A stretch of 64,000 bases of DNA from an uncultured Fretibacterium sp. Lineage in GTDB: Bacteria; Synergistota; Synergistia; Synergistales; Aminobacteriaceae. Made by a program: the position numbers and the translations under genes. Positions 1 to 64,000 of this stretch are shown here, in pieces (position 1 is the first letter of the stretch; the number at the start of each line of letters is the position of its first letter). The notes under the pieces are model-generated. The model worked only from the letters and a program-made list of their open reading frames with translations. It ran no database searches and was not told the origin of the DNA. Location of the stretch: the NCBI GenBank assembly GCA_946183145.1, contig CAMGZM010000011.1, positions 26,043 to 90,042 on the forward strand, given 5' to 3'.

Positions 1-593
1 AGTACGGCTATGACGTTCTGAAAAAAATATTTTACGTTGAGCCGTCAAAATCGCTTCTTCAGGCAATGAGGGACAATGAAATTTTTGACAGTTTCCCATT
101 CCGCGAAGAAGGGAATCTCATCGACACGGGAATAAACTTCATCACAAAATTTTTCGCAGACAAGAAAGACAATGACGACGAAATGACATCGGAAGTCCGC
201 TGGGATTTCACGCAGTTATTCGTAGGGCCTTACGCGCTTCCTGCTCCGCCGTGGGAGTCGGTTTACAGGAGCAACGAGCATTTGCTTTATCAGGATACAG
301 CGTTCGAGGTTCGCAAGGAGTATCTCAAATATAACTTTATCCCGAAAAATTATCCTCATGAGGCAGACGATCATATAGGGTTCGAGCTTGATTTTATGTT
401 GCGGCTTGCGGGGAATGAAGACGCACTGAAAGACAGCAGGAAGTTTCTTGACGTTCATTTGTCGCAATGGGTCTCGGAATTTTCGCGGGACATACAGAAA
501 TACGCGCTCACAGAATTTTACAGGGGAGCGGGAATTATTCTCAAAGGCTTTGTGCTTGAGGATATGAATCTTCTCGGTGAAATTCTTGGCTGA
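1..593 (+). CDS. TorD/DmsD-family molybdoenzyme chaperone, 5' end outside window
   Basis: The reading frame is open from base 3 to a TGA at 591-593, so the ATG at 66 is internal and the gene begins before the window. About 197 residues are visible, close to the usual 200-odd of TorD-like chaperones. The visible part has the acidic, helix-rich, Tyr/Phe-rich composition of the family, with a central stretch FVGPYALPAPPWESVY followed by HEADDHIGFELDFMLRLA. The latter matches the conserved acidic E/D..DH..EL motif of TorD proteins. Such proteins bind the twin-arginine signal of a DMSO-reductase-type enzyme and hold it until cofactor is inserted. The catalytic subunit with a twin-arginine signal starts 31 bases downstream, which supports this role. 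Substrate specificity cannot be told. Confidence 0.8.
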   Translation, partial: YGYDVLKKIFYVEPSKSLLQAMRDNEIFDSFPFREEGNLIDTGINFITKFFADKKDNDDEMTSEVRWDFTQLFVGPYALPAPPWESVYRSNEHLLYQDTAFEVRKEYLKYNFIPKNYPHEADDHIGFELDFMLRLAGNEDALKDSRKFLDVHLSQWVSEFSRDIQKYALTEFYRGAGIILKGFVLEDMNLLGEILG

Positions 594-623
594 CATACAA
601 AAATTTTCACGAAAGGAGTCATT

Positions 624-3209
624 TTGCATATGGGATTAATTGACACGATCTCAAAATTCAAGCTGGGACGGCGTGCATTCCTCAAATGGAGCGCGGCTGT
701 TTCGGCTCTTACTGCTTTAACGGGCTATGAGAACGAACTCAAGAAGATAACGCCCGCTGAGGCACAAGAAATTTCACAGGAGAAAGGCGAATGGAAAAAT
801 GCACCGTGCTGGCATAACTGCGGAGGACGCTGCCACATCAAAGCACTCGTTAGCGGGGGAAAAATCGTACGTCTTAAGACCGATGACACTCACCCGGACT
901 CAATCGATTACCCGCAGTTGAGAGCGTGCGCGAGAGGACACGCACAGCGTCAGCAAGTTGCCGGGCCTGACAGGCTGAAGTACCCGATGAAGCGGACTCA
1001 CTGGACACACGGAGGCGGCGACAAATCATTACGCGGTAAAGACACATGGGAGAGAATCTCATGGGACGAAGCGTTAGACATTGTTGCGTCAGAAATTCGC
1101 GAGTCAAAAGAGAAGTACGGCCCTAAGTCAATATTCTTGATGGATGAGAACTTCAACAATCAGGGCGGCGAAATCTTCAGAGTATTGGGACTTTACGGCG
1201 GTTACATGTCGAAATACGGCAGCCGTTCTCGCGGTGCATGGCGGCAGGCAATGAGGCCGATTTTCGGTTACGACAGAAAATTTCACAACCAGAACGACAG
1301 ACTCGACCTTGTGAAAGCAAAGCTGATACTGTTATGGGGAAGTAATCCGGCGTGGAACAGTTACCCGTCAGCAATGAACAACTTGATTCGCGCAAAGGAA
1401 GCCGGAGCAAAAATTATCGCGATAGATCCCATGTACACAACAACAGCTTCAGTTATCGCCGATGAGTATATCCCGATAAGACCCGCGACCGATACACCGT
1501 TAATTCTGGCAATGGCCTACGTTATGCTGAAAGAAGACAGCCCCGAAAAGCCTATGATTGATTGGGACTTCCTCAACCGCTGCACAGTAGGATTTGACTC
1601 TGAGCATATGCCGGAAGGAGCAGATCCAAAGCTCAACTTCAAAGATTACGTTTTGGGGAATCTTGACGGACTGCCTAAGACTCCCGAATGGGCATCGAAA
1701 ATTTGCGGGACTCCTGTCGATACGATTTACCGTCTTGCGCGTGAAGTCGGACTCACAAAGCCCGTAACAGCTCTTTTTGCTTGGAACTCTGCGCGCGCTG
1801 ACAAAGCGACTCACGTCTGCCTCGCACAAACTACACTTGCAGCCATGACAGGCAATGTCGGAATCGCGGGCGGTGCATTCTCGTGCAGTTGTCAGGAACG
1901 TTCAACGGAAGGCGGCCCTGCTCTTGTGGCTCCCGGCTCAACAGGCGTTAAGGCAGTCAAGAATCCCATTCCCAACAGTGAGAGAATGTGCGCTAATGAA
2001 CATTGGCGGGCAATACTCACAGGCAAATATACGGCGGGACAAGGCGACAAGAAAGATTTAGACGTTCACGTGATATATCATGCTCACAGTAACATTGTCT
2101 CGCAGACAGCCAACACAATGGAAAGCATCGAGGCTCACAAAAAAGTTGACTTCATTGTTACTCATCAATTTCTGCTCAACAGCAACGCAATGTTTTCCGA
2201 TGTCGTACTCCCAATCACAACCCCTTGGGAACGTAATGGAATGGTATTAGGCGGAGCGCGTGAGGTCATAATATGGACGCAGAAAGTTATTGACCCGTTA
2301 TTTGAGGCAAAAGATGACGGCTGGATAGCGTTGGAGCTGGGCAAAAGATTAGGGCTTGACCCGAAAGAAGTCGAACCCGTTTCACTTAAACAGCAGAACT
2401 TCAACATGTTAGCGGGGGCAAAAGTCGCAAAGCCGGATAATTCCGGGATGGAGACTCTTCTGACGATTACCGCCGATGACATTAAAGCGATGGGCGTTGA
2501 AGGAGAACCGCAGCAGGGACGAATCACACTCAGCGAATTACGCGAGTCAGGAAGCTATCAAGTACCCAGAAAAATGGATGATGCTTTCTACTACATCAAC
2601 AACAAATCATTCCGCAATGACCCGGAGAAAAATCCTCTCAAGACCCGCGACGGAAAAATTCAGATCTATTGCGGTGAACTGGCCGAAATGGTAACAAAAG
2701 CAGGCTGGAACGAGGGACACCCGATAGCAATCTATGAGCCGTCAACAGAAGGCTACGAGGCTACATTCTCGGACTTTGAGAAAGGCATAAAGGGGAAATA
2801 CCCGCTTCAGGTTTGCAGTGTCCACGTCCCAAGAGGCGCGCACGGTAATGTGAGTAATTCTTTGTGGCTTCGTGAGGCTTTCCCGATTCCGTTGCTGATG
2901 AATCCTGTTGACGCAAATTCACGCGGACTCAAGGAAGATGATACCGTAAAAATCTTCAACGATCACGGGACTGTAGTACGCAGGCTTCACATCACAGAAA
3001 GAGTCATGCCCGGAGTCGTAATGCTCGGCGAGGGTTCATGGGTACAGCTCAATGAAGACGGCTATGACATCGGAGGATGCCCTAACGTTTTGACAGGCAC
3101 ATTCCCTTCAGGGCCGGACATTGAGTCGTTCGTGAGCATTGCAGAAGTTGCGAAATATGACAAGCCGTCACTGCCCGATGCTTTGTGGCCTCAGAGAATA
3201 ATATTCTAA
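624..3209 (+). CDS. DmsA-like molybdopterin oxidoreductase catalytic subunit, Tat-exported
   Basis: This is an 861-residue member of the DMSO reductase family. The N-terminus carries a twin-arginine signal (GRRAFLKWSAAVSALTAL). A [4Fe-4S] site follows, with Cys in CWHNCGGRC and a later Cys in ACARG, and then RLKYPMKR, typical of DmsA/YnfE-type enzymes. The candidate Mo-ligand serine lies in YGSRSRGAW, placed by hand alignment with the DmsA motif. The C-terminal region is a molybdopterin dinucleotide-binding domain. The substrate is probably an S- or N-oxide or a sulfur compound, but the sequence does not decide which. The track start is a TTG at 624, five bases after GGAG; an ATG at 630 (spacing 11) is an equally possible start. 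It lies between the chaperone and the DmsB-like subunit, in one operon. Confidence 0.9.
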   Translation: MHMGLIDTISKFKLGRRAFLKWSAAVSALTALTGYENELKKITPAEAQEISQEKGEWKNAPCWHNCGGRCHIKALVSGGKIVRLKTDDTHPDSIDYPQLRACARGHAQRQQVAGPDRLKYPMKRTHWTHGGGDKSLRGKDTWERISWDEALDIVASEIRESKEKYGPKSIFLMDENFNNQGGEIFRVLGLYGGYMSKYGSRSRGAWRQAMRPIFGYDRKFHNQNDRLDLVKAKLILLWGSNPAWNSYPSAMNNLIRAKEAGAKIIAIDPMYTTTASVIADEYIPIRPATDTPLILAMAYVMLKEDSPEKPMIDWDFLNRCTVGFDSEHMPEGADPKLNFKDYVLGNLDGLPKTPEWASKICGTPVDTIYRLAREVGLTKPVTALFAWNSARADKATHVCLAQTTLAAMTGNVGIAGGAFSCSCQERSTEGGPALVAPGSTGVKAVKNPIPNSERMCANEHWRAILTGKYTAGQGDKKDLDVHVIYHAHSNIVSQTANTMESIEAHKKVDFIVTHQFLLNSNAMFSDVVLPITTPWERNGMVLGGAREVIIWTQKVIDPLFEAKDDGWIALELGKRLGLDPKEVEPVSLKQQNFNMLAGAKVAKPDNSGMETLLTITADDIKAMGVEGEPQQGRITLSELRESGSYQVPRKMDDAFYYINNKSFRNDPEKNPLKTRDGKIQIYCGELAEMVTKAGWNEGHPIAIYEPSTEGYEATFSDFEKGIKGKYPLQVCSVHVPRGAHGNVSNSLWLREAFPIPLLMNPVDANSRGLKEDDTVKIFNDHGTVVRRLHITERVMPGVVMLGEGSWVQLNEDGYDIGGCPNVLTGTFPSGPDIESFVSIAEVAKYDKPSLPDALWPQRIIF

Positions 3210-3230
3210 CGTGAGAGGGGGAATAAAACT

Positions 3231-3782
3231 ATGAGCCAGAAAGGTTTTCGCCACGATATGAACAAGTGTCTAGAATGCCGTGCGTGTGTTGTCTCATGCA
3301 AGGACAAAAATGATTTGCCCGTTGGTGTGAACTTCAACGCGATTGAGGAGAGGGAGCGCAGGAAATTCCCGGATGTTTACGTTTGGTTCACGCTGAAAAT
3401 GTGCCGGCACTGCTCGAAGCCTGCGTGTGTTGCGGCATGTCCCACAAGTGCGATGACGAAAGACGACGACACCGGAATGGTATACGTGAAGGAAGATGTC
3501 TGCATAGGATGCGGAGCTTGCGTTAAGTCCTGCCCTTACGGAGCTGTTCAGATTCGCGAGGACACAAAGAAGGCCGCAAAGTGCAACGGCTGTATTGACA
3601 TGCTGAAACGCGGTGAGCTTCCTGTGTGTGTCGCTTCATGCACAAGCAGATGTTTGACTCTCGCTGATGTTGACGAATTACGAAAAGAGTCGGGACTCGT
3701 CCGGGCGGTCAATGATGACGTTTCACCCGAAAAGACAGAGCCGAATCTCTACTACAAGCCCAAAAAGGGAATGAGAGCATAA
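3231..3782 (+). CDS. DmsB-like four-cluster Fe-S electron-transfer subunit
   Basis: This 183-residue ferredoxin has four cysteine groups: CLECRACVVSC, CRHCSKPACVAAC, CIGCGACVKSC and CNGC with a distant CVASCTSRC. That is the arrangement of DmsB/NrfC/PhsB-type subunits carrying four [4Fe-4S] clusters. It should pass electrons to the catalytic subunit encoded 21 bases upstream. There is no signal peptide, as expected for a subunit exported as a complex with its Tat-bearing partner. The start ATG follows a GAGAGGGGG ribosome site. The next gene starts directly after its stop codon, so the two are probably translationally coupled. Confidence 0.9.
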   Translation: MSQKGFRHDMNKCLECRACVVSCKDKNDLPVGVNFNAIEERERRKFPDVYVWFTLKMCRHCSKPACVAACPTSAMTKDDDTGMVYVKEDVCIGCGACVKSCPYGAVQIREDTKKAAKCNGCIDMLKRGELPVCVASCTSRCLTLADVDELRKESGLVRAVNDDVSPEKTEPNLYYKPKKGMRA

Positions 3783-4775
3783 ATGTTGCTCGGCGGATTA
3801 TCGCAGATACTTTTCCCGGACAATTTACCGTTCCTGAATGAGTCAATGTGCCTTAACCGCCGGAATCGTTTTGAGCCTTGCGGACTTTGCGGGAGTATTT
3901 GCGTTTTTGACGCTCTCAAAATTTCTGCGGGGCTTCCGTTTGTTGACGGGAAAAAATGCACGGCCTGCGGGTTATGCGCGTCTGTTTGTCCGTCTGAAGC
4001 ATTAAGACTGAGAGACTACAAAATTTTCAGAGACTTAACAGCGAATGACACCGTGAAATGTTTGAAGGCTGGCGGAAATTTCTGCGTTAAATCTCTGAGT
4101 CCCGCTTTAATTTCGGCAATAGTAATCGTGAACCGGGGAATCAATTTCGTGATGCCCTGCAAAAATTGCGAACTGTCAGAAAAAGTTTCAGAGAAAAATT
4201 TTGAGACTGCCTTCACGTTTCTCGACTCTCTGAATGTGAGTCATGATGTGAAAATTATACGTGATGAAAATTTTGAGGGAGAATATTCGCGGCGTGATAT
4301 GCTTGCGATTATTTTTGCGAGGGGAAAAAGCAAGGGCAATAATATTCTTGAGGACGTAATTTTTCATAACAAGAATAATATCTTTCTTGCGCGTGAATTT
4401 CTTTCTGACAGACTCAAAGACTCACATGCTGAAATTTCGCCGGGAGTGTTCTATGATTTCTCCGTGTCTGAATCCTGCGATTCGTGCGGAATGTGCGGGG
4501 CGTTATGCCCTTCGGGAGCGTGGAGTCACAAAAAGTCAGAGGTAAAAGCGGAATTAACGTTCAATGCCGTATCATGTTCGGGCTGTATGCTGTGCGTGAG
4601 AAAATGCCCCGTGAAAGCGATAACGTTGCGCGAAAAATTTTCATGGCCGATAGAGTCAACAGTCAAAGCAGAATTTCAGAGAGTCCGCTGCCGTCATTGC
4701 GGGAAATGGTTTACAGTGAATGAGCCTGAGCAGGAATTATGCGCTTCATGCTCAGGGAAAAAATTACAGGGGTGA
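3783..4775 (+). CDS. Multi-cluster ferredoxin-like protein with C-terminal zinc-ribbon-like module
   Basis: This 330-residue protein starts immediately after the stop of the DmsB-like gene. It has two widely spaced ferredoxin regions. The N-terminal one (about residues 37-80) shows CGLCGSIC and CTACGLCASVCP. The C-terminal one (about residues 232-282) shows CDSCGMCGALCP and CSGCMLCVRKCP. A further CRHCGKW...CASC pair at the end looks like a zinc ribbon or rubredoxin-like knuckle. The middle region has a CLKAGGNFC and a CKNC of unknown role. No membrane segment is visible. It sits where DmsC or an equivalent quinol-oxidising anchor would normally be, so it may supply electrons or help assembly. 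I do not recognise a named family, and the role is inference. Confidence 0.7.
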   Translation: MLLGGLSQILFPDNLPFLNESMCLNRRNRFEPCGLCGSICVFDALKISAGLPFVDGKKCTACGLCASVCPSEALRLRDYKIFRDLTANDTVKCLKAGGNFCVKSLSPALISAIVIVNRGINFVMPCKNCELSEKVSEKNFETAFTFLDSLNVSHDVKIIRDENFEGEYSRRDMLAIIFARGKSKGNNILEDVIFHNKNNIFLAREFLSDRLKDSHAEISPGVFYDFSVSESCDSCGMCGALCPSGAWSHKKSEVKAELTFNAVSCSGCMLCVRKCPVKAITLREKFSWPIESTVKAEFQRVRCRHCGKWFTVNEPEQELCASCSGKKLQG

Positions 4776-4781
4776 TGTGAA

Positions 4782-4976
4782 ATGTTCGGGCTTGGAATGT
4801 CTGAATTAATCGTAATAATGATAATCGCGCTGATAATTTTCGGGCCTAACAAGCTGCCAGAAATCGGAAAAGCATTCGGAAAAGCAATCGCAGAATTTCG
4901 CGGATATGCCCGGGATCCTTCAAGCAATACCGAGAAAACAGACTCGCAGGAAAAATCCGACAAAGCGCAGGCGTAA
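4782..4976 (+). CDS. tatA: Twin-arginine translocase subunit TatA
   Basis: This is a 64-residue TatA/E-type protein. It has one N-terminal membrane helix ([15 protein letters not shown]), the hinge [17 protein letters not shown], and a charged, glutamine- and lysine-rich tail, the classic TatA layout. It starts 6 bases after the ferredoxin gene and ends 3 bases before tatC. Its place inside the molybdoenzyme operon suggests that this Tat system is produced together with the twin-arginine enzyme it exports. No tatB is present; single-TatA systems that combine the TatA and TatB roles are known. Confidence 0.92.
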
Positions 4977-4979
4977 ACG

Positions 4980-5708
4980 ATGAGAAAGAATCCTGAAGGA
5001 GGCATGATGACAATCACGGGTCATTTGTCCGAACTCCGAACGAGAATCATACGGAGCGTTCTTGCTTTGTGCGTTGCGTTTGGAGTCTGCTACTTCTTTC
5101 AGGAGGATATATTCTCGCTGTTGCTTATTCACGCTGAGGGATTGCAGTTAATCACGGTGAGTCCTGCTGAGTTGTTCATGGAAGGATTGAAGACGGCGTT
5201 TTTTGCGGGGTTATTCACGTCATCGCCTGTGATACTGTACCAGATGTGCGCGTTCTTGTGGCCGGGACTGAGGGACAACGAGCGGAGATATTTGTTCATG
5301 GGACTCATAATCGGAGCAGGGTTATTCATTCTTGGGACTCTTTTCGCATATTTCGCGGTGATTCCGGGGGCGTTGAGATTCTTGACGGGATTGAACATCA
5401 GCGGAGTAAAGCCTATGTTCACGCTGAATAATTATATGTCGTTCGTGTGGACGTTCATTGTATTGTTCGGTCTTGCGTTTCAAGTTCCTGTGCTTTTGTC
5501 GTTATTGTCGTTAATCGGACTCGTTCGTCCTGAGTCGCTGAGGTCAAAGCGCAAGTTCTGCGTGCTGATAATCTTTATCGTTTCTGCAATTCTGACTCCT
5601 CCTGATGTCGTCTCACAAATATTAATGGCGGTGCCTCTTCTTGTGCTTTATGAGATCGGCATAATCGGCGCGGAGATTGCGTTGCGTTATCGGCGGAAAA
5701 ATGACTAA
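4980..5708 (+). CDS. tatC: Twin-arginine translocase subunit TatC
   Basis: This 242-residue polytopic membrane protein begins with the cytoplasmic motif HLSELRTRI and has about six membrane segments, including GLRDNERRYLFMGLIIGAG. This is typical of TatC, the receptor for twin-arginine signals. The start is uncertain. ATG 4980 follows tatA by 3 bases, while ATGs at 5004 and 5007 lie directly after GAAGGAGG. Any of the three keeps the conserved N-terminal motif. The 3' end overlaps the preferred start of mobA by 8 bases, which suggests coupled translation. Confidence 0.92.
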   Translation: MRKNPEGGMMTITGHLSELRTRIIRSVLALCVAFGVCYFFQEDIFSLLLIHAEGLQLITVSPAELFMEGLKTAFFAGLFTSSPVILYQMCAFLWPGLRDNERRYLFMGLIIGAGLFILGTLFAYFAVIPGALRFLTGLNISGVKPMFTLNNYMSFVWTFIVLFGLAFQVPVLLSLLSLIGLVRPESLRSKRKFCVLIIFIVSAILTPPDVVSQILMAVPLLVLYEIGIIGAEIALRYRRKND

Positions 5709-6273
5709 GCGCGAATCAACAGCCGTAATTTTATGCGGGGGACTCTCGTCGAGAATGAGAACTCCCAAGCACAAATTATTTCTTGACCGCATAATCTCTC
5801 AGCTTGAAGGATTCGGAGTCATCGCGTTATCGGTGAGAGATGAGACTCAAATCAGCGGGTACGATTTGCTGACATGGCCGGATATTGTGAAAGGTTGCGG
5901 GCCTCTCGGAGGAATCTATACGGCTCTGATGATGTCTGAGACTCAATACGTTTTCACGACTCCTTGTGATGTTCCTGATATTGATTCGGGATTCGTTGAC
6001 GGTCTTTTCTCACAGCTGCGTGAAAATGATTCGTGCGTTGTGCCTGTGATTGATGGGAATATTCAGCCGCTGACGGGAATATACAGCGTGTCATGCGCGG
6101 GAATGATTGAGGAGTCATTGAGGGCGGGAAATCTCAGCGTGAAAAAATTTCTGAGTCGTATTGACGCTCATTATGTTGACATTAACGAAAGGGGGCGGGA
6201 GTTTTTACGGAACATTAACACGCCGGAAGATTATAGATTCTGGCTCAACGATAATCCGAGTCCTTTAGCCTAA
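5701..6273 (+). CDS. mobA: Molybdenum cofactor guanylyltransferase MobA
   Basis: The start chosen is ATG 5701, overlapping the tatC stop, rather than the upstream start at 5677, which lies deep in tatC and adds only an unconserved tail. The 190-residue product begins with a nucleotidyltransferase signature, VILCGGLSSRM, followed by a conserved lysine (PKHKLFLD), and has TTPCDVP as the metal-binding DxP-type motif. MobA attaches GMP to molybdopterin to make the bis-MGD cofactor used by DMSO-reductase-family enzymes. This fits the catalytic subunit encoded upstream. The length is close to that of other MobA proteins. Confidence 0.85.
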   Translation: MTKRESTAVILCGGLSSRMRTPKHKLFLDRIISQLEGFGVIALSVRDETQISGYDLLTWPDIVKGCGPLGGIYTALMMSETQYVFTTPCDVPDIDSGFVDGLFSQLRENDSCVVPVIDGNIQPLTGIYSVSCAGMIEESLRAGNLSVKKFLSRIDAHYVDINERGREFLRNINTPEDYRFWLNDNPSPLA

Positions 6274-6356
6274 GGATAATTCTATGGCTTTAGGGCCGAC
6301 GGTCATTAACGGCCTCAGAGTATAACGGGAAACGGTTATGCTTTCCATTAAGAGAA
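6269..6356 (+). promoter_or_regulatory. Structured leader before modA, candidate Moco-type riboswitch
   Basis: This leader lies between mobA and modA and folds by eye into several helices. ATGG (6283-6286) can pair with CCAT (6344-6347) as a closing stem. GGCCG (6294-6298) pairs with CGGCC (6310-6314). ATAAC (6322-6326) pairs with GTTAT (6335-6339) around a loop containing GGGAAACG. An alternative 7-bp stem, CCTAAGG (6269-6275) with CTTTAGG (6288-6294), could compete with the first two. Mutually exclusive folds ahead of a molybdate-transport and cofactor operon are what a Moco-sensing riboswitch would show. I could not match it to the Rfam consensus from memory. Confidence 0.4.
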
Positions 6357-6368
6357 GGAGAAAATATC

Positions 6369-7130
6369 ATGAAAAAATTTGCGTCATTAATCGCGGCTTT
6401 ATTGTTGCTTACGTCTTCACAGGCGGCATTTTCCGAATCACTCACAATTTTTGCGGCGGCCTCGCTTCAGTCAGCAATAGAAAGAATCACAACGCTGTAC
6501 ACGACTCACAATCCTGATACACAAATCACATGCAACTTTGACTCATCCGGCACTCTCAAGACTCAAATTGAGGAGGGGGCAGAGTGCGACATATTCATTT
6601 CAGCGGCGCAAAAGCAAATGAACGCGCTGGAAAGTGAGAGACTCATAGATCCGTCAGCAAGAGTGAATCTTCTTGAGAACAAAATCGTATTGGCCGCAAC
6701 AGAAATCAATCCGGCAAAAATAGAATCATTCGCTGACTTAGGCACGGACAAATTGACTCTAATCGCACTGGGAAATTCTGACGTTCCCGCAGGAATGTAC
6801 GCGCAGGAAATTTTGACGGCTATGGGACTGTGGGACAAACTGAATCACGCGGGGAAAATCTCTTTTGCGGGGAATGTTACAGAAGTCGCAATGCAGATTC
6901 GTGAAGGTGCTGCGGACTGCGGAATAATTTACACGACAGACGCAATGACTCACGGCCTGAAAGTTATTGCCTTCCCTCCTGCAATGACGCTAAAGACTCC
7001 CGTGATTTATCCCGCCGCTGTAATTTCACGGTCATCACACAAAGATGAGGCCGGAAAATTCCTCAAGTACCTTCAAGATTCGGAAGCCCGGAAAATTTTT
7101 GAGTCATTCGGATTCACACTGGCAAAATAA
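6369..7130 (+). CDS. modA: Molybdate ABC transporter substrate-binding protein ModA
   Basis: This 253-residue exported protein has a Sec signal peptide (FASLIAALLLLTSSQAAFS). The mature start LTIFAAASLQSAIE and the DSSGTLKTQIEEGAECDIFISA segment carry the conserved serines that hold the oxyanion in ModA. It binds molybdate or tungstate outside the inner membrane and delivers it to ModBC. A strong AGAAGGAG ribosome site precedes the ATG. ModB begins 3 bases after its stop. Tungstate specificity (TupA or WtpA type) is less likely because the ModA motifs are clear, but it cannot be excluded. Confidence 0.92.
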   Translation: MKKFASLIAALLLLTSSQAAFSESLTIFAAASLQSAIERITTLYTTHNPDTQITCNFDSSGTLKTQIEEGAECDIFISAAQKQMNALESERLIDPSARVNLLENKIVLAATEINPAKIESFADLGTDKLTLIALGNSDVPAGMYAQEILTAMGLWDKLNHAGKISFAGNVTEVAMQIREGAADCGIIYTTDAMTHGLKVIAFPPAMTLKTPVIYPAAVISRSSHKDEAGKFLKYLQDSEARKIFESFGFTLAK

Positions 7131-7133
7131 ATC

Positions 7134-7790
7134 ATGGACTTTTACCCGCTGTATAACTCGTTACGGGTTGCGCTTGCCTCGTGCATGATTGTGTTCTTCA
7201 CGGGGATAATTGCGGCGTGGCACGTGTCAAAACTTCCGGCCATGATTCGCGGAGTCGTTGATGTGATTCTGACTCTTCCTCTTGTACTTCCTCCGACTGT
7301 TACGGGATATTTCCTGCTGAGACTCTTAGGGCCGAGGCGACTCATTGGCGCGTGGGTTATGGCTCATTTCGGCGTGAGGCTGTCTATGTCGTGGTACTCG
7401 GCTGTATTCGCGTCTGTCGTTGTGTCGTTCCCGTTAATGTACAGGACATCGCGAGGAGCATTCGAGTCAGTCAGCAAAAATATCATTCATTCTGCGAAAA
7501 TTCTCGGACTGTCTGAGGCGTTCACGTTCCGGCGTATCGTTGTCCCATGCTGCAAGAAGGGAATTACGGCGGGTGCTGTTCTGTCGTTCGCGCGCGCGTT
7601 AGGTGAATACGGAGCTACGAGCATGATAGCCGGATATATTCCCGGGAAGACAGCGACAATCTCAACGACTGTATATCATCTCTGGCGAACTGGAAATGAT
7701 GAGCTTGCGCTGAAGTGGGTACTCGTCAACATCGCAATATCATTCGCTGTATTGATTGCTCTGAATGTTATTGAGCGGGGGAAATCATGA
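7134..7790 (+). CDS. modB: Molybdate ABC transporter permease ModB
   Basis: This 218-residue membrane protein has about five to six hydrophobic segments. It carries the permease signature LPLVLPPTVTGYFLL near the N-terminus and the EAA-type loop ARALGEYGATSMIAG that contacts the ATPase. It forms the membrane channel of the molybdate importer with ModA and ModC. The stop overlaps the modC start as ATGA, consistent with translational coupling. Confidence 0.92.
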   Translation: MDFYPLYNSLRVALASCMIVFFTGIIAAWHVSKLPAMIRGVVDVILTLPLVLPPTVTGYFLLRLLGPRRLIGAWVMAHFGVRLSMSWYSAVFASVVVSFPLMYRTSRGAFESVSKNIIHSAKILGLSEAFTFRRIVVPCCKKGITAGAVLSFARALGEYGATSMIAGYIPGKTATISTTVYHLWRTGNDELALKWVLVNIAISFAVLIALNVIERGKS

Positions 7791-8812
7791 GCCTTTGTCT
7801 TGACATACGCAAGAAATTTCCGGGATTCAGTCTTGATGTCTCGCTTGATGTAGGAGATGAGAGTATTGCGATATTGGGCGCGTCAGGTTCGGGAAAAAGT
7901 TTAACGCTCTCATGTATTGCCGGAATCGTTAAGCCTGACGAGGGAAAAATTATCATTGACGGCGTTACTGTTTTTGACAGCGTGAAGGGGGTAAATCTTC
8001 CTCCTCAAAAACGCAAAACGGGCTTGATGTTTCAGGATTATGCGCTGTTCCCAAATATGACAGTCGAGGAAAATATCAGAGTCGCAGGAAGAAACCGCGA
8101 GTCAAAAATTGAGGCTGAAGAATTAATACGGCGTTTCTGTCTTGAGAGTGTGAGAAATTTATTGCCGTCTCAAATTTCAGGAGGACAGAAGCAGCGAACA
8201 GCATTAGCCCGGACTCTCTTGTCCCGTCCCAAAATCTTGATGCTTGATGAGCCGTTCTCAGCGTTGGACAGCCATTTGCGTTTTCAGACTGAGCGCGAAT
8301 TGTCAGAAGTCTTCAGGGAATTTCACGGGACTGTGATTCTTGTCTCGCACAGCATGGAGGAGTCGTACAGGCTCTGCGGAAAAATAGCGGTCATTCACGG
8401 CGGGCATGTCGAAATTTCCGGCGCAATGGATGAAGTTTTCAGCAGTCCCAAAACGAAACACGCCGCAATCCTCACAGGCTGCAAAAATATATCACGTTCG
8501 CAAAAGATTCATGACGGGAAAATTTACGCTTCCGACTGGAACATAGAGCTTCAATGCACGGATTATCACGGCGACTCGGAATATGTCGGCATAAGATCTC
8601 ACAGAATCATTTACGGAGATGGTATTAACTCGTTCACATGCAGAGTCATTAAGGTCATCGAGAATCCTTTTTCATTCACAGTAATGCTGCTCGCAAACGA
8701 AAACGCAGGCTCTATATTTTGGGAAGCGGATAAAACTTTGTGGCGTGAAATTGAGTCTGAGACCGTGAGAATTTCATTTCCGCCCGAAAATTTATTGATG
8801 CTGAAGGAGTGA
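7787..8812 (+). CDS. modC: Molybdate ABC transporter ATP-binding protein ModC
   Basis: This is a 341-residue ABC ATPase with Walker A GASGSGKS, signature ISGGQKQRTALARTL, Walker B ILMLDEPFSAL and a switch histidine in VILVSHSMEE. The final 90 or so residues resemble a TOBE/molybdate-binding regulatory domain, which in known ModC proteins lets bound molybdate inhibit transport. It overlaps modB by four bases and is followed 3 bases later by moeA. No ModE-like regulator is seen nearby. Confidence 0.92.
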   Translation: MSLCLDIRKKFPGFSLDVSLDVGDESIAILGASGSGKSLTLSCIAGIVKPDEGKIIIDGVTVFDSVKGVNLPPQKRKTGLMFQDYALFPNMTVEENIRVAGRNRESKIEAEELIRRFCLESVRNLLPSQISGGQKQRTALARTLLSRPKILMLDEPFSALDSHLRFQTERELSEVFREFHGTVILVSHSMEESYRLCGKIAVIHGGHVEISGAMDEVFSSPKTKHAAILTGCKNISRSQKIHDGKIYASDWNIELQCTDYHGDSEYVGIRSHRIIYGDGINSFTCRVIKVIENPFSFTVMLLANENAGSIFWEADKTLWREIESETVRISFPPENLLMLKE

Positions 8813-8815
8813 TAG

Positions 8816-10000
8816 TTGTTGACTTACGAAGAAGCAAGAAATATTGTCGCTGAAAATGTTATCCCTGTATCACCAGAAAAAATCCCTTTGTCGAAATGTG
8901 CCGGGAGAATTTCAGCAGAAGACATCACCGCAAAAATCAATGTGCCTTCATTTGACCGTTCACCCTATGACGGATTCGCATTCATGGCAGATGATGTTCC
9001 CTCAACGTTGAGAGTCATGCAGGAGATTCGCGCAGGAGACGTATCACATATGCCGCTGAAGCATGGCGAGTCCGCAAAGATTTTGACGGGCGCAATGATC
9101 CCTGAAGGTGCTGACGCTGTAACGAAATATGAGGACACAGAATTTACTGACAGCGAGGTAACAATCAGCCGGAAATTTGCTCACGGTGAAAACATCATCA
9201 GGGCAGGCGAGGACGTTAAAGCCGGAAATGTTTTAGTGAGGAACGGAGAAATTATTGACGCGGGCAGGGCAGGACTCATAGCATCGCAGGGAATCGCAGA
9301 AATCAGCGCATACCGCAAGCCCGTAATCGGCATAATCTCAACGGGAAATGAAATCGCTGACATACATTCGCCATTAACAGACGGGAAAATCTACAACACA
9401 AGCTGCTACACATTCAGCACTGCATTAACGCTCGCAGGATTTATCCCGAAATTTGTCGGCGTTGCGTGTGATGATGAGAACGAAATAGCTCGAATGATGT
9501 CGGAGTCTCTCTCATTGTGTGATGCCGTTGTTGTTACGGGGGGAGTCTCTGCTGGAGATTATGACAGAATGCCGGAAGCGTTGAAGATTTTACGCGCTGA
9601 AATTATCGTGCGTGATGTCGAACTCAAGCCGGGCGGAAAATGTATATATGCCGTGAAGAATGACAAGCTAATTTGCTGCTTTTCCGGGAATCCTGCTTCA
9701 GCCCTCACGAATTATTATGCGGTTGCACTTCCTGCGCTCAAAAAATTATCCGGCCTCAAAGATTTTATGCCTTCCGAAATTGATATAACACTCGCAGATT
9801 CATTCAGCAAAAAGAGTCCTATTACCCGAATAATTCGCGGGACTCTGGAATTTGCTGACGGAAAAATATTTATGCGCGTTCCTTCAGAGCAGGGCAACGG
9901 TATTTTGCGCTCTATGTCAGGCTGCAACGTAATGGCGGTTATTCCTGCTGGAAGCGGAAAACTTCAGGCGGGCGAAAAGCTGAAAGGATTTCTGATATGA
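8816..10000 (+). CDS. moeA: Molybdopterin molybdenumtransferase MoeA
   Basis: This 394-residue protein carries the MoeA signatures FDRSPYDGFAFMADD (domain I/III), VVVTGGVSAGDYDRMP (molybdopterin-binding domain), VELKPGGK and SGNPASALTNYY. MoeA inserts molybdate into adenylylated molybdopterin. The start is a TTG at 8816, six bases after AAGGAG; a second TTG at 8819 is possible. Its stop overlaps the start of the next gene as ATGA. Confidence 0.93.
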   Translation: MLTYEEARNIVAENVIPVSPEKIPLSKCAGRISAEDITAKINVPSFDRSPYDGFAFMADDVPSTLRVMQEIRAGDVSHMPLKHGESAKILTGAMIPEGADAVTKYEDTEFTDSEVTISRKFAHGENIIRAGEDVKAGNVLVRNGEIIDAGRAGLIASQGIAEISAYRKPVIGIISTGNEIADIHSPLTDGKIYNTSCYTFSTALTLAGFIPKFVGVACDDENEIARMMSESLSLCDAVVVTGGVSAGDYDRMPEALKILRAEIIVRDVELKPGGKCIYAVKNDKLICCFSGNPASALTNYYAVALPALKKLSGLKDFMPSEIDITLADSFSKKSPITRIIRGTLEFADGKIFMRVPSEQGNGILRSMSGCNVMAVIPAGSGKLQAGEKLKGFLI

Positions 10001-11013
10001 GGAAAGTTAAGACTGAAAACGCATTGGGACTCAAATTGTGCCACGATGTTACGGCCATGCGGGACGGCTTCAAAGGCGCGGCATTCAAACGCGGCCATGT
10101 CATCACGCAGGACGATATTCCCGAATTGTTACGGCTCGGAAAAAAGCACGTGTTCATTTGGGAGACGCAAGGCGGAGAAATTCACGAGGATGACGCAGCA
10201 ATGAGACTCGCGGAAATTTGCAGGACGGAAGCAACTCACTTCACCGGGCCTTCTGAGGGAAAAATAGTAATGACGGCTGACACTTGCGGATTGTTCACAG
10301 TTGACACGGAATTATTGAGGGCGGTTAATTCTGTTGATGACGTAACAATATCGACATTGCCGAATCATTACCCCGTCAGCAAAAACTCTCGTCTTGCGTC
10401 AATGCGAATCATTCCGCTTGTTACTCATGAGTCAAATATTATCATGGCCGAAAGACTTTGCGAGGGGAAAAAATTAATGTCCCTCCATCCCTACAAGCCA
10501 ATGAAGGCCGGAATAATCATAACAGGCTCAGAGATCTATCACGGACTCATTCGCGACAAGTTCGAGGCCGTAGCGCGCAGAAAGCTCGAAAATTATCCGT
10601 GCGAAATTTTGGGCGTAACTCTCTGCGATGATGATCCCGGAATGCTGAACGATGCAATAACCTCATTCATGACTCAGAACGCGGATATTATCATCATGTC
10701 CGGCGGAATGTCTGTAGACCCTGACGACCTTACGCCCTCCGCAATTGCCCGTACAGGCGCGGAAATTATTTCTTACGGAGTCCCCTCACAGCCCGGCAAC
10801 ATGACGATGTTAGCATACCTCAATGACACGGCGATAATCGGAGTCCCCGGCGCGGCTATAATGATGCCTGTAACAGTATTTGATGTATTGCTGTCTCAGA
10901 TTTTCACGGGGCTGAAATTCACACATGATGATTTAGTTCGTTTAGGGGACGGCGGACTCTGCCAGCTCTGCGCGGAATGCCATTTCCCTAATTGCACGTT
11001 CGGAAGGTATTAG
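9997..11013 (+). CDS. Second molybdopterin-binding (MoeA/MogA-fold) protein
   Basis: This 338-residue protein has a MogA/MoeA-type molybdopterin-binding domain in its C-terminal half (AGIIITGSEIYHGLIRDKF, ADIIIMSGGMSVDPDD, SYGVPSQPGNMTMLAY). It lacks the MoeA N-terminal RSxxDG motif. The N-terminal third (GLKLCHDVTAMRDGFKGAAF, then HVITQDDIPELLRLGKKHVF) resembles other stand-alone 'molybdopterin-binding protein' annotations in anaerobes. It ends with a cysteine cluster, CQLCAECHFPNC. It could act in cofactor transfer, storage or sorting. The exact step is unknown. It is coupled to moeA upstream, with moaA starting 2 bases after it. Confidence 0.75.
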   Translation: MRKVKTENALGLKLCHDVTAMRDGFKGAAFKRGHVITQDDIPELLRLGKKHVFIWETQGGEIHEDDAAMRLAEICRTEATHFTGPSEGKIVMTADTCGLFTVDTELLRAVNSVDDVTISTLPNHYPVSKNSRLASMRIIPLVTHESNIIMAERLCEGKKLMSLHPYKPMKAGIIITGSEIYHGLIRDKFEAVARRKLENYPCEILGVTLCDDDPGMLNDAITSFMTQNADIIIMSGGMSVDPDDLTPSAIARTGAEIISYGVPSQPGNMTMLAYLNDTAIIGVPGAAIMMPVTVFDVLLSQIFTGLKFTHDDLVRLGDGGLCQLCAECHFPNCTFGRY

Positions 11014-11014
11014 C

Positions 11015-11950
11015 ATGAGAGATTCTTACGGGCGCGACATAACGTATATGCGGGTGTCTGTTACTGACCTGTGTAATTTGCGGTGCCGTTACTGTATGCC
11101 CGCTGAAGGTGTCATCAAGAAAAATCATGACGACATTATGAGCGAGGAAGAAATTATAGCGGTGATTGAAGCTGCGTCTGAGCTTGGCATAAGAAAAATA
11201 CGTTTTACCGGCGGAGAACCGTTAGTGAAGAAAAATATCATCTCAATTTGCAGAAGGACTCACGAAATCCCCGGCATTAACGAAATCTGCATAACGACAA
11301 ACGGAATATTACTGCCGAAATTCGCACAGAACCTCAAAGACTCAGGAGTCGAACGAGTCAATATCAGCCTTGACACACTGAGTCCCGAAAAGTATTCGTA
11401 CATTACACGCGGCGGGAATATAGCGGACGTTTTGCGGGGAATTGAGTCGGCAATACAAACAGGCTTCAGAGTCAAAATTAACACTGTGCTGATTATGGGC
11501 TTCAATGATGATGAAATTTCCGACATGGCCGGGATGACTCGCTATAATGATATAGATATTCGCTTCATTGAGTTGATGCCGATGGTTGAAAATTTTGCTG
11601 ACGGATTCATTTCCTCGCAGAAAATTCTTGACATGCTCCCTGACATTGAGCCTTTAGAGTCAGACGGAGTTGCGAAAATCTACAGTCTCAAAAACGCAAG
11701 GGGCCGTATAGGATTCATCAGTCCGATTAGTGAGTCATTCTGCGATTCGTGCAATCGTATTCGGCTGACTGCTGACGGATATATTAAGCCGTGTTTGCAT
11801 TCAAAGACAGAAATTTTCATCAGGCACAAGACGAAGGACGAAATCAAATCCCTAATCATTAACGCTGTAATGTCGAAACCAAAACGCCACAACCTTAACG
11901 CGAATCACATCACAGAATCTTTACGCACAATGAACAGAATCGGAGGCTGA
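11015..11950 (+). CDS. moaA: GTP 3',8-cyclase MoaA
   Basis: This 311-residue radical SAM enzyme has the N-terminal cluster CNLRCRYC, the SAM-binding FTGGEPLVKKN, and the second cluster CDSCNRIRLTADGYIKPC. It ends with the conserved Gly-Gly needed for activity. It converts GTP to 3',8-cyclo-GTP, the first step of molybdopterin synthesis. It begins 2 bases after the preceding gene, and MoaC, the next enzyme of the pathway, follows 8 bases downstream. Confidence 0.95.
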   Translation: MRDSYGRDITYMRVSVTDLCNLRCRYCMPAEGVIKKNHDDIMSEEEIIAVIEAASELGIRKIRFTGGEPLVKKNIISICRRTHEIPGINEICITTNGILLPKFAQNLKDSGVERVNISLDTLSPEKYSYITRGGNIADVLRGIESAIQTGFRVKINTVLIMGFNDDEISDMAGMTRYNDIDIRFIELMPMVENFADGFISSQKILDMLPDIEPLESDGVAKIYSLKNARGRIGFISPISESFCDSCNRIRLTADGYIKPCLHSKTEIFIRHKTKDEIKSLIINAVMSKPKRHNLNANHITESLRTMNRIGG

Positions 11951-11957
11951 TATATTC

Positions 11958-12452
11958 ATGGATTTCACTCACTTCAACGACAGCGGTCGCGCAAAAATGG
12001 TAAACGTAGGCGGCAAAGACATAACACACCGCAAAGCAACAGCATTCGGGCGCATTCACGTAAACGCGGAAACATTCAGGCTGATTCAGACGGGCGGAAT
12101 GAAGAAGGGCGATGTTCTGACAGTCGCGCAGGTAGCGGGGATAATGGGCGCGAAAAGGACTCCTGACATTATTCCCATGTGCCACACGTTGAACCTTAAC
12201 GGCGCGGATATATCGTTCACACTTGACGAGGAGAATTTGACGGTGAATGTTACGGCTGAAATTTCATGCTCAGGTCGAACGGGCGTGGAGATGGAAGCAT
12301 TAACGGCGGTAAGTGTTGCATTATTGACGGTGTACGACATGTGCAAGGCTGTGCAAAAAGACATGACGATAACGGACATAAAATTACTCACAAAGAGCGG
12401 AGGTATTCACGGAGATTATGAAGCGTGCAGCAGTAATAACGATAAGCGATAA
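11958..12452 (+). CDS. moaC: Cyclic pyranopterin monophosphate synthase MoaC
   Basis: This 164-residue protein has the MoaC motifs MVNVGGKDITHRKATAFG, IPMCHTLNLNGADISF and SGRTGVEMEALTAVSVALLTVYDMCK. MoaC turns the MoaA product into cyclic pyranopterin monophosphate. Its last 35 bases overlap the start of the MogA/MoaB-MOSC gene in another frame, so the two are likely coupled. The C-terminus is slightly extended beyond the usual GGIHGDY end. Confidence 0.95.
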   Translation: MDFTHFNDSGRAKMVNVGGKDITHRKATAFGRIHVNAETFRLIQTGGMKKGDVLTVAQVAGIMGAKRTPDIIPMCHTLNLNGADISFTLDEENLTVNVTAEISCSGRTGVEMEALTAVSVALLTVYDMCKAVQKDMTITDIKLLTKSGGIHGDYEACSSNNDKR

Positions 12453-13341
12453 AGGGTCAAAGGGTGAAAGAGTCGACACAAGCGGGCCTTCACTCGTAAA
12501 GATTCTTGAGTCTGACAACTGGAATGTAGTTTACACGAAAATTATTCCCGATGAGATTGACGCGATAAAGTCGGAGCTTCTGAAATGTTCTGACGAGATG
12601 AGAATCACACTGATACTTACGACTGGGGGGACGGGATTTTCTCCTCGTGATGTTACGCCTGAAGCAACGTTATCCGTGATTGAGCGTGAGACTCCCGGAA
12701 TACCTGAAGCAATGAGAGCCGAAAGCATGAAGATTACGCCTATGGGATGCTTGTCGCGAGCAGTTGCGGGTATACGGGGCGAGTCCCTCATCATCAATTT
12801 GCCCGGGAGCGAGAAGGCAGCGCGTGAATGTTTCAACGCCGTGAAAGCTGCGATTCATCATGGAACGGATATGCTTGCGGGAAAAAGTGAGGACTGCGGA
12901 GTCATCGTGCCAAAAATTTTAGCCGTCTGCATAAGTGAACATAAAGGCGAGCAGAAACACGCGGTAAAAAGTATCACGCTCAAAAAAGATTATGGGATTG
13001 TCGGAGATGCTCACGCGGGGAAATGGCACAGGCAGGTGAGTCTTCTTGCGGTTGAAAGCGTAGAGAGACTCGAAAAGGTTACGGGGATGAAATTTCCTGC
13101 AGGTGCATTCGCTGAGAATATTTTGACTCAGGGGATAACGCTTCATGATTTGGCGGTTGGTACGAAAATTCGAATCGGTACGGCGTTATGTGAAGTTACG
13201 CAGATCGGCAAAGAGTGCCATAACGATTGTGCGATTCGCAAAGCGGCGGGGGATTGTGTTATGCCTCGTGAAGGAATCTTTGCACAAGTTCTTGAAGACG
13301 GTGAAGCAAAGAGCGGTGATAATGTTGAAGTAATTTCATGA
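12418..13341 (+). CDS. MogA/MoaB-like molybdopterin adenylyltransferase fused to MOSC domain
   Basis: This 307-residue product has two parts. Residues 1-155 are a MogA/MoaB domain (ITISDKGSKGERVDTSGP, LILTTGGTGFSPRDVTPEAT, LIINLPGSEKAA), which adenylylates molybdopterin before metal insertion. Residues 165-307 are a MOSC domain (VGDAHAGKWHRQVSLLAVES, FAENILTQGITL, EVTQIGKECHNDCAI) with the conserved cysteine expected for sulfur or cofactor handling. It overlaps moaC and closes the operon ahead of a clear terminator. MoaB and MOSC proteins are often neighbours; here they are one chain. Confidence 0.88.
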   Translation: MKRAAVITISDKGSKGERVDTSGPSLVKILESDNWNVVYTKIIPDEIDAIKSELLKCSDEMRITLILTTGGTGFSPRDVTPEATLSVIERETPGIPEAMRAESMKITPMGCLSRAVAGIRGESLIINLPGSEKAARECFNAVKAAIHHGTDMLAGKSEDCGVIVPKILAVCISEHKGEQKHAVKSITLKKDYGIVGDAHAGKWHRQVSLLAVESVERLEKVTGMKFPAGAFAENILTQGITLHDLAVGTKIRIGTALCEVTQIGKECHNDCAIRKAAGDCVMPREGIFAQVLEDGEAKSGDNVEVIS

Positions 13342-13362
13342 TGGATAATACGCAAAAAAATT

Positions 13363-13400
13363 CCTGCCTCCGAGCCAAAATATTACCGAATCGGGGCAGG
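13363..13400. terminator. Bidirectional terminator between convergent genes
   Basis: CCTGCCTCCGA (13363-13373) pairs with TCGGGGCAGG (13391-13400), with one bulge and one G-T pair. It is flanked by an A-run on the left and TTAATTTTA on the right. It lies between the + strand cofactor operon and the - strand genes. Confidence 0.75.
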
Positions 13401-13407
13401 GTTAATT

Positions 13408-13809
13408 TTAAGAACTTTTCTTCCTTGCAACTGCGCTTAACAGGAAAAATACTTCAGATGAAATCAAAGATATTCCGAACCACGGAGCAGCCCTCAAAGA
13501 AAAGAAATAATCTCCTCTGAACAAGTAAGCACTCAGGCAGGCAAGCAATATCCCGTAAATGAAACAATAGCTTTTCATCGGCACACACCGCAATGTTATA
13601 GCCAATATGACAATCACCGCACCTATAAGAATGAACGGAAGAGTTTCAGTGGTAAAAACATTTTTCATCCACCAAGTATTTTTGAGTACAATATAGCGGT
13701 ACATGCCCATTTTCATCCACGCGTAATACTCAAGAACACAGCATACGGGCAAAGCAATACACGAGAACAAATGCGACAAAATCAGGAAAATAAAGCTGAT
13801 ACGTTTCAT
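13408..13809 (-). CDS. Small membrane protein, about four helices, function unknown
   Basis: This 133-residue hydrophobic protein has about four membrane segments. The first is near the N-terminus (FIFLILSHLFSCIALPVCCV), followed by a Trp/Met-rich loop and then LPFILIGAVIVILAITL. It ends with a short basic tail. The ATG lies 3 bases after the stop of the exported rhodanese gene, with no clear ribosome site, so it is probably coupled to it. I do not recognise a family. The tight spacing suggests a shared role with the rhodanese protein. Confidence 0.6.
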   Translation of the reverse strand: MKRISFIFLILSHLFSCIALPVCCVLEYYAWMKMGMYRYIVLKNTWWMKNVFTTETLPFILIGAVIVILAITLRCVPMKSYCFIYGILLACLSAYLFRGDYFFSLRAAPWFGISLISSEVFFLLSAVARKKSS

Positions 13810-13812
13810 GTT

Positions 13813-15159
13813 CTACTTGTATTGAGGCTTCTGTTCACCGAACTGCACGGGGTTTGACGGATCATTTGACCATTCGCACCAGCCGCCGTCATAAAGTGAA
13901 ATGTTAGGCCATCCGAGAACGTAGAAATCAAAATTGACTTCAGCAGCGCGCCAGCCCGTTCCGCAGAAAGTCGCGATATTATTCTCCGGGTGTATTCCCC
14001 ATTCGTCCCAGATTCGCGTGATTTCGATGTAGTTCCTCATAGTGCCGTCAACATTCTCAAAATCTGGAAGCGTCTGCGAATCAGGCCCGCAATGCCCCCA
14101 AACATCGCCGGAAATACGTCCTTTTCTTTCGAGCCACGCATAGCCGGAAGTTTCACCGAGCTGTTCAGCCCATGAGCGTATACTGACTAACCTTCCGTTT
14201 TTGTCTGCAATAACAGCTTTTGCTTCCTGCGTGTCAATTATCAGGTTTTTGCGTGTGGGAACATTCGCGCCGAAATCTTTGACCGCTTCTTTTGGCGTGC
14301 TTTCGGCTGATATTGGGAGTCCTGCGTTTTTCCATGCGTTAAACCCTCCGTCAAGAAGCCTGACATCTTCAACGCCGCAATACATGAGAATCCATGCTAT
14401 TCTCGCCGCCGCCATGTTTGCCGTTGTGCTGTAGAGAATGACAAGAGTATCTTTCGTGATGCCGTATTCTTCCATTACAGTTTTCAAACGTTCATCCGAA
14501 AGCCTGTTCCATAACGGAGCCTCTTCAAAGTCATCTGTGTTGATGTGTATTGAGCCGGGAATATGTCCGTTTGCGTATGAAGTTTTCTCATCACCCCAGC
14601 TTGCTTCAAACACCTTGAATTTTCTCCCGTCATAATTATCAGCTTTTCCGATGTCCATTAATGATTTCAGCCATCCGGGATAAACGTAAAGATAATATTT
14701 AGGGTAGCTGTACATGGGGATAGACTCGTCAGCAGTCCACGAGGAAGCCGGAGCGTTGAACAGAACAGCACGCTTTATCCCTTTGCGCTCAAGTCCCGCG
14801 AGAAGTTTTTTGCTTTCACCGTCAATTTTCCCGACACCGTAGAGAACAACGGTTTTTCCTGATGTTACGCCTTTTTGCGTGAGAATCTCATCAAGTTTTG
14901 TGTCATCAATCAGACTGAGCCATGAAAGCGGGAAATCCACAGCCCCCGCAACATGTCCGCCCCTTAATGCGCCGTCAAGTTTCCAGCCCTGATATGCTGC
15001 TTCGGGACGCAGGTCAAGCATTACGCTGTTGTCATTGCCGATATACGCACGGAAGACTTCAGGCGAATCAGTTACGGTTAATGACAGCTCATCAGCAAAA
15101 CATGATGCAGAAATGAAGAATGACAGAAGAAAGATACACGCGCAAAATATCTTTTTCAT
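13813..15159 (-). CDS. Exported protein with three rhodanese domains
   Basis: The start chosen is ATG 15159, ten bases after AGGAGG; the TTG at 15168 is only one base from that site. The 448-residue product has a signal peptide (MKKIFCACIFLLSFFISASC) and three rhodanese-like domains. Only the third has an active-site cysteine, in FCGTGWRAAE. The first and second loops (VLYGVGK and ILYSTTAN) have lost it. This is the usual pattern of non-catalytic domains paired with one catalytic domain. The protein is likely a periplasmic thiosulfate- or persulfide-sulfur transferase. It may be related to sulfur substrates of the upstream molybdoenzyme, but that is only suggested by position. Confidence 0.85.
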   Translation of the reverse strand: MKKIFCACIFLLSFFISASCFADELSLTVTDSPEVFRAYIGNDNSVMLDLRPEAAYQGWKLDGALRGGHVAGAVDFPLSWLSLIDDTKLDEILTQKGVTSGKTVVLYGVGKIDGESKKLLAGLERKGIKRAVLFNAPASSWTADESIPMYSYPKYYLYVYPGWLKSLMDIGKADNYDGRKFKVFEASWGDEKTSYANGHIPGSIHINTDDFEEAPLWNRLSDERLKTVMEEYGITKDTLVILYSTTANMAAARIAWILMYCGVEDVRLLDGGFNAWKNAGLPISAESTPKEAVKDFGANVPTRKNLIIDTQEAKAVIADKNGRLVSIRSWAEQLGETSGYAWLERKGRISGDVWGHCGPDSQTLPDFENVDGTMRNYIEITRIWDEWGIHPENNIATFCGTGWRAAEVNFDFYVLGWPNISLYDGGWCEWSNDPSNPVQFGEQKPQYK

Positions 15160-15273
15160 GAAAATCAAGCCTCCTGAAAAAATTTTTTTGGATTAGCAAA
15201 TCATATCAGGAAAAGAATCATTTTCTAACCTACACAGTTAAGTATAAAAAGCATAAGTGAAAAGAATATTTAC

Positions 15274-15310
15274 AAAAAAAGGAGGCTTCCCTTTTTCCGT
15301 TCGGCCTCCC
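15274..15310 (-). terminator. Terminator of the FAD oxidoreductase gene
   Basis: GGAGGC (15281-15286) pairs with GCCTCC (15304-15309). Read on the - strand, the hairpin is followed by a run of seven T. It lies just downstream of the gene ending at 15359. Confidence 0.7.
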
Positions 15311-15358
15311 TTGCATTACTGCTTCAAATTCTGGAACGTTAAGCGAATAATCAGCGCG

Positions 15359-17359
15359 CTAATTTTTCTTCAGTTCTTCAACCGCAAGACTCACTGCCTC
15401 ACCCCTCGTAATATTCCCTTCAGCAAGCAAAAATTCTCTGCCTGTTAATTCTTTCACGCGGGCTATGAGAGTCTCCCTGTCTTTGTTGCTGAGAATGTCA
15501 TCGGGCTTGAAGAGTCCTTTGTCTTTTCCCTCTGCGATTTCCTTAACGAGTTCGGGATTGTCGAGCGCGAATGTTACATCATAGCCGACATCATACGACA
15601 CTGTATCGGGATATTTTTCCGGCTCAAGAAGTTTATACAGGTTCGCAATCTGTACGGCCTTGTAGTATTTATTTCCCGCCGGAACATCTGAGTAACTGCA
15701 CAGCGAGAGATTAACGCCCGAATCAATAAGTGCTTCCTGAACGTGTACAGCCTTTACGAATCTCGGCTGAATGTTCCGTGATACAGAAATTGCCGCCAAA
15801 GCTCCGGCTGCCTGCCCCGTCATCATTGTGATCGGCTGAAGGCGCAAAGCTCCCGCAACGAGTCTCGACATGGATAAATTTTTCTCCGCGAGAATTAGCC
15901 CGTCAACATTTCTGGGAATCAAAATGTTCATTGGCACCTGAAAATTTCCGTGCGGCCTGTGCTGTTCAATGTATGCTTGTTTCTCGCCAATGTCCGACTC
16001 CATATCCGACTCAATGTCCGTGTGATGCAAATCGAGATGATAGCAGCCGATTGCGATTGCGTCTTGAAATTCATGATTTCCGCGCCCGTCTTTGTAGCTC
16101 AATGAGTTGTTGAAGAGTTCCTGCGAAATCAGCGTGTGATTTCCGACTCCCCTTCGTGATTCTCGCACGTAAGGCACAGGGGGCAAATGGCGCGCAATGA
16201 TTTTCCATTCGTCCGGGAGATCTTTTGCGGCCTCTTGCAATTCTCCGTATTCATTCTCATCAACTGACCATGACTCGCCTAATTCATTCTGCATGTAGTA
16301 AATGAAGTGAAGAGTCTTTATGAGTGCGTCGCGTTCGAGCCTTGCGCGTAAATTCCTGTCCTCCAAGTATGAGACCGGGAGTCCGTATTTCTCGCCGAGC
16401 TTGTTTTGACCGGGGAAATCATTTGCCCAGTTGACCGAGCATTTAGAGATTGACGGCCAATTTTCTTGTGTTGCATCAAAATTTCCGGGCGTGAATGAGT
16501 CCGGCAGTCCTCTGTAAACATTGTGAGTGATGAAATCTACCGGGAGTTTCACGGGGTATTGTCCCTTGAAGGTGAAGCCGTCCTTAGCGACATAATTCGC
16601 GTAATTTATCCGGGCCATGTCGTAACCGGGCAGGGGGTTTTTCGGGCGCAAATGCTCAGGAACTCCGCCGGGGTATTTCCTGATAACGGCTGTCCATGTG
16701 ATGTCCTGAATCATAGCGTTGTTGTTGATGTTCGGTGTGATTGAGTTTCCTGCTCTGTAGTCAGCTCCTGCGAGAGGCAAAATATCTCCGTATTCTGTTG
16801 CGTCAATGAGAATCTTGCAGGTAATATTCTTCAAGCCTCCGGGAGTCTTAATGATGACGCTGTTGATTCTGGGAGCCTCGCTTACGTTCTCGCCATTGAC
16901 GGAGATAACCTCTTCTTTTCCGACAGCAATAATTTCTGACTCATAAAGAATATCGGGGGCTTCCTCGCCTCGTGCCATTTCCTGAAGGATTCGCAGTCCT
17001 ATGTGAGGCTCAAAGGCTAAATTTCTCGGATCCCAGTAGCTTGTTCCGATGGATTTTCCCCGCGCTGAGTAATATTCCTCGACACGCGAAATGAAATCGG
17101 CATATATTCCGCTCCTCTGCGCTGAAAGGTCGTCCATGTTCGCGACTCCTGCCGCTATTGCCTGCCCTCCAAGCATTGATGACGGCTCGACAACGAGGAC
17201 TTCAGCACCCATTGAGGCCGCCTGAATTGCCGCGCTGATTCCTCCCGTGCCTGCTCCCGCTATGATTATGTCGTAATTTCCGCGTAACTCCTGCGCTTGT
17301 GATTGTGTGAACGTGAATGTGAGAATGAGAATGAATGCTGACAGAAAAATTTTCTGCAT
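15359..17359 (-). CDS. Exported FAD-dependent oxidoreductase
   Basis: This 666-residue protein has a Sec signal peptide (IFLSAFILILTFTFTQSQAQ). The Rossmann motif DIIIAGAGTGGISAAIQAA and the GGQAIAAGVA region are those of the FAD_oxidored (PF12831-like) family. The C-terminal 130 residues are separate from the flavin fold. They contain two short repeats (PDDILSNKDRETLIARV and EGNITRGEAVSLAVEEL) that resemble S-layer-homology segments. A good AGGAGGG ribosome site precedes the ATG. The family includes dehydrogenases and reductases of many substrates, so the substrate is unknown. Export suggests a periplasmic or surface role. Confidence 0.78.
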   Translation of the reverse strand: MQKIFLSAFILILTFTFTQSQAQELRGNYDIIIAGAGTGGISAAIQAASMGAEVLVVEPSSMLGGQAIAAGVANMDDLSAQRSGIYADFISRVEEYYSARGKSIGTSYWDPRNLAFEPHIGLRILQEMARGEEAPDILYESEIIAVGKEEVISVNGENVSEAPRINSVIIKTPGGLKNITCKILIDATEYGDILPLAGADYRAGNSITPNINNNAMIQDITWTAVIRKYPGGVPEHLRPKNPLPGYDMARINYANYVAKDGFTFKGQYPVKLPVDFITHNVYRGLPDSFTPGNFDATQENWPSISKCSVNWANDFPGQNKLGEKYGLPVSYLEDRNLRARLERDALIKTLHFIYYMQNELGESWSVDENEYGELQEAAKDLPDEWKIIARHLPPVPYVRESRRGVGNHTLISQELFNNSLSYKDGRGNHEFQDAIAIGCYHLDLHHTDIESDMESDIGEKQAYIEQHRPHGNFQVPMNILIPRNVDGLILAEKNLSMSRLVAGALRLQPITMMTGQAAGALAAISVSRNIQPRFVKAVHVQEALIDSGVNLSLCSYSDVPAGNKYYKAVQIANLYKLLEPEKYPDTVSYDVGYDVTFALDNPELVKEIAEGKDKGLFKPDDILSNKDRETLIARVKELTGREFLLAEGNITRGEAVSLAVEELKKN

Positions 17360-17406
17360 GAATTATCCCTCCTGAGTGAGATTGATTAGTGAGATTGTAG
17401 CAGATT

Positions 17407-17433
17407 ATGACATGATTTTTTCTCTGGTATAAT
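17407..17433 (+). promoter_or_regulatory. Strong sigma-70-type promoter for the small gene at 17456
   Basis: ATGACA (17407-17412) and a perfect TATAAT (17428-17433) are spaced 15 bases apart. They lie just upstream of a GAGGGAG ribosome site (17443-17449) and the ATG at 17456. The short spacer is the only weak point. Confidence 0.6.
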
Positions 17434-17455
17434 AATTTTCACGAGGGAGTCCCGG

Positions 17456-17650
17456 ATGAGGTACAGGGCTCATCGTCAAAACGGGGAGCCGCCCTGTGGA
17501 ATTGAGGTGAACGCGATGCCTGAAAAGGTTACGCGCAAAGCCAGAAAAAAACAGCGGCGTTCGTTCCTTGACCGGATTGACAAAATCGCCGCTGCCGTAT
17601 TCTGGATCGTGAAAACAGTCCTGCTTCTCATAGACTGGTTCACCCGTTAA
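17456..17650 (+). CDS. Small basic single-helix membrane peptide, unknown function
   Basis: This 64-residue ORF has its own promoter, a GAGGGAG ribosome site six bases before the ATG, and a hairpin at its stop, so it is probably expressed. The product has a basic stretch (EKVTRKARKKQRRSF) followed by one membrane helix (IAAAVFWIVKTVLLLIDWF) and a final Thr-Arg. An alternative start at 17516, after GAGGTG, would give 44 residues and keep both elements. The layout recalls small membrane-active peptides such as type I toxins or regulatory micropeptides, but there is no direct evidence for either. It stands alone between two - strand genes. Confidence 0.5.
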   Translation: MRYRAHRQNGEPPCGIEVNAMPEKVTRKARKKQRRSFLDRIDKIAAAVFWIVKTVLLLIDWFTR

Positions 17651-17664
17651 GCGTGGGTGTTTGT
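17641..17664 (+). terminator. Terminator at the end of the small membrane peptide gene
   Basis: CACCC (17641-17645) pairs with GGGTG, and the hairpin is followed by TTTGTTTC. The left arm overlaps the last codons and stop of the small gene. Confidence 0.55.
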
Positions 17665-17738
17665 TTCATGGCGTTAGGGGTCATGCTAGCTCCCTCACCG
17701 CCGCCCCTATTTTATCACAGAAATTTTCCCTTCACGGT

Positions 17739-18977
17739 TTACTTTTTGCTTTTCCTTTTGCTTTCTTTCTTTTCGCGCTTGAGCTCCTGTCTGTCATTTT
17801 CTGCTTTGCGTTTTAGTTTCTCCCTCTCATCGTCAGCATTAAACACAAATTTATACGGCCCGTATTCTTTATTGCGAGCGTCAATATACTTCACATCAAT
17901 GCTAATATCACCGTGCTGTGTCTCAGGCTCAATCATCAGTACAGGATAATGATACTCATTGAAGCCCGTTGATTTGTACTCATCATCATTCACTCTGAAG
18001 AATACTTCTTTGATGCCTTCATACTTGTCAGAAATCACACGGAAAAATATACGTTTGCCCTTCTTCCACATGTCAGCGTAAAGCTCAATGCTCCGTTCAT
18101 GTTCGTGAAGCTCTACGGCATTTCCTGCGGGAGTGTAGATTACTCCGTCCGAGAATGAAGCGATTACCCAGAATACAGCGCACAATAACGCAGCAGCCCC
18201 GATGTCTGACACGAGTCCGATTCTGAACTGATGAGTCCGAATCATCACAGCGCAAACAGGAATCACAGCAGAAAAGAGTCCCGCGAATATCGGAATCATT
18301 CCCGGAAATTTTCTCGCAGCCGCAAGAGTTACGGCGAATATCACGGAGAAAATCATTCCCGTTTTCGGCGTTAATACCTTCCTGAAAATTAACATGGCAA
18401 TATCCCCGTATGACATCGGCGGAATATCTGTATCATCACATTCACTCTTTGCGACTCTCAGAATTTCGGAGTCATAATTATCACGGAATTTTGAGTCCTT
18501 GAGGTAATTCCAGAAACGCAGAACTTCTTTTGAGTCCGGCGAATTTCCCCTTCGCGGGCGTGTGTAACGTGCTAAATATTCTTCCTCGTACTTGTCAAAT
18601 ATCAGGTCAAATATCCCGTTGCGATAAATTTTAACGTCGTTGTTGTTCGCGGACTTTGAGTCAACGCTGAGAGCCGCAAGCCTCGAACACCATCCCGGAG
18701 TCCGTTCCATTCTCTTAATCACACGTGATATTGTTGACTGCCTCCGCCCGGTCAAGAGTGCTATATCATCAGGCGACCATAGAACAATCTCTTCACCGTC
18801 AAATTTTATGTGGCTGTGAGACGGTGCGAGCATGATATATTTTTCCTCTAAATATTCCTGGCGGTCTGAAGAGTCGCCCTGAAAGTTTTTGTAGTCGTCA
18901 ATGTATTCCTTCATGAGCCTGTGAACTTGAAGCCTTGCATTACGGAATTGCTCAAAACGAAATTTCAGCCTGTTCAT
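17739..18977 (-). CDS. Predicted HTH and membrane protein with coiled-coil tail, unknown
   Basis: I do not recognise this 412-residue protein. Residues about 67-95 (WSPDDIALLTGRRQSTISRV) look like a helix-turn-helix. Residues about 205-285 form three hydrophobic segments (FSVIFAVTLAAA, IPIFAGLFSAVIPVCAVMI, AALLCAVFWVIASF). A soluble beta-rich region follows, and the last 30 residues are almost entirely Lys, Arg and Glu, likely a charged coil. A membrane-bound DNA-binding sensor is one reading. ATG 18977 is preceded in frame by a TAG, so no longer N-terminus is possible, and no strong ribosome site is seen. Confidence 0.6.
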   Translation of the reverse strand: MNRLKFRFEQFRNARLQVHRLMKEYIDDYKNFQGDSSDRQEYLEEKYIMLAPSHSHIKFDGEEIVLWSPDDIALLTGRRQSTISRVIKRMERTPGWCSRLAALSVDSKSANNNDVKIYRNGIFDLIFDKYEEEYLARYTRPRRGNSPDSKEVLRFWNYLKDSKFRDNYDSEILRVAKSECDDTDIPPMSYGDIAMLIFRKVLTPKTGMIFSVIFAVTLAAARKFPGMIPIFAGLFSAVIPVCAVMIRTHQFRIGLVSDIGAAALLCAVFWVIASFSDGVIYTPAGNAVELHEHERSIELYADMWKKGKRIFFRVISDKYEGIKEVFFRVNDDEYKSTGFNEYHYPVLMIEPETQHGDISIDVKYIDARNKEYGPYKFVFNADDEREKLKRKAENDRQELKREKKESKRKSKK

Positions 18978-19104
18978 TTGCTAGCGTGAGAGTTTGAAAA
19001 CGGCCATGAATATATGCTCCCTTTTGTGTGAATCAAATGCATTCGATTTTCTTTGCGTGTGTGATTAAGATTAGTGCAATTATACAAGAAAGGGGGTGAA
19101 GAAA

Positions 19105-19272
19105 ATGGGATTGCTCAATGACTTTTTATCCCGCGCAAGTGGACCGATTGCCAGTACGTTCGACAAATATTCGAGAGATCCAAGGCTCAGTGATGAGAAA
19201 AGGCGCGAGCTTCGAGACAAAGCCGACATGTGGAGAAACGGTTTACGCGGCAGGTCGGACTCAGACGACTAA
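19105..19272 (+). CDS. Small 55-residue charged protein, unknown
   Basis: A short ORF begins at ATG 19105, after a strong AGGGGGTG ribosome site (19091-19098), and ends at TAA 19270-19272. The 55-residue product starts MGLLNDFLSRASGPIAS and continues with a charged helix (LSDEKRRELRDKADMW) and an acidic tail. A truncated copy of its beginning lies at 20176, ahead of the duplicated Bax-inhibitor gene. This shows that the ORF belonged to a duplicated unit and supports it being a real gene. Function is unknown. Confidence 0.55.
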   Translation: MGLLNDFLSRASGPIASTFDKYSRDPRLSDEKRRELRDKADMWRNGLRGRSDSDD

Positions 19273-19308
19273 CACATGAATCATCAGCGCAAAAAACGCA
19301 AAAAAAAT

Positions 19309-19334
19309 TCCCCTCGGCACTTTCACCGGGGGGA
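19309..19334. terminator. Bidirectional terminator between small ORF and Bax-inhibitor gene
   Basis: TCCCCTCGG (19309-19317) pairs with CCGGGGGGA (19326-19334). An A-run lies on the left and ATTTCTC on the right. It serves the - strand gene ending at 19350 and perhaps the small + strand ORF. Confidence 0.7.
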
Positions 19335-19349
19335 TTTCTCGTATTCTCT

Positions 19350-20066
19350 TTAGTCTCTTCTCTTCCCGAAAATTTTTATCAGGTACAAGAACAGGTTTAT
19401 GAAGTCAAGATACAACGCAAGCGCGCCGATTACCGCAACTTTTCCGACTGACTCATCGTCATTAATGCCGGAACTTTCAGCGATAGATTTTATTTTCGCG
19501 GTGTCGTAAGCAGTCAATCCCATGAAGATTATTACGCCCATAACGCTTATCACAGTTTCAGTCGCTGTTGAGCCTACGAACATGTTAATCACCATCGCGA
19601 TAATCAGCCCCCAGAGTCCCATGTGCAGGAAACTTCCCCATGACGTAATATCACGCTTCGTGTACATAGCATACACGCTCATTGCCCCGAACATTCCCGC
19701 CGTCGACAAAAACGCCGTGTATACGCTTTCCTGCGTGTAAACCAGAAGCACAACTGAAATCGTTATCCCGTTAAGTATGCTGTAGAGTCCGAATAGCAAG
19801 AGTGATGTTGTAGCGTCATGTTTTGCGATTGTCGCGCTAAGGTAAAACACGAGTCCTAACTCCGCGATTGCCGCAATGATTAACGGAGCGCGTGAGCCGT
19901 AGAAGAATCGTATCATTGATGGGGTTGCGACTGTGAGCCACGCTGTTAATGACGTGAGAATGAGTCCTAACGCCATATACTGATAGACTTTTCGGAAAAG
20001 TGTATTGACCGATTCAACGCTTCCGACTCCAACCGCGTAAGGTGTATAGCCGTCGTATTGTGCCAT
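19350..20066 (-). CDS. Bax inhibitor-1 / YccA-family membrane protein
   Basis: This 238-residue protein has seven predicted membrane helices. It carries the family-type features QYMALGLILTSLTAW near the start, LYSILNGITIS in the middle and LTAYDTAKIKSIAE before the last helix. It ends with LYLDFINLFLYLIKIFGKR, a hallmark of bacterial BI-1 proteins. These are inner-membrane proteins linked to calcium or proton leak and to modulation of FtsH-type proteolysis. It is the intact copy of a tandem duplication; the second copy (20267..20989) is interrupted. It is transcribed divergently from the region leading to greA. Confidence 0.88.
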   Translation of the reverse strand: MAQYDGYTPYAVGVGSVESVNTLFRKVYQYMALGLILTSLTAWLTVATPSMIRFFYGSRAPLIIAAIAELGLVFYLSATIAKHDATTSLLLFGLYSILNGITISVVLLVYTQESVYTAFLSTAGMFGAMSVYAMYTKRDITSWGSFLHMGLWGLIIAMVINMFVGSTATETVISVMGVIIFMGLTAYDTAKIKSIAESSGINDDESVGKVAVIGALALYLDFINLFLYLIKIFGKRRD

Positions 20067-20175
20067 AATATAATCTCCCTTTCGTGTGAAATAATACGGC
20101 TGTATTTTAGCAAGAAATATGAAATTTTAATGTGAATGTGAAAAATTATGCCAACAAAAAAAGGAGATGAGAAAA

Positions 20176-20196
20176 ATGGGAGTCAGTGATTTTTGA
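20176..20196 (+). pseudogene. Remnant of the duplicated small ORF
   Basis: An AAGGAGATG ribosome-site-like stretch is followed by ATG GGA GTC AGT GAT TTT TGA. It matches the start of the 55-residue ORF at 19105 (Met-Gly-x-x-x-Asp-Phe) but stops at once, and the rest of the gene has been deleted. Confidence 0.5.
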
Positions 20197-20227
20197 AACG
20201 CGGCGCATCGCAAAAACGCAACAAAAA

Positions 20228-20253
20228 TCCCCTCGAAATTTTCACAGGGGGGA
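20228..20253. terminator. Terminator of the second BI-1 copy
   Basis: TCCCCTCG (20228-20235) pairs with CAGGGGGGA, flanked by AAAAA and TTTCTC. It is the duplicated counterpart of the hairpin at 19309. Confidence 0.6.
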
Positions 20254-20266
20254 TTTCTCATATTCT

Positions 20267-20989
20267 CTAGTCCTTTTTCTTCCAGAACAAGCGTATTAAG
20301 TACAGGAACAGCAGGTACAAGAACAGGTTGATGAAATCCAGATACAGCCCAAGCGCACCCGTAACCGCAACTTCCCCGGCAGCCTCATCATTATTCATGT
20401 CTGAATCTTCAGCAAGCGATTTTATTTTCGCGGCATCATACGCCGTCAAGACCGTGAATATTATTATGCCTATCACGCTTATCACAGTTACAGTTGCCGA
20501 TGACCCTACGAACATATTAATCACCATCGCGATAATCAGTTCTCAGAGTCCCATAAGCAAGAAACTTCCCCGTGTCGTAATGTCGCGCTTAGTGTACATA
20601 GCATACACGCTCATTGTCACGAACATTCCCGCCGTCGGCAAAAACTCTGTATATACACTCTCCTCTGTGGAAAACAGAAGAAACACCGAACATGTTATGC
20701 CGTTGAGTATGCTGTAGATTACGAAAAGCAAGAGTGATGTTGACGCTGAATATTTTGCGATTGTCGAGCTGATGTAAAAAACGAATCCAATTTCTACGAT
20801 TGCAACAATGATTAACGGAGTAAGTGAACTCTCAAACATTCTTAACATTGTCGGGCTTGATGCTATGAGCCATGCTGTTATCGACGTGAGAACTAATCCG
20901 AGTGCCATATACTGATAAACTTTGCGGAAGAGTGCATTAACCGCTTCGACTCCTGCGGCGTAAGGTGTACAGCTGTCGTATTGTGCCAT
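20267..20989 (-). pseudogene. Second BI-1 family copy with an in-frame TGA
   Basis: The copy begins at ATG 20989 (MAQYDSCTPYAAGVEAVNAL, matching MAQYDGYTPY in copy A). It runs in one frame to the C-terminal NLFLYL...LFWKKKD. The codon at 20543-20545 is TGA where copy A has TGG in the segment Met-Gly-Leu-Trp-Gly-Leu-Ile-Ile. The frame continues unchanged on both sides, so one base change splits the gene into 149-residue and about 92-residue parts. The last helix also has a short internal duplication (LYLLFLYLI). Many nearby genes end with TGA, so recoding to Trp is unlikely. Truncated expression remains possible. Confidence 0.8.
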
Positions 20990-21071
20990 TAGTAATTGCC
21001 GCCTTTCGTGTAAAATAATGCCGCTGTATTTTAGCAAACAATATGAAAATCTAATGTGAAGGTGATAAATC

Positions 21072-21578
21072 ATGCCCGTGAAAAAAAATGATGTTCACGA
21101 AATGACAAGAAGCGGTTACGAAAGACTGTCAGAAGAATTGACTCACATGCGCACAGTGAGAAGGCTTGAAGTCGCAAAACAGTTAGAGGAAGCGCGAGCA
21201 TTCGGAGATTTGAGCGAGAACGCAGAATACGCAGCCGCAAAAGAGGAGCAGGCAAAACTTGAGGACAGGATACACGATCTTGAAGAGACACTCAGCAAAG
21301 TAACAGTAATCGATGAAGACAAACTTGACACGACAAAGGCAGGAGTCGGGCTCAAAGTAACAATCAAAGACATCGACAACGCCGGGAAACTTTACACGTA
21401 CGAAATTGTAGGCTCAGAGGAATTATCCGGCGCGGCGTTTTCAGCGTCAGGCATTCAGAGAATCTCACAGAAGAGTCCCGTAGGCCAGGCAGTGAGCGGC
21501 CATGTTGTAGGCGATGAAGTTATCGTGAAGATACCCAGAGGAACACGGAGACTCAGAATCGCGGCGATCGAGAAATGA
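21072..21578 (+). CDS. greA: Transcription elongation factor GreA
   Basis: This 168-residue protein is close to the usual 158-165. It has the N-terminal coiled coil with the catalytic acidic tip (RAFGDLSENAEYAAAKEEQ). The C-terminal globular domain has SPVGQAVSGHVVGDEV and IPRGTRRLRI. GreA rescues backtracked RNA polymerase by stimulating transcript cleavage. Its stop overlaps the start of the epimerase gene as ATGATGA. Confidence 0.95.
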   Translation: MPVKKNDVHEMTRSGYERLSEELTHMRTVRRLEVAKQLEEARAFGDLSENAEYAAAKEEQAKLEDRIHDLEETLSKVTVIDEDKLDTTKAGVGLKVTIKDIDNAGKLYTYEIVGSEELSGAAFSASGIQRISQKSPVGQAVSGHVVGDEVIVKIPRGTRRLRIAAIEK

Positions 21579-22552
21579 TGAATTACCCCGAAATTTTGCC
21601 TCATGTTGACGGCCAATATCACTGGCTTGTTACAGGAGCAGGAGGCTTTATCGGCTCGCACCTCACAGAAGCATTGCTCTCAATCGGGCAGAAAGTTACG
21701 GGACTCGACAACTTCAGCACAGGTTACCGCCATAATATCGACATGGCCGTGAAAGCGTCAGGACACCCGGAAAATTTTTCGTTTACAGAAGGAAGCATCA
21801 ATGACTCCGAAATCTGCAATCGAGTCATGAACGGCATCGATTACGTTCTTCATCATGCGGCGTTCGTGTCAGTTCCGGCTTCAATGAGAGACCCCGCGAA
21901 ATGTTTTGCTGATAACGCTTCAGGTTTCGTGAATATTCTTGAGGCCGCGAGGATTAACGGAGTCCGAAAAGTAGTATATGCCACGTCAAGCGCGGTTTAC
22001 GGTGATGACGATACAATACCAAACGTTGAAACGTCAACCGGAAAACCTTTATCCCCTTATGCCCTGACGAAATACATTAACGAAATGTGCGCTGAATTTT
22101 ACACGAGGGTTTACGGACTCGAATGCACAGGCCTGCGTTACTTCAATGTGTTCGGAGTGAGGCAGGATCCTAAAGGCGCATACGCTGCTGTGATTCCGAA
22201 ATGGATTGACGCTGTAAAGGCCGGAAATATTCCCGTGATATATGGCGACGGCAAGCAGTCAAGAGATTTCTGCGCTGTTCAGAATGTCGTGAAGGCTAAT
22301 GTTCTCGCGGCAATGAATCCTGACTCAAGCGGCAAAGTCTTCAACATAGGCTGCGGAGTTGAGACAACGTTAAATGAATTGCTTGCGGAAATTTACGCGG
22401 TATTTTCCCCCGGCCATGAAGTGAAAGCAGTATATGAGCCTCCACGTGAGGGTGATATTCTTCACTCGTCAGCATCAATAGAATATGCGCGTGAGATTCT
22501 GAAGTATGAACCTTGCATGTATCTTTCTGACGGACTGGAGGCCATGAAATGA
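21575..22552 (+). CDS. NAD-dependent sugar-nucleotide epimerase (WbpP/TviC-like)
   Basis: This 325-residue short-chain dehydrogenase of the extended type has the NAD motif VTGAGGFIGSHL, the catalytic serine in YATSSAVYGDD and the YALTK catalytic pair. The sequence FVSVPASMRDP and LRYFNVFGVRQDP point to the UDP-GlcNAc 4-epimerase (WbpP/TviC) group rather than GalE proper. It would supply UDP-GalNAc-type sugars for surface glycans. It is coupled by 4-base overlaps to greA upstream and hemB downstream, although the three functions are unrelated. Confidence 0.82.
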   Translation: MMNYPEILPHVDGQYHWLVTGAGGFIGSHLTEALLSIGQKVTGLDNFSTGYRHNIDMAVKASGHPENFSFTEGSINDSEICNRVMNGIDYVLHHAAFVSVPASMRDPAKCFADNASGFVNILEAARINGVRKVVYATSSAVYGDDDTIPNVETSTGKPLSPYALTKYINEMCAEFYTRVYGLECTGLRYFNVFGVRQDPKGAYAAVIPKWIDAVKAGNIPVIYGDGKQSRDFCAVQNVVKANVLAAMNPDSSGKVFNIGCGVETTLNELLAEIYAVFSPGHEVKAVYEPPREGDILHSSASIEYAREILKYEPCMYLSDGLEAMK

Positions 22553-23523
22553 TCATACGTCCCAGAAGGCTGCGAGTCTCTCAGGCAATACGCGACATGA
22601 CCAGCGAGACTCGTTTGTCGCCCTCAATGCTGGTTTACCCTGTGTTTGTCCGTGAAGGCAAGAATATCATTGAGGACATTCCCGCGATGCCCGGCCAGAA
22701 ACGTTACAGCCCCGACAAGCTGCCCGCAATACTTGAACGCGCTGTTAATGCGAAAATCGGAGGCGTTCTGCTTTTCGGAATCCCTGAACACAAAGATGAA
22801 ACAGGCTCTTCTGCCTGGCGTGAAGACGGCGTAATTCAGACGGCAATACGTACCGCGAAGAAAGAATTTCCCGAATTGACTCTAATCGGCGATGTGTGTT
22901 TGTGCGAATATACATCACACGGTCATTGCGGACTCCTCAAGGGTCATAATGTCGACAATGACTCAACCCTTGAAATTTTGTCGCGTGTTGCTGTCTCACA
23001 GGCTCAGGAGGGAGCGGATATTGTTGCGCCTTCCGACATGATGGACGGACATACGCAGGCGATTCGTGAAGCTCTTGATGACGCGGGAATGACTGACACG
23101 CTGATTATGTCTTACGCCGTGAAGTATGCGAGCGCGTTTTACGGGCCGTTCCGTGAGGCTGCCGGTTCTGCTCCGTCATTCGGAAATCGCAAAACGTACC
23201 AGATGAATCCCCGCAACGTTCGCGAGGCCGTGAAAGAAGCATTGCTTGACGCTCAAGAAGGCTCAGACATCATCATAGTGAAGCCGGGACTGCCGTATCT
23301 TGATGTGCTGAAGACCGTAAAATCTTCCGTGAATATCCCGGTCGCGTCTTACTGTGTGAGCGGTGAATACTCAATGATGAAAGCCGCGTGCGCTAACGGC
23401 TGGCTCAATGAGAAGAATATCGCTTGCGAGTCTGCGATATGCCTTGCGAGGGCCGGGGCGGATATTATTATCACGTATTACGCTTTAGAGCTTGCTGAAT
23501 GGATGCTTGAAGGCTCTCTGTAA
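22549..23523 (+). CDS. hemB: Delta-aminolevulinic acid dehydratase HemB
   Basis: This 324-residue porphobilinogen synthase has both active-site lysines (in YAVKYASAFYGPF and IIVKPGLPYLD) and the cysteine-rich metal site DVCLCEYTSHGHCG, which marks a zinc-dependent enzyme. It condenses two 5-aminolevulinate molecules in tetrapyrrole synthesis. It is the last gene of the greA operon and is followed by a strong hairpin. Confidence 0.95.
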   Translation: MIIRPRRLRVSQAIRDMTSETRLSPSMLVYPVFVREGKNIIEDIPAMPGQKRYSPDKLPAILERAVNAKIGGVLLFGIPEHKDETGSSAWREDGVIQTAIRTAKKEFPELTLIGDVCLCEYTSHGHCGLLKGHNVDNDSTLEILSRVAVSQAQEGADIVAPSDMMDGHTQAIREALDDAGMTDTLIMSYAVKYASAFYGPFREAAGSAPSFGNRKTYQMNPRNVREAVKEALLDAQEGSDIIIVKPGLPYLDVLKTVKSSVNIPVASYCVSGEYSMMKAACANGWLNEKNIACESAICLARAGADIIITYYALELAEWMLEGSL

Positions 23524-23532
23524 AAACAATAA

Positions 23533-23566
23533 GCGGCTAGTGCTGACTCCTTTCAACGCTAACCGC
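23533..23566. terminator. Bidirectional terminator between hemB and flagellin
   Basis: GCGGCTAGTGCTG (23533-23545) pairs with CAACGCTAACCGC (23554-23566) with two mismatches. An A-rich left flank and CACTTTTCACTTTTC on the right serve both strands. Confidence 0.7.
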
Positions 23567-23586
23567 AATTCACTTTTCACTTTTCA

Positions 23587-25383
23587 CTAAAGATTTAACG
23601 CCCTCATTACTGACTGTGCGCTTTGATTTGCCTGTGAAAGCATAGAGTTCCCCGCGTTGCTGAGAATTTGCAGCTTCACGAAGTCCATATACTCAAGTGC
23701 CATGTCCGCATCTTTGAGTCTGCTCTCTGATTCCTGTAAGTGAAGACTCGTATTTGTGAGGCTGTTTGTGTTGTACTCAAGCTCATTCTGATACGTTCCG
23801 AGCTTTGAACGCTGTACGCTGACTTTGTGAATTGCCGCGTCAAGTATGCTGATTGATCTTGAGGCGTTCTCCCTTGTCGTAACATCTACTGCGTCAATGC
23901 CTAGTGATGCGCTTCTCATGTCGGCAATGTTTATGTATATGTCCTCGCCCCGTCCCTGTCCTATCTGGAATGCCGTGCTTCTGTCCTGCACGTGAAGTGT
24001 TGTCTCATATACACTGTCTTCACTGCTCATTACGTAGCGTTTTGAGTTTTCAGCCCACGAAACTTTTACGTTCGCCATCCTGTCAAACTCTATATTTGCG
24101 TTCGGGTGAATCGCTCCCGTTATCACATTTCCGTCTGTAGGCGCATTCTTCACGAGTGCTTTTCCCGTGTGAGCGTCATAAACTGATGCCGTGAATGTAT
24201 TTTCTTCAGCGTTCTGAATCGTGTTGAGACCGAGCTTGTGAATCAAGTCCTCATTGTCGGAGCTGAATGTGAGTTCCCCGGCTTTTCCGGCTACTGCGCT
24301 GCGGATTACGAACGATCCCATTTTTGCGTGGACAGGAGTCTTTATCGGCTTGGGATTCCCGTCATCATCAAGAATCAATTTTCCGTCATTGTCGCGCTCA
24401 TACGTAACTTCTTCGAGGTCATTATAGTTAGTGAGCTGAGGATTTTCCGTTGAGGCTGATTCGGAAGTTGACGGTGTTCCGTCTGAAATTGTGCAGAAAT
24501 TGTCCCTGTTGTCGACATATTGAGATTGTCCGAGATCGTCGGCTATTGCGTCGTTGATTTTCCGCCGGACATCGTAAACTGTATCTCCTCCGTAAACTAC
24601 AATGCTTGCGGTTTTTCCGTCGCCCTGCGTTATTCGTATAGTCTGAGGCTCTGTGAAGTATGATACTCCGCTTGCGTTCGTGAAGGATTTTATTTTCTCA
24701 AGAGTCGCGGGGTGTAATTTTTTCTCGGCGACAAGTTTTGTTTCGTTTGTGCCGGAAACTTCTGCTTCTTTGATCTCTTCTTCAAGGACTTCAAGCTCTA
24801 TTATGTTGGTTTTCTGAACTTGGCCCTGCCCGGCTTTTGCGCGGACTTCTATTCTGTAGTTTCCTTCTGTGAGTTTCTTTTGCCCGTAATTGTCCGTTGC
24901 TGTGATTGCTCCTGTAACTTGCAGCTTTGTTGATGCTTTGTCGGAAGTCCATTGAGCTGTCGAGCTTCCGTCAAGGAGTCTTTTTCCGTTGAATGTAGTG
25001 CTTGCCGCCGCGCTGTCGATTCCTTTTCGGAGTTCGTCAATTTCCGCCTGAAGATAGCTTCTGTCCTGAGCCGTGAGAGAATCATTCGCCGCCTGAATAG
25101 AAAGCTCCCTCATTCTCTGAAGAACCGAGTTCATTTGACTCAGTCCTCCTTCTGCCGTCTGGAGCATTGATATACCGTCCTGTGAATTTCGTATTGCCCG
25201 GTCGACTCCCGCAACTTGTGCCGACATTGCCAGCCCCATCGCGAAACCCGCCGCATCATCAACAGCCATCGCCGCTTTAAGGCCTGTGGACAAAGCCCGG
25301 GAAGTTTTCTCGATTGCCTTGTTCGTGGCGTTAAGGGCGTTGTATGTCATGCTGATGGTGTTAGCTGTGTTCCCTATCATCAT
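23587..25383 (-). CDS. Flagellin
   Basis: This 598-residue protein has conserved flagellin ends. The N-terminal D0/D1 region contains LSTGLKAAMAVDDAAGFAMG, SQDGISMLQTAEGGLSQMNS and VLQRMRELSIQAANDSL. The C-terminus contains LGTYQNELEYNTNSLTN and LSQANQSAQSVMRALN. The central 300 or so residues are a variable, surface-exposed domain. The start is one of two adjacent ATGs (25383 or 25380), about 12 bases after AGGAGG. No other flagellar gene is in the window, so the rest of the machinery must be elsewhere. The convergent neighbour is hemB; upstream and divergent lies the FtsZ-like locus. Confidence 0.93.
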   Translation of the reverse strand: MMIGNTANTISMTYNALNATNKAIEKTSRALSTGLKAAMAVDDAAGFAMGLAMSAQVAGVDRAIRNSQDGISMLQTAEGGLSQMNSVLQRMRELSIQAANDSLTAQDRSYLQAEIDELRKGIDSAAASTTFNGKRLLDGSSTAQWTSDKASTKLQVTGAITATDNYGQKKLTEGNYRIEVRAKAGQGQVQKTNIIELEVLEEEIKEAEVSGTNETKLVAEKKLHPATLEKIKSFTNASGVSYFTEPQTIRITQGDGKTASIVVYGGDTVYDVRRKINDAIADDLGQSQYVDNRDNFCTISDGTPSTSESASTENPQLTNYNDLEEVTYERDNDGKLILDDDGNPKPIKTPVHAKMGSFVIRSAVAGKAGELTFSSDNEDLIHKLGLNTIQNAEENTFTASVYDAHTGKALVKNAPTDGNVITGAIHPNANIEFDRMANVKVSWAENSKRYVMSSEDSVYETTLHVQDRSTAFQIGQGRGEDIYINIADMRSASLGIDAVDVTTRENASRSISILDAAIHKVSVQRSKLGTYQNELEYNTNSLTNTSLHLQESESRLKDADMALEYMDFVKLQILSNAGNSMLSQANQSAQSVMRALNL

Positions 25384-25437
25384 GATAAATTTCTGCCTCC
25401 TGCTGAAAAGTTATAGCTCCGTTTTGAGTTTCGGTTT

Positions 25438-25467
25438 ATATCGCGAAAATTTTTACTGCACCTTAAA
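25438..25467 (-). promoter_or_regulatory. Weak candidate sigma-28-type promoter of flagellin
   Basis: On the - strand, TTTAAG (25467-25462) is followed 16 bases later by CGCGATAT (25445-25438). The second element shares CGATA with the flagellar sigma-28 -10 element GCCGATAA. Position and partial match fit a flagellin promoter, but the match is incomplete. Confidence 0.3.
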
Positions 25468-25520
25468 CTTGCATGTTTGCGCCGTATCATTGCCGTAAAA
25501 ATTCAGGAGGATAAAGCGCA

Positions 25521-26162
25521 ATGGATGACTTAGCAATTATAGACATGGCCGCGAATGAATCGAATCCAAACTTGAGTCTCATGGATAAAAATATCATTCT
25601 CATAACGGGTATAACGGAAGCAAATATCAACTCAGCAATCAGAGCCGCAGAGTCATCAACATCATCTGAAAATGTAACTGTCGGAATCATAGCAGGCAAT
25701 ATCAATCCGCTGAACAAAAACATGAAAAGGCTTTCAGAACTTGCAGACGCGGTAATAATTTCGCGGGGAAATTTTGAGGACTCTTCACGGATAATCACGG
25801 AAGCAATTTCAGACATCATCACAAAATTCGGGTTCGTTAATCTCGATATTGAGGACGTAAAAGAGATTTTCAGGGACGCAGGAACGGTATATTACGGTGC
25901 AGGTACGGCTAAATCTGCGGGAGTCGCAGCCCTCAAAGCCTCCGAAATGTGCGGGGACATAACGAACGCAAAAGGATTCCTACTCAGCATAATATCAGGT
26001 GCGGAATTTCCTTTAAGCGAAATGACAGAAGCAGCACACGTTATCGAGGGCAATGCAGACCCGGACGCGCAAATAATCTGGGGACATGTGATTGATGAGA
26101 ATATGAGCGGGAATGTTAGAGTGTCAGTTTTCGCGGCCATGAATGACAAAGTGAGGCCGTAA
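25521..26162 (+). CDS. FtsZ C-terminal-domain-like protein without a GTPase domain
   Basis: By hand alignment, this 213-residue protein follows FtsZ from strand S4 onward. ILITGITEANINSAI stands where FtsZ has its GGGTGTG loop, followed by VTVGIIAGN (FtsZ-like TVAVVTKPF). From residue 91 the match is clear: ITEAISDIITKFGFVNLDIEDV corresponds to FtsZ H7, T7 loop and H8, with Asn107, Asp109 and Asp112 in the N-x-D-x-x-D pattern. NAKGFLLSIISG and IIWGHVIDENMSGNVRVSVFAA follow the C-terminal FtsZ sheet. The GTP-binding half is missing, so it should not bind GTP alone. An AGGAGG site precedes the ATG. The next gene, 2 bases on, is a related fusion. The role is unknown. Confidence 0.72.
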   Translation: MDDLAIIDMAANESNPNLSLMDKNIILITGITEANINSAIRAAESSTSSENVTVGIIAGNINPLNKNMKRLSELADAVIISRGNFEDSSRIITEAISDIITKFGFVNLDIEDVKEIFRDAGTVYYGAGTAKSAGVAALKASEMCGDITNAKGFLLSIISGAEFPLSEMTEAAHVIEGNADPDAQIIWGHVIDENMSGNVRVSVFAAMNDKVRP

Positions 26163-26164
26163 AT

Positions 26165-29014
26165 ATGTCAGCGGTGAAAATTATTGACCTGTCGAAAGGT
26201 GAAAGGCTGTATGATGTTAAGGAGTCAGATTTCATCATCATAACGGGCATAACAGAATCGACTCTCAATGACGCAATCACAATCGCAGAATCAGCGCGTG
26301 AATCAGGAGCCGTAACAATCGGAATCCCGGCGGGAAATCATGACGTGAAGAGATTTGCCGATGTTGCTGACGCTGTAATATTCTCACATGATGAGTCAGA
26401 GACTTCACGGGGAATCGCAGAAGAAATTTTAGACAGGGACGGCGATATTTTCGACATTCCGACAATGAGAGACATGTTCAGGAACGCGGGAACGGTGCAT
26501 TACGGCACAGGGAGCGGCGATGACATGGAGAGCGCATTACGCAAAGCCGCCGAAATGTGCGGGGATATTCACGGCGCAAAAACAGCCTTTGTGAAAATGT
26601 CATTGCCTCCGTCAGAAAAGGGTTTCGATGAAGTTCGCATAATAGACGACATACTCAAAGAATTTTGCGGTGATGATGTCAGCACTTGTTTCCCAAACAT
26701 ACTCATTGCGGACGGAAAAATCACGGCAAAAATTTTTGCGCTCATGTATGACGCTGGTTATACGAGCTGGCGCGAACTCTTTGCGAATGAAAGCGCAGAG
26801 AACATCACGGCCATGATTGAGAACGGACTTGACGAGCGCACAAGAACAAGGCTCGGCACGGAAAAATCATTCTTTGCGGCCTGTCTGAGATTCGGAACAC
26901 CTGAGCTTGTCAGAAAATTCATCAGCAAAGGCCATCACCCTAAAGAGCTTGAGACTGACGGAATATTTCCCGGAGATGTATTAGCTGACTGCCTCATGAA
27001 CGACATTAAAGCGCGCAATACCGGCATGACTGATATACTTTTGGAGTCTGGTATTTCCCTCGGTGAACACTGCGTAAAGGCTCTCGCTCCGTCGCTGAGG
27101 AATCCGAAAATCCTTCAGGCTTTCATCAATTACGGCTGGAACGTAAATTCACGTGATGAAAAGGGAGCTAACTTTATGTTTTATGCGGCGGCTGAATGTT
27201 CATATGAGTGCGTGAAACTTCTCGCTGAAGCAGGAGCTGACGTTAACGCACGGCGCAAGAAGGGATATACACCGCTTATGATTATGATGATTAATTGCAG
27301 CAATGACGCAGACACAGCGCACGAAATCCTGAAATACCTTCTCGCAAACGGAGCAGACATTAACGCCACAGCCGATGACGGCACAACACCTTTAACGCAG
27401 GCTGCGACATGGATATATTCACACCCTGATATAGTACGCACGTTCCTTAACGCAGGGGCGAATGTGAACGCAGAATTTACTGACGGTAATGGAGGAAGAT
27501 TATCCGTTCTTGATATTATGTTTGCGTCGTCCGTTTCTGTTTTCTCAGAGCCGGAAGAAAAACAGATATTTCTGCGTGAAGTCCTGCCCATGATGATTAA
27601 TGCCGGAGCAAATTTCAGCCCGTCCGAATCTCAGTCCCGAATCGATAATGAATACGGTAAAAAATATGAAGATTTCAGCCGCAACTGGAAGAGTCTTCTG
27701 ACTGACCCCGCAAACAAACCTCACGCGCTCAGGCTTTTTTGTGATTCGATTGCGGAATATGACACCGAAACCGTAAGGGGAATCATTGAGCGAATATCCC
27801 CTGAAAAAATTGTACCCGATTGCGGCGAATCTCCGTCAGAATTTCTCAGAATGTCAGCAAAACTCGCATTCAGGATTAACGATTTCCCCGAATCAGTGAG
27901 CAAACCTTCAGCACAGAACACAGAGATAAAACGCAGACTCGATAACGGAGCGGAGATTCTCAGAATCCTTCATGAAGCCGGAATCACATGGCCTCTTGTC
28001 CTCCCTGAAAGCACCGAATTAACGTACGTCATCAATGAAGAGTGGAAGCCGCGAAAAAAGATTGACGAAATGAATCCGTTAAGCCTCTGTCATTCGCCTG
28101 AAGCCCTGAAGAAAGTTATTGCCTCCGAGAAATATAACATGACTGACGCGCTGAAGGAAATTGCCGGGAGTTGTGAAATCTACTATCAGCCCGGAGAAAT
28201 GATGAATGTATTGCTCGCTAACGGCGCGGATATTCACGCTTTGAGTGATACGTGGATCGGCGAATGTCTTTCACACAGGGGAAAAATTCTCATGCTCGAC
28301 AACTTTCAGCAGGCAAAATTCATGGCCGAAATTTTCAGGAAGCATAACCTCTCAGACATAACCACCGTCAGCAACACACAGCATTATGACGGATGGGAGG
28401 AATATTACGGAGAGCCGCTGAGCTGTCATATGCTGAGTCATCTTTGGGAGATGATAGAGTCAGGAACAGACAACGCCGGAAAATGGGCAAAATTCCGGGA
28501 TGTGATGATGTTATTGTCGGCCTGCCGGGGGAATGTGAATGACATTGAGGACGCAATCAATCACGGCGGAAATATCAACTATTCAACGTGGCTCGGATAT
28601 ACTCCGCTGATGTACGCTGCTGTCTTCAACGACTCAGAGGCCGTAAAATTCCTCATCAAGAACAGAGCAGACATTAACGCCCGCAACATTCACAATCAGA
28701 ATGCCGCAATGCTCGCTGTTACGTCAGACTACAACGCACGGGACTCAAACGTGATTCGAGTCCTCGCTGAATTTGGAGCTGATATTCACAACGGCTTGAT
28801 GACTCTTGCTGTTGACGCGGGAAATGTTGACGCGGTGAAAGTTCTTCTCTCATTGGGCGCGAAATTGCCGGGGCAAAACGCAGTGAATAATCCTGAACCC
28901 GAAACGAGAAACGAGAAGCCCTGCCCGAAATGCGGAAGGATTTTAGAGCGCAGAACTTCTTACTGCCCCTCATGCGGGTATGTTCTCACGGTCAGTGAAA
29001 GGTATGGAAAGTGA
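26165..29014 (+). CDS. FtsZ-C-like / ankyrin-repeat / zinc-ribbon fusion protein
   Basis: This 949-residue protein starts 2 bases after the preceding gene. Residues about 20-150 are homologous to that gene (FIIITGITESTLNDAI, TIGIPAGN, FRNAGTVHYGTGSG, MCGDIHGAKTAF) and so to the FtsZ C-terminal half. The T7 loop has decayed: Asp97 remains, but the equivalents of Asn107 and Asp112 are Ile and Thr, and the final FtsZ strands are missing. From about 230 to 910 there are many ankyrin repeats, typified by VKLLAEAGADVNARRKKGYT, LLANGADINATADDGTTPL and VKFLIKNRADINARNIHNQN. The C-terminus is a zinc ribbon (CPKCG, nine residues, CPSCG). Ankyrins bind proteins, so this may be a sensor or scaffold. No signal peptide is seen. 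Confidence 0.72.
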   Translation: MSAVKIIDLSKGERLYDVKESDFIIITGITESTLNDAITIAESARESGAVTIGIPAGNHDVKRFADVADAVIFSHDESETSRGIAEEILDRDGDIFDIPTMRDMFRNAGTVHYGTGSGDDMESALRKAAEMCGDIHGAKTAFVKMSLPPSEKGFDEVRIIDDILKEFCGDDVSTCFPNILIADGKITAKIFALMYDAGYTSWRELFANESAENITAMIENGLDERTRTRLGTEKSFFAACLRFGTPELVRKFISKGHHPKELETDGIFPGDVLADCLMNDIKARNTGMTDILLESGISLGEHCVKALAPSLRNPKILQAFINYGWNVNSRDEKGANFMFYAAAECSYECVKLLAEAGADVNARRKKGYTPLMIMMINCSNDADTAHEILKYLLANGADINATADDGTTPLTQAATWIYSHPDIVRTFLNAGANVNAEFTDGNGGRLSVLDIMFASSVSVFSEPEEKQIFLREVLPMMINAGANFSPSESQSRIDNEYGKKYEDFSRNWKSLLTDPANKPHALRLFCDSIAEYDTETVRGIIERISPEKIVPDCGESPSEFLRMSAKLAFRINDFPESVSKPSAQNTEIKRRLDNGAEILRILHEAGITWPLVLPESTELTYVINEEWKPRKKIDEMNPLSLCHSPEALKKVIASEKYNMTDALKEIAGSCEIYYQPGEMMNVLLANGADIHALSDTWIGECLSHRGKILMLDNFQQAKFMAEIFRKHNLSDITTVSNTQHYDGWEEYYGEPLSCHMLSHLWEMIESGTDNAGKWAKFRDVMMLLSACRGNVNDIEDAINHGGNINYSTWLGYTPLMYAAVFNDSEAVKFLIKNRADINARNIHNQNAAMLAVTSDYNARDSNVIRVLAEFGADIHNGLMTLAVDAGNVDAVKVLLSLGAKLPGQNAVNNPEPETRNEKPCPKCGRILERRTSYCPSCGYVLTVSERYGK

Positions 29015-29027
29015 TATGGAAAGTGAT
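29004..29027 (+). repeat. 12-base tandem repeat at the end of the ankyrin fusion gene
   Basis: ATGGAAAGTGAT occurs twice in a row (29004-29015 and 29016-29027), spanning the stop codon of the fusion gene. The repeat pushes the ribosome site of the next gene to 29031. Confidence 0.7.
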
Positions 29028-29044
29028 TAGGAGGGTGATATGTT

Positions 29045-30238
29045 ATGAGTGAATCAAGCTCGCGAATGAAAAAATTGCTGGATAATGTCGCTGAACTGTC
29101 AAAAGCTCGTGAAGTGATTTACAGGGTTACGGGTGAGAAGTTTAACATCTTCAGTATTCTGAACATCGGGGAAAGGGAATTTTTTATCTGCAAGGTTCTG
29201 AAAGAGTTGCTTTCTCCTTCAGGTTCACATTGTCAGGGAATACTTTTCTTGAGACCGTTCGTCAAAAATGTTCTTGGGCTGAATATTCCTGACACTGAAC
29301 TTGCGGGGGCTAAAGTGTACCGTGAATACTATACTTCTCAGGGCAGGTATATAGATATTGTGATAGAGACAGTGAATTATTTTATCGCAATAGAGGTTAA
29401 GATCACCGCAAAAGATTTGAACCGTCAGTGCATTGATTATTACGAAGAGGCAAAACACCGCTGTGCTGATGAGAATAACGCGAAAATAATATACCTTACG
29501 CCATACGGAAGAAAACCATCATCGGAAAGTGCTTGCGGCAAAGAAATATGTGTATCGTTCGGGAAGGATATTCACGAATGGCTGTCTTCATGCCTTAACT
29601 TTAAGGAGATTGAGTACGCTGTTTCTGTCCGCGAAATCATACGCCAGTTTCTGATGACGATAGAAAATTTCACAGGCCGTGTAAAGGAGACTAACATGGA
29701 AGTCAAAGAGTTAATTTTGAGTTCGCCTGAGAATCTCAGAGCAGCATTTGAGCTTCAGAGCGGATTTGTCTATGAAGTTGTCGAGGATATGAGGAAAAGA
29801 TTTCTTGAGGCTGTCAATGAGAAGCTGGAATCGTGGAACATCACGCACGGAACATTCAAAGATGAGCAGGGCAATGACCTTCCGCGTGAGCATGCTGTTC
29901 ACTATGAATATGACAAAATACCGGGTGTTGTGGTGTGTCTCGGCAGCGGCGCATATGATTCATGGGTATCGTATTATGTTACAGGGGACAACAAAGCAGG
30001 GTTTGAAGCGTTCGTGAAAAAACTTGAAGAGTCCCGCGGGAAAAAGTTCAGCTCAGGCTCAAATGACAATAACTTTTTGTACTGGGAGTTTTGCTGCACG
30101 GGCAAAGAATCGCCGAACTTATACGGCAAGAATCCAAATGAAGCTACATTCGAGCTTTGCGACCCGATAAAGTTTGAGTCATTCGTTGAAGTTTGTGCCG
30201 GAAAGATAAAGGATTTTCTCGAATTTCCGCCGGAGTAG
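29045..30238 (+). CDS. PD-(D/E)XK superfamily nuclease-like protein
   Basis: This 397-residue protein has the layout of the PD-(D/E)XK_4 family. An early region (EREFFICKVLKELLSPSGSHCQG) is followed by the nuclease core RYIDIVIETVNYFIAIEVKI, with Asp, Glu-x-Lys catalytic residues, and by LNRQCIDYYEEA. The C-terminal half is an uncharacterised domain. The start codon follows AGGAGGGTG. It lies between the FtsZ-like/ankyrin pair and a WYL regulator, 3 bases from the latter. Family members are common in defence islands, where they act as DNA-cutting effectors. Target and trigger are unknown. Confidence 0.75.
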   Translation: MSESSSRMKKLLDNVAELSKAREVIYRVTGEKFNIFSILNIGEREFFICKVLKELLSPSGSHCQGILFLRPFVKNVLGLNIPDTELAGAKVYREYYTSQGRYIDIVIETVNYFIAIEVKITAKDLNRQCIDYYEEAKHRCADENNAKIIYLTPYGRKPSSESACGKEICVSFGKDIHEWLSSCLNFKEIEYAVSVREIIRQFLMTIENFTGRVKETNMEVKELILSSPENLRAAFELQSGFVYEVVEDMRKRFLEAVNEKLESWNITHGTFKDEQGNDLPREHAVHYEYDKIPGVVVCLGSGAYDSWVSYYVTGDNKAGFEAFVKKLEESRGKKFSSGSNDNNFLYWEFCCTGKESPNLYGKNPNEATFELCDPIKFESFVEVCAGKIKDFLEFPPE

Positions 30239-30241
30239 AAG

Positions 30242-31213
30242 ATGCCGAAAGATATGACCTCAGTACGTCATGACAGATTATCGCGTGTTATGGCGTTCTT
30301 GCAGTCAAGAGTGAAGGCGACTCATGACGAAATATTTTCGGCGGGCGAATATCACAGCAACAGGACGCTACAGAATGATTTGTACTATTTGCGGGGGATA
30401 TACGGAGCTGACATACGGTATGACATTCACGAGAAGTTATACGTTATGGAGAGTGCCGGAATATTTCACGTGAACCTGCGAATCACTGAGGGCGAAATTA
30501 CAGCATTAAGTGCAGGGCTTGACATGGCCGGGCATTTCCTGCCTCACCTGAAAGACTCTGCACATTCGCTTTTCGGGAAGCTCGGAAAATATATGCCCGC
30601 TGAAATTCTTTCTCTCGGCTCAGAGATAACGCGTTCGACTCTCAATGCGATTCCAGTTGCAGAAGTTGACGCAAAAATTTTCGGGACTCTCGTTGAGGCT
30701 AAACGCTCGCAAAAGACCGTGAACATTCTTTACTCATCACCCGGAAAAATGCCTAAGCACTGGACGTTATCGCCGTATGATTTTTACTTCAGGGGCAATG
30801 CGTGGTACATGGCTTCATACAATCACAAGTATGACAATCTCAGCATTCACCGAATCAGCAGGATAATTAGCGCGTCAATTTCTGATGAAGAGTATGTGAA
30901 GCCTGAAGACGGAGGATTTACGGAGGACTATACATTGTCGGCGTGGCATGTGATTCCGGGAGATGAGAAGATTCACGTGAAGGTGAGAATCACAGAGCCT
31001 TTAGCGCAGACGTTCCGCGAGATGAAGTGGCATCCGTCGCAGAAGGTTGAAGAGTGTGAAGAAGGAGGCGTGATACTTTCGGCGGAAGTTCCGAATCTCT
31101 ATGAGTTCGCGAGGTGGGTTATGTCAGGCGCACCGCATGTTATTGTGATTGAGCCTGATGAGCTGAAAGAGATTGTGAGAAGTTTCGCGGAGGAAATATT
31201 GAATAAGCTGTGA
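30242..31213 (+). CDS. WYL-domain transcriptional regulator
   Basis: This 323-residue protein has an N-terminal winged helix (HDRLSRVMAFLQSRVKATHDE) and a central WYL domain (WTLSPYDFYFRGNAWYMASY, then LSIHRISRI). It ends with a WCX-type region (FARWVMSGAPHVIVIEPDEL). WYL proteins bind nucleotide or nucleic-acid ligands and often repress phage-defence operons. It starts 3 bases after the nuclease gene, so it probably controls this operon, including itself. The ligand is unknown. Confidence 0.85.
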   Translation: MPKDMTSVRHDRLSRVMAFLQSRVKATHDEIFSAGEYHSNRTLQNDLYYLRGIYGADIRYDIHEKLYVMESAGIFHVNLRITEGEITALSAGLDMAGHFLPHLKDSAHSLFGKLGKYMPAEILSLGSEITRSTLNAIPVAEVDAKIFGTLVEAKRSQKTVNILYSSPGKMPKHWTLSPYDFYFRGNAWYMASYNHKYDNLSIHRISRIISASISDEEYVKPEDGGFTEDYTLSAWHVIPGDEKIHVKVRITEPLAQTFREMKWHPSQKVEECEEGGVILSAEVPNLYEFARWVMSGAPHVIVIEPDELKEIVRSFAEEILNKL

Positions 31214-31256
31214 TAGATTAATAATACTTGAAAAATACATGAAAGGAGAAAGATAC

Positions 31257-32318
31257 ATGAGCTATTTTCTTCACAGAATATCCCACGAATGGAGCATATC
31301 AAAGCCGCTGTTAGACAATGGATATTTGACAGTGGGATGGCAGTATATGCTGTGGTCTGATGAAACTGTAAAAAGCGTAACTGAAAATGCAGATCGTGAT
31401 ACAGTCCATGAAGCTATGAATAGATACCACGAGTCTGAAGGCTGGGACTTAATGTATAGAGGTGCTACGCGCTCGCTCTCGATGTTCTCGCAGTTCAGGC
31501 CCGGTGATGTGGTTATTGTTCCGCTTTACTGGGGATATTTCAGAATTGTGCGTGTGAAGAGCAGCCCTAAGCCTGTTACGGAGCTTCCTGCTTCTGCGCT
31601 TGAAAGTCTGCCTGCAGTACTGAAAAATGACAGCGGGGAAAAAGGACTTTACACCAACGGAAAAGAAATAGATCTCGGCTTCTACGTTGAGATTGAACCT
31701 GTTGTAAAATAGGATATTCAGCGAAGCTACGCAAATTCCGCGCTTCAGTCCCGAATGAAGATACGACAGACTAATGCGGACATAAACGACTTAGAGTCAG
31801 AAATTCTCAGCGTGGCAGAACGCAAAGAACCTGTAAACCTTTATGATGTAATTGCGGATAAGGCAGCAAATATCATTCTCACGGCAATAAATGACAATGC
31901 AAACCCTATAGACACCGAAAAACTTGTGCGCTGGTACATGAAGAAAGCCGGAGCCGCAAAAGTATACAAGCCGTCAAAACCTAAGGGGAATCCTGATGAA
32001 TATAATTATGCAGATGCCGATGTAGCAGCAGAATTTTCACCGCTTGGAGTCAACATATACATTCAGGTTAAGAAGCATGACGGCACGACAGGAGATTGGG
32101 CAGTTCAGCAGATAAAGAAATACAAAGAACTCCAGACAATAAATTTTGCTGAAGGCGAGACAAATATTATGTGGGTTCTCTCAACAGCAGGAGAATTTTC
32201 GAAAGACGCAATATCACTCGCGCAGGAAAATTCTGTACGGCTTATTAACGGAATGGAATTTGCCCGTATGCTTGCTGATGCAGGAATATCTGATATAAAC
32301 GATTTCACATCAATGTAA
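31257..32318 (+). pseudogene. Mrr-like restriction endonuclease, split by an in-frame TAG
   Basis: The frame starts at ATG 31257, eight bases after AAAGGAG. The first 151 codons (SYFLHRISHEWSISKPLL, FRPGDVVIVPLYWG, IDLGFYVEIEPVVK) end at a TAG at 31710-31712. The same frame then continues through DIQRSYANSALQSRMKIRQT to TAA at 32318. The second part holds the Mrr nuclease core, ADADVAAEF with the Q-x-K motif in IYIQVKKHDG, and INGMEFARMLADAGI near the end. The match across the TAG shows that this was one gene of about 354 residues. It is inactivated unless the stop is read through or the two halves reassociate. Confidence 0.8.
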
Positions 32319-32360
32319 TCAAAACTGACATTCACGAAGCAAGTATAGGAGGAGCATTGT

Positions 32361-33389
32361 ATGTTATATCGTTACAATGAGGGGCGAATTATGCCTGTGC
32401 CTTACTGCGATTATTCAGAGCTTCAGGGCCGCGAAAAGGATTTAGAGAATCTTCTTGCTGCTTATCTTGAAGATTTGTACGCGGAAGGCGGTCAGTCATT
32501 CATGCCGATCTTTCAGGAAAGGGCAATGCAGGAAGAACCAGATATTTGCGCTCTTGACACACAGGGCGGTCTTGTGATTTTCGAGCTGAAACGCGGCAAT
32601 GCAGGAAGGGGAGCTGTTGAGCAGATTATGAGATATGCCGAGCTTTTCGGCAAAAGAGATTATGACCAGTTGAACAGCATGTACAGAACGTATATCAATG
32701 ACAGCAACGCTGAACTCAAAAAGGCTCATGCTGATGCGTTCGAGCTTCCTGCACCATTAAGCGATGAGTCTTTCAACCGCAGACAGAAACTTGTCATTGT
32801 GGGAAATTCCGCAGACAGAGATTTGATGAATGCTGTCGATTACTGGAAAAACCAGGGCATTGACATTGATTTTCTACCTTACCGTTTTTACAGGATAGGA
32901 GATGAGATTTACTTCGAGTTTTTCGCCAAGCCGTATGATTATCACATGAATCCCCGCGCAAAAAAGGGCATACTGTTCGATACAAATTTGAGCTGGTCTG
33001 ATGACAATGAAAAATGTATGCTTGAAAGAGGTCATATAGAAGCATACGGCGGTGTCAAATGGGCTGTTGACAGTTTCTCGAAAGGTGATTACGCGCTCTT
33101 CTACTCAAAGGGCAGGGGAGTTATTGCTATAGGTGAAATTACATCACGTGAAGCAAGATAACTTCACGGTGCAGAAGATGCCGATGACGGGCGTTATCAT
33201 GAAGTAAAAATGATTGTTCCGCAGAATGTCTCAGGTTCAGACGGCTATAATCAGAGCCTGTATCCTTATGAGATAAAAACTTTGCTTGATCAGGGCTTCT
33301 ATTTTGCAAGGACAGACAAGAGACCGTACCTTAGTGAAGAACAGGTGAAAATTCTCATTGAGGCATTGAGGAAAAAATACAACGCTTAA
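32361..33389 (+). pseudogene. NucS/DUF91-like nuclease, interrupted near the 3' end by an in-frame TAA
   Basis: The gene starts at ATG 32361 after AGGAGGAG. The first 266 codons include a PD-(D/E)XK core (EEPDICALDTQGGLVIFELK) and VEQIMRYAELFGKRDYDQL, as in the NucS/DUF91-like and related nuclease families. A TAA at 33159-33161 is followed in the same frame by 75 sense codons (LHGAEDADDGRYHEVKMIV to ALRKKYNA) ending at TAA 33387-33389. The continuing frame, sensible composition and the terminator right after it show that the original gene was about 342 residues. The nuclease core is upstream of the stop, so a truncated enzyme could still be made. Confidence 0.75.
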
Positions 33390-33399
33390 CAAAAAATTT

Positions 33400-33423
33400 G
33401 CCCTCAGCTTTTATGCCGGGGGC
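33400..33423. terminator. Bidirectional terminator after the nuclease island
   Basis: GCCCTCAGC (33400-33408) pairs with GCCGGGGGC (33415-33423), with a few weak pairs. AAAAAATTT on the left and GTTATTGTTTC on the right serve both strands. Confidence 0.7.
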
Positions 33424-33433
33424 GTTATTGTTT

Positions 33434-34588
33434 CTACATTCCGAAAACTTTCTGCGCCTCGCTCATATTCTCCCTAATCTTAACGCCGAAAGGACAACGC
33501 TTTTCACACGCACCGCACTTTACGCATTCGCCCGCGTGATGTTCTAACACCCTGTAATGTTCTCTCACTGTTTCGGGAATATCTTTGCTTCCCCCCGCCT
33601 GTGCGAGATTCAAAAATTTTGTTACGGAAGCAATATCGATTTTCACGGGGCAGGGCTGGCAGTGCGAACAATACATGCAATGACCCTCCCAGCTGATTTT
33701 AGGGAATGACGCAAAAGCTGCCGCGTAATCCCTCTCACTCTCTGACGCTGACTCATACGCGACTGACTCCCGCAGCTGTTCAACCGAATGCGCCCCCGCC
33801 AATACACACGCAACAGCAGGACGGCTCAGCGCGTAAGATATGCACTGATTGACGGTCAGCGCAGCTCCAGCCGGGGACATTTCCGCGCTCAACAAGTCCC
33901 CGCCCCCGAAACATTTCATGACTGTGATTCCGACTCCGAGTCTCTGGCATGTCTCGTATAATTTCTGACGTTCGGGATTCATGTTCGTGAGGTGATTCGC
34001 GTAATTCTCATCCCTCCATAAGTCTTCTACGTCCTCGCTTGCAGGCTGCAAATCATAGCATGGGTTCACGCTGAACATTAACACTTCAACCGCTCCCGAC
34101 TCAACTGCCTTTTGTGCGACCTGCGGATTATGCGAGCTGAGTCCGATGTGATGAATTTTTCCGGCGGCTTTAAGTTCACGGGCATAATCGAGGATTCCGT
34201 TGCGTAAAATTTCGTCCCAGTCGCTTAAAGCATCGCAGTAATGAATCATCCCAACGTCAACAAAATCAACGTCAAGACGCTTCAACGAGTCCTCAAAGGC
34301 TGCTTTCGTCTCGTCAAGATTTCGAGTCCGCAAATACTGTCCTTCCTTCCACACTGAGCAGATATGAGACTGAATTATGAATTTCTCACGCCGTCCCTTT
34401 AACGCATGGCCGATTGATGAGCGCAATTCAGGATCAGGCGAGTACAAATCAAAATAGTTTATGCCGGACTCCTCTGCGACATCAAAAAGTTTCGCGCACA
34501 TTGCGTAATTGTCCTCAGTCATTCCTTCACAGCCTAATGCGATTTCGCTGACTCTGAGTCCTGTTGCGCCTAATTTGCGGTAATTCAT
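33434..34588 (-). CDS. Aldo/keto reductase with C-terminal 4Fe-4S domain
   Basis: ATG 34588 is preferred because the conserved AKR start MNYRKLGATGLRVSEIALG begins there; the longer start at 34624 adds an unconserved leader. The 384-residue product has an AKR barrel with the catalytic Asp/Tyr region INYFDLYSPD and VDFVDVGMIHYCD. A C-terminal ferredoxin region follows, with CMYCSHCQPCP and CVKCGACEKRCPFGV. This is the common anaerobe type of AKR that takes electrons from ferredoxin or NAD(P)H; the substrate is unknown. It is divergent from the NRPS gene and could share its promoter region. Confidence 0.88.
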   Translation of the reverse strand: MNYRKLGATGLRVSEIALGCEGMTEDNYAMCAKLFDVAEESGINYFDLYSPDPELRSSIGHALKGRREKFIIQSHICSVWKEGQYLRTRNLDETKAAFEDSLKRLDVDFVDVGMIHYCDALSDWDEILRNGILDYARELKAAGKIHHIGLSSHNPQVAQKAVESGAVEVLMFSVNPCYDLQPASEDVEDLWRDENYANHLTNMNPERQKLYETCQRLGVGITVMKCFGGGDLLSAEMSPAGAALTVNQCISYALSRPAVACVLAGAHSVEQLRESVAYESASESERDYAAAFASFPKISWEGHCMYCSHCQPCPVKIDIASVTKFLNLAQAGGSKDIPETVREHYRVLEHHAGECVKCGACEKRCPFGVKIRENMSEAQKVFGM

Positions 34589-34675
34589 GAAAAGTTTTTC
34601 CCCCTCTTGGAATTTTCCGGCCATTATAGCGCGTTCGAGGGCGGATTAATCAATTGAGTAGTTTTTGAAGGGAAA

Positions 34676-34705
34676 TTATCGGCACGGCTTTTATCATGCT
34701 ATAAT
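34676..34705 (+). promoter_or_regulatory. Candidate promoter of the NRPS gene
   Basis: A perfect TATAAT lies at 34700-34705, about 45 bases before the TTG start. The best -35 candidate, TTATCG (34676-34681, spacing 18), is weak, so an activator may be needed. Confidence 0.4.
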
Positions 34706-34749
34706 TTCTGGCAATTTATCCCCCTATATATTAAGGAAGTGGATTCAAA

Positions 34750-37700
34750 TTGTATTATCCTCTTACCCCTCCCGAAACCGGCATGTATCTGGAGCAGAAA
34801 TTAAACCCTTCATCAACAGAATACACGCTTGATTTTGGACTCGTCATAAAAGGAGCCGGAGAAAATGAAATCAATTCGGCCATGTCGGAAATTTTCACAC
34901 GTCATGAAGCGTTAAGATCATATTATTCTGAGGATAACGGAGTCCCCGTTCGAGTTCTTTCGGATGAAATACCCAAAATCATCTGGAAAGAATCATCTTC
35001 ACGCACTGAAGTCGAAAACATAATCAGCGCGAACAATGAAGCATTTTCACTCTCATCAGTTCCCGTTCACGTAACAGGCTACAAACTCCCGGATGAGTCA
35101 ATAATTCTTCATTTCTCAGTTCATCATATCGCTTTTGACGCAACAAGCTGCAACATACTGATAAATGAGCTTTTCTCTTTGCTGAAACATGAGACTCTGC
35201 CGGAATCACAGCTTGATGTTACGGACATTGCGAGGGCTGAAAGTGCAGAAAAATATGAACATGGCCGCAAATTTTACCGTGAAATGTTTTCTGACGGAGT
35301 GCCAGTTAATGACATGCCCGTAAAAGGAACGAGGCCGAAAATACATCCTCAGAATGACAGCGTAAAATCATACACATTCACGGAGCAGGAAATATCATCT
35401 CTCACAAAAACAGCTCATGATTTGGGCGCAACAGTTTTCGGGCTTATGTTCTCGGCAATATCGATAGCAGTCGGGAAATATTGCAGGAGTGAAGATATTG
35501 TTATAGCTTTCTCCGTCAACAGAAGGCCGCAAGAATACGCGAATGTTATCGGAATGTTCGTGAATCTCGCACCTTTGCGACTGAAACCGAATGCAGATCG
35601 TGAAGTCAGTGAATACGTCCGTGATGTCGCGGGACTCATCAAATCAGCCTCGTGTGATGCGTCATTGCCTTTTGCTGAAATCGTCAAAGAATTTTCAGGA
35701 GTCAGGGACGAATCAAGAAGCCCGGTTTTTGATGTCTCAGTAAACTACAGGCACATTCCCGGAAAACTTGATGACGGAAAAATCAGCGTTGAGTTTCTTT
35801 ACGCCCTTCAAAGACTCAGAGATGACATCACTATTACGATTGACAGAACAGACTCAGGCATGAAACTTTACGTGCAATATTCCTCAGAGCTTTTTGACGA
35901 CGGATTAATAGCCCGCTTTACGGAGAATATCCGCGAAACATTAAGGCTAATACAGGAGAATCCAAGCGCAAATATCTCTGATGTGTCAATTTTACCGGGA
36001 GAAAAAAGCTATGAAGAGGACAGAAAATATTACGCAGAAATTTTCAGTGATTGTGATTTTGTGAGCGTTCCTGATTCAGATGTTCAGGACGATAACATTA
36101 ACGGCACGGGATTTCTTGAGATTGAGTCCCGTAATGCTGATTGGGGCAGGATTTCACGTTTCTGTTCTGAGAGCGGCATAACTGAAAACGCATTCTTCAC
36201 GGGGGCATACGGCTATGTTCTTTCGGGATTCAGCGGTGAGGACGGCGCATTGTTCGCGGTTCAAAACGTCATGAATGATTCTGACGGCGCATTAATCCCT
36301 GTGCTTTGCAGAGTAACGGACTCAGATATACGCGGTTACTTGAGTGCGACAGATAAACAGCTCCGCAACAGTATGAATCATAATGTATATTCCTTCTCAG
36401 AAATCAGAAGCGAACTAGGAATATCAGCGGAAATGCTTTTTGCGTATCATGGCTCAGTCTCAAACGCTGAATCGATTAATGAGGCAGAGTCGGCGGTTTC
36501 ATTTGAGGTTTTTCCTGACAGCGGCGGCAAATTGCGTTACGTAATTTCATGGCGGAAATCACAATACACAGAAGATTTCATCAGGGCATTAGCTGGAGTT
36601 TACGACAAAGTTTTATCGGAGTTCACAGAGCGCAAAAATCTCAGTGAGGTAAATTTTGCTGACGATTCTTCACTGACTCTGATGGACAAAGCAAACGAAA
36701 ACGAAACCGATTATGACAAGTCAGACATTGTAACCCAGTTCCGAAAAGCAGCAGAGAAATTCCCGGACAATATAGCGGTTGCGTACAAGGATAAGCGTTA
36801 CACGTACAAAGAGGTTGACGAGATCACCGAGAGAGTCGCGGCATATCTCAAGGGACGCGGAATAGGTTCGGAAGATGTTGTGTCGATACTGATTCCGCGC
36901 TGTGAGTATATGGTGATTGCCTCGCTTGGAGTCCTCAAGACTTGCGCCGCCTATCAGCCGTTAGATCCTTCGTACCCTCCTGAACGGCTCGAATTTATGA
37001 TTACGGACGCTTCCGCAAAGCTGTTGATTGCAGACAGGAATCTCATCAAAGACTGCGTGCCGAATTATCACGGAGAAATACTTTACACTGATGAAATACC
37101 CGCATTGCCTCACGCGCAGAAACTCACGGAGACTCCTAAACCGTCAAATCTTTTCATCATGCTTTACACTTCAGGCTCAACAGGAGTCCCCAAAGGCGTA
37201 ATGCTTGAACACGGAAATCTAGCCTGCTTCACAGCGTGGTACAAGAACACGAATAACCTCACGGAAAAATCCAGAGTAGCGGCTTATGCGAGTTACGGAT
37301 TCGACGCTTGCATGATGGACTTATATCCCGCACTTACATCGGGCGCGGCTGTCCACATACTTGACGAGGAAATAAGGCTTGATTTCGCGGCTATACAGAA
37401 ATATTTTGACGCTGAGGGAATAACACACTGCTTCATGACGACTCAGGTAGGCAGACAGTTCGCGGAATTTTACACGGGGCAATCGCTGAAATATTTATCT
37501 GTCGGCGGTGAGAGGCTTGCTCCAATTTTCCCGGAGAATAAGAGCTTCACTTTGCTCAATGGTTACGGCCCTACAGAATGCACAATCTTTACAGCTACAT
37601 TCCCTGTCAAGAAACTTTACAGGCGCATTCCGATCGGCTCGGCTCTCGATAACTTGAAGCTGTACATTGTCGACAAGAACGGGCGCAAACTTCCTCCGTA

Positions 37701-40700
37701 TATGCCCGGTGAGCTTTGGATTTCAGGTCATCAGGTCGGGCGCGGTTACTTCAACAGGCCGGATAAAAACGCAGAAAGTTTCATCAAAAATCCTTTCACG
37801 AACGAGGAAGGCTACACGAGAGTTTACAGGACGGGTGATATAGTCCGCAATGTTTATGACGGCGGTAAAATTCTTGTTGACTACATAGGCAGAAAAGACT
37901 CTCAGGTGAAAATACGCGGCTTCCGTATTGAGCTTACAGAAGTTGAGTCAGTAATCAGGAAATTTCCGGGCGTGAAAGATGTAACAGTTCAGGCTTTCGA
38001 CTCAGACAGCGGGGAAAAATATCTTGCGGCTTATGTCGTCAGTGACGGGAAAATTGATGTTAATGCGCTGAATGAATTTATAGGCCAGGACAAACCGCCG
38101 TATATGATTCCCGCCGTAACAATGCAGATTGACGCAATCCCCCTCAACCAGAACCAGAAAGTCAACCGCAAAGCACTTCCCAAGCCCGAAATCACAAACA
38201 CGCAAAAAGAATCCGAGTCAATTTCAGCACCGTTGAATGTGCTGGAGAAAGACATAAAGGACATAATAGCAGGGATAACAGGCACGGACTCTTTCAGCAT
38301 AACGGACAATCTCGGTAATTTCGGACTCACGTCAATATCAAGCATACGGCTTGCGACTCAGATCTACAAGAAATATGGCGTTCAGTTACAGGTGAGAAAA
38401 CTCGTCTCAGAAGGAAGCATACAGAGTATAGAGAACGAAATTTTGCGGAAAGTTTTTGCGGCTGAGTCCAACGCGGAAAAATCAGAGCCAACAGAATCAC
38501 ATAAGCTGTCAAAAAATTCATGCGGACTCACGTTTGAACAGCAGGGAGTTTACGCGGACTGCATGATTGACCCGTCATCAACAGTCTACAACACGCCTTT
38601 TTCCGTGAAGATTCCTGAAGGTGTTACGGCAGAACAGCTCAAAGAGGCGGTTCGGGGAGTTGTTGAAGCGCATCCGTATATACTTTGCAGATTCACGGCC
38701 AATGACAGAAACGAGATAATACAGGAGCAAATTCCCGATTTCACGCTCGACATTCCCGAAAAAGAAATGACTCCTGAGGATTACGAGTCTTACCGCAAAG
38801 AAGGCTTTGTGCGTCCGTTCAGCCTCTCAGAAGGGCCGCTCGTGCGTTTTGAGATTGTGAAGTCTGACGGGCTATATTTACTGATGGATATGCACCATCT
38901 TGTTACTGACGGTGCGTCTGTTGATATATTCCTTCAGCAGTTGTGCGAGAAACTTGACGGCCATGAAATAGAGCATGAAGAGTACAGCTACTATGATTAC
39001 GCCGCCGATGAGAGAATGACGGAGGGAGCAGACGAATTTTTTGCCGGGAGAATGGCACTCTCAGATGAAGCGACTCAGATTATCCCGGACGTTTACGGGG
39101 AAAATCTCAAGCATTCGGAGGACTCCGTAAGCGTCAAGACAGACATAAAAGCCGTGAAAGAATTTGCCCTCAAGCACAGCGCAACACCCGCTGAAATTTA
39201 CCTTGCTGCTGGATATATTACGTTCTCGCGTTTCGTGTGTGATGATACTGTCTCAATCATGACGATCTCAAACGGACGCAGTAACATAAAGATTGCCGGC
39301 ACTCTGGGAATGTTCGTTAATTCACTGCCTCTTGTTGAAACTGTCAACAATTCCGAAAATGTTGCGGACTTCATCAAACGTTCGGCAAAAAATTTCAACG
39401 ATACACTTCTCCATGAAAATTACCCGTTCGCGCGCGCTGCAAAAAAGTTTGATTTTCATCCGAGCATCTCATACGCATACCAGATAGGAGTCCTAAGCGA
39501 GTACAGGACGAAATACGGAGCATTAACCGCAGAAGAGCTTACATCGGACAAAGCAAAAATCCCTGTCGCAGTCTTCATCACAGGAACAGAGGACGAAGCC
39601 GAAATCAAGATAAGCTACGACACCGCGCTATACAGCCGTGAAATTATGCAGGGACTCGCAGAGTGTTACGAAAACGTTGTGAAAGGGATTCTGACTCAGG
39701 AAAAAATTTCTGATATCAGCATAACGGACTCGCGTCAATGGGAAATTCTCGACTCGTACAATCCTGAATGGGATCTGAATTACGACATGGCCGCCACGCC
39801 CGTATCAGCCTTCAGGAGGAACGCAAAGAACAACCCCGGCAAAGTTGCGGCGGTATTCAGGGATAAGCAGTACACATACAGGGAGCTTGACGAACTCACA
39901 GACAGACTCGCGGCGAAAATCTACAGCAGAATGAAAGCCATCACAGGCAAAGAGAAATTATCTGAGGAAGTAATCTCAATCATTCTCCCACGAAATGAAA
40001 ACGTCTTCATTCTCCCTCTTGCTGTTGTGAAAGCCGGATGTGCGTATGAACCGTTAGATCCTTCATACCCGCAGGAGAGACTCAATTTCATGGTGAAAGA
40101 CTCCGGCGCGAGACTCCTAATTGCGGATGACTCTTTGCGCCCGCTCGTGAATGAATATCAGGGCGATGTTCTTACGGTCAGCGAGTTGTACAGCATGAAT
40201 GACTCGAACGACATACCGCAGAGTCCGTCCCCTGAAAATTTGTTCGTCATGCTCTACACATCAGGGTCAACAGGAACTCCGAAAGGCTGTCAGATTGAAC
40301 ACCGTAATGTTGCCGCGCTCGCTCACGGGATAAAGTCAGCAGGCTTCTACAGGGAGGATGACCGAATCGCCGATTATGCGTCATTTGGTTTTGACGTGAA
40401 CATGGCCGATGTCTTTTGCACGCTCATTAACGGCGGAACGGTCTATATCATTCCCGAGTATATACGGATGAATCTTGACTCACTCGCAGAATATTTTGAC
40501 GAGTCGGGAATTACAGCGTTATTGCTCACGACTCAAGTCGGCGTTCAGTTCATGCAGAATTACCCGCACTGCAAAACTTTGCGACTCCTCTTAATCGCGG
40601 GGGAAAAATTACCTGCTGTTGACCCTTCCGGCTTGAGTTACACAATCGCAAACGGCTACGGCCCTACGGAAAACTGTTACGGCGTGAGTATATTCCCGAT

Positions 40701-42771
40701 TCGCAAATGGGAGAAGAATATCCCAATCGGAAAACCATTCCCGACAATTCACGGCTACATTCTCGACAAGACAGGACACAGACTCCCAGCAGGTGCGGCG
40801 GGTGAATACTGCCTCTCAGGGCCGCAAGTCAGCAGAGGTTATCTTAACCGCCCGGACAAAACAGCGGAGGCTTACGAGGATTGCCCGTTCACCAAGTTCA
40901 GAATGTATCACACGGGGGATATTGTGCGTTATCGTCAGGACGGAAATGTTGAGTTTGTCGGGCGCAAGGACGGACAAGTGAAGATTCGCGGCTTCAGGAT
41001 TGAGACGAAAGAAATCGAGTCAGTGATTAGGAATTTCGGCGGCGTTAAAGATGCTACTGTTCAGGCTTACGATTACGAATCAGGCGGGAAGTATCTTGCT
41101 GCTTTTGTCGTGAGTGATAATGCAATCGACACAGAAAAGTTGCGCGAATACATAAAGAGTCAGAAGCCCGCGTATATGGTTCCTGCTGTGATAATGCAGA
41201 TTGAGAAAGTGCCGCTGACTGTGAATCAGAAAGTTGACAGGAAAGCATTACCCAAGCCGGAATTACAGAGGCGTGAATATGTTGCGCCAGCCGGAAAAAC
41301 TGAGGAGGATTTCTGCGGGATATTCGGCGAGATTCTGGGGATTGAGAGAGTCAGCGCGGAAGATGATTTCTTTGAGCTTGGCGGAAGCTCCGTTATCGCT
41401 ATGAAGGTTGTCATCGCCGCGGGCAAAAAGGGATATAGTATCGTCTACAATGACGTTTTCAAGTACACAACGCCGAGACTCCTCGCTGAGTTTGTTACGG
41501 GTTCAGAAAGTCAGACGCAAGAAATCACAGCCAACATTGACACATCAGCCGGAAAAATTACGGAAATCGACTCAGAAGGCTACGACTATTCAGCGATTCA
41601 TGCACTTCTCGCGAAAAACACAATGGAGGCATTCAAGAGCGGAGAACGTCAGAAACTGGGCGATGTCCTTTTAACGGGTGCTACGGGGTATCTTGGGATT
41701 CATGTGCTTGAAGAGATTATTACGTCAACAGAGTCAAAAGTTTTCTGCCTCGTAAGACCCAAAGAAGGAAGCAGCGGTGAAAAGCGTCTGAAGAATCTTC
41801 TTGAGTATTACTTCGGCCATGACCACGCGGAATATTTTGCTTCACGCATCAATGTCATTGAAGGCGACGCAACAGACCCGGACTCGCTGAGAGATTTTTC
41901 GCCGGACTCAAGCATGACCGTGATAAACTGCGCGGCATCCGTAAAGCATTTCGCAAAAGGAAACGAGATCGAACGCACTAACGTTGATTCGGTGAAGAAT
42001 CTTGCGGCATGGTGCGAGGAAAATAATTCACGTCTCGTACACATCTCAACAGGAAGCATTATCGGCGGAAGGAAAAACGGACTCCCCCTTGAAGGTTACC
42101 GCTTTGATGAGCATGTGTTTTTTGCTGGTCAGACTGTGAGTCATAATCAGTATATACACTCGAAATTCATGGCCGAGAGATTTATTTACGAGGAAATTCT
42201 GACGCACGGACTCAGCGCAAAAGTATTCAGAGTCGGAGACCTTGCGCCGCGTTTGTCGGACGGAAAATTTCAGGTCAACTTCAGGACGAACAATATCATG
42301 AACTCCCTTAGAGCCTATAAGATTCTCGGAGTGGTGAATTTCGGCGTGCTTGCGGAAGAGATTGAGTTCTCGCCGATTGACTCCCTCGCAAAAAGCGTTA
42401 TAGCCCTCGCACAGACTCCGAAAGAGTGTATATGCTTCATGCCGATTAACCCGCACAGGGCGTTAATGCAGGACGTTTTCACGGAGATTCGCGGACACGG
42501 GGTCGGCTATGAGATTCGCGCAGTTGAAGATGACGAATTGCAGAAGGCACTTGACGCGGCATTGTCCGACAGCAGAAAGAACAGCGCGGTTTCTCCGTTA
42601 GTCGCATACTCAAACAAGAGCGGCATTCAGGATCTCAGCTGGAACGATATAGATATGAGCTTCACAACACAAGCACTTTACCGTTTAGGCTTCTCATGGC
42701 CTCAAACAGGAGCGGAATACATCAGGCAGTTCATCAGGAAACTTGACGGGCTTTCATTCTTTGACGAGTAA
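34750..42771 (+). CDS. Two-module NRPS with terminal thioester reductase
   Basis: This 2673-residue enzyme reads C-(partial C)-A-T-C-A-T-R. C1 has HHIAFDA with His125, His126 and Asp130. Residues about 430-640 look like the second half of another C domain without an HHxxxD motif. A1 (about 665-1150) has YTSGSTGVPKG and NGYGPTE. T1 Ser1195 lies in FGLTSISS. C2 has HHLVTDG near 1382. A2 (about 1695-2165) has YTSGSTGTPKG and NGYGPTEN. T2 Ser2214 lies in ELGGSSV. The reductase starts LLTGATGYLGIHVLEE. Such enzymes release a dipeptide aldehyde by reduction. The start must be TTG 34750, because a TAA lies in frame just upstream. No PPTase, MbtH or thioesterase gene is adjacent. Confidence 0.92.
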   Translation: MYYPLTPPETGMYLEQKLNPSSTEYTLDFGLVIKGAGENEINSAMSEIFTRHEALRSYYSEDNGVPVRVLSDEIPKIIWKESSSRTEVENIISANNEAFSLSSVPVHVTGYKLPDESIILHFSVHHIAFDATSCNILINELFSLLKHETLPESQLDVTDIARAESAEKYEHGRKFYREMFSDGVPVNDMPVKGTRPKIHPQNDSVKSYTFTEQEISSLTKTAHDLGATVFGLMFSAISIAVGKYCRSEDIVIAFSVNRRPQEYANVIGMFVNLAPLRLKPNADREVSEYVRDVAGLIKSASCDASLPFAEIVKEFSGVRDESRSPVFDVSVNYRHIPGKLDDGKISVEFLYALQRLRDDITITIDRTDSGMKLYVQYSSELFDDGLIARFTENIRETLRLIQENPSANISDVSILPGEKSYEEDRKYYAEIFSDCDFVSVPDSDVQDDNINGTGFLEIESRNADWGRISRFCSESGITENAFFTGAYGYVLSGFSGEDGALFAVQNVMNDSDGALIPVLCRVTDSDIRGYLSATDKQLRNSMNHNVYSFSEIRSELGISAEMLFAYHGSVSNAESINEAESAVSFEVFPDSGGKLRYVISWRKSQYTEDFIRALAGVYDKVLSEFTERKNLSEVNFADDSSLTLMDKANENETDYDKSDIVTQFRKAAEKFPDNIAVAYKDKRYTYKEVDEITERVAAYLKGRGIGSEDVVSILIPRCEYMVIASLGVLKTCAAYQPLDPSYPPERLEFMITDASAKLLIADRNLIKDCVPNYHGEILYTDEIPALPHAQKLTETPKPSNLFIMLYTSGSTGVPKGVMLEHGNLACFTAWYKNTNNLTEKSRVAAYASYGFDACMMDLYPALTSGAAVHILDEEIRLDFAAIQKYFDAEGITHCFMTTQVGRQFAEFYTGQSLKYLSVGGERLAPIFPENKSFTLLNGYGPTECTIFTATFPVKKLYRRIPIGSALDNLKLYIVDKNGRKLPPYMPGELWISGHQVGRGYFNRPDKNAESFIKNPFTNEEGYTRVYRTGDIVRNVYDGGKILVDYIGRKDSQVKIRGFRIELTEVESVIRKFPGVKDVTVQAFDSDSGEKYLAAYVVSDGKIDVNALNEFIGQDKPPYMIPAVTMQIDAIPLNQNQKVNRKALPKPEITNTQKESESISAPLNVLEKDIKDIIAGITGTDSFSITDNLGNFGLTSISSIRLATQIYKKYGVQLQVRKLVSEGSIQSIENEILRKVFAAESNAEKSEPTESHKLSKNSCGLTFEQQGVYADCMIDPSSTVYNTPFSVKIPEGVTAEQLKEAVRGVVEAHPYILCRFTANDRNEIIQEQIPDFTLDIPEKEMTPEDYESYRKEGFVRPFSLSEGPLVRFEIVKSDGLYLLMDMHHLVTDGASVDIFLQQLCEKLDGHEIEHEEYSYYDYAADERMTEGADEFFAGRMALSDEATQIIPDVYGENLKHSEDSVSVKTDIKAVKEFALKHSATPAEIYLAAGYITFSRFVCDDTVSIMTISNGRSNIKIAGTLGMFVNSLPLVETVNNSENVADFIKRSAKNFNDTLLHENYPFARAAKKFDFHPSISYAYQIGVLSEYRTKYGALTAEELTSDKAKIPVAVFITGTEDEAEIKISYDTALYSREIMQGLAECYENVVKGILTQEKISDISITDSRQWEILDSYNPEWDLNYDMAATPVSAFRRNAKNNPGKVAAVFRDKQYTYRELDELTDRLAAKIYSRMKAITGKEKLSEEVISIILPRNENVFILPLAVVKAGCAYEPLDPSYPQERLNFMVKDSGARLLIADDSLRPLVNEYQGDVLTVSELYSMNDSNDIPQSPSPENLFVMLYTSGSTGTPKGCQIEHRNVAALAHGIKSAGFYREDDRIADYASFGFDVNMADVFCTLINGGTVYIIPEYIRMNLDSLAEYFDESGITALLLTTQVGVQFMQNYPHCKTLRLLLIAGEKLPAVDPSGLSYTIANGYGPTENCYGVSIFPIRKWEKNIPIGKPFPTIHGYILDKTGHRLPAGAAGEYCLSGPQVSRGYLNRPDKTAEAYEDCPFTKFRMYHTGDIVRYRQDGNVEFVGRKDGQVKIRGFRIETKEIESVIRNFGGVKDATVQAYDYESGGKYLAAFVVSDNAIDTEKLREYIKSQKPAYMVPAVIMQIEKVPLTVNQKVDRKALPKPELQRREYVAPAGKTEEDFCGIFGEILGIERVSAEDDFFELGGSSVIAMKVVIAAGKKGYSIVYNDVFKYTTPRLLAEFVTGSESQTQEITANIDTSAGKITEIDSEGYDYSAIHALLAKNTMEAFKSGERQKLGDVLLTGATGYLGIHVLEEIITSTESKVFCLVRPKEGSSGEKRLKNLLEYYFGHDHAEYFASRINVIEGDATDPDSLRDFSPDSSMTVINCAASVKHFAKGNEIERTNVDSVKNLAAWCEENNSRLVHISTGSIIGGRKNGLPLEGYRFDEHVFFAGQTVSHNQYIHSKFMAERFIYEEILTHGLSAKVFRVGDLAPRLSDGKFQVNFRTNNIMNSLRAYKILGVVNFGVLAEEIEFSPIDSLAKSVIALAQTPKECICFMPINPHRALMQDVFTEIRGHGVGYEIRAVEDDELQKALDAALSDSRKNSAVSPLVAYSNKSGIQDLSWNDIDMSFTTQALYRLGFSWPQTGAEYIRQFIRKLDGLSFFDE

Positions 42772-42860
42772 ACGCGAAATAACATCATAATACGCTGTGT
42801 GCAATCGACTCCCGTTTGGTTGTATACGGCGTTATTTGATTGTCGCGGCCATAAAAAAAA

Positions 42861-42889
42861 TCCCTCCCCCGAAATTTTCAGGAGAGGGA
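42861..42889. terminator. Terminator between NRPS and RND genes
   Basis: TCCCTC (42861-42866) pairs with GAGGGA (42884-42889). On the - strand it is followed by eight T, so it mainly ends the RND operon. It may also stop the NRPS transcript. Confidence 0.7.
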
Positions 42890-42901
42890 CAAATTTTCGT
42901 T

Positions 42902-44011
42902 TTACATTCTCACTTTCTGCCCTTCATGCAAAAGGTGAGTCCCGGCAACGACAATTTTATTCCCGTCTTTTAGCTGTTCGCTTGATATGTCAATGAAGCC
43001 GTTGTTATGCGGGCTGTTCTGCTTTACGCTTACACGTTTAACCGCGTTGTTCTCACACTGCCATACATATGTTTTGTCGCCGCTGGAAACTACAGCAGTC
43101 TGCGGAACTGTGAAGACTCTTTCTCCGCCCTCCGAGTCTAAAATTTCAACTTCTACAATCGCTGTCATTCCTGGCAACAGTGCAACATCTCTCTGCTGAG
43201 GCATTACGGCTGTTACGGGAAAAGTGTTAGTGTTTCTGTCAGCCTGCAAAACAAATTCTTTCATCGTCAGGGGAAAAGTCCTCTCAGGAATCGCGTCAAA
43301 TTTCGCGCGGATTGAATCGGGTGCTGTTGCAGCTTTTGATGCCCAAATCACATCAGTGTCAGGGACGTTGAAGACTATCTCAAGCATAGAAATATCCTGC
43401 AATATGAAAATGGTCTGCTTTGCTGTAACGTCCTGGAAACTTTCTACCATTCTGTCAACTATTACCCCGTCAAAAGGCGCTCGGAGTTCGGTATCTTTCA
43501 GTGAGTCACGTACTGCTGTTGTTGTAGCTTTTGCGACATTCAGCGAGGACTCAGCTACATTCAGTTGGGTCTTGTACGTGTCATACTGGGATCGTGCTAT
43601 GACTTTCTGCCTGTAGAGATTCTCATAACGCTTGAAGTTTGCCGCTGCGTTCTCGTATTGCGCCTGTGCCTGAGCTTGATTGCTTTCTGCCTGTTTTAAC
43701 TGTGTCTGATAGTCTCGCGGGTCTAACGTTGCAAGAAGCTGGCCTTTCTTCACGGAAGCACCTTTGTCGACGCGTATGCTTCTTATCGGCCCGGATACCC
43801 TGAACGACAAATCTACGCGCCTTCCTCCCTGCAATGTTCCGTAATACTGCCACAATCCGCCCTTGCCGTTGCTCCTGAGAGTTACAGTTTTCACGGGGCG
43901 TATCACTTCTTTCTGCGGAATTTCCTCTTCTTGTCCGCGCATTAACTCAAGTCCTTTATACGCACCGAACACAAGCCCTACAAGAATTATTATCTCAATG
44001 ATTCGTTTCAT
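42902..44011 (-). CDS. RND efflux periplasmic adaptor (membrane fusion protein)
   Basis: ATG 44011 is preferred, about eight bases after GGAAAGG, over GTG 44020. The 369-residue product has an N-terminal membrane anchor (IIEIIILVGLVFGAYKGL), a lipoyl-like half-motif (VRVDKGASVKKGQLLATLD-type), a long Gln/Ala-rich coiled-coil hairpin, and the second lipoyl half TELRAPFDGVIVDRMV. It then has beta-barrel and membrane-proximal domains. It links the inner-membrane pump encoded 27 bases upstream to an outer-membrane channel. No TolC-like gene is in the window. Confidence 0.9.
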   Translation of the reverse strand: MKRIIEIIILVGLVFGAYKGLELMRGQEEEIPQKEVIRPVKTVTLRSNGKGGLWQYYGTLQGGRRVDLSFRVSGPIRSIRVDKGASVKKGQLLATLDPRDYQTQLKQAESNQAQAQAQYENAAANFKRYENLYRQKVIARSQYDTYKTQLNVAESSLNVAKATTTAVRDSLKDTELRAPFDGVIVDRMVESFQDVTAKQTIFILQDISMLEIVFNVPDTDVIWASKAATAPDSIRAKFDAIPERTFPLTMKEFVLQADRNTNTFPVTAVMPQQRDVALLPGMTAIVEVEILDSEGGERVFTVPQTAVVSSGDKTYVWQCENNAVKRVSVKQNSPHNNGFIDISSEQLKDGNKIVVAGTHLLHEGQKVRM

Positions 44012-44038
44012 GTTTATCACCTTTCCTGCAAAAAATTT

Positions 44039-47000
44039 TTACTCTTCATCGTCGCTGTAATCGCTGCCATATTCGCCGGGGTTGGGAACGTTATACGCAA
44101 CAGCAGTCATGACAGGTATGAACACCATCGTAAGAATCGTGCTGACCGTAAGACCTCCCATAATCGTTACAGCCATAGGGCCGAACATGCTGTCCCAAAT
44201 CAGCGGAATCATTCCGAGCACTGTTGTAACTGCTGACATTGATACGGGCCTCAATCTGCTTACGCCTGTTTCAACGATTGCAAGATAGCGGTCTTTTCCT
44301 GAAGCGAAATCACTCGCAACCTGATCAAGAAGGACGATAGAGTTTTTAGCGAGCATTCCCACAAGGCTCAATATTCCCACGATTGAGAGGAAATCAAGCG
44401 GCTTGTGTGCCATGACGAGACCGATAACGACTCCGATTACGATTAACGGTATAGATCCGAAAATGATAAACGGCTGGCGGAATCCGTTGAACAGGAACAC
44501 CATTATCGTGAACATGAGTATCAAGCACGGCATGAATAATTTTGACATTCCGTTCATTGCGTCTTTCTGGCTTTCGTCCTCTCCTCCCCATTCAAACCTG
44601 TAACCGAACGGGAGCGGTATAGCCTCAACTTTCGCTCGTATTCTCTCCTGCATCTCTGAAACGTTGCTGCCTAGTGTTACATCACTTACGACTGAGAGGA
44701 CTCTCCTTCTGTTTCTCCGCATTATCACTTCATCTTCATATGACACTTCAAGGTCAGAAATCACCGAGCCTAAAGTTACAGCCCTTTTTGCTGACGGCGA
44801 CCACACGGGCAATGAGTTCAAATTTTCGATCTTGTTGCGCTCTTCAGGAATTAGGCTGAAAAGAATCGGAAGTGATTTGTTTTTGTCCCTGAATGCACCG
44901 ACAGTTACGCCTGTTGTGCCTGTGAGAATCGCATTGTTTATCATCGGGCGTGTAAGTCCTAAGCTCTGCATTCTGTCTTTGCGAATCTGAGGGCGGAAAA
45001 CCGTAACGCGGTCGTACCAGTCGAGTCTTACGCAGTTGTGTATAGGGTCTTGCTCCATGATTTCGCGTGCTTTTTCTGCGAGGCTTCGTAAAACGAGGGG
45101 ATCATCACCGTAAAATCTTGCCTCGATTACAGGGGCCATGCTCGCACCTTTTGAGAAGAGTTTGCACACTCCTATTACGCCGGGCATTTCCTCATCAATA
45201 ATCCGCTGAGTCTCTTGAAGAATTGCTTTCGGATCTCCGCCGGGTTTCACTTCTACAAGAAGCTCCGAGAATGAGTTATCACCATCAGGCGGGGAATATG
45301 TCAGCATGAAGCGCAAATTTCCGCCTCCGATTGTACTCGTAACGTTCTTTATGTCAGGGCGTTTTCTCAGGCGTTCGGAAAGTTTCTCTGTCATGTCCCT
45401 TTGAACGTTTATTGACGTTCCCTCGCGCTGCCACAAATCCGCAACGAAATACATTGCTGTTGACGACGGGAAAAATACCTTTTCGATGGACGTAATCAGA
45501 ACAACAGCAGAGAACGCGAACATGATTACGACAACAACGATTGTCATCATTCTGTAATGAAGGCAGAACTCAAGAAATGCCCTGTAAGCACGGAACAAAA
45601 AGCTGCCGTACGGGTCTCCTCCTGACTGTTTCGGGGGCTTAAGCATGAGATTTCCGATGACGGGAGTCGCAGTAATCGCAAAAAGCCAGCTCAGCATCAT
45701 AGATATTCCGACAACCTGAAGAAGACTCCGGCAAAATTCGCCCGTGCTGTCAGGTGATAATCCGATTGGCGCGAACGCAAGCACAGCGATAACAGTCCCG
45801 CCGAACATCGCCCACATTGACCCCGATACAGTGCTTGAGGCTGCATCTTCTGCGGATTGCCCGTTCTGGACTCCGACTAGCATTCCTTCTGTTACAACTA
45901 TAGCATTGTCGACTAATGAGCCTAACGCGATAATCATGGCCGCAAGTGAGACCTGCTGAAGGAAAATCCCCTGCTGATTCATCACAACGAGAGTCGCCGC
46001 AACCGTCAACAGAAGCACGATACCAATGATTAATCCGCTTCTCATTCCCATAAAGACAAGAAGGACTCCGACAACGATAACGAGCGATTCAATGAGGTTG
46101 ATTACGAAATCGTTTACGGACTTCACAACGCCGTCTGACTGCATATAGATCTGTGCAAGCTCCATACCTATCGGGCAGTCCTCTTCTAGCTCCTCAAGCC
46201 GTTTTTCTACAGCCTCACCCATAGTTACGACATTCCCGCCCGCAACCGTAGATATTCCGAGTGCTAAAGCTGGCTGGCCGTTGAAATACATCATCATAGT
46301 TTGCGGATTGACGTAATCACGGCGAATTTCTGCAACTTCCTTCAGCCTTATGAGATGACCTTCACCGCCGCCGATAACAGTCTCGCCAAAATCCTCAACG
46401 TTAAGCACTCCGCCTGTAGGATTTATTGTTACGTACTGTTCACCGTAAAAAGTTTTTCCCATAACCGAGAGTGAGTTTTGCTGATTGAGTATGTCAAAGA
46501 TTGTTGATGATGATATTCCCAATGAACGAAGCCGGGCTGATGAAAATTCAACGTAAACGGCTTCAGTCTGTTCACCGATGATGCTGACTTTTGCGACCTC
46601 AGGGACTAACACAAGCTCTTTCTTGAGGAAGTCCGCGTAATCGTATAATTCCCTCATCGTGTAGCCGTCGCCCGTTAGCGCGTAATACTGTCCGAAAACG
46701 TCCCCGAAATCGTTATTGATTATGACTGTGCAGCCTGAAGGGAGATTGACGAGAGCATCATTGACTTTCTGACGGAGAATGTTCCAGACTTGCGGAAGAT
46801 CGGCGGTTGTGTATTCGTCTTTGATGTCAACGTAAATTGTTGCTGAACCGGGAGAACAGCGGGTACGAATCTTCTTGATTTCCCCCATTGCCTGAATTGC
46901 GTCTTCCATTCTGCTGGCGGCTTCCTCTTCTGCCTCGTAAACTGTTGAGCCGGGATATAGGATTGTTACGACTGCTGTTTTGATTGTGAAGGCCGGGTCT

Positions 47001-47107
47001 TCAAGCTTGCCGATGCTGAAATAAGCAGATATTCCGCCGATAGAAATCAGAAGGCAAATGAAAAGTACAACGACAGTACGCTTTATGCTGGCGCGTGCAA
47101 TATCCAT
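44039..47107 (-). CDS. RND efflux transporter, AcrB/HAE family
   Basis: This 1022-residue protein has the RND layout of twelve membrane helices and two large periplasmic loops. The N-terminus has IKRTVVVLFICLLISIGG. The loop pattern PGSTVYEAEEEAASRMEDAI and the helix-4 region LAAMIIALGSLVDNAIVV, with the proton-relay acid, are typical. It uses the proton gradient to pump compounds from the periplasm or inner membrane. Its position facing the NRPS is suggestive of product export, but the pump and NRPS genes are convergent and not co-transcribed. Confidence 0.92.
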   Translation of the reverse strand: MDIARASIKRTVVVLFICLLISIGGISAYFSIGKLEDPAFTIKTAVVTILYPGSTVYEAEEEAASRMEDAIQAMGEIKKIRTRCSPGSATIYVDIKDEYTTADLPQVWNILRQKVNDALVNLPSGCTVIINNDFGDVFGQYYALTGDGYTMRELYDYADFLKKELVLVPEVAKVSIIGEQTEAVYVEFSSARLRSLGISSSTIFDILNQQNSLSVMGKTFYGEQYVTINPTGGVLNVEDFGETVIGGGEGHLIRLKEVAEIRRDYVNPQTMMMYFNGQPALALGISTVAGGNVVTMGEAVEKRLEELEEDCPIGMELAQIYMQSDGVVKSVNDFVINLIESLVIVVGVLLVFMGMRSGLIIGIVLLLTVAATLVVMNQQGIFLQQVSLAAMIIALGSLVDNAIVVTEGMLVGVQNGQSAEDAASSTVSGSMWAMFGGTVIAVLAFAPIGLSPDSTGEFCRSLLQVVGISMMLSWLFAITATPVIGNLMLKPPKQSGGDPYGSFLFRAYRAFLEFCLHYRMMTIVVVVIMFAFSAVVLITSIEKVFFPSSTAMYFVADLWQREGTSINVQRDMTEKLSERLRKRPDIKNVTSTIGGGNLRFMLTYSPPDGDNSFSELLVEVKPGGDPKAILQETQRIIDEEMPGVIGVCKLFSKGASMAPVIEARFYGDDPLVLRSLAEKAREIMEQDPIHNCVRLDWYDRVTVFRPQIRKDRMQSLGLTRPMINNAILTGTTGVTVGAFRDKNKSLPILFSLIPEERNKIENLNSLPVWSPSAKRAVTLGSVISDLEVSYEDEVIMRRNRRRVLSVVSDVTLGSNVSEMQERIRAKVEAIPLPFGYRFEWGGEDESQKDAMNGMSKLFMPCLILMFTIMVFLFNGFRQPFIIFGSIPLIVIGVVIGLVMAHKPLDFLSIVGILSLVGMLAKNSIVLLDQVASDFASGKDRYLAIVETGVSRLRPVSMSAVTTVLGMIPLIWDSMFGPMAVTIMGGLTVSTILTMVFIPVMTAVAYNVPNPGEYGSDYSDDEE

Positions 47108-47232
47108 GACAAAAAAATTCCTCTTTCTGACTGTAAACTGCTAAATTATCTGCGATTTTACCATACCCTGCAAGAAGACTCCCGCTTCTCCAAGTGAAGA
47201 GTGCTATAATTCTATGCGTTGAATAACTGGAA

Positions 47233-47395
47233 TAAGAGAAATTCCGACAACGTGAAGTAAAAATGAAACTTGTACCTATGGGACGTAGGGAAGTTACGCC
47301 TTTAGAGAGGGCATAAGACACGCTGATGAAAATCATAATGCAGCCTCGTTGAATTAGGAAGCCTCCAAAACCGTAAGGGGAGGTAGTTCATCATA
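47233..47395 (+). mobile_element. Decayed IS605-type right end with a tnpB 3' fragment
   Basis: The 351-base gap 47108-47458 holds no intact gene. On the + strand, after TAA 47233-47235, codons read EKFRQREVKMKLVPMGRREV then TPLERA and stop, a typical TnpB C-terminus. It is followed by a hairpin-bearing stretch (GCCTCC...GGGGAGG, then TAGTTCATCA) typical of IS200/IS605 right ends, where the omega-RNA scaffold lies. No upstream tnpB or left end remains. A TATAAT at 47207-47212 lies just upstream and could drive transcription of this relic. Confidence 0.65.
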
Positions 47396-47419
47396 ACGCG
47401 CAAGAAATTCACAAAAAAA

Positions 47420-47438
47420 CCTCCCCTTAAAGAGGAGG
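47420..47438 (-). terminator. Terminator of the Synergist-CTERM protein gene
   Basis: CCTCC (47420-47424) pairs with GGAGG (47434-47438). On the - strand it is followed by seven T. It lies 21 bases after the gene's stop. Confidence 0.65.
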
Positions 47439-47458
47439 CTTTATCATTTTTCAGCAGA

Positions 47459-50400
47459 TTAGCTTTTTCTTCTGAAGGCCATAATACCGCCAATCAATAA
47501 CGCAATTGTTACCCAGTCAAACCCGGCATTGCATCCGCTTTTTGACGAAAGTATAGTTATGTCGCTGTTGCCGCCGTTGCCTGTTGTGCTGTCGTTGTCA
47601 TCTATGATGCTTGGGCTGTTTTCTGTGTCGAATTTCAGGACTCCCGCGTCTGTCCATTCGTCGCCGTAATCGGAGTTCTGAACGGTTATCCCGTATTCGC
47701 CTTTTGGCGTGTAACCTGCGATTGAGCTTACTGTGATATATATTGCTTTGCCATAATCGTCCGGAGCTGATTCGTCCTCGCTGACAGTCTCAAGGGTAAT
47801 GTCAAGATAATTCATGTCATCTGATGTTGAGATTGTCCCATTGAGTTTTACGCCTGAAATCTTCCAGAAGACAGACTCATCCGCGCTCAGGGTGTAAATT
47901 TCTCCCGTTGAGCTTGAAACAATATCAGAGGGAATCGCATCAAGAGTGAATGAAGGATCTTCACCCGCGTAAAATTCATCAACAGCTTGTATTTCCTCAT
48001 CAGTCAGAGAGATTATCCCGAACGCCGCCGAACTTGCCGCCGCTGTTATCTCTTCTTCTGAAGCTGACAGTTCCGACGGCGAGAAAGTGAATGTAACCTG
48101 ATTATTTCCGTTGAACAGCGCAATATCGCTAAGCATGAACACATCAGCTATATCACTGCTTGCGAGGCCATTCAAATCAACAATTGTATTGAGACCTGCA
48201 TTCGGAATCTTCTGCTTTCCTGAAGGTGTCAGCAAGTACCCGCCAAACAAGGCATAGGGATTTGACGGCCCGGAGTAACTGAAGTTAGCCGTTACTGTTA
48301 CGAAAGAATCATCTCTGTGCGAATTTATGTACGCGGCCATGTCGTTTATCGTGTTGTTATTGCCGTCCGTGAAATACAGCGTAGAAATCTGCGGTTCATC
48401 AGCCGCCGCGCTGAATATTCCCGTGCTGCTTGCTGTAACAGCTCCGTTGCCTGCTATGCTGGAATCATCCGCGTTATAGACGTAGAACGGGTAAAATCCC
48501 GTGTTGTTCCCACCGTAATCGCTGATTATGCCTTCTGCGCTGCAGCGTTCCTCGTGAACTTCATCGAGATTATGGCCGGGGTCAATCTCAACGTAGAAAT
48601 AATACTGCTTGTTTGCCGTGAGATTCGGTGTCCATTCAAATACGGCCGTTCCCTTGTTGTTGTTCTTGTCGTTCATCCATTTTCCGAGGCTTAATGCTGT
48701 TGTGCCGATTGCGGTCTTTGCAGCTGTCATTGAATTATCCTCCGTATACGAAAGACGGACGGTGAAATTTCCTGTGTCTACGAAACTCGCATTGTACAGA
48801 GGAACACGAATCTCATATTTCAGCCCGTTCACAAGCCTGTTGTCAGACAAGAACGCAAAATCAGGAACGTAGAATCTTATTCCCCTGATTCTTGTCGCTG
48901 ATTTCTCGTTTATGTTGGCTGTAAAGTCATTGCCATTCTTGTTGAACTTCATCGGAAGGAGCAGAGCGGGATCGGGTTTCTTCTGATATATGCTGTTAGT
49001 GTCCCACAATTTATCGTAATTCGTGCTTGTGAGTTCTACAGCAGTGCCAAGAGTCATGGCTCCTTCTTTTGCGACAAATGGCTGTATCTTGACCGTATGA
49101 CCTGCTGCGTGCTGTGAGAAAAGATCCGATCTCCCCTGCAAGTTGAAGCTGATTCCCTCGGATTTGCTGTATTCTTTCGTGAAGGTCTTGGGGTTGTCAG
49201 TGTCAGGAAGATTCACGGGCGAGGCTTTGTCCCCGTTAATGAGCCTGTCAATTCCTGAAGTTACAACAGTGAATGTGCTGGGTGTAACTTTCTTTTCGGT
49301 GTGCTGCATGTTGCTTGTAGCCTGCTCGAATTTCATTGTCGTGAGGTCTGTCGTTCCGCTGCTGAATGCCCATGTGTTTACGCCCGCGAGGAGTCCGGCA
49401 TCGTTATAGCCTTCAACATCTCCGATCTGCGGAGGATATGAGAAGAAATTTCCTTCCTCGTGAAGCGGCTGATAAAGCGTATCACTTGCAGAGTTCGACG
49501 TGTTGAGCTGTGAATTTTCGCTCATCGTGAACGTAACAAAGAGCTGTTTTTCACCGTTAAGATTTTTGGGAGTTTCTGTTACTGAGTCGATTCTTGAGCC
49601 TAAAGTCATCCACATAGGAAGCGGCTTTGTCATCACAGGATAACGCCATAAATGCCGCGGCGTATCCGTGAAAAGTATTGCGTCATGTGTTGTTGCGATT
49701 ATGTTCTTGTCGATTGTTGTCGTTTTCGTTTCCGAGTTTGTGCGCTGGTCAACCGATTCTATCTTGTCCGTGAAGAACTGCACTGCGTCATTCAGCCATC
49801 CTAACGGGCTTTCGGGGATTCCCTGCTCAAACTGGTCTTTAGGAGTCATTCCGCCCGTCGCAATTCCTGTCGCAATATCACTCGCTGATGATGTGAGCAT
49901 TGCTATGCCCTGTACTTTTTCCCAGATTTTTCCGTCTGCTTTCGGGTCAATCGCGAGCATTGTCTCAACTGACTGACTCAAATCCTGCTTCACGGTGTTT
50001 GTCGTGGAGTCAACTGTTGATTTTCCGTATGAGACCTTCATAGCACCGTCGCCGCCGTCGCTGAACGTGAAATTTACGGGCTGTGCTGAAAGTGCCGAGC
50101 CGTCCGCGCTCACTGTGTCAACGTGATACGGTATTGCGTTGAGGACAGCTACATAGCTTCTTGCGGACTTCTTGCGGATATGAACGGGCTTGTCGAGTTC
50201 GACTCCCTCACTTGCAATATCAGCAGCAACGAGTCCCCGGAATGTTTCCTGCCCGGCGGAACTTGAAGCCGCTTTATCCTTCACCGCTAATTTTCCGTCC
50301 TCGAAACCGTCAAATTGTTTGCTGGCGTTCAATTTCGACTTGAAGATTGTTACGCAGTCATTTCCGTCTCTGTCCCTCCACGCAATCGCAATATCATCAA

Positions 50401-52213
50401 CAGTCTTGAATGTTCCGATTTTGCCCGTGAAAGGCCCTGCCGCTATCGACAGCATACGGGGAGCATACATATATGTTACGCTGTCGGGATTTGTCCCCTC
50501 GTTTTTGTTGTCTCCTGTGTGAACTGAGTCATACCATATGTATCTGTACTCTAAGAAGGGCTGATCTCCGAGAAGTTTTGCTGTTTTGTCCTGAGCAAGG
50601 TTATACAGTGTGCCGTAATTATAGTTGTTTTCACCGCTCTGTCCTCCGCCCTTAACGTGCGCGTCATCATGAACGGGCTTTATTGATCCCCTGCTGAATG
50701 TCCACACAGCAAGGTGAGGATAAGCGTAAAAATCATCCCATCTTAATTTATATGCCTTAATTTTTGCGTCCCATTTCTTATGGTGAACATATCCGAGAAG
50801 AAGTGTTGCAATTTCGTCCTTGCCATCGCCGTCGAGGTCAGCAGCTGTTGCCCGCAGTCCGACAAAACCTGAAACCCATGCTTCGGGAAGGTCATCATAC
50901 CAAGCATCTTGAAGCCTCTCGCTGTGGTAGTCTTTAGCGGTTTCTGCGCTGTCAAAATTACCGTTTGCGGCGTTCCACTGATAGACTTTGCAGTTCACAT
51001 CACCGACCATAGGGCCTTCGCGCCAGCCTTTATCGTTCTTGAGGGCAGTAGCTCTCCACGGCCTTTTGTAGAGTACTGCGATTTCCTTCCTGCCGTCCCC
51101 GTCAAAATCTCCTGCGGCCATGTCTGCAACACGCTGTTCCTCCAAAGAACCGCTCCACAAGTTAGAGGAGTAAACCTGCATTCCGCTCGCATCGCCCAGA
51201 GATCTCAGCGTCAATTTTCCGTCCGAGTAAGTCAGTCTGTAAACAAAAAGTCTGATTTCCTCCCTAGAGTGAATCATCACGGCTAATTCGTTGTCGTATT
51301 TGTCGCCGTCAAAATCCCCGACTGCTGTTGAGACAATATACGGTTTTCCCCTGAAAGGTGTCTCATGTGTCAGCGCGGTCAAAGGCTCCTGAGTCATTGT
51401 GCCGTTCTTATCAGCACTGATGGCGAAAAATTCGAGCCGTACTTCATTGTTGAGGTCGTCAGAATAATAATAATCCCGGCGCATATTTAAGAAACTACGA
51501 TACCTTATCTTGTTTGCCCTTGAGACACCTGAAGCAGCGATGAAAATTTCTCGGCCATATCCCTTGACGGACATAACTCCTGTTCCGTATACCTCGCAGA
51601 TATGGATGTCGGCATTTGAAAACTTCTGCGGTGTATATGTGCCAAAATCCGAAATGCTTACCAGATTAACGAGCTTTTCAGGTGTTATGCCTGTCGTATT
51701 TGCGTCTCGTGTGTTGGATAACGTTTTGAAGTAATACTTGAGGCTGCCGTTAGGGGCTATGTTGTGGAACATCAAAGCTCTTTTGCCGTTGTAGAGTCTG
51801 CGGGACACAGCAGGGCGGAAAAACTTAGGCTCGCCTTGATACAGATAATCACGGAACGTGTTATTTCTATCGAAAACCCATTTAGGCTTCAATTCATACT
51901 TGCTGACGGCGGGCGTTGTTGAATCCGGGTATGTCGTGAAAATCTTCCGCGCGCTTGAGGCTGTACCGTCCGCACCGAAAATTGAGGCGTAAACGTCTGC
52001 GTATGTGTTGTCCTGAAAATCTCCGCCCCTTATGGTGATTAGTCCCTTCTTGGGGATTGAGAGTTCTCCGCCGTTCACTTGCTTCACAATATCGTCAACG
52101 TTCCCGATTGCCTGTCCGCCTATTGTCTGTGCGGCCTGTGAAATCCCTCCGGGCTGAAGAACTGCCGACAATGCAAAAATCAACAATGAAATTTTCACGC
52201 TAATTTTGTGCAT
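47459..52213 (-). CDS. Giant exported FG-GAP/VCBS repeat protein with Synergist-CTERM signal
   Basis: This 1584-residue protein has a signal peptide (ISLLIFALSAVLQPGGISQA). Three calcium-binding FG-GAP/VCBS-type repeats are clear: GDFDGDKYDNELAVM (about residue 300), GDFDGDGRKEIAVLY (about 370) and DLDGDGKDEIATLLLG (about 459). Around residues 1140-1220 a CARDB-like beta domain is suggested (FTVRLSYTEDNS and VEIDPGHNLDEVHEE). The C-terminus is SGCNAGFDWVTIALLIGG followed by MAFRRKS, which fits the Synergist-CTERM sorting signal: a Cys/Gly motif, helix and basic end. It is likely cleaved and attached to the cell surface. Its role may be adhesion or binding; no enzyme motif is seen. Confidence 0.85.
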   Translation of the reverse strand: MHKISVKISLLIFALSAVLQPGGISQAAQTIGGQAIGNVDDIVKQVNGGELSIPKKGLITIRGGDFQDNTYADVYASIFGADGTASSARKIFTTYPDSTTPAVSKYELKPKWVFDRNNTFRDYLYQGEPKFFRPAVSRRLYNGKRALMFHNIAPNGSLKYYFKTLSNTRDANTTGITPEKLVNLVSISDFGTYTPQKFSNADIHICEVYGTGVMSVKGYGREIFIAASGVSRANKIRYRSFLNMRRDYYYSDDLNNEVRLEFFAISADKNGTMTQEPLTALTHETPFRGKPYIVSTAVGDFDGDKYDNELAVMIHSREEIRLFVYRLTYSDGKLTLRSLGDASGMQVYSSNLWSGSLEEQRVADMAAGDFDGDGRKEIAVLYKRPWRATALKNDKGWREGPMVGDVNCKVYQWNAANGNFDSAETAKDYHSERLQDAWYDDLPEAWVSGFVGLRATAADLDGDGKDEIATLLLGYVHHKKWDAKIKAYKLRWDDFYAYPHLAVWTFSRGSIKPVHDDAHVKGGGQSGENNYNYGTLYNLAQDKTAKLLGDQPFLEYRYIWYDSVHTGDNKNEGTNPDSVTYMYAPRMLSIAAGPFTGKIGTFKTVDDIAIAWRDRDGNDCVTIFKSKLNASKQFDGFEDGKLAVKDKAASSSAGQETFRGLVAADIASEGVELDKPVHIRKKSARSYVAVLNAIPYHVDTVSADGSALSAQPVNFTFSDGGDGAMKVSYGKSTVDSTTNTVKQDLSQSVETMLAIDPKADGKIWEKVQGIAMLTSSASDIATGIATGGMTPKDQFEQGIPESPLGWLNDAVQFFTDKIESVDQRTNSETKTTTIDKNIIATTHDAILFTDTPRHLWRYPVMTKPLPMWMTLGSRIDSVTETPKNLNGEKQLFVTFTMSENSQLNTSNSASDTLYQPLHEEGNFFSYPPQIGDVEGYNDAGLLAGVNTWAFSSGTTDLTTMKFEQATSNMQHTEKKVTPSTFTVVTSGIDRLINGDKASPVNLPDTDNPKTFTKEYSKSEGISFNLQGRSDLFSQHAAGHTVKIQPFVAKEGAMTLGTAVELTSTNYDKLWDTNSIYQKKPDPALLLPMKFNKNGNDFTANINEKSATRIRGIRFYVPDFAFLSDNRLVNGLKYEIRVPLYNASFVDTGNFTVRLSYTEDNSMTAAKTAIGTTALSLGKWMNDKNNNKGTAVFEWTPNLTANKQYYFYVEIDPGHNLDEVHEERCSAEGIISDYGGNNTGFYPFYVYNADDSSIAGNGAVTASSTGIFSAAADEPQISTLYFTDGNNNTINDMAAYINSHRDDSFVTVTANFSYSGPSNPYALFGGYLLTPSGKQKIPNAGLNTIVDLNGLASSDIADVFMLSDIALFNGNNQVTFTFSPSELSASEEEITAAASSAAFGIISLTDEEIQAVDEFYAGEDPSFTLDAIPSDIVSSSTGEIYTLSADESVFWKISGVKLNGTISTSDDMNYLDITLETVSEDESAPDDYGKAIYITVSSIAGYTPKGEYGITVQNSDYGDEWTDAGVLKFDTENSPSIIDDNDSTTGNGGNSDITILSSKSGCNAGFDWVTIALLIGGIMAFRRKS

Positions 52214-52347
52214 GAAATTGATACCTCCGACACAAAAAATTTTTCTTCAGCAAAAATTATACAGTACGTTATAGGTCAGTCAAAAAATTTTAGTAACTGT
52301 GAATTAGAGTCTGTGATGTGATGAAAAGGATTACCGTAAAAAATAAT

Positions 52348-52379
52348 GCCGCCTGACTCGTGATGGAAAATCAGACGGC
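52348..52379 (-). terminator. Terminator of the DUF3089 lipoprotein gene
   Basis: GCCGCCTGA (52348-52356) pairs with TCAGACGGC (52371-52379), with one mismatch. On the - strand it is followed by ATTATTTTTT. Confidence 0.65.
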
Positions 52380-52405
52380 TTAATGTGATTGTCGTATTGA
52401 TTGTG

Positions 52406-53416
52406 CTACTTGCTGGCCTTGTAAGCTGCGACTCGTTTTGCGACGTTGGCTTTGATGTTGCTGTAGTAGTACGTGTAATCGTTATCGTGTCTTACGTCCG
52501 GCCCGAAATATTCCAGTGTGATTCTTGCGGCTTCTTCCGGCATTGGGTCGGCTTTTGCGTTCGTTACCACAACACCGCGTGCAAGATTTATTTGCGCGTC
52601 TGCTCCTATGTCAGCGATTACGTGTTCTCCCTTTTCGTTCACAATGAGCGAGCCTAAATTTTCGCTTGCTGGTGCGTAAGTCTCATCGAGCTTCCAGTTC
52701 AATGGGTTAATGCTGATTGCCCCCGGAAGTACTACAATATTCGAGGCGTTTTGCTTTACGTTCATTGAGCCTTCTGTGTTCCAGCTGATGATAACTCCCG
52801 TGTCAGTCTCACCTGTCGCAAACTTCAAATGCGGGAAATTTTTCAGGTCATCTCTTGTTACTGAGTATCCTATGACGTAAGCGGCGATCATTCGTTTGTA
52901 GTAATCGGGATGTTCAGCAAAATATTTTTTGAGAACGAGTCGTACGAGTGCTGACCCTTGGCTGTGTCCTGCGATGATGAACGGCCTTCCGTTGTTGCAG
53001 TTAGTGAAGTAGTAATCAAGCGCGGCTGTTATGTCGCTGTAGGGTAGACTCGAAATTGCTGCGTCAATATCGCCAGTCTCAAGCCAGGATTTTTTCATGA
53101 CTATCATTCCCGCCTGACGGTAATACGGCATGAATATATTTGTGCATTCCTCGAACACAGTTGCGTGAACTAAATATTCTTCCGGATACCGCGCTAACAT
53201 TTCTTCATTGTCGAGCGGAGCATATTCGGGTGACTCTTCCTTCAAGCTGTCAAAGACGTAGGACGTTGAGTTAATGTAGAACGTATCAGCGTCCTTTGTG
53301 ATTTCCGGGAACTTGTACCAGTTTTTCTTCTGTGAATAGTCGGGAGCATTCTCCGCGCAAGCCGTGAGCGTGAAGGCCATGACAGCAATCACAGCCAATG
53401 CAAAAACTTTCTTCAA
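52406..53416 (-). CDS. DUF3089-type alpha/beta hydrolase lipoprotein
   Basis: This 336-residue protein has a lipoprotein signal with lipobox LTAC. The segment SLPYSDITAALDYYFTNCNNG followed by RPFIIAGHSQGSALV, with the nucleophile Ser in GHSQGS, matches DUF3089 hydrolases. The later AYVIGYSVTRDD also fits. It is probably a membrane-anchored esterase of unknown substrate. It has its own promoter, and its leader resembles that of the esterase gene at 58206..59879. Confidence 0.82.
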   Translation of the reverse strand: MKKVFALAVIAVMAFTLTACAENAPDYSQKKNWYKFPEITKDADTFYINSTSYVFDSLKEESPEYAPLDNEEMLARYPEEYLVHATVFEECTNIFMPYYRQAGMIVMKKSWLETGDIDAAISSLPYSDITAALDYYFTNCNNGRPFIIAGHSQGSALVRLVLKKYFAEHPDYYKRMIAAYVIGYSVTRDDLKNFPHLKFATGETDTGVIISWNTEGSMNVKQNASNIVVLPGAISINPLNWKLDETYAPASENLGSLIVNEKGEHVIADIGADAQINLARGVVVTNAKADPMPEEAARITLEYFGPDVRHDNDYTYYYSNIKANVAKRVAAYKASK

Positions 53417-53451
53417 TTTCTGTATTTCCTTTCTGTGAAAAGATTGATGTG

Positions 53452-53480
53452 ATTATAGATTGTGCGCTTGTAAAATGCAA
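53452..53480 (-). promoter_or_regulatory. Promoter of the DUF3089 lipoprotein gene
   Basis: On the - strand, TTGCAT (53480-53475) and TATAAT (53457-53452) are spaced 17 bases apart, an optimal arrangement. The stretch from TATAAT to the ribosome site AGAAAGGAAATA is also seen, slightly changed, before the esterase at 59879. Confidence 0.6.
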
Positions 53481-53488
53481 AAAAAATA

Positions 53489-53509
53489 CCCCCTCAGTCT
53501 TGGAGGAGG
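53489..53509 (-). terminator. Terminator of the choloylglycine-hydrolase-like gene
   Basis: CCCCCTC (53489-53495) pairs with GAGGAGG (53503-53509), with one mismatch. On the - strand it is followed by a run of eight T after TA. Confidence 0.6.
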
Positions 53510-53525
53510 CATTGAATGAAATTCG

Positions 53526-54710
53526 TTAGTCTAATTTGAAGTCGTAATGCTTTGAGTAATCCTCTTGAATGTTCAGGCGTAATGTCTTGTTCGCAAGGTC
53601 ATAAACCGATGTGTGCCAAGTCTGCCAGAAGTTATTGGGCTGAATGTTCCTGTCGTGCAGCTTGTATGTGTCAAAGCCGTACTGAATAGCCGCCTTGAAA
53701 TCCATCGGAGAGTGTGCGATTGTCAGATTTCCTTCTGTATACTCTGTGTACCAGAAAGGATTTGTATCGGCCTCGTAAGCCTGAGTATATTTCACGCACT
53801 CCATCAAGTGGGACATTCCTTCAGCGGATTTCCCGCCCTCGTCGTAATGTTCCTTCAGTATTGCGTAACGTTCGACTCCGCAGGCATGAGGCGTAAGAAT
53901 CGGGAAGCCCTCGTAGACTTTTCCCGCTACTTTCTGGCCTGTCTGCGCTACATGTTCTGCGTAAAGAGTTTTCGGCGCATAGTTGACGTAGAAATTTGTC
54001 ATGATGTTATCCGTGTCGTTTCTCGCAACAAGTTCACCGTCAATGCACTCGATGATGTATGTCTCCTTCTCGTCTGAAAGCATCCAGTGAAGATTCCACC
54101 ATGTGCCATAACCGCCATAAATGTCCATGTTCTTCAACAGCTCCACGCCATGAGCGGCGGATTTTGCGTGATCAAGAACGTAGCGTACTACAGAGACAGC
54201 ATGAATGCGCGGTTTTCCGTAATTTGTTGACAGCGATGTAGCGAAATCAAGATCGATTGCGGGGGCAACATTGCAGTTCATAGCCACACCGTTTTCATTG
54301 ATACCGTCAAAAGTAAGATTCGGCATTGCGAGCAATTCAGCTTCCGAAACTTTGTCAACAGCATTTGATTTCAGCGTGAGGATTGCGGCCATTCCTATGC
54401 TTGCGTAACGTCCTTCTTTTGCGGCAACTTTGATGACAAATTCCGGGACATCAGCATAATCGAGATCCAAATTGCGGCCGTAAAAATTTCCGTTGCGTAC
54501 TGCTGAACAAGCGAAACCCATTTTGACATTTTCGCCCGTAGTCAGGTCTGGCACGTAGTCGGTGTATTCCATGTAGTAGAGGTAATCAGCGAGCTTTTTC
54601 GGAGCTGTGAAGGGAGCTGCGCACGCCGTAACAGACAGCACGAGGACGAGAAGCAATGCTGACATGACGACATAGGCGCGGGATTGGGATTTTGATTTGT
54701 ATTGCATCAT
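53526..54710 (-). CDS. Choloylglycine-hydrolase / C45-type Ntn-hydrolase lipoprotein
   Basis: This 394-residue protein has a lipoprotein signal (LLLVLVLSVTACAAP). The mature part includes FACSAVRNGNFYGRNLDLDY, where the Cys followed by an Arg/Asn/Asp pattern fits the nucleophile region of linear amide C-N hydrolases such as bile-salt or penicillin V hydrolases and C45 acyltransferases. FDGINENGVAMNCNV and WNLHWMLSDEKETYIIE are further family features. If the cysteine is truly N-terminal after processing, it would be the catalytic nucleophile; here it is internal, so cleavage is needed. The substrate is unknown. Start is one of two adjacent ATGs, with the AGGAGG site 13 bases away. Confidence 0.75.
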   Translation of the reverse strand: MMQYKSKSQSRAYVVMSALLLVLVLSVTACAAPFTAPKKLADYLYYMEYTDYVPDLTTGENVKMGFACSAVRNGNFYGRNLDLDYADVPEFVIKVAAKEGRYASIGMAAILTLKSNAVDKVSEAELLAMPNLTFDGINENGVAMNCNVAPAIDLDFATSLSTNYGKPRIHAVSVVRYVLDHAKSAAHGVELLKNMDIYGGYGTWWNLHWMLSDEKETYIIECIDGELVARNDTDNIMTNFYVNYAPKTLYAEHVAQTGQKVAGKVYEGFPILTPHACGVERYAILKEHYDEGGKSAEGMSHLMECVKYTQAYEADTNPFWYTEYTEGNLTIAHSPMDFKAAIQYGFDTYKLHDRNIQPNNFWQTWHTSVYDLANKTLRLNIQEDYSKHYDFKLD

Positions 54711-54774
54711 ACTAACTATGAATCCTCCTATGCAATAATTTGTGTTTCATTTTATGTTTAAGCAGCTGAAAGTG

Positions 54775-56445
54775 TCAAATGCAGAAATACTTTGTGAGGA
54801 AATAACATCTCTTCCAGTCAAGAATTTTTCTCTCTGACTCTTTTTCCGGGTGAATGTTGAACTCGTCAAAGATCATAATTCTTTTGTCCTTCAAGTCGTA
54901 CAGCGGCCACTCGTACGCTTTGCCGTCAGGTGAAATTTCTGCGCTTAGTGAGGGGTTGCCAGTCTTCGCGAACTGAACCCACATTTTACGCATGACCTTT
55001 GAGAATGTCTCATCAAATGCTCTTCCGATGAACTGGGTATCCTCCGGGTGATTGAATACTGTCGAAAGCTCTACAGCATGTCCGCTCTTCATCAATGGTA
55101 TGGAGGATTCAACCGTGAAGTAATAACTGTACGATTTTCCGCCGGCCTTTGTCTGATTCTCTGACAGTCTGAACATAGGCGCAATAAACCATATTTGATC
55201 GTACAGTCTGCAAAGCGGCTCGTAAATATCTCCCTTGATGTCATTGCAGAAACTTTCTACAAGTGCTTTTTCCTCATCCGTCAGCATGGTGAAATTCTTT
55301 GCTATGCGATTGTTTATCCATTTGGTGAAAGGCTCTACTCCTCCGGCTTCTACCATGAAGTAGTTCAGCTCGTCCTTGTTTACGCCCTGAAGAATTTCTA
55401 TATCCTTAGCAGCTCCCTTTGCGTAATCCTCATAAGGTGTAAGCGTCAAGTATTTTCCATCTCTTTCCGGGCCTACGCACATTCCTCCGAGCGAGGCCAT
55501 TGCTGAGACCATCTTCTTAGCGTCAACTTTCTGAAGATCTGCGACGGTTTTGCAGCCGAGAATCTTCATCACTTCATTTGTTGTTTCGATGCATTGTTCA
55601 ATTGACCTTGAGAGGACTGGTGAACCGCTCTGAGCTATGACACGCTTGAAATACTTATGAGAGCCTTCAATCAGCGGAAGCACTGTTACGCTTTCACCGC
55701 CTGCTGACTCACCGAAAAGTGTAACGTTATCGGGATCTCCGCCGAATGCCGCAATATTCTCATGAATCCACTTTAACGCCATCATATGATCCATGATTGC
55801 CAAGTTCTGCGCGTCAGGATAGTCTTTTCCGTCAGGAAGGTGGGACAAATGGAAGAAGCCGAATATGCCGACTCTGTACGCAATTGAAACGGCTATGATG
55901 TCGGGATTTTCCCTGACTAAATTACCGCATTCATACGTTGGATCGACAGTCCCGCCCAATTCATAACCGCCGCCGTGTATCCACACCATGACTGGTTTCT
56001 TCTCTGCAGATGATTCATCAGCTTTCCAGACATTAAGATACAGGCAGTCTTCTCCCTGAACATAAAGAGAACCGCCTTCTGAGATTGCCTCCTCCTGATA
56101 GGGGCTTTTCCCGTTGTAATACGCCTCGTAGACTCCATCATCAGGAACGAAATCAACAGGAGCTTTCCAGCGATATTCACCTACAGGCTGTTTGCCCACA
56201 AACGGAATCCCCTTATACGCTATGACTCCGTTATCCTTCTTGCCGACAAATGTACCATTGACGCACTTAACCGCAAGCGACTTGTCATAATTCCCGTCTG
56301 TGATTCTTTTGTTTTCACCGTACTGAGACATTATGCTTGCTTTCAGTTCGCTTAGTGTTTCCTCTGCCTTTGCTGAAGTGCTGCCGTAAGTTACGAGACT
56401 TAACACCATCAGTGCGGCCAATGAGATACTAATGACTTTCTTCAT
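54775..56445 (-). CDS. Exported type-B carboxylesterase 1
   Basis: This 556-residue esterase has a signal peptide (ISLAALMVLSLVTYGSTSAKA). It shows the para-nitrobenzyl-esterase/cholinesterase features: GEDCLYLNVW, VMVWIHGGGYELGG (oxyanion hole) and FGESAGGESV with Ser near residue 246. A conserved Glu lies in NKDELNYFM and the likely catalytic His is in SGHAVELSTVF. It is one of four paralogous modules in a row. All share the mature start NYDKSLAVKCVNGTFVG and similar C-termini (RCYFLTKY). The substrate is unknown. Confidence 0.9.
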   Translation of the reverse strand: MKKVISISLAALMVLSLVTYGSTSAKAEETLSELKASIMSQYGENKRITDGNYDKSLAVKCVNGTFVGKKDNGVIAYKGIPFVGKQPVGEYRWKAPVDFVPDDGVYEAYYNGKSPYQEEAISEGGSLYVQGEDCLYLNVWKADESSAEKKPVMVWIHGGGYELGGTVDPTYECGNLVRENPDIIAVSIAYRVGIFGFFHLSHLPDGKDYPDAQNLAIMDHMMALKWIHENIAAFGGDPDNVTLFGESAGGESVTVLPLIEGSHKYFKRVIAQSGSPVLSRSIEQCIETTNEVMKILGCKTVADLQKVDAKKMVSAMASLGGMCVGPERDGKYLTLTPYEDYAKGAAKDIEILQGVNKDELNYFMVEAGGVEPFTKWINNRIAKNFTMLTDEEKALVESFCNDIKGDIYEPLCRLYDQIWFIAPMFRLSENQTKAGGKSYSYYFTVESSIPLMKSGHAVELSTVFNHPEDTQFIGRAFDETFSKVMRKMWVQFAKTGNPSLSAEISPDGKAYEWPLYDLKDKRIMIFDEFNIHPEKESERKILDWKRCYFLTKYFCI

Positions 56446-56464
56446 AATTATTTTTCCTTCGTTC

Positions 56465-58138
56465 TTAGAATATAAAATACTTTGTCAGCGGATATGTTCT
56501 CTCCCAGTCAACAATGCCGTAATCTCCTTCAATGCCCTGATGAATATTGAACTCATCAAACACCATTATCGGCTTTGTTTCGGAGTTATACATATCCCAC
56601 TGTATTGCCTTCCCCGTGGGGGATTCTTCCGCTGTCAGTGAAGGATCGCCTTTCTTGGCGAAATTCACCCACATACGCTGCATTGTACGATTGAACGTGT
56701 CATCATAAGCCCTTCCCGAAAAGAATGTGTCCTGAGGATTATTGAACACAACAGAGAGTTCTGCAGCATGGCCGGAAAGAAAATACGTTCTGGGAGTCTC
56801 AACCCTGAAATAGTAATGATAAGTTCTGCCTCCTGCAGCGGTATGGTTTTCAGACATACGGAACGCATGAGCAATAAAAAGCACCTGATCTCCGAACTTG
56901 AAGACCTTGCGGAACTTATTCCCTAATGTATTGTCCATAAATTCTTTTGCTTTTGCTACATCTTCAGGAGTCATTGTCTTAAATCTCTTCTCGTAGCGGG
57001 AGTTGTAGTATTCAGTGAACTCTTCTTTGCCCATAAAGTAGGCAAATTGTCCCATTTCGTCCTTTGTACAGCCCTCAAGAAGATCGATATTTTTGGCTTC
57101 TCCTTTGAGGTATGCGTCATAGGGATCTACAGGTATGAGCTTGCCGTCCCTTTCAGGCCAGTCCCGGAGCGACAGCAAATCCCCTGCTACATCGGCAATT
57201 TTTTCCGGCGGAAGAGCGAGGAGATCGGCTACAGTTTTGCAGTCCAGAGCCTCAAGCAGCTCATTGGTTACTGCTATAGCCTCCTCTGTAGAGTGTGTGA
57301 ACGCAGGCGATCCGCTTTGAGCAATAACGCGGTGGAAGTAGCCTCTTGCCTCAGGTATGAGCGGAAGCAGTGAGACACTTGCACCGCCCGCAGATTCTCC
57401 GAATATTGTTACGTTATCGGGATCACCGCCAAAAGCCGCAATGTTTTCATGAACCCACTTCAACGCCATAACCTGATCCATAATGCCAAGATTCTGCGCA
57501 TCGGGATAATCTTTTCCGTCGGGCAAATGCGAGAGGTGAATAAATCCCAATCCTCCCAGACGGTAAGCTATAGTTACCAGAATGACATCGCCGTTATCTT
57601 TCACGAAATTGAAGCCGTCATATAATGGATTAATCGTGCTGCCCTGCGTGAAACCTCCGCCATGTATCCAGACCATAACCGGCTTTTTCTCAGAAACATC
57701 AGCTGCATTCTTCCACACATTAAGATACAGGCAATCTTCGCCGAGTACAGCAAAAGCACCAGCATCATCGTCTGTTTCCGGCTGAAGGCTGCCCTTGCTG
57801 AAATGGTATGCCTCGTATATGCCCTCATCCTTCACGAACGGAACAGGCTTCTTGAACCTGTTTTTGTCTACAGGCTGTTCACCGACAAACGGAATGCCCT
57901 TGTATGCTATGACGTTGCCTGTCTTCGTGCCGACAAAAGTACCGTTAATGCACTTGACTGCAAGCGACTTGTCATAATTGCCGTCTGTGATGGGGTTGTT
58001 CTCGCCGTATCTGGCTCTCACTTCTGCTTTAAGCTCATTAAGTTTTTCGTCAGCCTCGTTTGCTGAACTATTGCCGATGAAGCTAAAAACCATCAGCGCA
58101 ATAAGAAAGAGATTGAGTATTTTTGTGGAACTCTTCAT
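56465..58138 (-). CDS. Exported type-B carboxylesterase 2
   Basis: This 557-residue paralogue lies 19 bases upstream of esterase 1 in the same direction. It has the signal ILNLFLIALMVFSFIGNSSA, the VMVWIHGGGFTQGS oxyanion region, GESAGGASV with Ser near residue 249, and His in SGHAAELSVVF. It is the most diverged of the four modules: its C-terminus ends RTYPLTKYFIF, and its substrate loops differ. It may therefore have a different specificity. Substrate unknown. Confidence 0.9.
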   Translation of the reverse strand: MKSSTKILNLFLIALMVFSFIGNSSANEADEKLNELKAEVRARYGENNPITDGNYDKSLAVKCINGTFVGTKTGNVIAYKGIPFVGEQPVDKNRFKKPVPFVKDEGIYEAYHFSKGSLQPETDDDAGAFAVLGEDCLYLNVWKNAADVSEKKPVMVWIHGGGFTQGSTINPLYDGFNFVKDNGDVILVTIAYRLGGLGFIHLSHLPDGKDYPDAQNLGIMDQVMALKWVHENIAAFGGDPDNVTIFGESAGGASVSLLPLIPEARGYFHRVIAQSGSPAFTHSTEEAIAVTNELLEALDCKTVADLLALPPEKIADVAGDLLSLRDWPERDGKLIPVDPYDAYLKGEAKNIDLLEGCTKDEMGQFAYFMGKEEFTEYYNSRYEKRFKTMTPEDVAKAKEFMDNTLGNKFRKVFKFGDQVLFIAHAFRMSENHTAAGGRTYHYYFRVETPRTYFLSGHAAELSVVFNNPQDTFFSGRAYDDTFNRTMQRMWVNFAKKGDPSLTAEESPTGKAIQWDMYNSETKPIMVFDEFNIHQGIEGDYGIVDWERTYPLTKYFIF

Positions 58139-58161
58139 ATTTCTGCCTCCTGAAAATTTAA

Positions 58162-58192
58162 TTCCCCCCTTACATTATGAGCAGGGGGGGAA
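58162..58192 (-). terminator. Terminator of esterase 3
   Basis: TTCCCCCC (58162-58169) pairs with GGGGGGAA (58185-58192). On the - strand it is followed by TTAAATTTTC. It separates esterase 3 from esterase 2. Confidence 0.6.
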
Positions 58193-58205
58193 TCTTTACT
58201 CTACA

Positions 58206-59879
58206 CTACAGGCAATAATACTTTGTCAGGAAATAGCATCTGTCCCAATCAACGAGCTTCAGTTCAGACTCCTTTGACGGATGAATATTGAACTCGTCTA
58301 AGACCATAATGCTCTTGTTCTTCGAGTCGTAAAGAGGCCACTCATGAGCCTTGCCATCCGGGGAAATCTCTGCGCTGAGAGACGGATTGCCAGTTTTCGC
58401 GAACTGCACCCACATCTTGCGCATAGTTTTTGAGAATGTCTCATCGAATGCTCTTCCGGATACGTAAGTCTCTTCCGGACGATTGAAGATTGTCGAAATC
58501 TCTATAGCATGGCCGCTCTTTATCAGTGGCACGGAAGATTCAACTGTGAAGTAATAAGCGTACGACTTTCCTCCGGCCTGAGCCTGATTCTCCAAAACCC
58601 TGAACAGCGGGGCAAAAAACCAGATTTGATTGTACAGCTTGCAAAGCGGTTCGTAGCTCTCTCCTTTGATGTCATTATAGTAGCTATCTACGAGCGCTTT
58701 CTCCTCGTCCGTCAGCTGATTTCTATTCTCCGCCCATCGTTTGCCTTGCATCTCAACGAAAGAGTATCCTGCTTCTTCGGCAATAAACATAAAGTAGTTC
58801 GACTCGTCTTTGTTGCAGCCCTGAAGGAACTCTATATCCTTTGCAGCACCCTTCGCATAAGCCTCATAGGGATCAAGCGGCAAATACTTTCCGTCTTTTT
58901 CCGGCCCTATGTGCATATCTCCGAGCATCTCTACTGCTAGAAGCAGCTTCTCAACGTCAACCTTCTGAAGATCAGCTACTGTCTTGCAGCCGAGCATCGC
59001 CATAACTTTATTCGTGTCATCGATGGCCTGTTCTGGAGTTCTTGACAGGACTGGCGTGCCGCTCTGAGCTATGACACGCTTAAAATACTTATGTGAGCCT
59101 TCAATCAGCGGAATAGTGGTTACGCTGTCTCCGCCGGCAGATTCTCCCCAGATCGTAACGTTATCGGGATCGCCGCCAAAGTTAGCGATGTTCTCATGAA
59201 TCCATTTGAGAGCCATCATCTGATCCATGAGGCCCAAATTCTGTGCGTCCGGGTAGTCTTTGCCGTCAGAAAGGTGAGACAGGTGCCAGAAACCGAACAC
59301 TCCGAGCCTGTACTCAATGGAGACTAAGATAACATCAGGATTTTCTCTGACGAAATTAGTACCCTCTTCACGAGGTTCTACTGTTCCGCCGAATTCGAAA
59401 GCTCCGCCGTGTATCCAGACCATTACAGGCTTCTTTGTTCCGCCGTTATCAGCTCTCCAGACGTTAAGATAGAGACAGTCTTCACCACTAACATAAAATG
59501 AAGCAACTTGCGACCTGTCGTACGGCTGGCACGGGCTTTTCCCGTTGTAATATGCCTCATACACGCCGTCATCAGGAACAAAATCAACGGGAGCTTTCCA
59601 GCGATATTCACCTACAGGCTGTTTGCCGACGAACGGAATACCCTTGTAGGCTATGACACCATCTCTTTTTTTGCCGACAAATGTACCATTGATACACTTG
59701 ACTGCGAGGGACTTGTCATAATTGCCGTCTGTGATGGGCTTGTTTTCGCCGTACAAAGCTCTCATTTCCGCTTTGATCTCGTCCAGTGTTTTGTCAGCCG
59801 CTTGAGCCGAACTGCTGAAGGCCGTCAGAGCAGAAACTATTACGCCGATTACTGCCAATACAAAAACGTTCTTCTTCAT
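58206..59879 (-). CDS. Exported type-B carboxylesterase 3
   Basis: The start chosen is ATG 59879, which begins a signal peptide (NVFVLAVIGVIVSALTAFSS) after AGAAAGGAATACAGAA. The upstream 48 codons of the longer frame lie in the neighbouring gene and have no signal. The 557-residue product has GESAGGDSVTT with Ser near residue 247, VMVWIHGGAFEFGG and SGHAIEISTIF with the likely catalytic His. It is close to esterase 1 and to the esterase half of the fusion gene. The leader and signal peptide resemble those of the DUF3089 lipoprotein. Confidence 0.9.
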   Translation of the reverse strand: MKKNVFVLAVIGVIVSALTAFSSSAQAADKTLDEIKAEMRALYGENKPITDGNYDKSLAVKCINGTFVGKKRDGVIAYKGIPFVGKQPVGEYRWKAPVDFVPDDGVYEAYYNGKSPCQPYDRSQVASFYVSGEDCLYLNVWRADNGGTKKPVMVWIHGGAFEFGGTVEPREEGTNFVRENPDVILVSIEYRLGVFGFWHLSHLSDGKDYPDAQNLGLMDQMMALKWIHENIANFGGDPDNVTIWGESAGGDSVTTIPLIEGSHKYFKRVIAQSGTPVLSRTPEQAIDDTNKVMAMLGCKTVADLQKVDVEKLLLAVEMLGDMHIGPEKDGKYLPLDPYEAYAKGAAKDIEFLQGCNKDESNYFMFIAEEAGYSFVEMQGKRWAENRNQLTDEEKALVDSYYNDIKGESYEPLCKLYNQIWFFAPLFRVLENQAQAGGKSYAYYFTVESSVPLIKSGHAIEISTIFNRPEETYVSGRAFDETFSKTMRKMWVQFAKTGNPSLSAEISPDGKAHEWPLYDSKNKSIMVLDEFNIHPSKESELKLVDWDRCYFLTKYYCL

Positions 59880-59912
59880 TTCTGTATTCCTTTCTGTGAA
59901 AAATTCAGTGCG

Positions 59913-59918
59913 ATTATA
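59913..59918 (-). promoter_or_regulatory. -10 element upstream of esterase 3
   Basis: TATAAT on the - strand, 34 bases before ATG 59879 in the 49-base gap after the fusion gene. The sequence from here to the ribosome site resembles the leader of the DUF3089 gene. No clear -35 element is seen. Confidence 0.4.
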
Positions 59919-59928
59919 CCGCAACTTG

Positions 59929-62900
59929 TTACAGGCAATAATACTTTGTGAGGAAATAGCATCTCTCCCAGTCAAGAATTTTCCTCTCGGATTCCTTTTC
60001 CGGGTGAATGTTGAACTCGTCAAAGATCATTATTTCCTTGTTCTTCAAGTCGTACAATGGCCATTCGTGAGCTTTTCCGTCGGGTGAGATGTCTGCGCTT
60101 AGTGAAGGGTTACCGGTTTTTGCGAACTGTATCCACATCTTGCGCATTGTCTTAGAGAATTTCTCATCGAATGCTCTTCCCGTCTCTAAGTTGCTTTCCG
60201 GATTATTGAGTACTGATGCAAGCTCTACAGCATGTCCGCTCTTCATAAGAGGCACAGAGGATTCAACCGTGAATAAATAAGTGTAGGATTTACCTCCGGC
60301 TTTGGCTTGGTTCTCCGACATTCTGAACAGAGGCGCGATAAACCAGATTTGATCGTACAGTCTGCAAAGCGGTTCGTAAACATCTCCCTTGATGTCCTTG
60401 CAGAAGCTATCAACAAGTGATTTCTCCTCGTCTGTAAGCTGTGTGATACTTTTAGCCCAGCGTTTACTGTAGAACTCCATGAAAGGCTTTACTCCTCCGA
60501 TGCCTACCATAAAGTAATTCAGCTCGTCTTTGTTGCAGCCCTGCATAATGTCTATATCCTTTGCCGCTCCGTTTGCATACGCTTCATATGGATCTAGGGG
60601 GAAATAAATTCCGTCCCGTTCCGGCAATACGCGCAATCCGAGTACAGCTGCTTCCTTCACAAACTTTCGGACATCTACCTTCTGGAGATCTGCTACAGTT
60701 TTGCAGCCAAGAATCTCCATCAATTCATTCGTACACTCGATAGCCTGTTCTGTTGACCTCGTGAAAACGATTCCGCCGCTCTGAGCAATGACTCTCTTGA
60801 AATACTTGTGTGAGCCTTTGATTAACGGAAGCTGGCTGACACTGCCGCCGCCCGCTGATTCGCCGAAAATTGTAACGTTGTCAGGGTCTCCGCCGAAGCT
60901 CGCAATGTTATCGTGTACCCATTTCAACGCCATAATCTGATCCATGAGTCCGAGATTCTGCGCGTCGGGGTAGTCCTTGCCGTCAGGAAGGTGGGACAAA
61001 TGGAAGAAACCGAACACTCCGACTCTGTACGCGATACTTACAGCGATTATGTCGGGATTCTCCTTGACGAAGTTATGCAGCTCATACATAGGGTCAGCCG
61101 TTCCGCCCATCTCATAAGCTCCGCCGTGTATCCATACCATTACAGGCTTCTTTTCTGCAGAGGCTTCATCAGCTTTCCACACGTTAAGATACAGGCAGTC
61201 TTCACCCTGAACGTAAAGGGAAGCTCCTTCATATAGATCTTCACCCTGTACAGGAGTTTTCCCGTTGTAATACGCCTCGTAAACGCCATCATCAGGGATA
61301 ACATCAACAGGAGCTTTCCAGCGCAGATTTCCTACAGGCTGTTGACCGACAAAAGGAATACCTTTGTACGCTATGACTCCGTCATTCTTTTTGCCGACAA
61401 ACGTACCGTTCACACACTTCACAGCAAGCGATTTGTCATAATTTCCGTCCGTAATCTTCTTGTTCTCGCCGTATTGCGCTCTGAGTTCCTCTTTAGCCTC
61501 TTCAAGTGTTTCCTGAGCTGTGAAAACCTTTTCCCCCTCGAAATATGTCGCCTTGGGCCGGGCGGAATGAATCTCATTTGCCGGGCAAGTCAATACGTCT
61601 TTGTTCAGAAGAAGGAAGTCCGCATACTTTCCGGGCTTAATGCTTCCCCGCTCATCCTCGATAAACATCTGCCGGGCACAGCCGATTGTCATTGCGTTTA
61701 ATGCCTGCTCACGTGTTACGAGCTCTTCAGGCCACCAGGGAGTCCCATTCTCGGAATGAAGAACGCCTGTAACAGCAATCTCCATGATTCCGAACGGGTC
61801 ATCAGGGCTTCCGCTCAATGCCGGGTAATCTGAATGTATTGATACGGGGATTCCGTTGTCGAAGAATGACTTGAAGGGATAAGATTTGTCCTCCTGTCCT
61901 ATGGGAGTCTCTTTATGTTCACGGAGATATTCAGCCATTCCGGCGGGGCCATGATGCCAAGTAACGCCCGATGTAACATAAATGTTATTGTCCTTCATGC
62001 GCTTGTAATCTTCCGGGTTTACGTTGCGGACATGAACGAGAGTATTACGCATATCATCTTTTCCGCCGTTTACGTAAGCACTTACGACACAATTCACGGC
62101 CTTGTTGCCTAATGCGTGTATGTGCATTGTCAGACCGTTTTCGTTAGCCTTGCGCGTGATCTCTGTGATTTCTTCCTCTGTCCAGTTTGGTATACCTTGA
62201 TGGCCGTCGGGATATAACGGCTCTACAAATCCTGTGCCTGTTTCTACAGTACCATCCATGAGGAGCTTTATCCATCTAGGCATTACGTGTTTTGAGGCGA
62301 ATTTCTTTGCGTCAACTGCTCTTGCTAATCCCTCGTCAATATTCATCCAGCTTTCAAACTCGTATGGCAGTCCCAAAACGAAATGAAGTTTTCCGGCCTC
62401 GTCGAGCTTCTGAGCTGCCTTGTAGTAATTTGTGTTGACGAAATAATTTCCCCAGCCCTCTGTGTACATCGTGTAGCCTGATGACAACATATGACGCTCA
62501 ATATCAGCAAGGTTAGCTGTGGCCATGTCGAGCGTATAAATGTCGTCCAAGAAGGAACGAACGTAAGTTTGAGCCTGTTCCGACAAAAAGCCTGTAGGGA
62601 TTCCGTTTGCGTCTGTCTGAATCTCGCCGCCCCGTATTTCTGTCTTGAGTGCTGTACCGTCCGCGCTCATTATTCCCGCATGAACAAGCATTAATGTGTT
62701 AGTCAAAGCCTTGTGGCATTCATCGTCCAAAAAATACATGGGAATATCACTGCATACCGCGTCTAATTCCTGCCGTGTAGGTATATGATTCCCAAAGTGC
62801 ATAAGACTCCAGCCCTGACCGAAAATAGCCTTTGCTCCTGAGTCTTTTGCTTTATTGACGGCGGCGGGAAGTATCTCTGTCATAAACTTTTTCGAGTCAT

Positions 62901-63252
62901 CCTCATATCCTACAGTCGTGCCGATTGTATTCAAAGCATAACCAAGCATATAATGAGCATGGCCGTTGCCGCATCCGGGCATTACGAGTCCTTTGCCGGT
63001 GTAATCAACAACTTCTGTCTTATCCTTATCGATAAAGGATGCGACTCCCTTCTTGTCGCCGACGTATATATATTTTCCGTCTTTCACCGCAAACGCTTCA
63101 ACAATCTGATTGCCTTCAGACGTGAAAATTTTGCCGTATACAACGAGATCGGCGGGCGTTTTGTTGGACTCTTCTGCTGAGGCGCAAACAGCTAAACTTA
63201 CAGCCGCAAGCACAGCCAGAAAGAGACTGAACGCTTTTTTAGAGAGATTCAT
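59929..63252 (-). CDS. Exported amidohydrolase (YtcJ-like) fused to type-B carboxylesterase
   Basis: This 1107-residue protein has a signal peptide (AFSLFLAVLAAVSLAVCASA). Residues about 30-575 are an amidohydrolase of the YtcJ/PF07969 type: VVYGKIFTSEG, MPGCGNGHAHYMLG with the metal-binding His pair, TMHIHALGNKAVN, SIHSDYPALSGSP and GSIKPGKYADFLLL. From about residue 581 (LEEAKEELRAQYGENKKITD) it continues as a full carboxylesterase like its three neighbours, with Ser near 799 in GESAGGGSV and His in SGHAVELASVL. Standard YtcJ enzymes and type-B esterases are separate proteins, so this is a fusion. A good AGGAGGAG site precedes the ATG. It may hydrolyse ester and amide bonds of one substrate. 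Confidence 0.88.
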   Translation of the reverse strand: MNLSKKAFSLFLAVLAAVSLAVCASAEESNKTPADLVVYGKIFTSEGNQIVEAFAVKDGKYIYVGDKKGVASFIDKDKTEVVDYTGKGLVMPGCGNGHAHYMLGYALNTIGTTVGYEDDSKKFMTEILPAAVNKAKDSGAKAIFGQGWSLMHFGNHIPTRQELDAVCSDIPMYFLDDECHKALTNTLMLVHAGIMSADGTALKTEIRGGEIQTDANGIPTGFLSEQAQTYVRSFLDDIYTLDMATANLADIERHMLSSGYTMYTEGWGNYFVNTNYYKAAQKLDEAGKLHFVLGLPYEFESWMNIDEGLARAVDAKKFASKHVMPRWIKLLMDGTVETGTGFVEPLYPDGHQGIPNWTEEEITEITRKANENGLTMHIHALGNKAVNCVVSAYVNGGKDDMRNTLVHVRNVNPEDYKRMKDNNIYVTSGVTWHHGPAGMAEYLREHKETPIGQEDKSYPFKSFFDNGIPVSIHSDYPALSGSPDDPFGIMEIAVTGVLHSENGTPWWPEELVTREQALNAMTIGCARQMFIEDERGSIKPGKYADFLLLNKDVLTCPANEIHSARPKATYFEGEKVFTAQETLEEAKEELRAQYGENKKITDGNYDKSLAVKCVNGTFVGKKNDGVIAYKGIPFVGQQPVGNLRWKAPVDVIPDDGVYEAYYNGKTPVQGEDLYEGASLYVQGEDCLYLNVWKADEASAEKKPVMVWIHGGAYEMGGTADPMYELHNFVKENPDIIAVSIAYRVGVFGFFHLSHLPDGKDYPDAQNLGLMDQIMALKWVHDNIASFGGDPDNVTIFGESAGGGSVSQLPLIKGSHKYFKRVIAQSGGIVFTRSTEQAIECTNELMEILGCKTVADLQKVDVRKFVKEAAVLGLRVLPERDGIYFPLDPYEAYANGAAKDIDIMQGCNKDELNYFMVGIGGVKPFMEFYSKRWAKSITQLTDEEKSLVDSFCKDIKGDVYEPLCRLYDQIWFIAPLFRMSENQAKAGGKSYTYLFTVESSVPLMKSGHAVELASVLNNPESNLETGRAFDEKFSKTMRKMWIQFAKTGNPSLSADISPDGKAHEWPLYDLKNKEIMIFDEFNIHPEKESERKILDWERCYFLTKYYCL

Positions 63253-63264
63253 GATTATCTCCTC

Positions 63265-63440
63265 CTATAACGTATTTTCCGCTTTAGATTTTACGACAAA
63301 AGCACTAAGTACCGCAAGCAATGAATACACCGCGCAAGCCCACGGAAACCAGTTGCCTGTAGCACCGTATACTGTTTGTCTGCCCTGCTTGGGTATATCA
63401 AGATAAATAATGTCTGTGTGAACGTTCATTGCATTGGCCA
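63265..63440 (-). pseudogene. 3' fragment of a membrane protein gene disrupted by the IS
   Basis: The last 57 or so codons of the frame that also encodes tnpB read MANAMNVHTDIIYLDIPKQ and then a membrane helix (WFPWACAVYSLLAVLSAFVV) ending KSKAENTL. This does not belong to TnpB and looks like the C-terminus of a transporter or other polytopic protein. It ends 12 bases before the amidohydrolase fusion gene, so the two were probably in one operon. The rest of the gene would lie beyond the window, past the inserted element. Confidence 0.5.
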
Positions 63441-64000
63441 TTTGACATACTCCCCACGCCTCAAGGCAGGCGATTCTGGTATCAACAAACTTTGCACTCC
63501 GAAGAGCGTCTTGTGCTTGCACGCCGTAAGGCACGGGTTCTCCTCCATTGGCTGGCTGCGTAAGCGCACGCAAGTATGTCCCAGCCATTAATATATTCTT
63601 TGCCGCATTCTTATCCCGGTCGTGTATAGTGTGGCAGTTTGGACATTCCCATTCTCTTATCTTCAAGTCCTTTACTGCCTTGTTCTTATATCCGCATACA
63701 CTGCAAAGCTGGCTTGAGGGAAAATACTTGTCCACGAATATTATTTGTGTTCTTAACTTCTTTGCTTCATACTTCAAGATTTCTACGAAGTTATAGAACC
63801 CTAAGCTGTGCACTTTCCGCCCCCATCTGCGCGCCATTCCCTTCATGTTCAGCGTCTCAAGACATATTACTGCATATTCTTCACATAACTTTCTGGCCGT
63901 CTTAAAATGAAAATCCTTGCGCTGGCTGCGGAGCGTGCCGGAGGCATTGTCCATCTTTCGGTAGGCGCGGGCTAAATCTTTTCGCGCCCTGTTACGATTG
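63441..64000 (-). mobile_element. IS200/IS605-type element, right end and tnpB, truncated by window
   Basis: The element runs off the right edge of the window. Its right end is placed near 63441 from the - strand sequence, which shows a CGCC...GGCG hairpin followed by GTGGGGAGTATGTCAAATGG, a form typical of IS605 right ends. The tnpB gene runs toward this end, as expected. The boundary is estimated by eye. A tnpA gene, if any, is outside the window. Confidence 0.65.
63441..64000 (-). CDS. tnpB: TnpB (OrfB) RNA-guided nuclease of an IS605-type element, 5' end outside window
   Basis: The frame is open upstream past ATG 63954 to the window edge, where RNRARKDLARAYRK is TnpB-like, so the gene starts outside. 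The visible part has RuvC-II Glu in VICLETLNMKGMARRWG, the TnpB zinc finger CSVCG...CPNC, and RuvC-III Asp in DRDKNAAKNIL. These are the residues needed for an active nuclease. The natural C-terminus is not obvious. The frame has no stop before the right end and runs on into the flanking membrane-protein fragment to TAA at 63265-63267. Confidence 0.85.

Follow-up and report, generated by a model that had tools for sequence, protein, structure and literature searches.

Reduced FtsZ paralogues that lost the GTP-binding loops and kept the T7 face: putative docking parts of a defence-like cassette in a genus of Synergistaceae

A genus of Synergistaceae encodes, besides its canonical FtsZ, a family of reduced FtsZ paralogues in which the GTP-binding loops are gone and the T7 (synergy) loop is kept, which suggests, on comparison of sequences, that a cell-division protein has been reused in this genus as a docking or sensing part. 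The family came to light through a 213-aa protein encoded in a 64,000-nucleotide stretch of DNA from an uncultured Fretibacterium sp., referred to here as the window. We infer, with a probability of roughly one half that covers both its binding to FtsZ and a role in defence, that this protein is an adaptor by which a defence-like cassette docks on FtsZ. The host genomes are metagenome-assembled genomes (MAGs) of Synergistaceae; goat reticulum and red deer are the sources of related records.

Results

An FtsZ paralogue without GTP-binding loops

The 213-aa protein belongs to the FtsZ superfamily by homology: its C-domain matches the Pfam model FtsZ_C (PF12327) at 5e-15, with 56 bits against a cut-off of 27. 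Across residues 81-207 it is 43% identical to the host's own FtsZ, the single canonical FtsZ of the window's genome (444 aa, encoded elsewhere); against TIGR00065 it scores 70 bits, below the cut-off of 295. It consists of a complete C-domain, helix H7 and a shortened, degenerate N-domain, and because the latter remains, "half-FtsZ" is an approximate label only. Among the hallmarks of a functional cell-division GTPase, the T1-T4 loops including GGGTGTG are absent (T1, T3 and T4 are missing in sequence and alignment) and the T7 motif N-x-D-x-x-D is present. As it has no GTP face, self-polymerisation without a partner would not be expected. N107, D109 and D112, which the first-pass annotation had found in FtsZ order, align with N214, D216 and D219 of the host FtsZ; homology, not chance, accounts for the motif. 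An AlphaFold2 model (pLDDT 85, pTM 0.85) superimposes on FtsZ structures over 208 residues (Z 23.5, rmsd 2.4), although its input of six sequences, from the window and database loci, included a full FtsZ that may bias it towards this fold. A decaying pseudogene was rejected because dN/dS is 0.17-0.44 in every FtsZ-like pair tested and T7 is kept across lineages.

Table 1. Features of the half-FtsZ cassette, in window coordinates.
Feature	Position	Strand	Basis
Free-standing FtsZ paralogue, 213 aa, without GTP-binding loops, complete C-domain	25521..26162	+	Pfam, identity to host FtsZ, model
T7 (synergy) loop N107-x-D109-x-x-D112	25839..25856	+	Alignment; codons N107 25839-25841, D109 25845-25847, D112 25854-25856
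Start of helix H10 (L165, E167); T7-side ("bottom") face, second patch	26013..26021	+	Columns L278 23/23, E280 22/23
W187-G-H189-x-x-D192, strand S9 and following loop, third patch of the T7-side face	26079..26096	+	W, H kept 22/23
949-aa protein: degenerate FtsZ-derived N-terminal segment (~residues 1-210), ankyrin repeats, C-terminal zinc-ribbon-like motif	26165..29014	+	
Lost T7 position in the 949-aa protein, FDIPT, residues 96-100	26450..26464	+	Alignment: N deleted, third D = T
PDDEXK_4 nuclease-superfamily protein, 397 aa	29045..30238	+	Pfam 8e-29; PADLOC candidate defence family PDC-S26, 6e-62
WYL/WCX-domain transcriptional regulator, 323 aa, most constant cassette partner	30242..31213	+	Pfam, PADLOC, genus survey
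Two ORFs (157 + 187 aa), likely split PDC-S02/Mrr-type nuclease, variable slot behind WYL	31239..32318	+	PADLOC
NucS-C-like, PDC-S11-like protein, variable slot behind WYL	32361..33161	+	

The T7-side face is conserved

The first-pass annotation had made its proposal depend on conservation of the three residues in orthologues, and they are clearly conserved. Column tests drew on 23 paralogues, whose C-domains share on average 41% identity with that of host FtsZ. The T7 N is kept in 22 of them, the first D in 21 and the second in all 23, figures flattered by the omission of T7-less copies; left out were three ankyrin-fused copies without T7, G005_235, G062b_618 and, from G061, the near-complete copy. 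The full set of 29 rows includes 21 with an intact N-D-D, and at least one perfect copy is present in 18 of 20 genomes; the imperfect motifs of G064 and G021 read IDD, NVD and NED. As a baseline, the 82 columns that are invariant in the FtsZs of the genus show a mean retention of 47% in the 23 paralogues, and three randomly drawn host-invariant columns equal the retention of T7 N/D/D with P 0.0009, a value that, like those of the other column tests, overstates independence because the paralogues are kin by descent.

Conservation is not confined to T7. The T7 loop, strand S9 and the start of helix H10, named as FtsZ contact elements in PMC5414002, together retain 81% of host-invariant residues versus 41% elsewhere (Mann-Whitney P 3e-6). 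Of these, T7 was a hypothesis set in advance; S9 and H10 were linked to the published contact elements once the conserved columns were already known. The enrichment persists with 14 representatives less than 55% identical (P 6e-6). At the codon level, dN/dS of the window gene is lowest around T7: between G000 and G030 it is 0.16 at residues 85-131, with 0.57 and 0.49 on the flanks, and the comparison with G003 gives 0.15 around T7 versus 0.68 and 0.30. Judged by column retention and dN/dS, purifying selection acts on the whole T7-side face, T7 loop included, despite the loss of the GTP-binding loops.

Could the fold alone explain why T7 is retained? This is unlikely, because FtsZ with D210N or a replaced T7 has been crystallised, because N208L, D210N and D213N stop FtsZ assembly (PMC8936486), and because five T7-less paralogues within the family provide a natural contrast.

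One function on two chains

The 949-aa ORF starts 2 bases after the 213-aa ORF, and its FtsZ-derived segment has indeed lost two of the three T7 residues, as had been noted. Tandem pairs of this kind occur in G000, G030 and G028, and in all three the ankyrin-fused copy is the one without T7; in the assembly of G028, the free-standing copy is interrupted and spans two overlapping frames. In G004, G034, G035 and G062, the ankyrin-fused copy keeps N-D-D and no tandem free-standing copy was seen. The T7-less fused copies nest in the tree within the T7-bearing fused ones (supports 97/91, 99/95, 99/91 and 100/100). The simplest history would be one protein, combining docking face and ankyrin scaffold, that was later split over two genes. 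Since fused T7-bearing relatives exist and the T7-less copies nest inside them, the 213-aa protein and its 949-aa partner appear to share one function between two chains, which speaks for a single complex rather than a toxin and a separate brake. The earlier suggestion that the partner restrains or senses the small protein finds no support, since in four genomes the ankyrin protein itself carries an intact T7. The fused copy of G028 looks chimeric, its N-terminal part being G000-like and the rest G004-like, so recombination has a role as well.

A genus-specific family in several forms

A profile search finds extra FtsZ-like genes in 20 of the 43 genomes of the genus. By contrast, none of 38 genomes of sister genera has an extra copy in a family-wide profile search, each giving at most one canonical FtsZ match; the reduced paralogues are a genus-specific family. 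Several forms can be told apart: proteins of ~140 aa, in which a short N-terminal stretch replaces the N-domain and whose genes adjoin cstA and ilvC, outside ankyrin/WYL cassettes; proteins of 207-225 aa that resemble the window's 213-aa protein; proteins of ~260 aa, in which the N-domain is degenerate, though complete; FtsZ-like modules fused to the same ankyrin protein; and, in G034 (L074:1060-2907), an in-frame fusion in which a degenerate FtsZ N-terminal part, up to and including T7, precedes the PDDEXK_4 nuclease. One contig scan returned three loci: one half-FtsZ, one host FtsZ and one other FtsZ.

G061 carries a second ftsZ in tandem, upstream of ftsZ (L060:3018-3911), with a GGSTGSG loop and an intact T7, apparently an early stage of the same reduction. 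Because this copy keeps GGSTGSG and groups with its own host FtsZ in the tree, reduction of FtsZ in the genus probably began more than once. Among the matches listed in a phylum-wide PF12327 search, the second FtsZ genes of another Synergistota family are full-length. That family (f4), of the same order, has two FtsZ_C matches in most genomes, apparently from an older, separate duplication.

A phage or plasmid origin was rejected: two IMG/VR scans, which detect close relatives only, returned no relative, and PHROG gave no match. GenBank phage matches are few, at most 40% identical over at most 66% of the query, some of them annotated as FtsZ; phage and plasmid matches taken together stay within ~40% identity and 70% query cover, the annotated ones shown being FtsZ. 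Searches of the open-licence literature brought up no previous description of FtsZ paralogues cut down to the C-domain, nor of FtsZ-like/ankyrin defence cassettes.

Neighbouring genes: nucleases, WYL regulators and IetA-like ATPases

Four plus-strand ORFs stand in a row in the window, encoding the half-FtsZ (213 aa), the ankyrin protein (949 aa), the PDDEXK_4 protein (397 aa) and the WYL regulator (323 aa). A site between flagellin and aldo/keto reductase genes holds FtsZ-like/ankyrin, PDDEXK_4 and WYL genes in G000, G004 and G028 (two contigs); G030 has the FtsZ-like pair and WYL beside its flagellin gene, and related cassettes lie at other sites in G010, G034, G035 and G062. FtsZ-like, PDDEXK_4 and WYL genes form same-strand operons in G000 and G004, and likewise, without ankyrin, in G010. 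Thirteen WYL copies are at least 69% identical, of which nine adjoin an FtsZ-like gene or its operon; the other four are so close to contig ends that the neighbouring gene is out of view. Copies of ~50% identity adjoin other ankyrin genes in some genomes, so that WYL-ankyrin pairs also exist without FtsZ.

The gene behind WYL changes between genomes, and several of these genes are of nuclease type. In the genome of the window the Mrr-type gene looks split into two ORFs, whereas Mrr-type genes are single ORFs in G030, G002 and G034. A gene of 458-467 aa lies directly behind WYL in three genomes (L080:16-1392, L081:479-1882, L085:4748-6142); it is PADLOC negative, two of the three had no match in a Pfam scan, and it is a candidate effector of the WYL slot. 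An IetA-like double-AAA ATPase, rare in the genus (7 of 43 genomes), adjoins the FtsZ-like gene in G021 and G005, is separated from it by one small ORF in G010 and by one gene in G064, lies by a WYL cassette in G035 and G011, and is found at a contig end in G009. A family of ~208 aa was also seen just before the FtsZ-like gene, in tandem in G009 (L073:70-1309; these copies are without Pfam match) and as a fragment in G010 (L070:7083-7271).

Between genomes, the WYL gene evolves with dN/dS 0.09, the FtsZ-like and ankyrin genes with 0.42 and 0.44. The faster rate is as expected for sensing parts in conflict, and weaker constraint would look alike. The cassette is patchy and combines a nuclease, a regulator and defence-type partners, as a defence system does. 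PADLOC models for PDC-S26, PDC-S02, PDC-S11 and IetA match the nuclease and ATPase partner genes but not the half-FtsZ itself. These neighbours, and matches to PADLOC families that are themselves candidates, suggest that the cassette may serve anti-phage defence.

Discussion

A putative FtsZ-docking adaptor

What would a protein with a T7 face and no GTP site bind? FtsZ is the obvious partner, being the cell's GTP-bearing homologue. Growth of FtsZ filaments has been placed at the T7-exposing end, where incoming monomers would attach by their GTP face (PMC8936486; the same polarity is given in PMC8042166), which predicts that a protein with a T7 face only binds to monomers or to a filament's shrinking end. 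In the reading that we favour, the half-FtsZ would take the upper position in a filament contact, docked on the GTP face of host FtsZ, either free GTP-FtsZ or a shrinking filament end, and, lacking a GTP face itself, could not be extended. The docked module would bring the ankyrin protein, and then the PD-(D/E)XK nuclease and the WYL regulator, to FtsZ, and the cassette could thereby read the state of the division machinery, its likeliest purpose being to guard FtsZ against phage interference. Docking face and ankyrin scaffold would be two proteins in the window and one in relatives. As the ~140-aa forms occur outside cassettes, the function of T7 may be older than any defence role.

The first-pass annotation had proposed that a protein with a T7 face and without GTP site could cap the FtsZ filament and stop division. 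The part of this idea that stands is the face itself, selected in a protein devoid of GTP loops; capping and arrest are weakened, given that FtsZ mutations on the T7 side are reported to be toxic and defects of the GTP (top) face with an intact T7 side are reported not to be (PMC8936486). The half-FtsZ resembles the non-toxic class, so that docking without strong inhibition would be expected, as of an adaptor or sensor, and by this analogy a T7-face-only protein may inhibit weakly at most.

Alternative readings

Alternatively, the kept face could be a bait: phage inhibitors directed at the T7 side of FtsZ would bind the half-FtsZ in its place and trigger the ankyrin/nuclease effector, in which case docking to host FtsZ would not be needed. 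In a published prediction, Gp0.4 of phage T7 attaches, as SulA and MciZ do, to the synergy-loop face of FtsZ; Gp0.4 and FtsZ as a complex switch on the defence protein CapRelEbc (PMC13423816). The defence-type matches of the neighbours (PDC-S26, S02, S11 and IetA-like models), the patchy cassette with its varying nucleases behind WYL, and the faster evolution of the FtsZ-like and ankyrin genes (dN/dS ~0.4, WYL 0.09) agree with a decoy as well. However, a bait needs only the residues that an inhibitor touches, and conservation is strictest in the catalytic N/D/D, which is important for the contact of FtsZ with FtsZ; short forms outside cassettes also keep the same face. We consider the decoy unlikely; it rests on the same conserved face as docking.

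Could the small protein instead be a division inhibitor, which acts by capping FtsZ or by sequestering its GTP-bound form and is held in check by the ankyrin partner? Such an inhibitor would have what is seen here, a T7 face conserved under selection and no GTP face. Yet FtsZ variants with a good T7 side and a bad GTP side are reported as non-toxic, and the reverse as toxic (PMC8936486), which disfavours a block of division; moreover, the T7-bearing module is part of the ankyrin protein in four genomes, so a free toxin with a separate brake is not the common plan. We therefore rate inhibition as rather improbable.

Least plausible is that the face serves the protein's own fold or contacts among the cassette's FtsZ-like proteins and not host FtsZ. 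The conserved W/H/L/E residues could partly serve the fold, and in the ankyrin-fused copy of G028, which lost T7, two thirds of the S9/H10 patch remain. Against this, real FtsZ folds even when its T7 is mutated, the T7 N/D/D columns rank among the most strictly conserved, and with no GTP face in the family for T7 to dock on, FtsZ-like contacts among its members would have to be new.

Relation to known systems

With canonical FtsZ (TIGR00065/PF12327) the half-FtsZ shares the C-domain, helix H7, the T7 loop and the fold; it is without the GTP-binding loops, the GTP face and the C-terminal tail. FtsZl1 proteins (Makarova and Koonin 2010, PMC2875224) are likewise divergent members of the FtsZ superfamily with extra domains, but they are reduced in the opposite way, keeping the GTP-binding part and showing no similarity to the C-domain, and their S6-T7 region misfits the FtsZ structure. 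The 213-aa protein shows the reverse, and half-FtsZs, which kept the docking half and dropped the enzyme half, are a mirror image of that family. SulA, MciZ and Gp0.4 are small proteins that act at the longitudinal interface of FtsZ, as we propose for the half-FtsZ; they are unrelated to FtsZ and bind its T7 side, whereas the half-FtsZ is FtsZ-derived and would offer its own T7 side to the GTP side. CapRelEbc is comparable in that FtsZ is involved in phage recognition by an immune protein, but it is a fused toxin-antitoxin, the FtsZ involved is that of the cell itself, and its description contains no FtsZ paralogue (PMC13423816). ARC3, an FtsZ-like inhibitor of plants, is a possible further analogue.

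Plant immune receptors use integrated decoys. The half-FtsZ family is an offshoot of the FtsZ superfamily, and a new guard or decoy principle is a possibility. More tentatively, and with the odds against it, the cassettes might represent a new defence architecture: a reduced version of FtsZ, an essential host protein, would work as guard or decoy, keeping only the face that makes the filament contact and that phage inhibitors attack, and would signal to ankyrin/PD-(D/E)XK/WYL or AAA-ATPase effectors. Because half-FtsZs repeatedly lie next to nuclease, WYL and IetA-like ATPase genes, the use of essential-protein copies as immune guards or decoys can be tested directly. If they bind FtsZ, they would also be natural one-sided subunits for the study of filament polarity and end dynamics.

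Other genes of the window

Two further loci were observed. On the minus strand, 20267-21073 (ORFs of 86 and 176 aa) appears to be a second, broken copy of the intact gene at 19350-20066, the proteins clustering together. Adjoining the cassette on the plus strand is a large NRPS-like gene (34750-42771, 2673 aa) with two condensation and AMP-binding domains and a terminal reductase-type domain.
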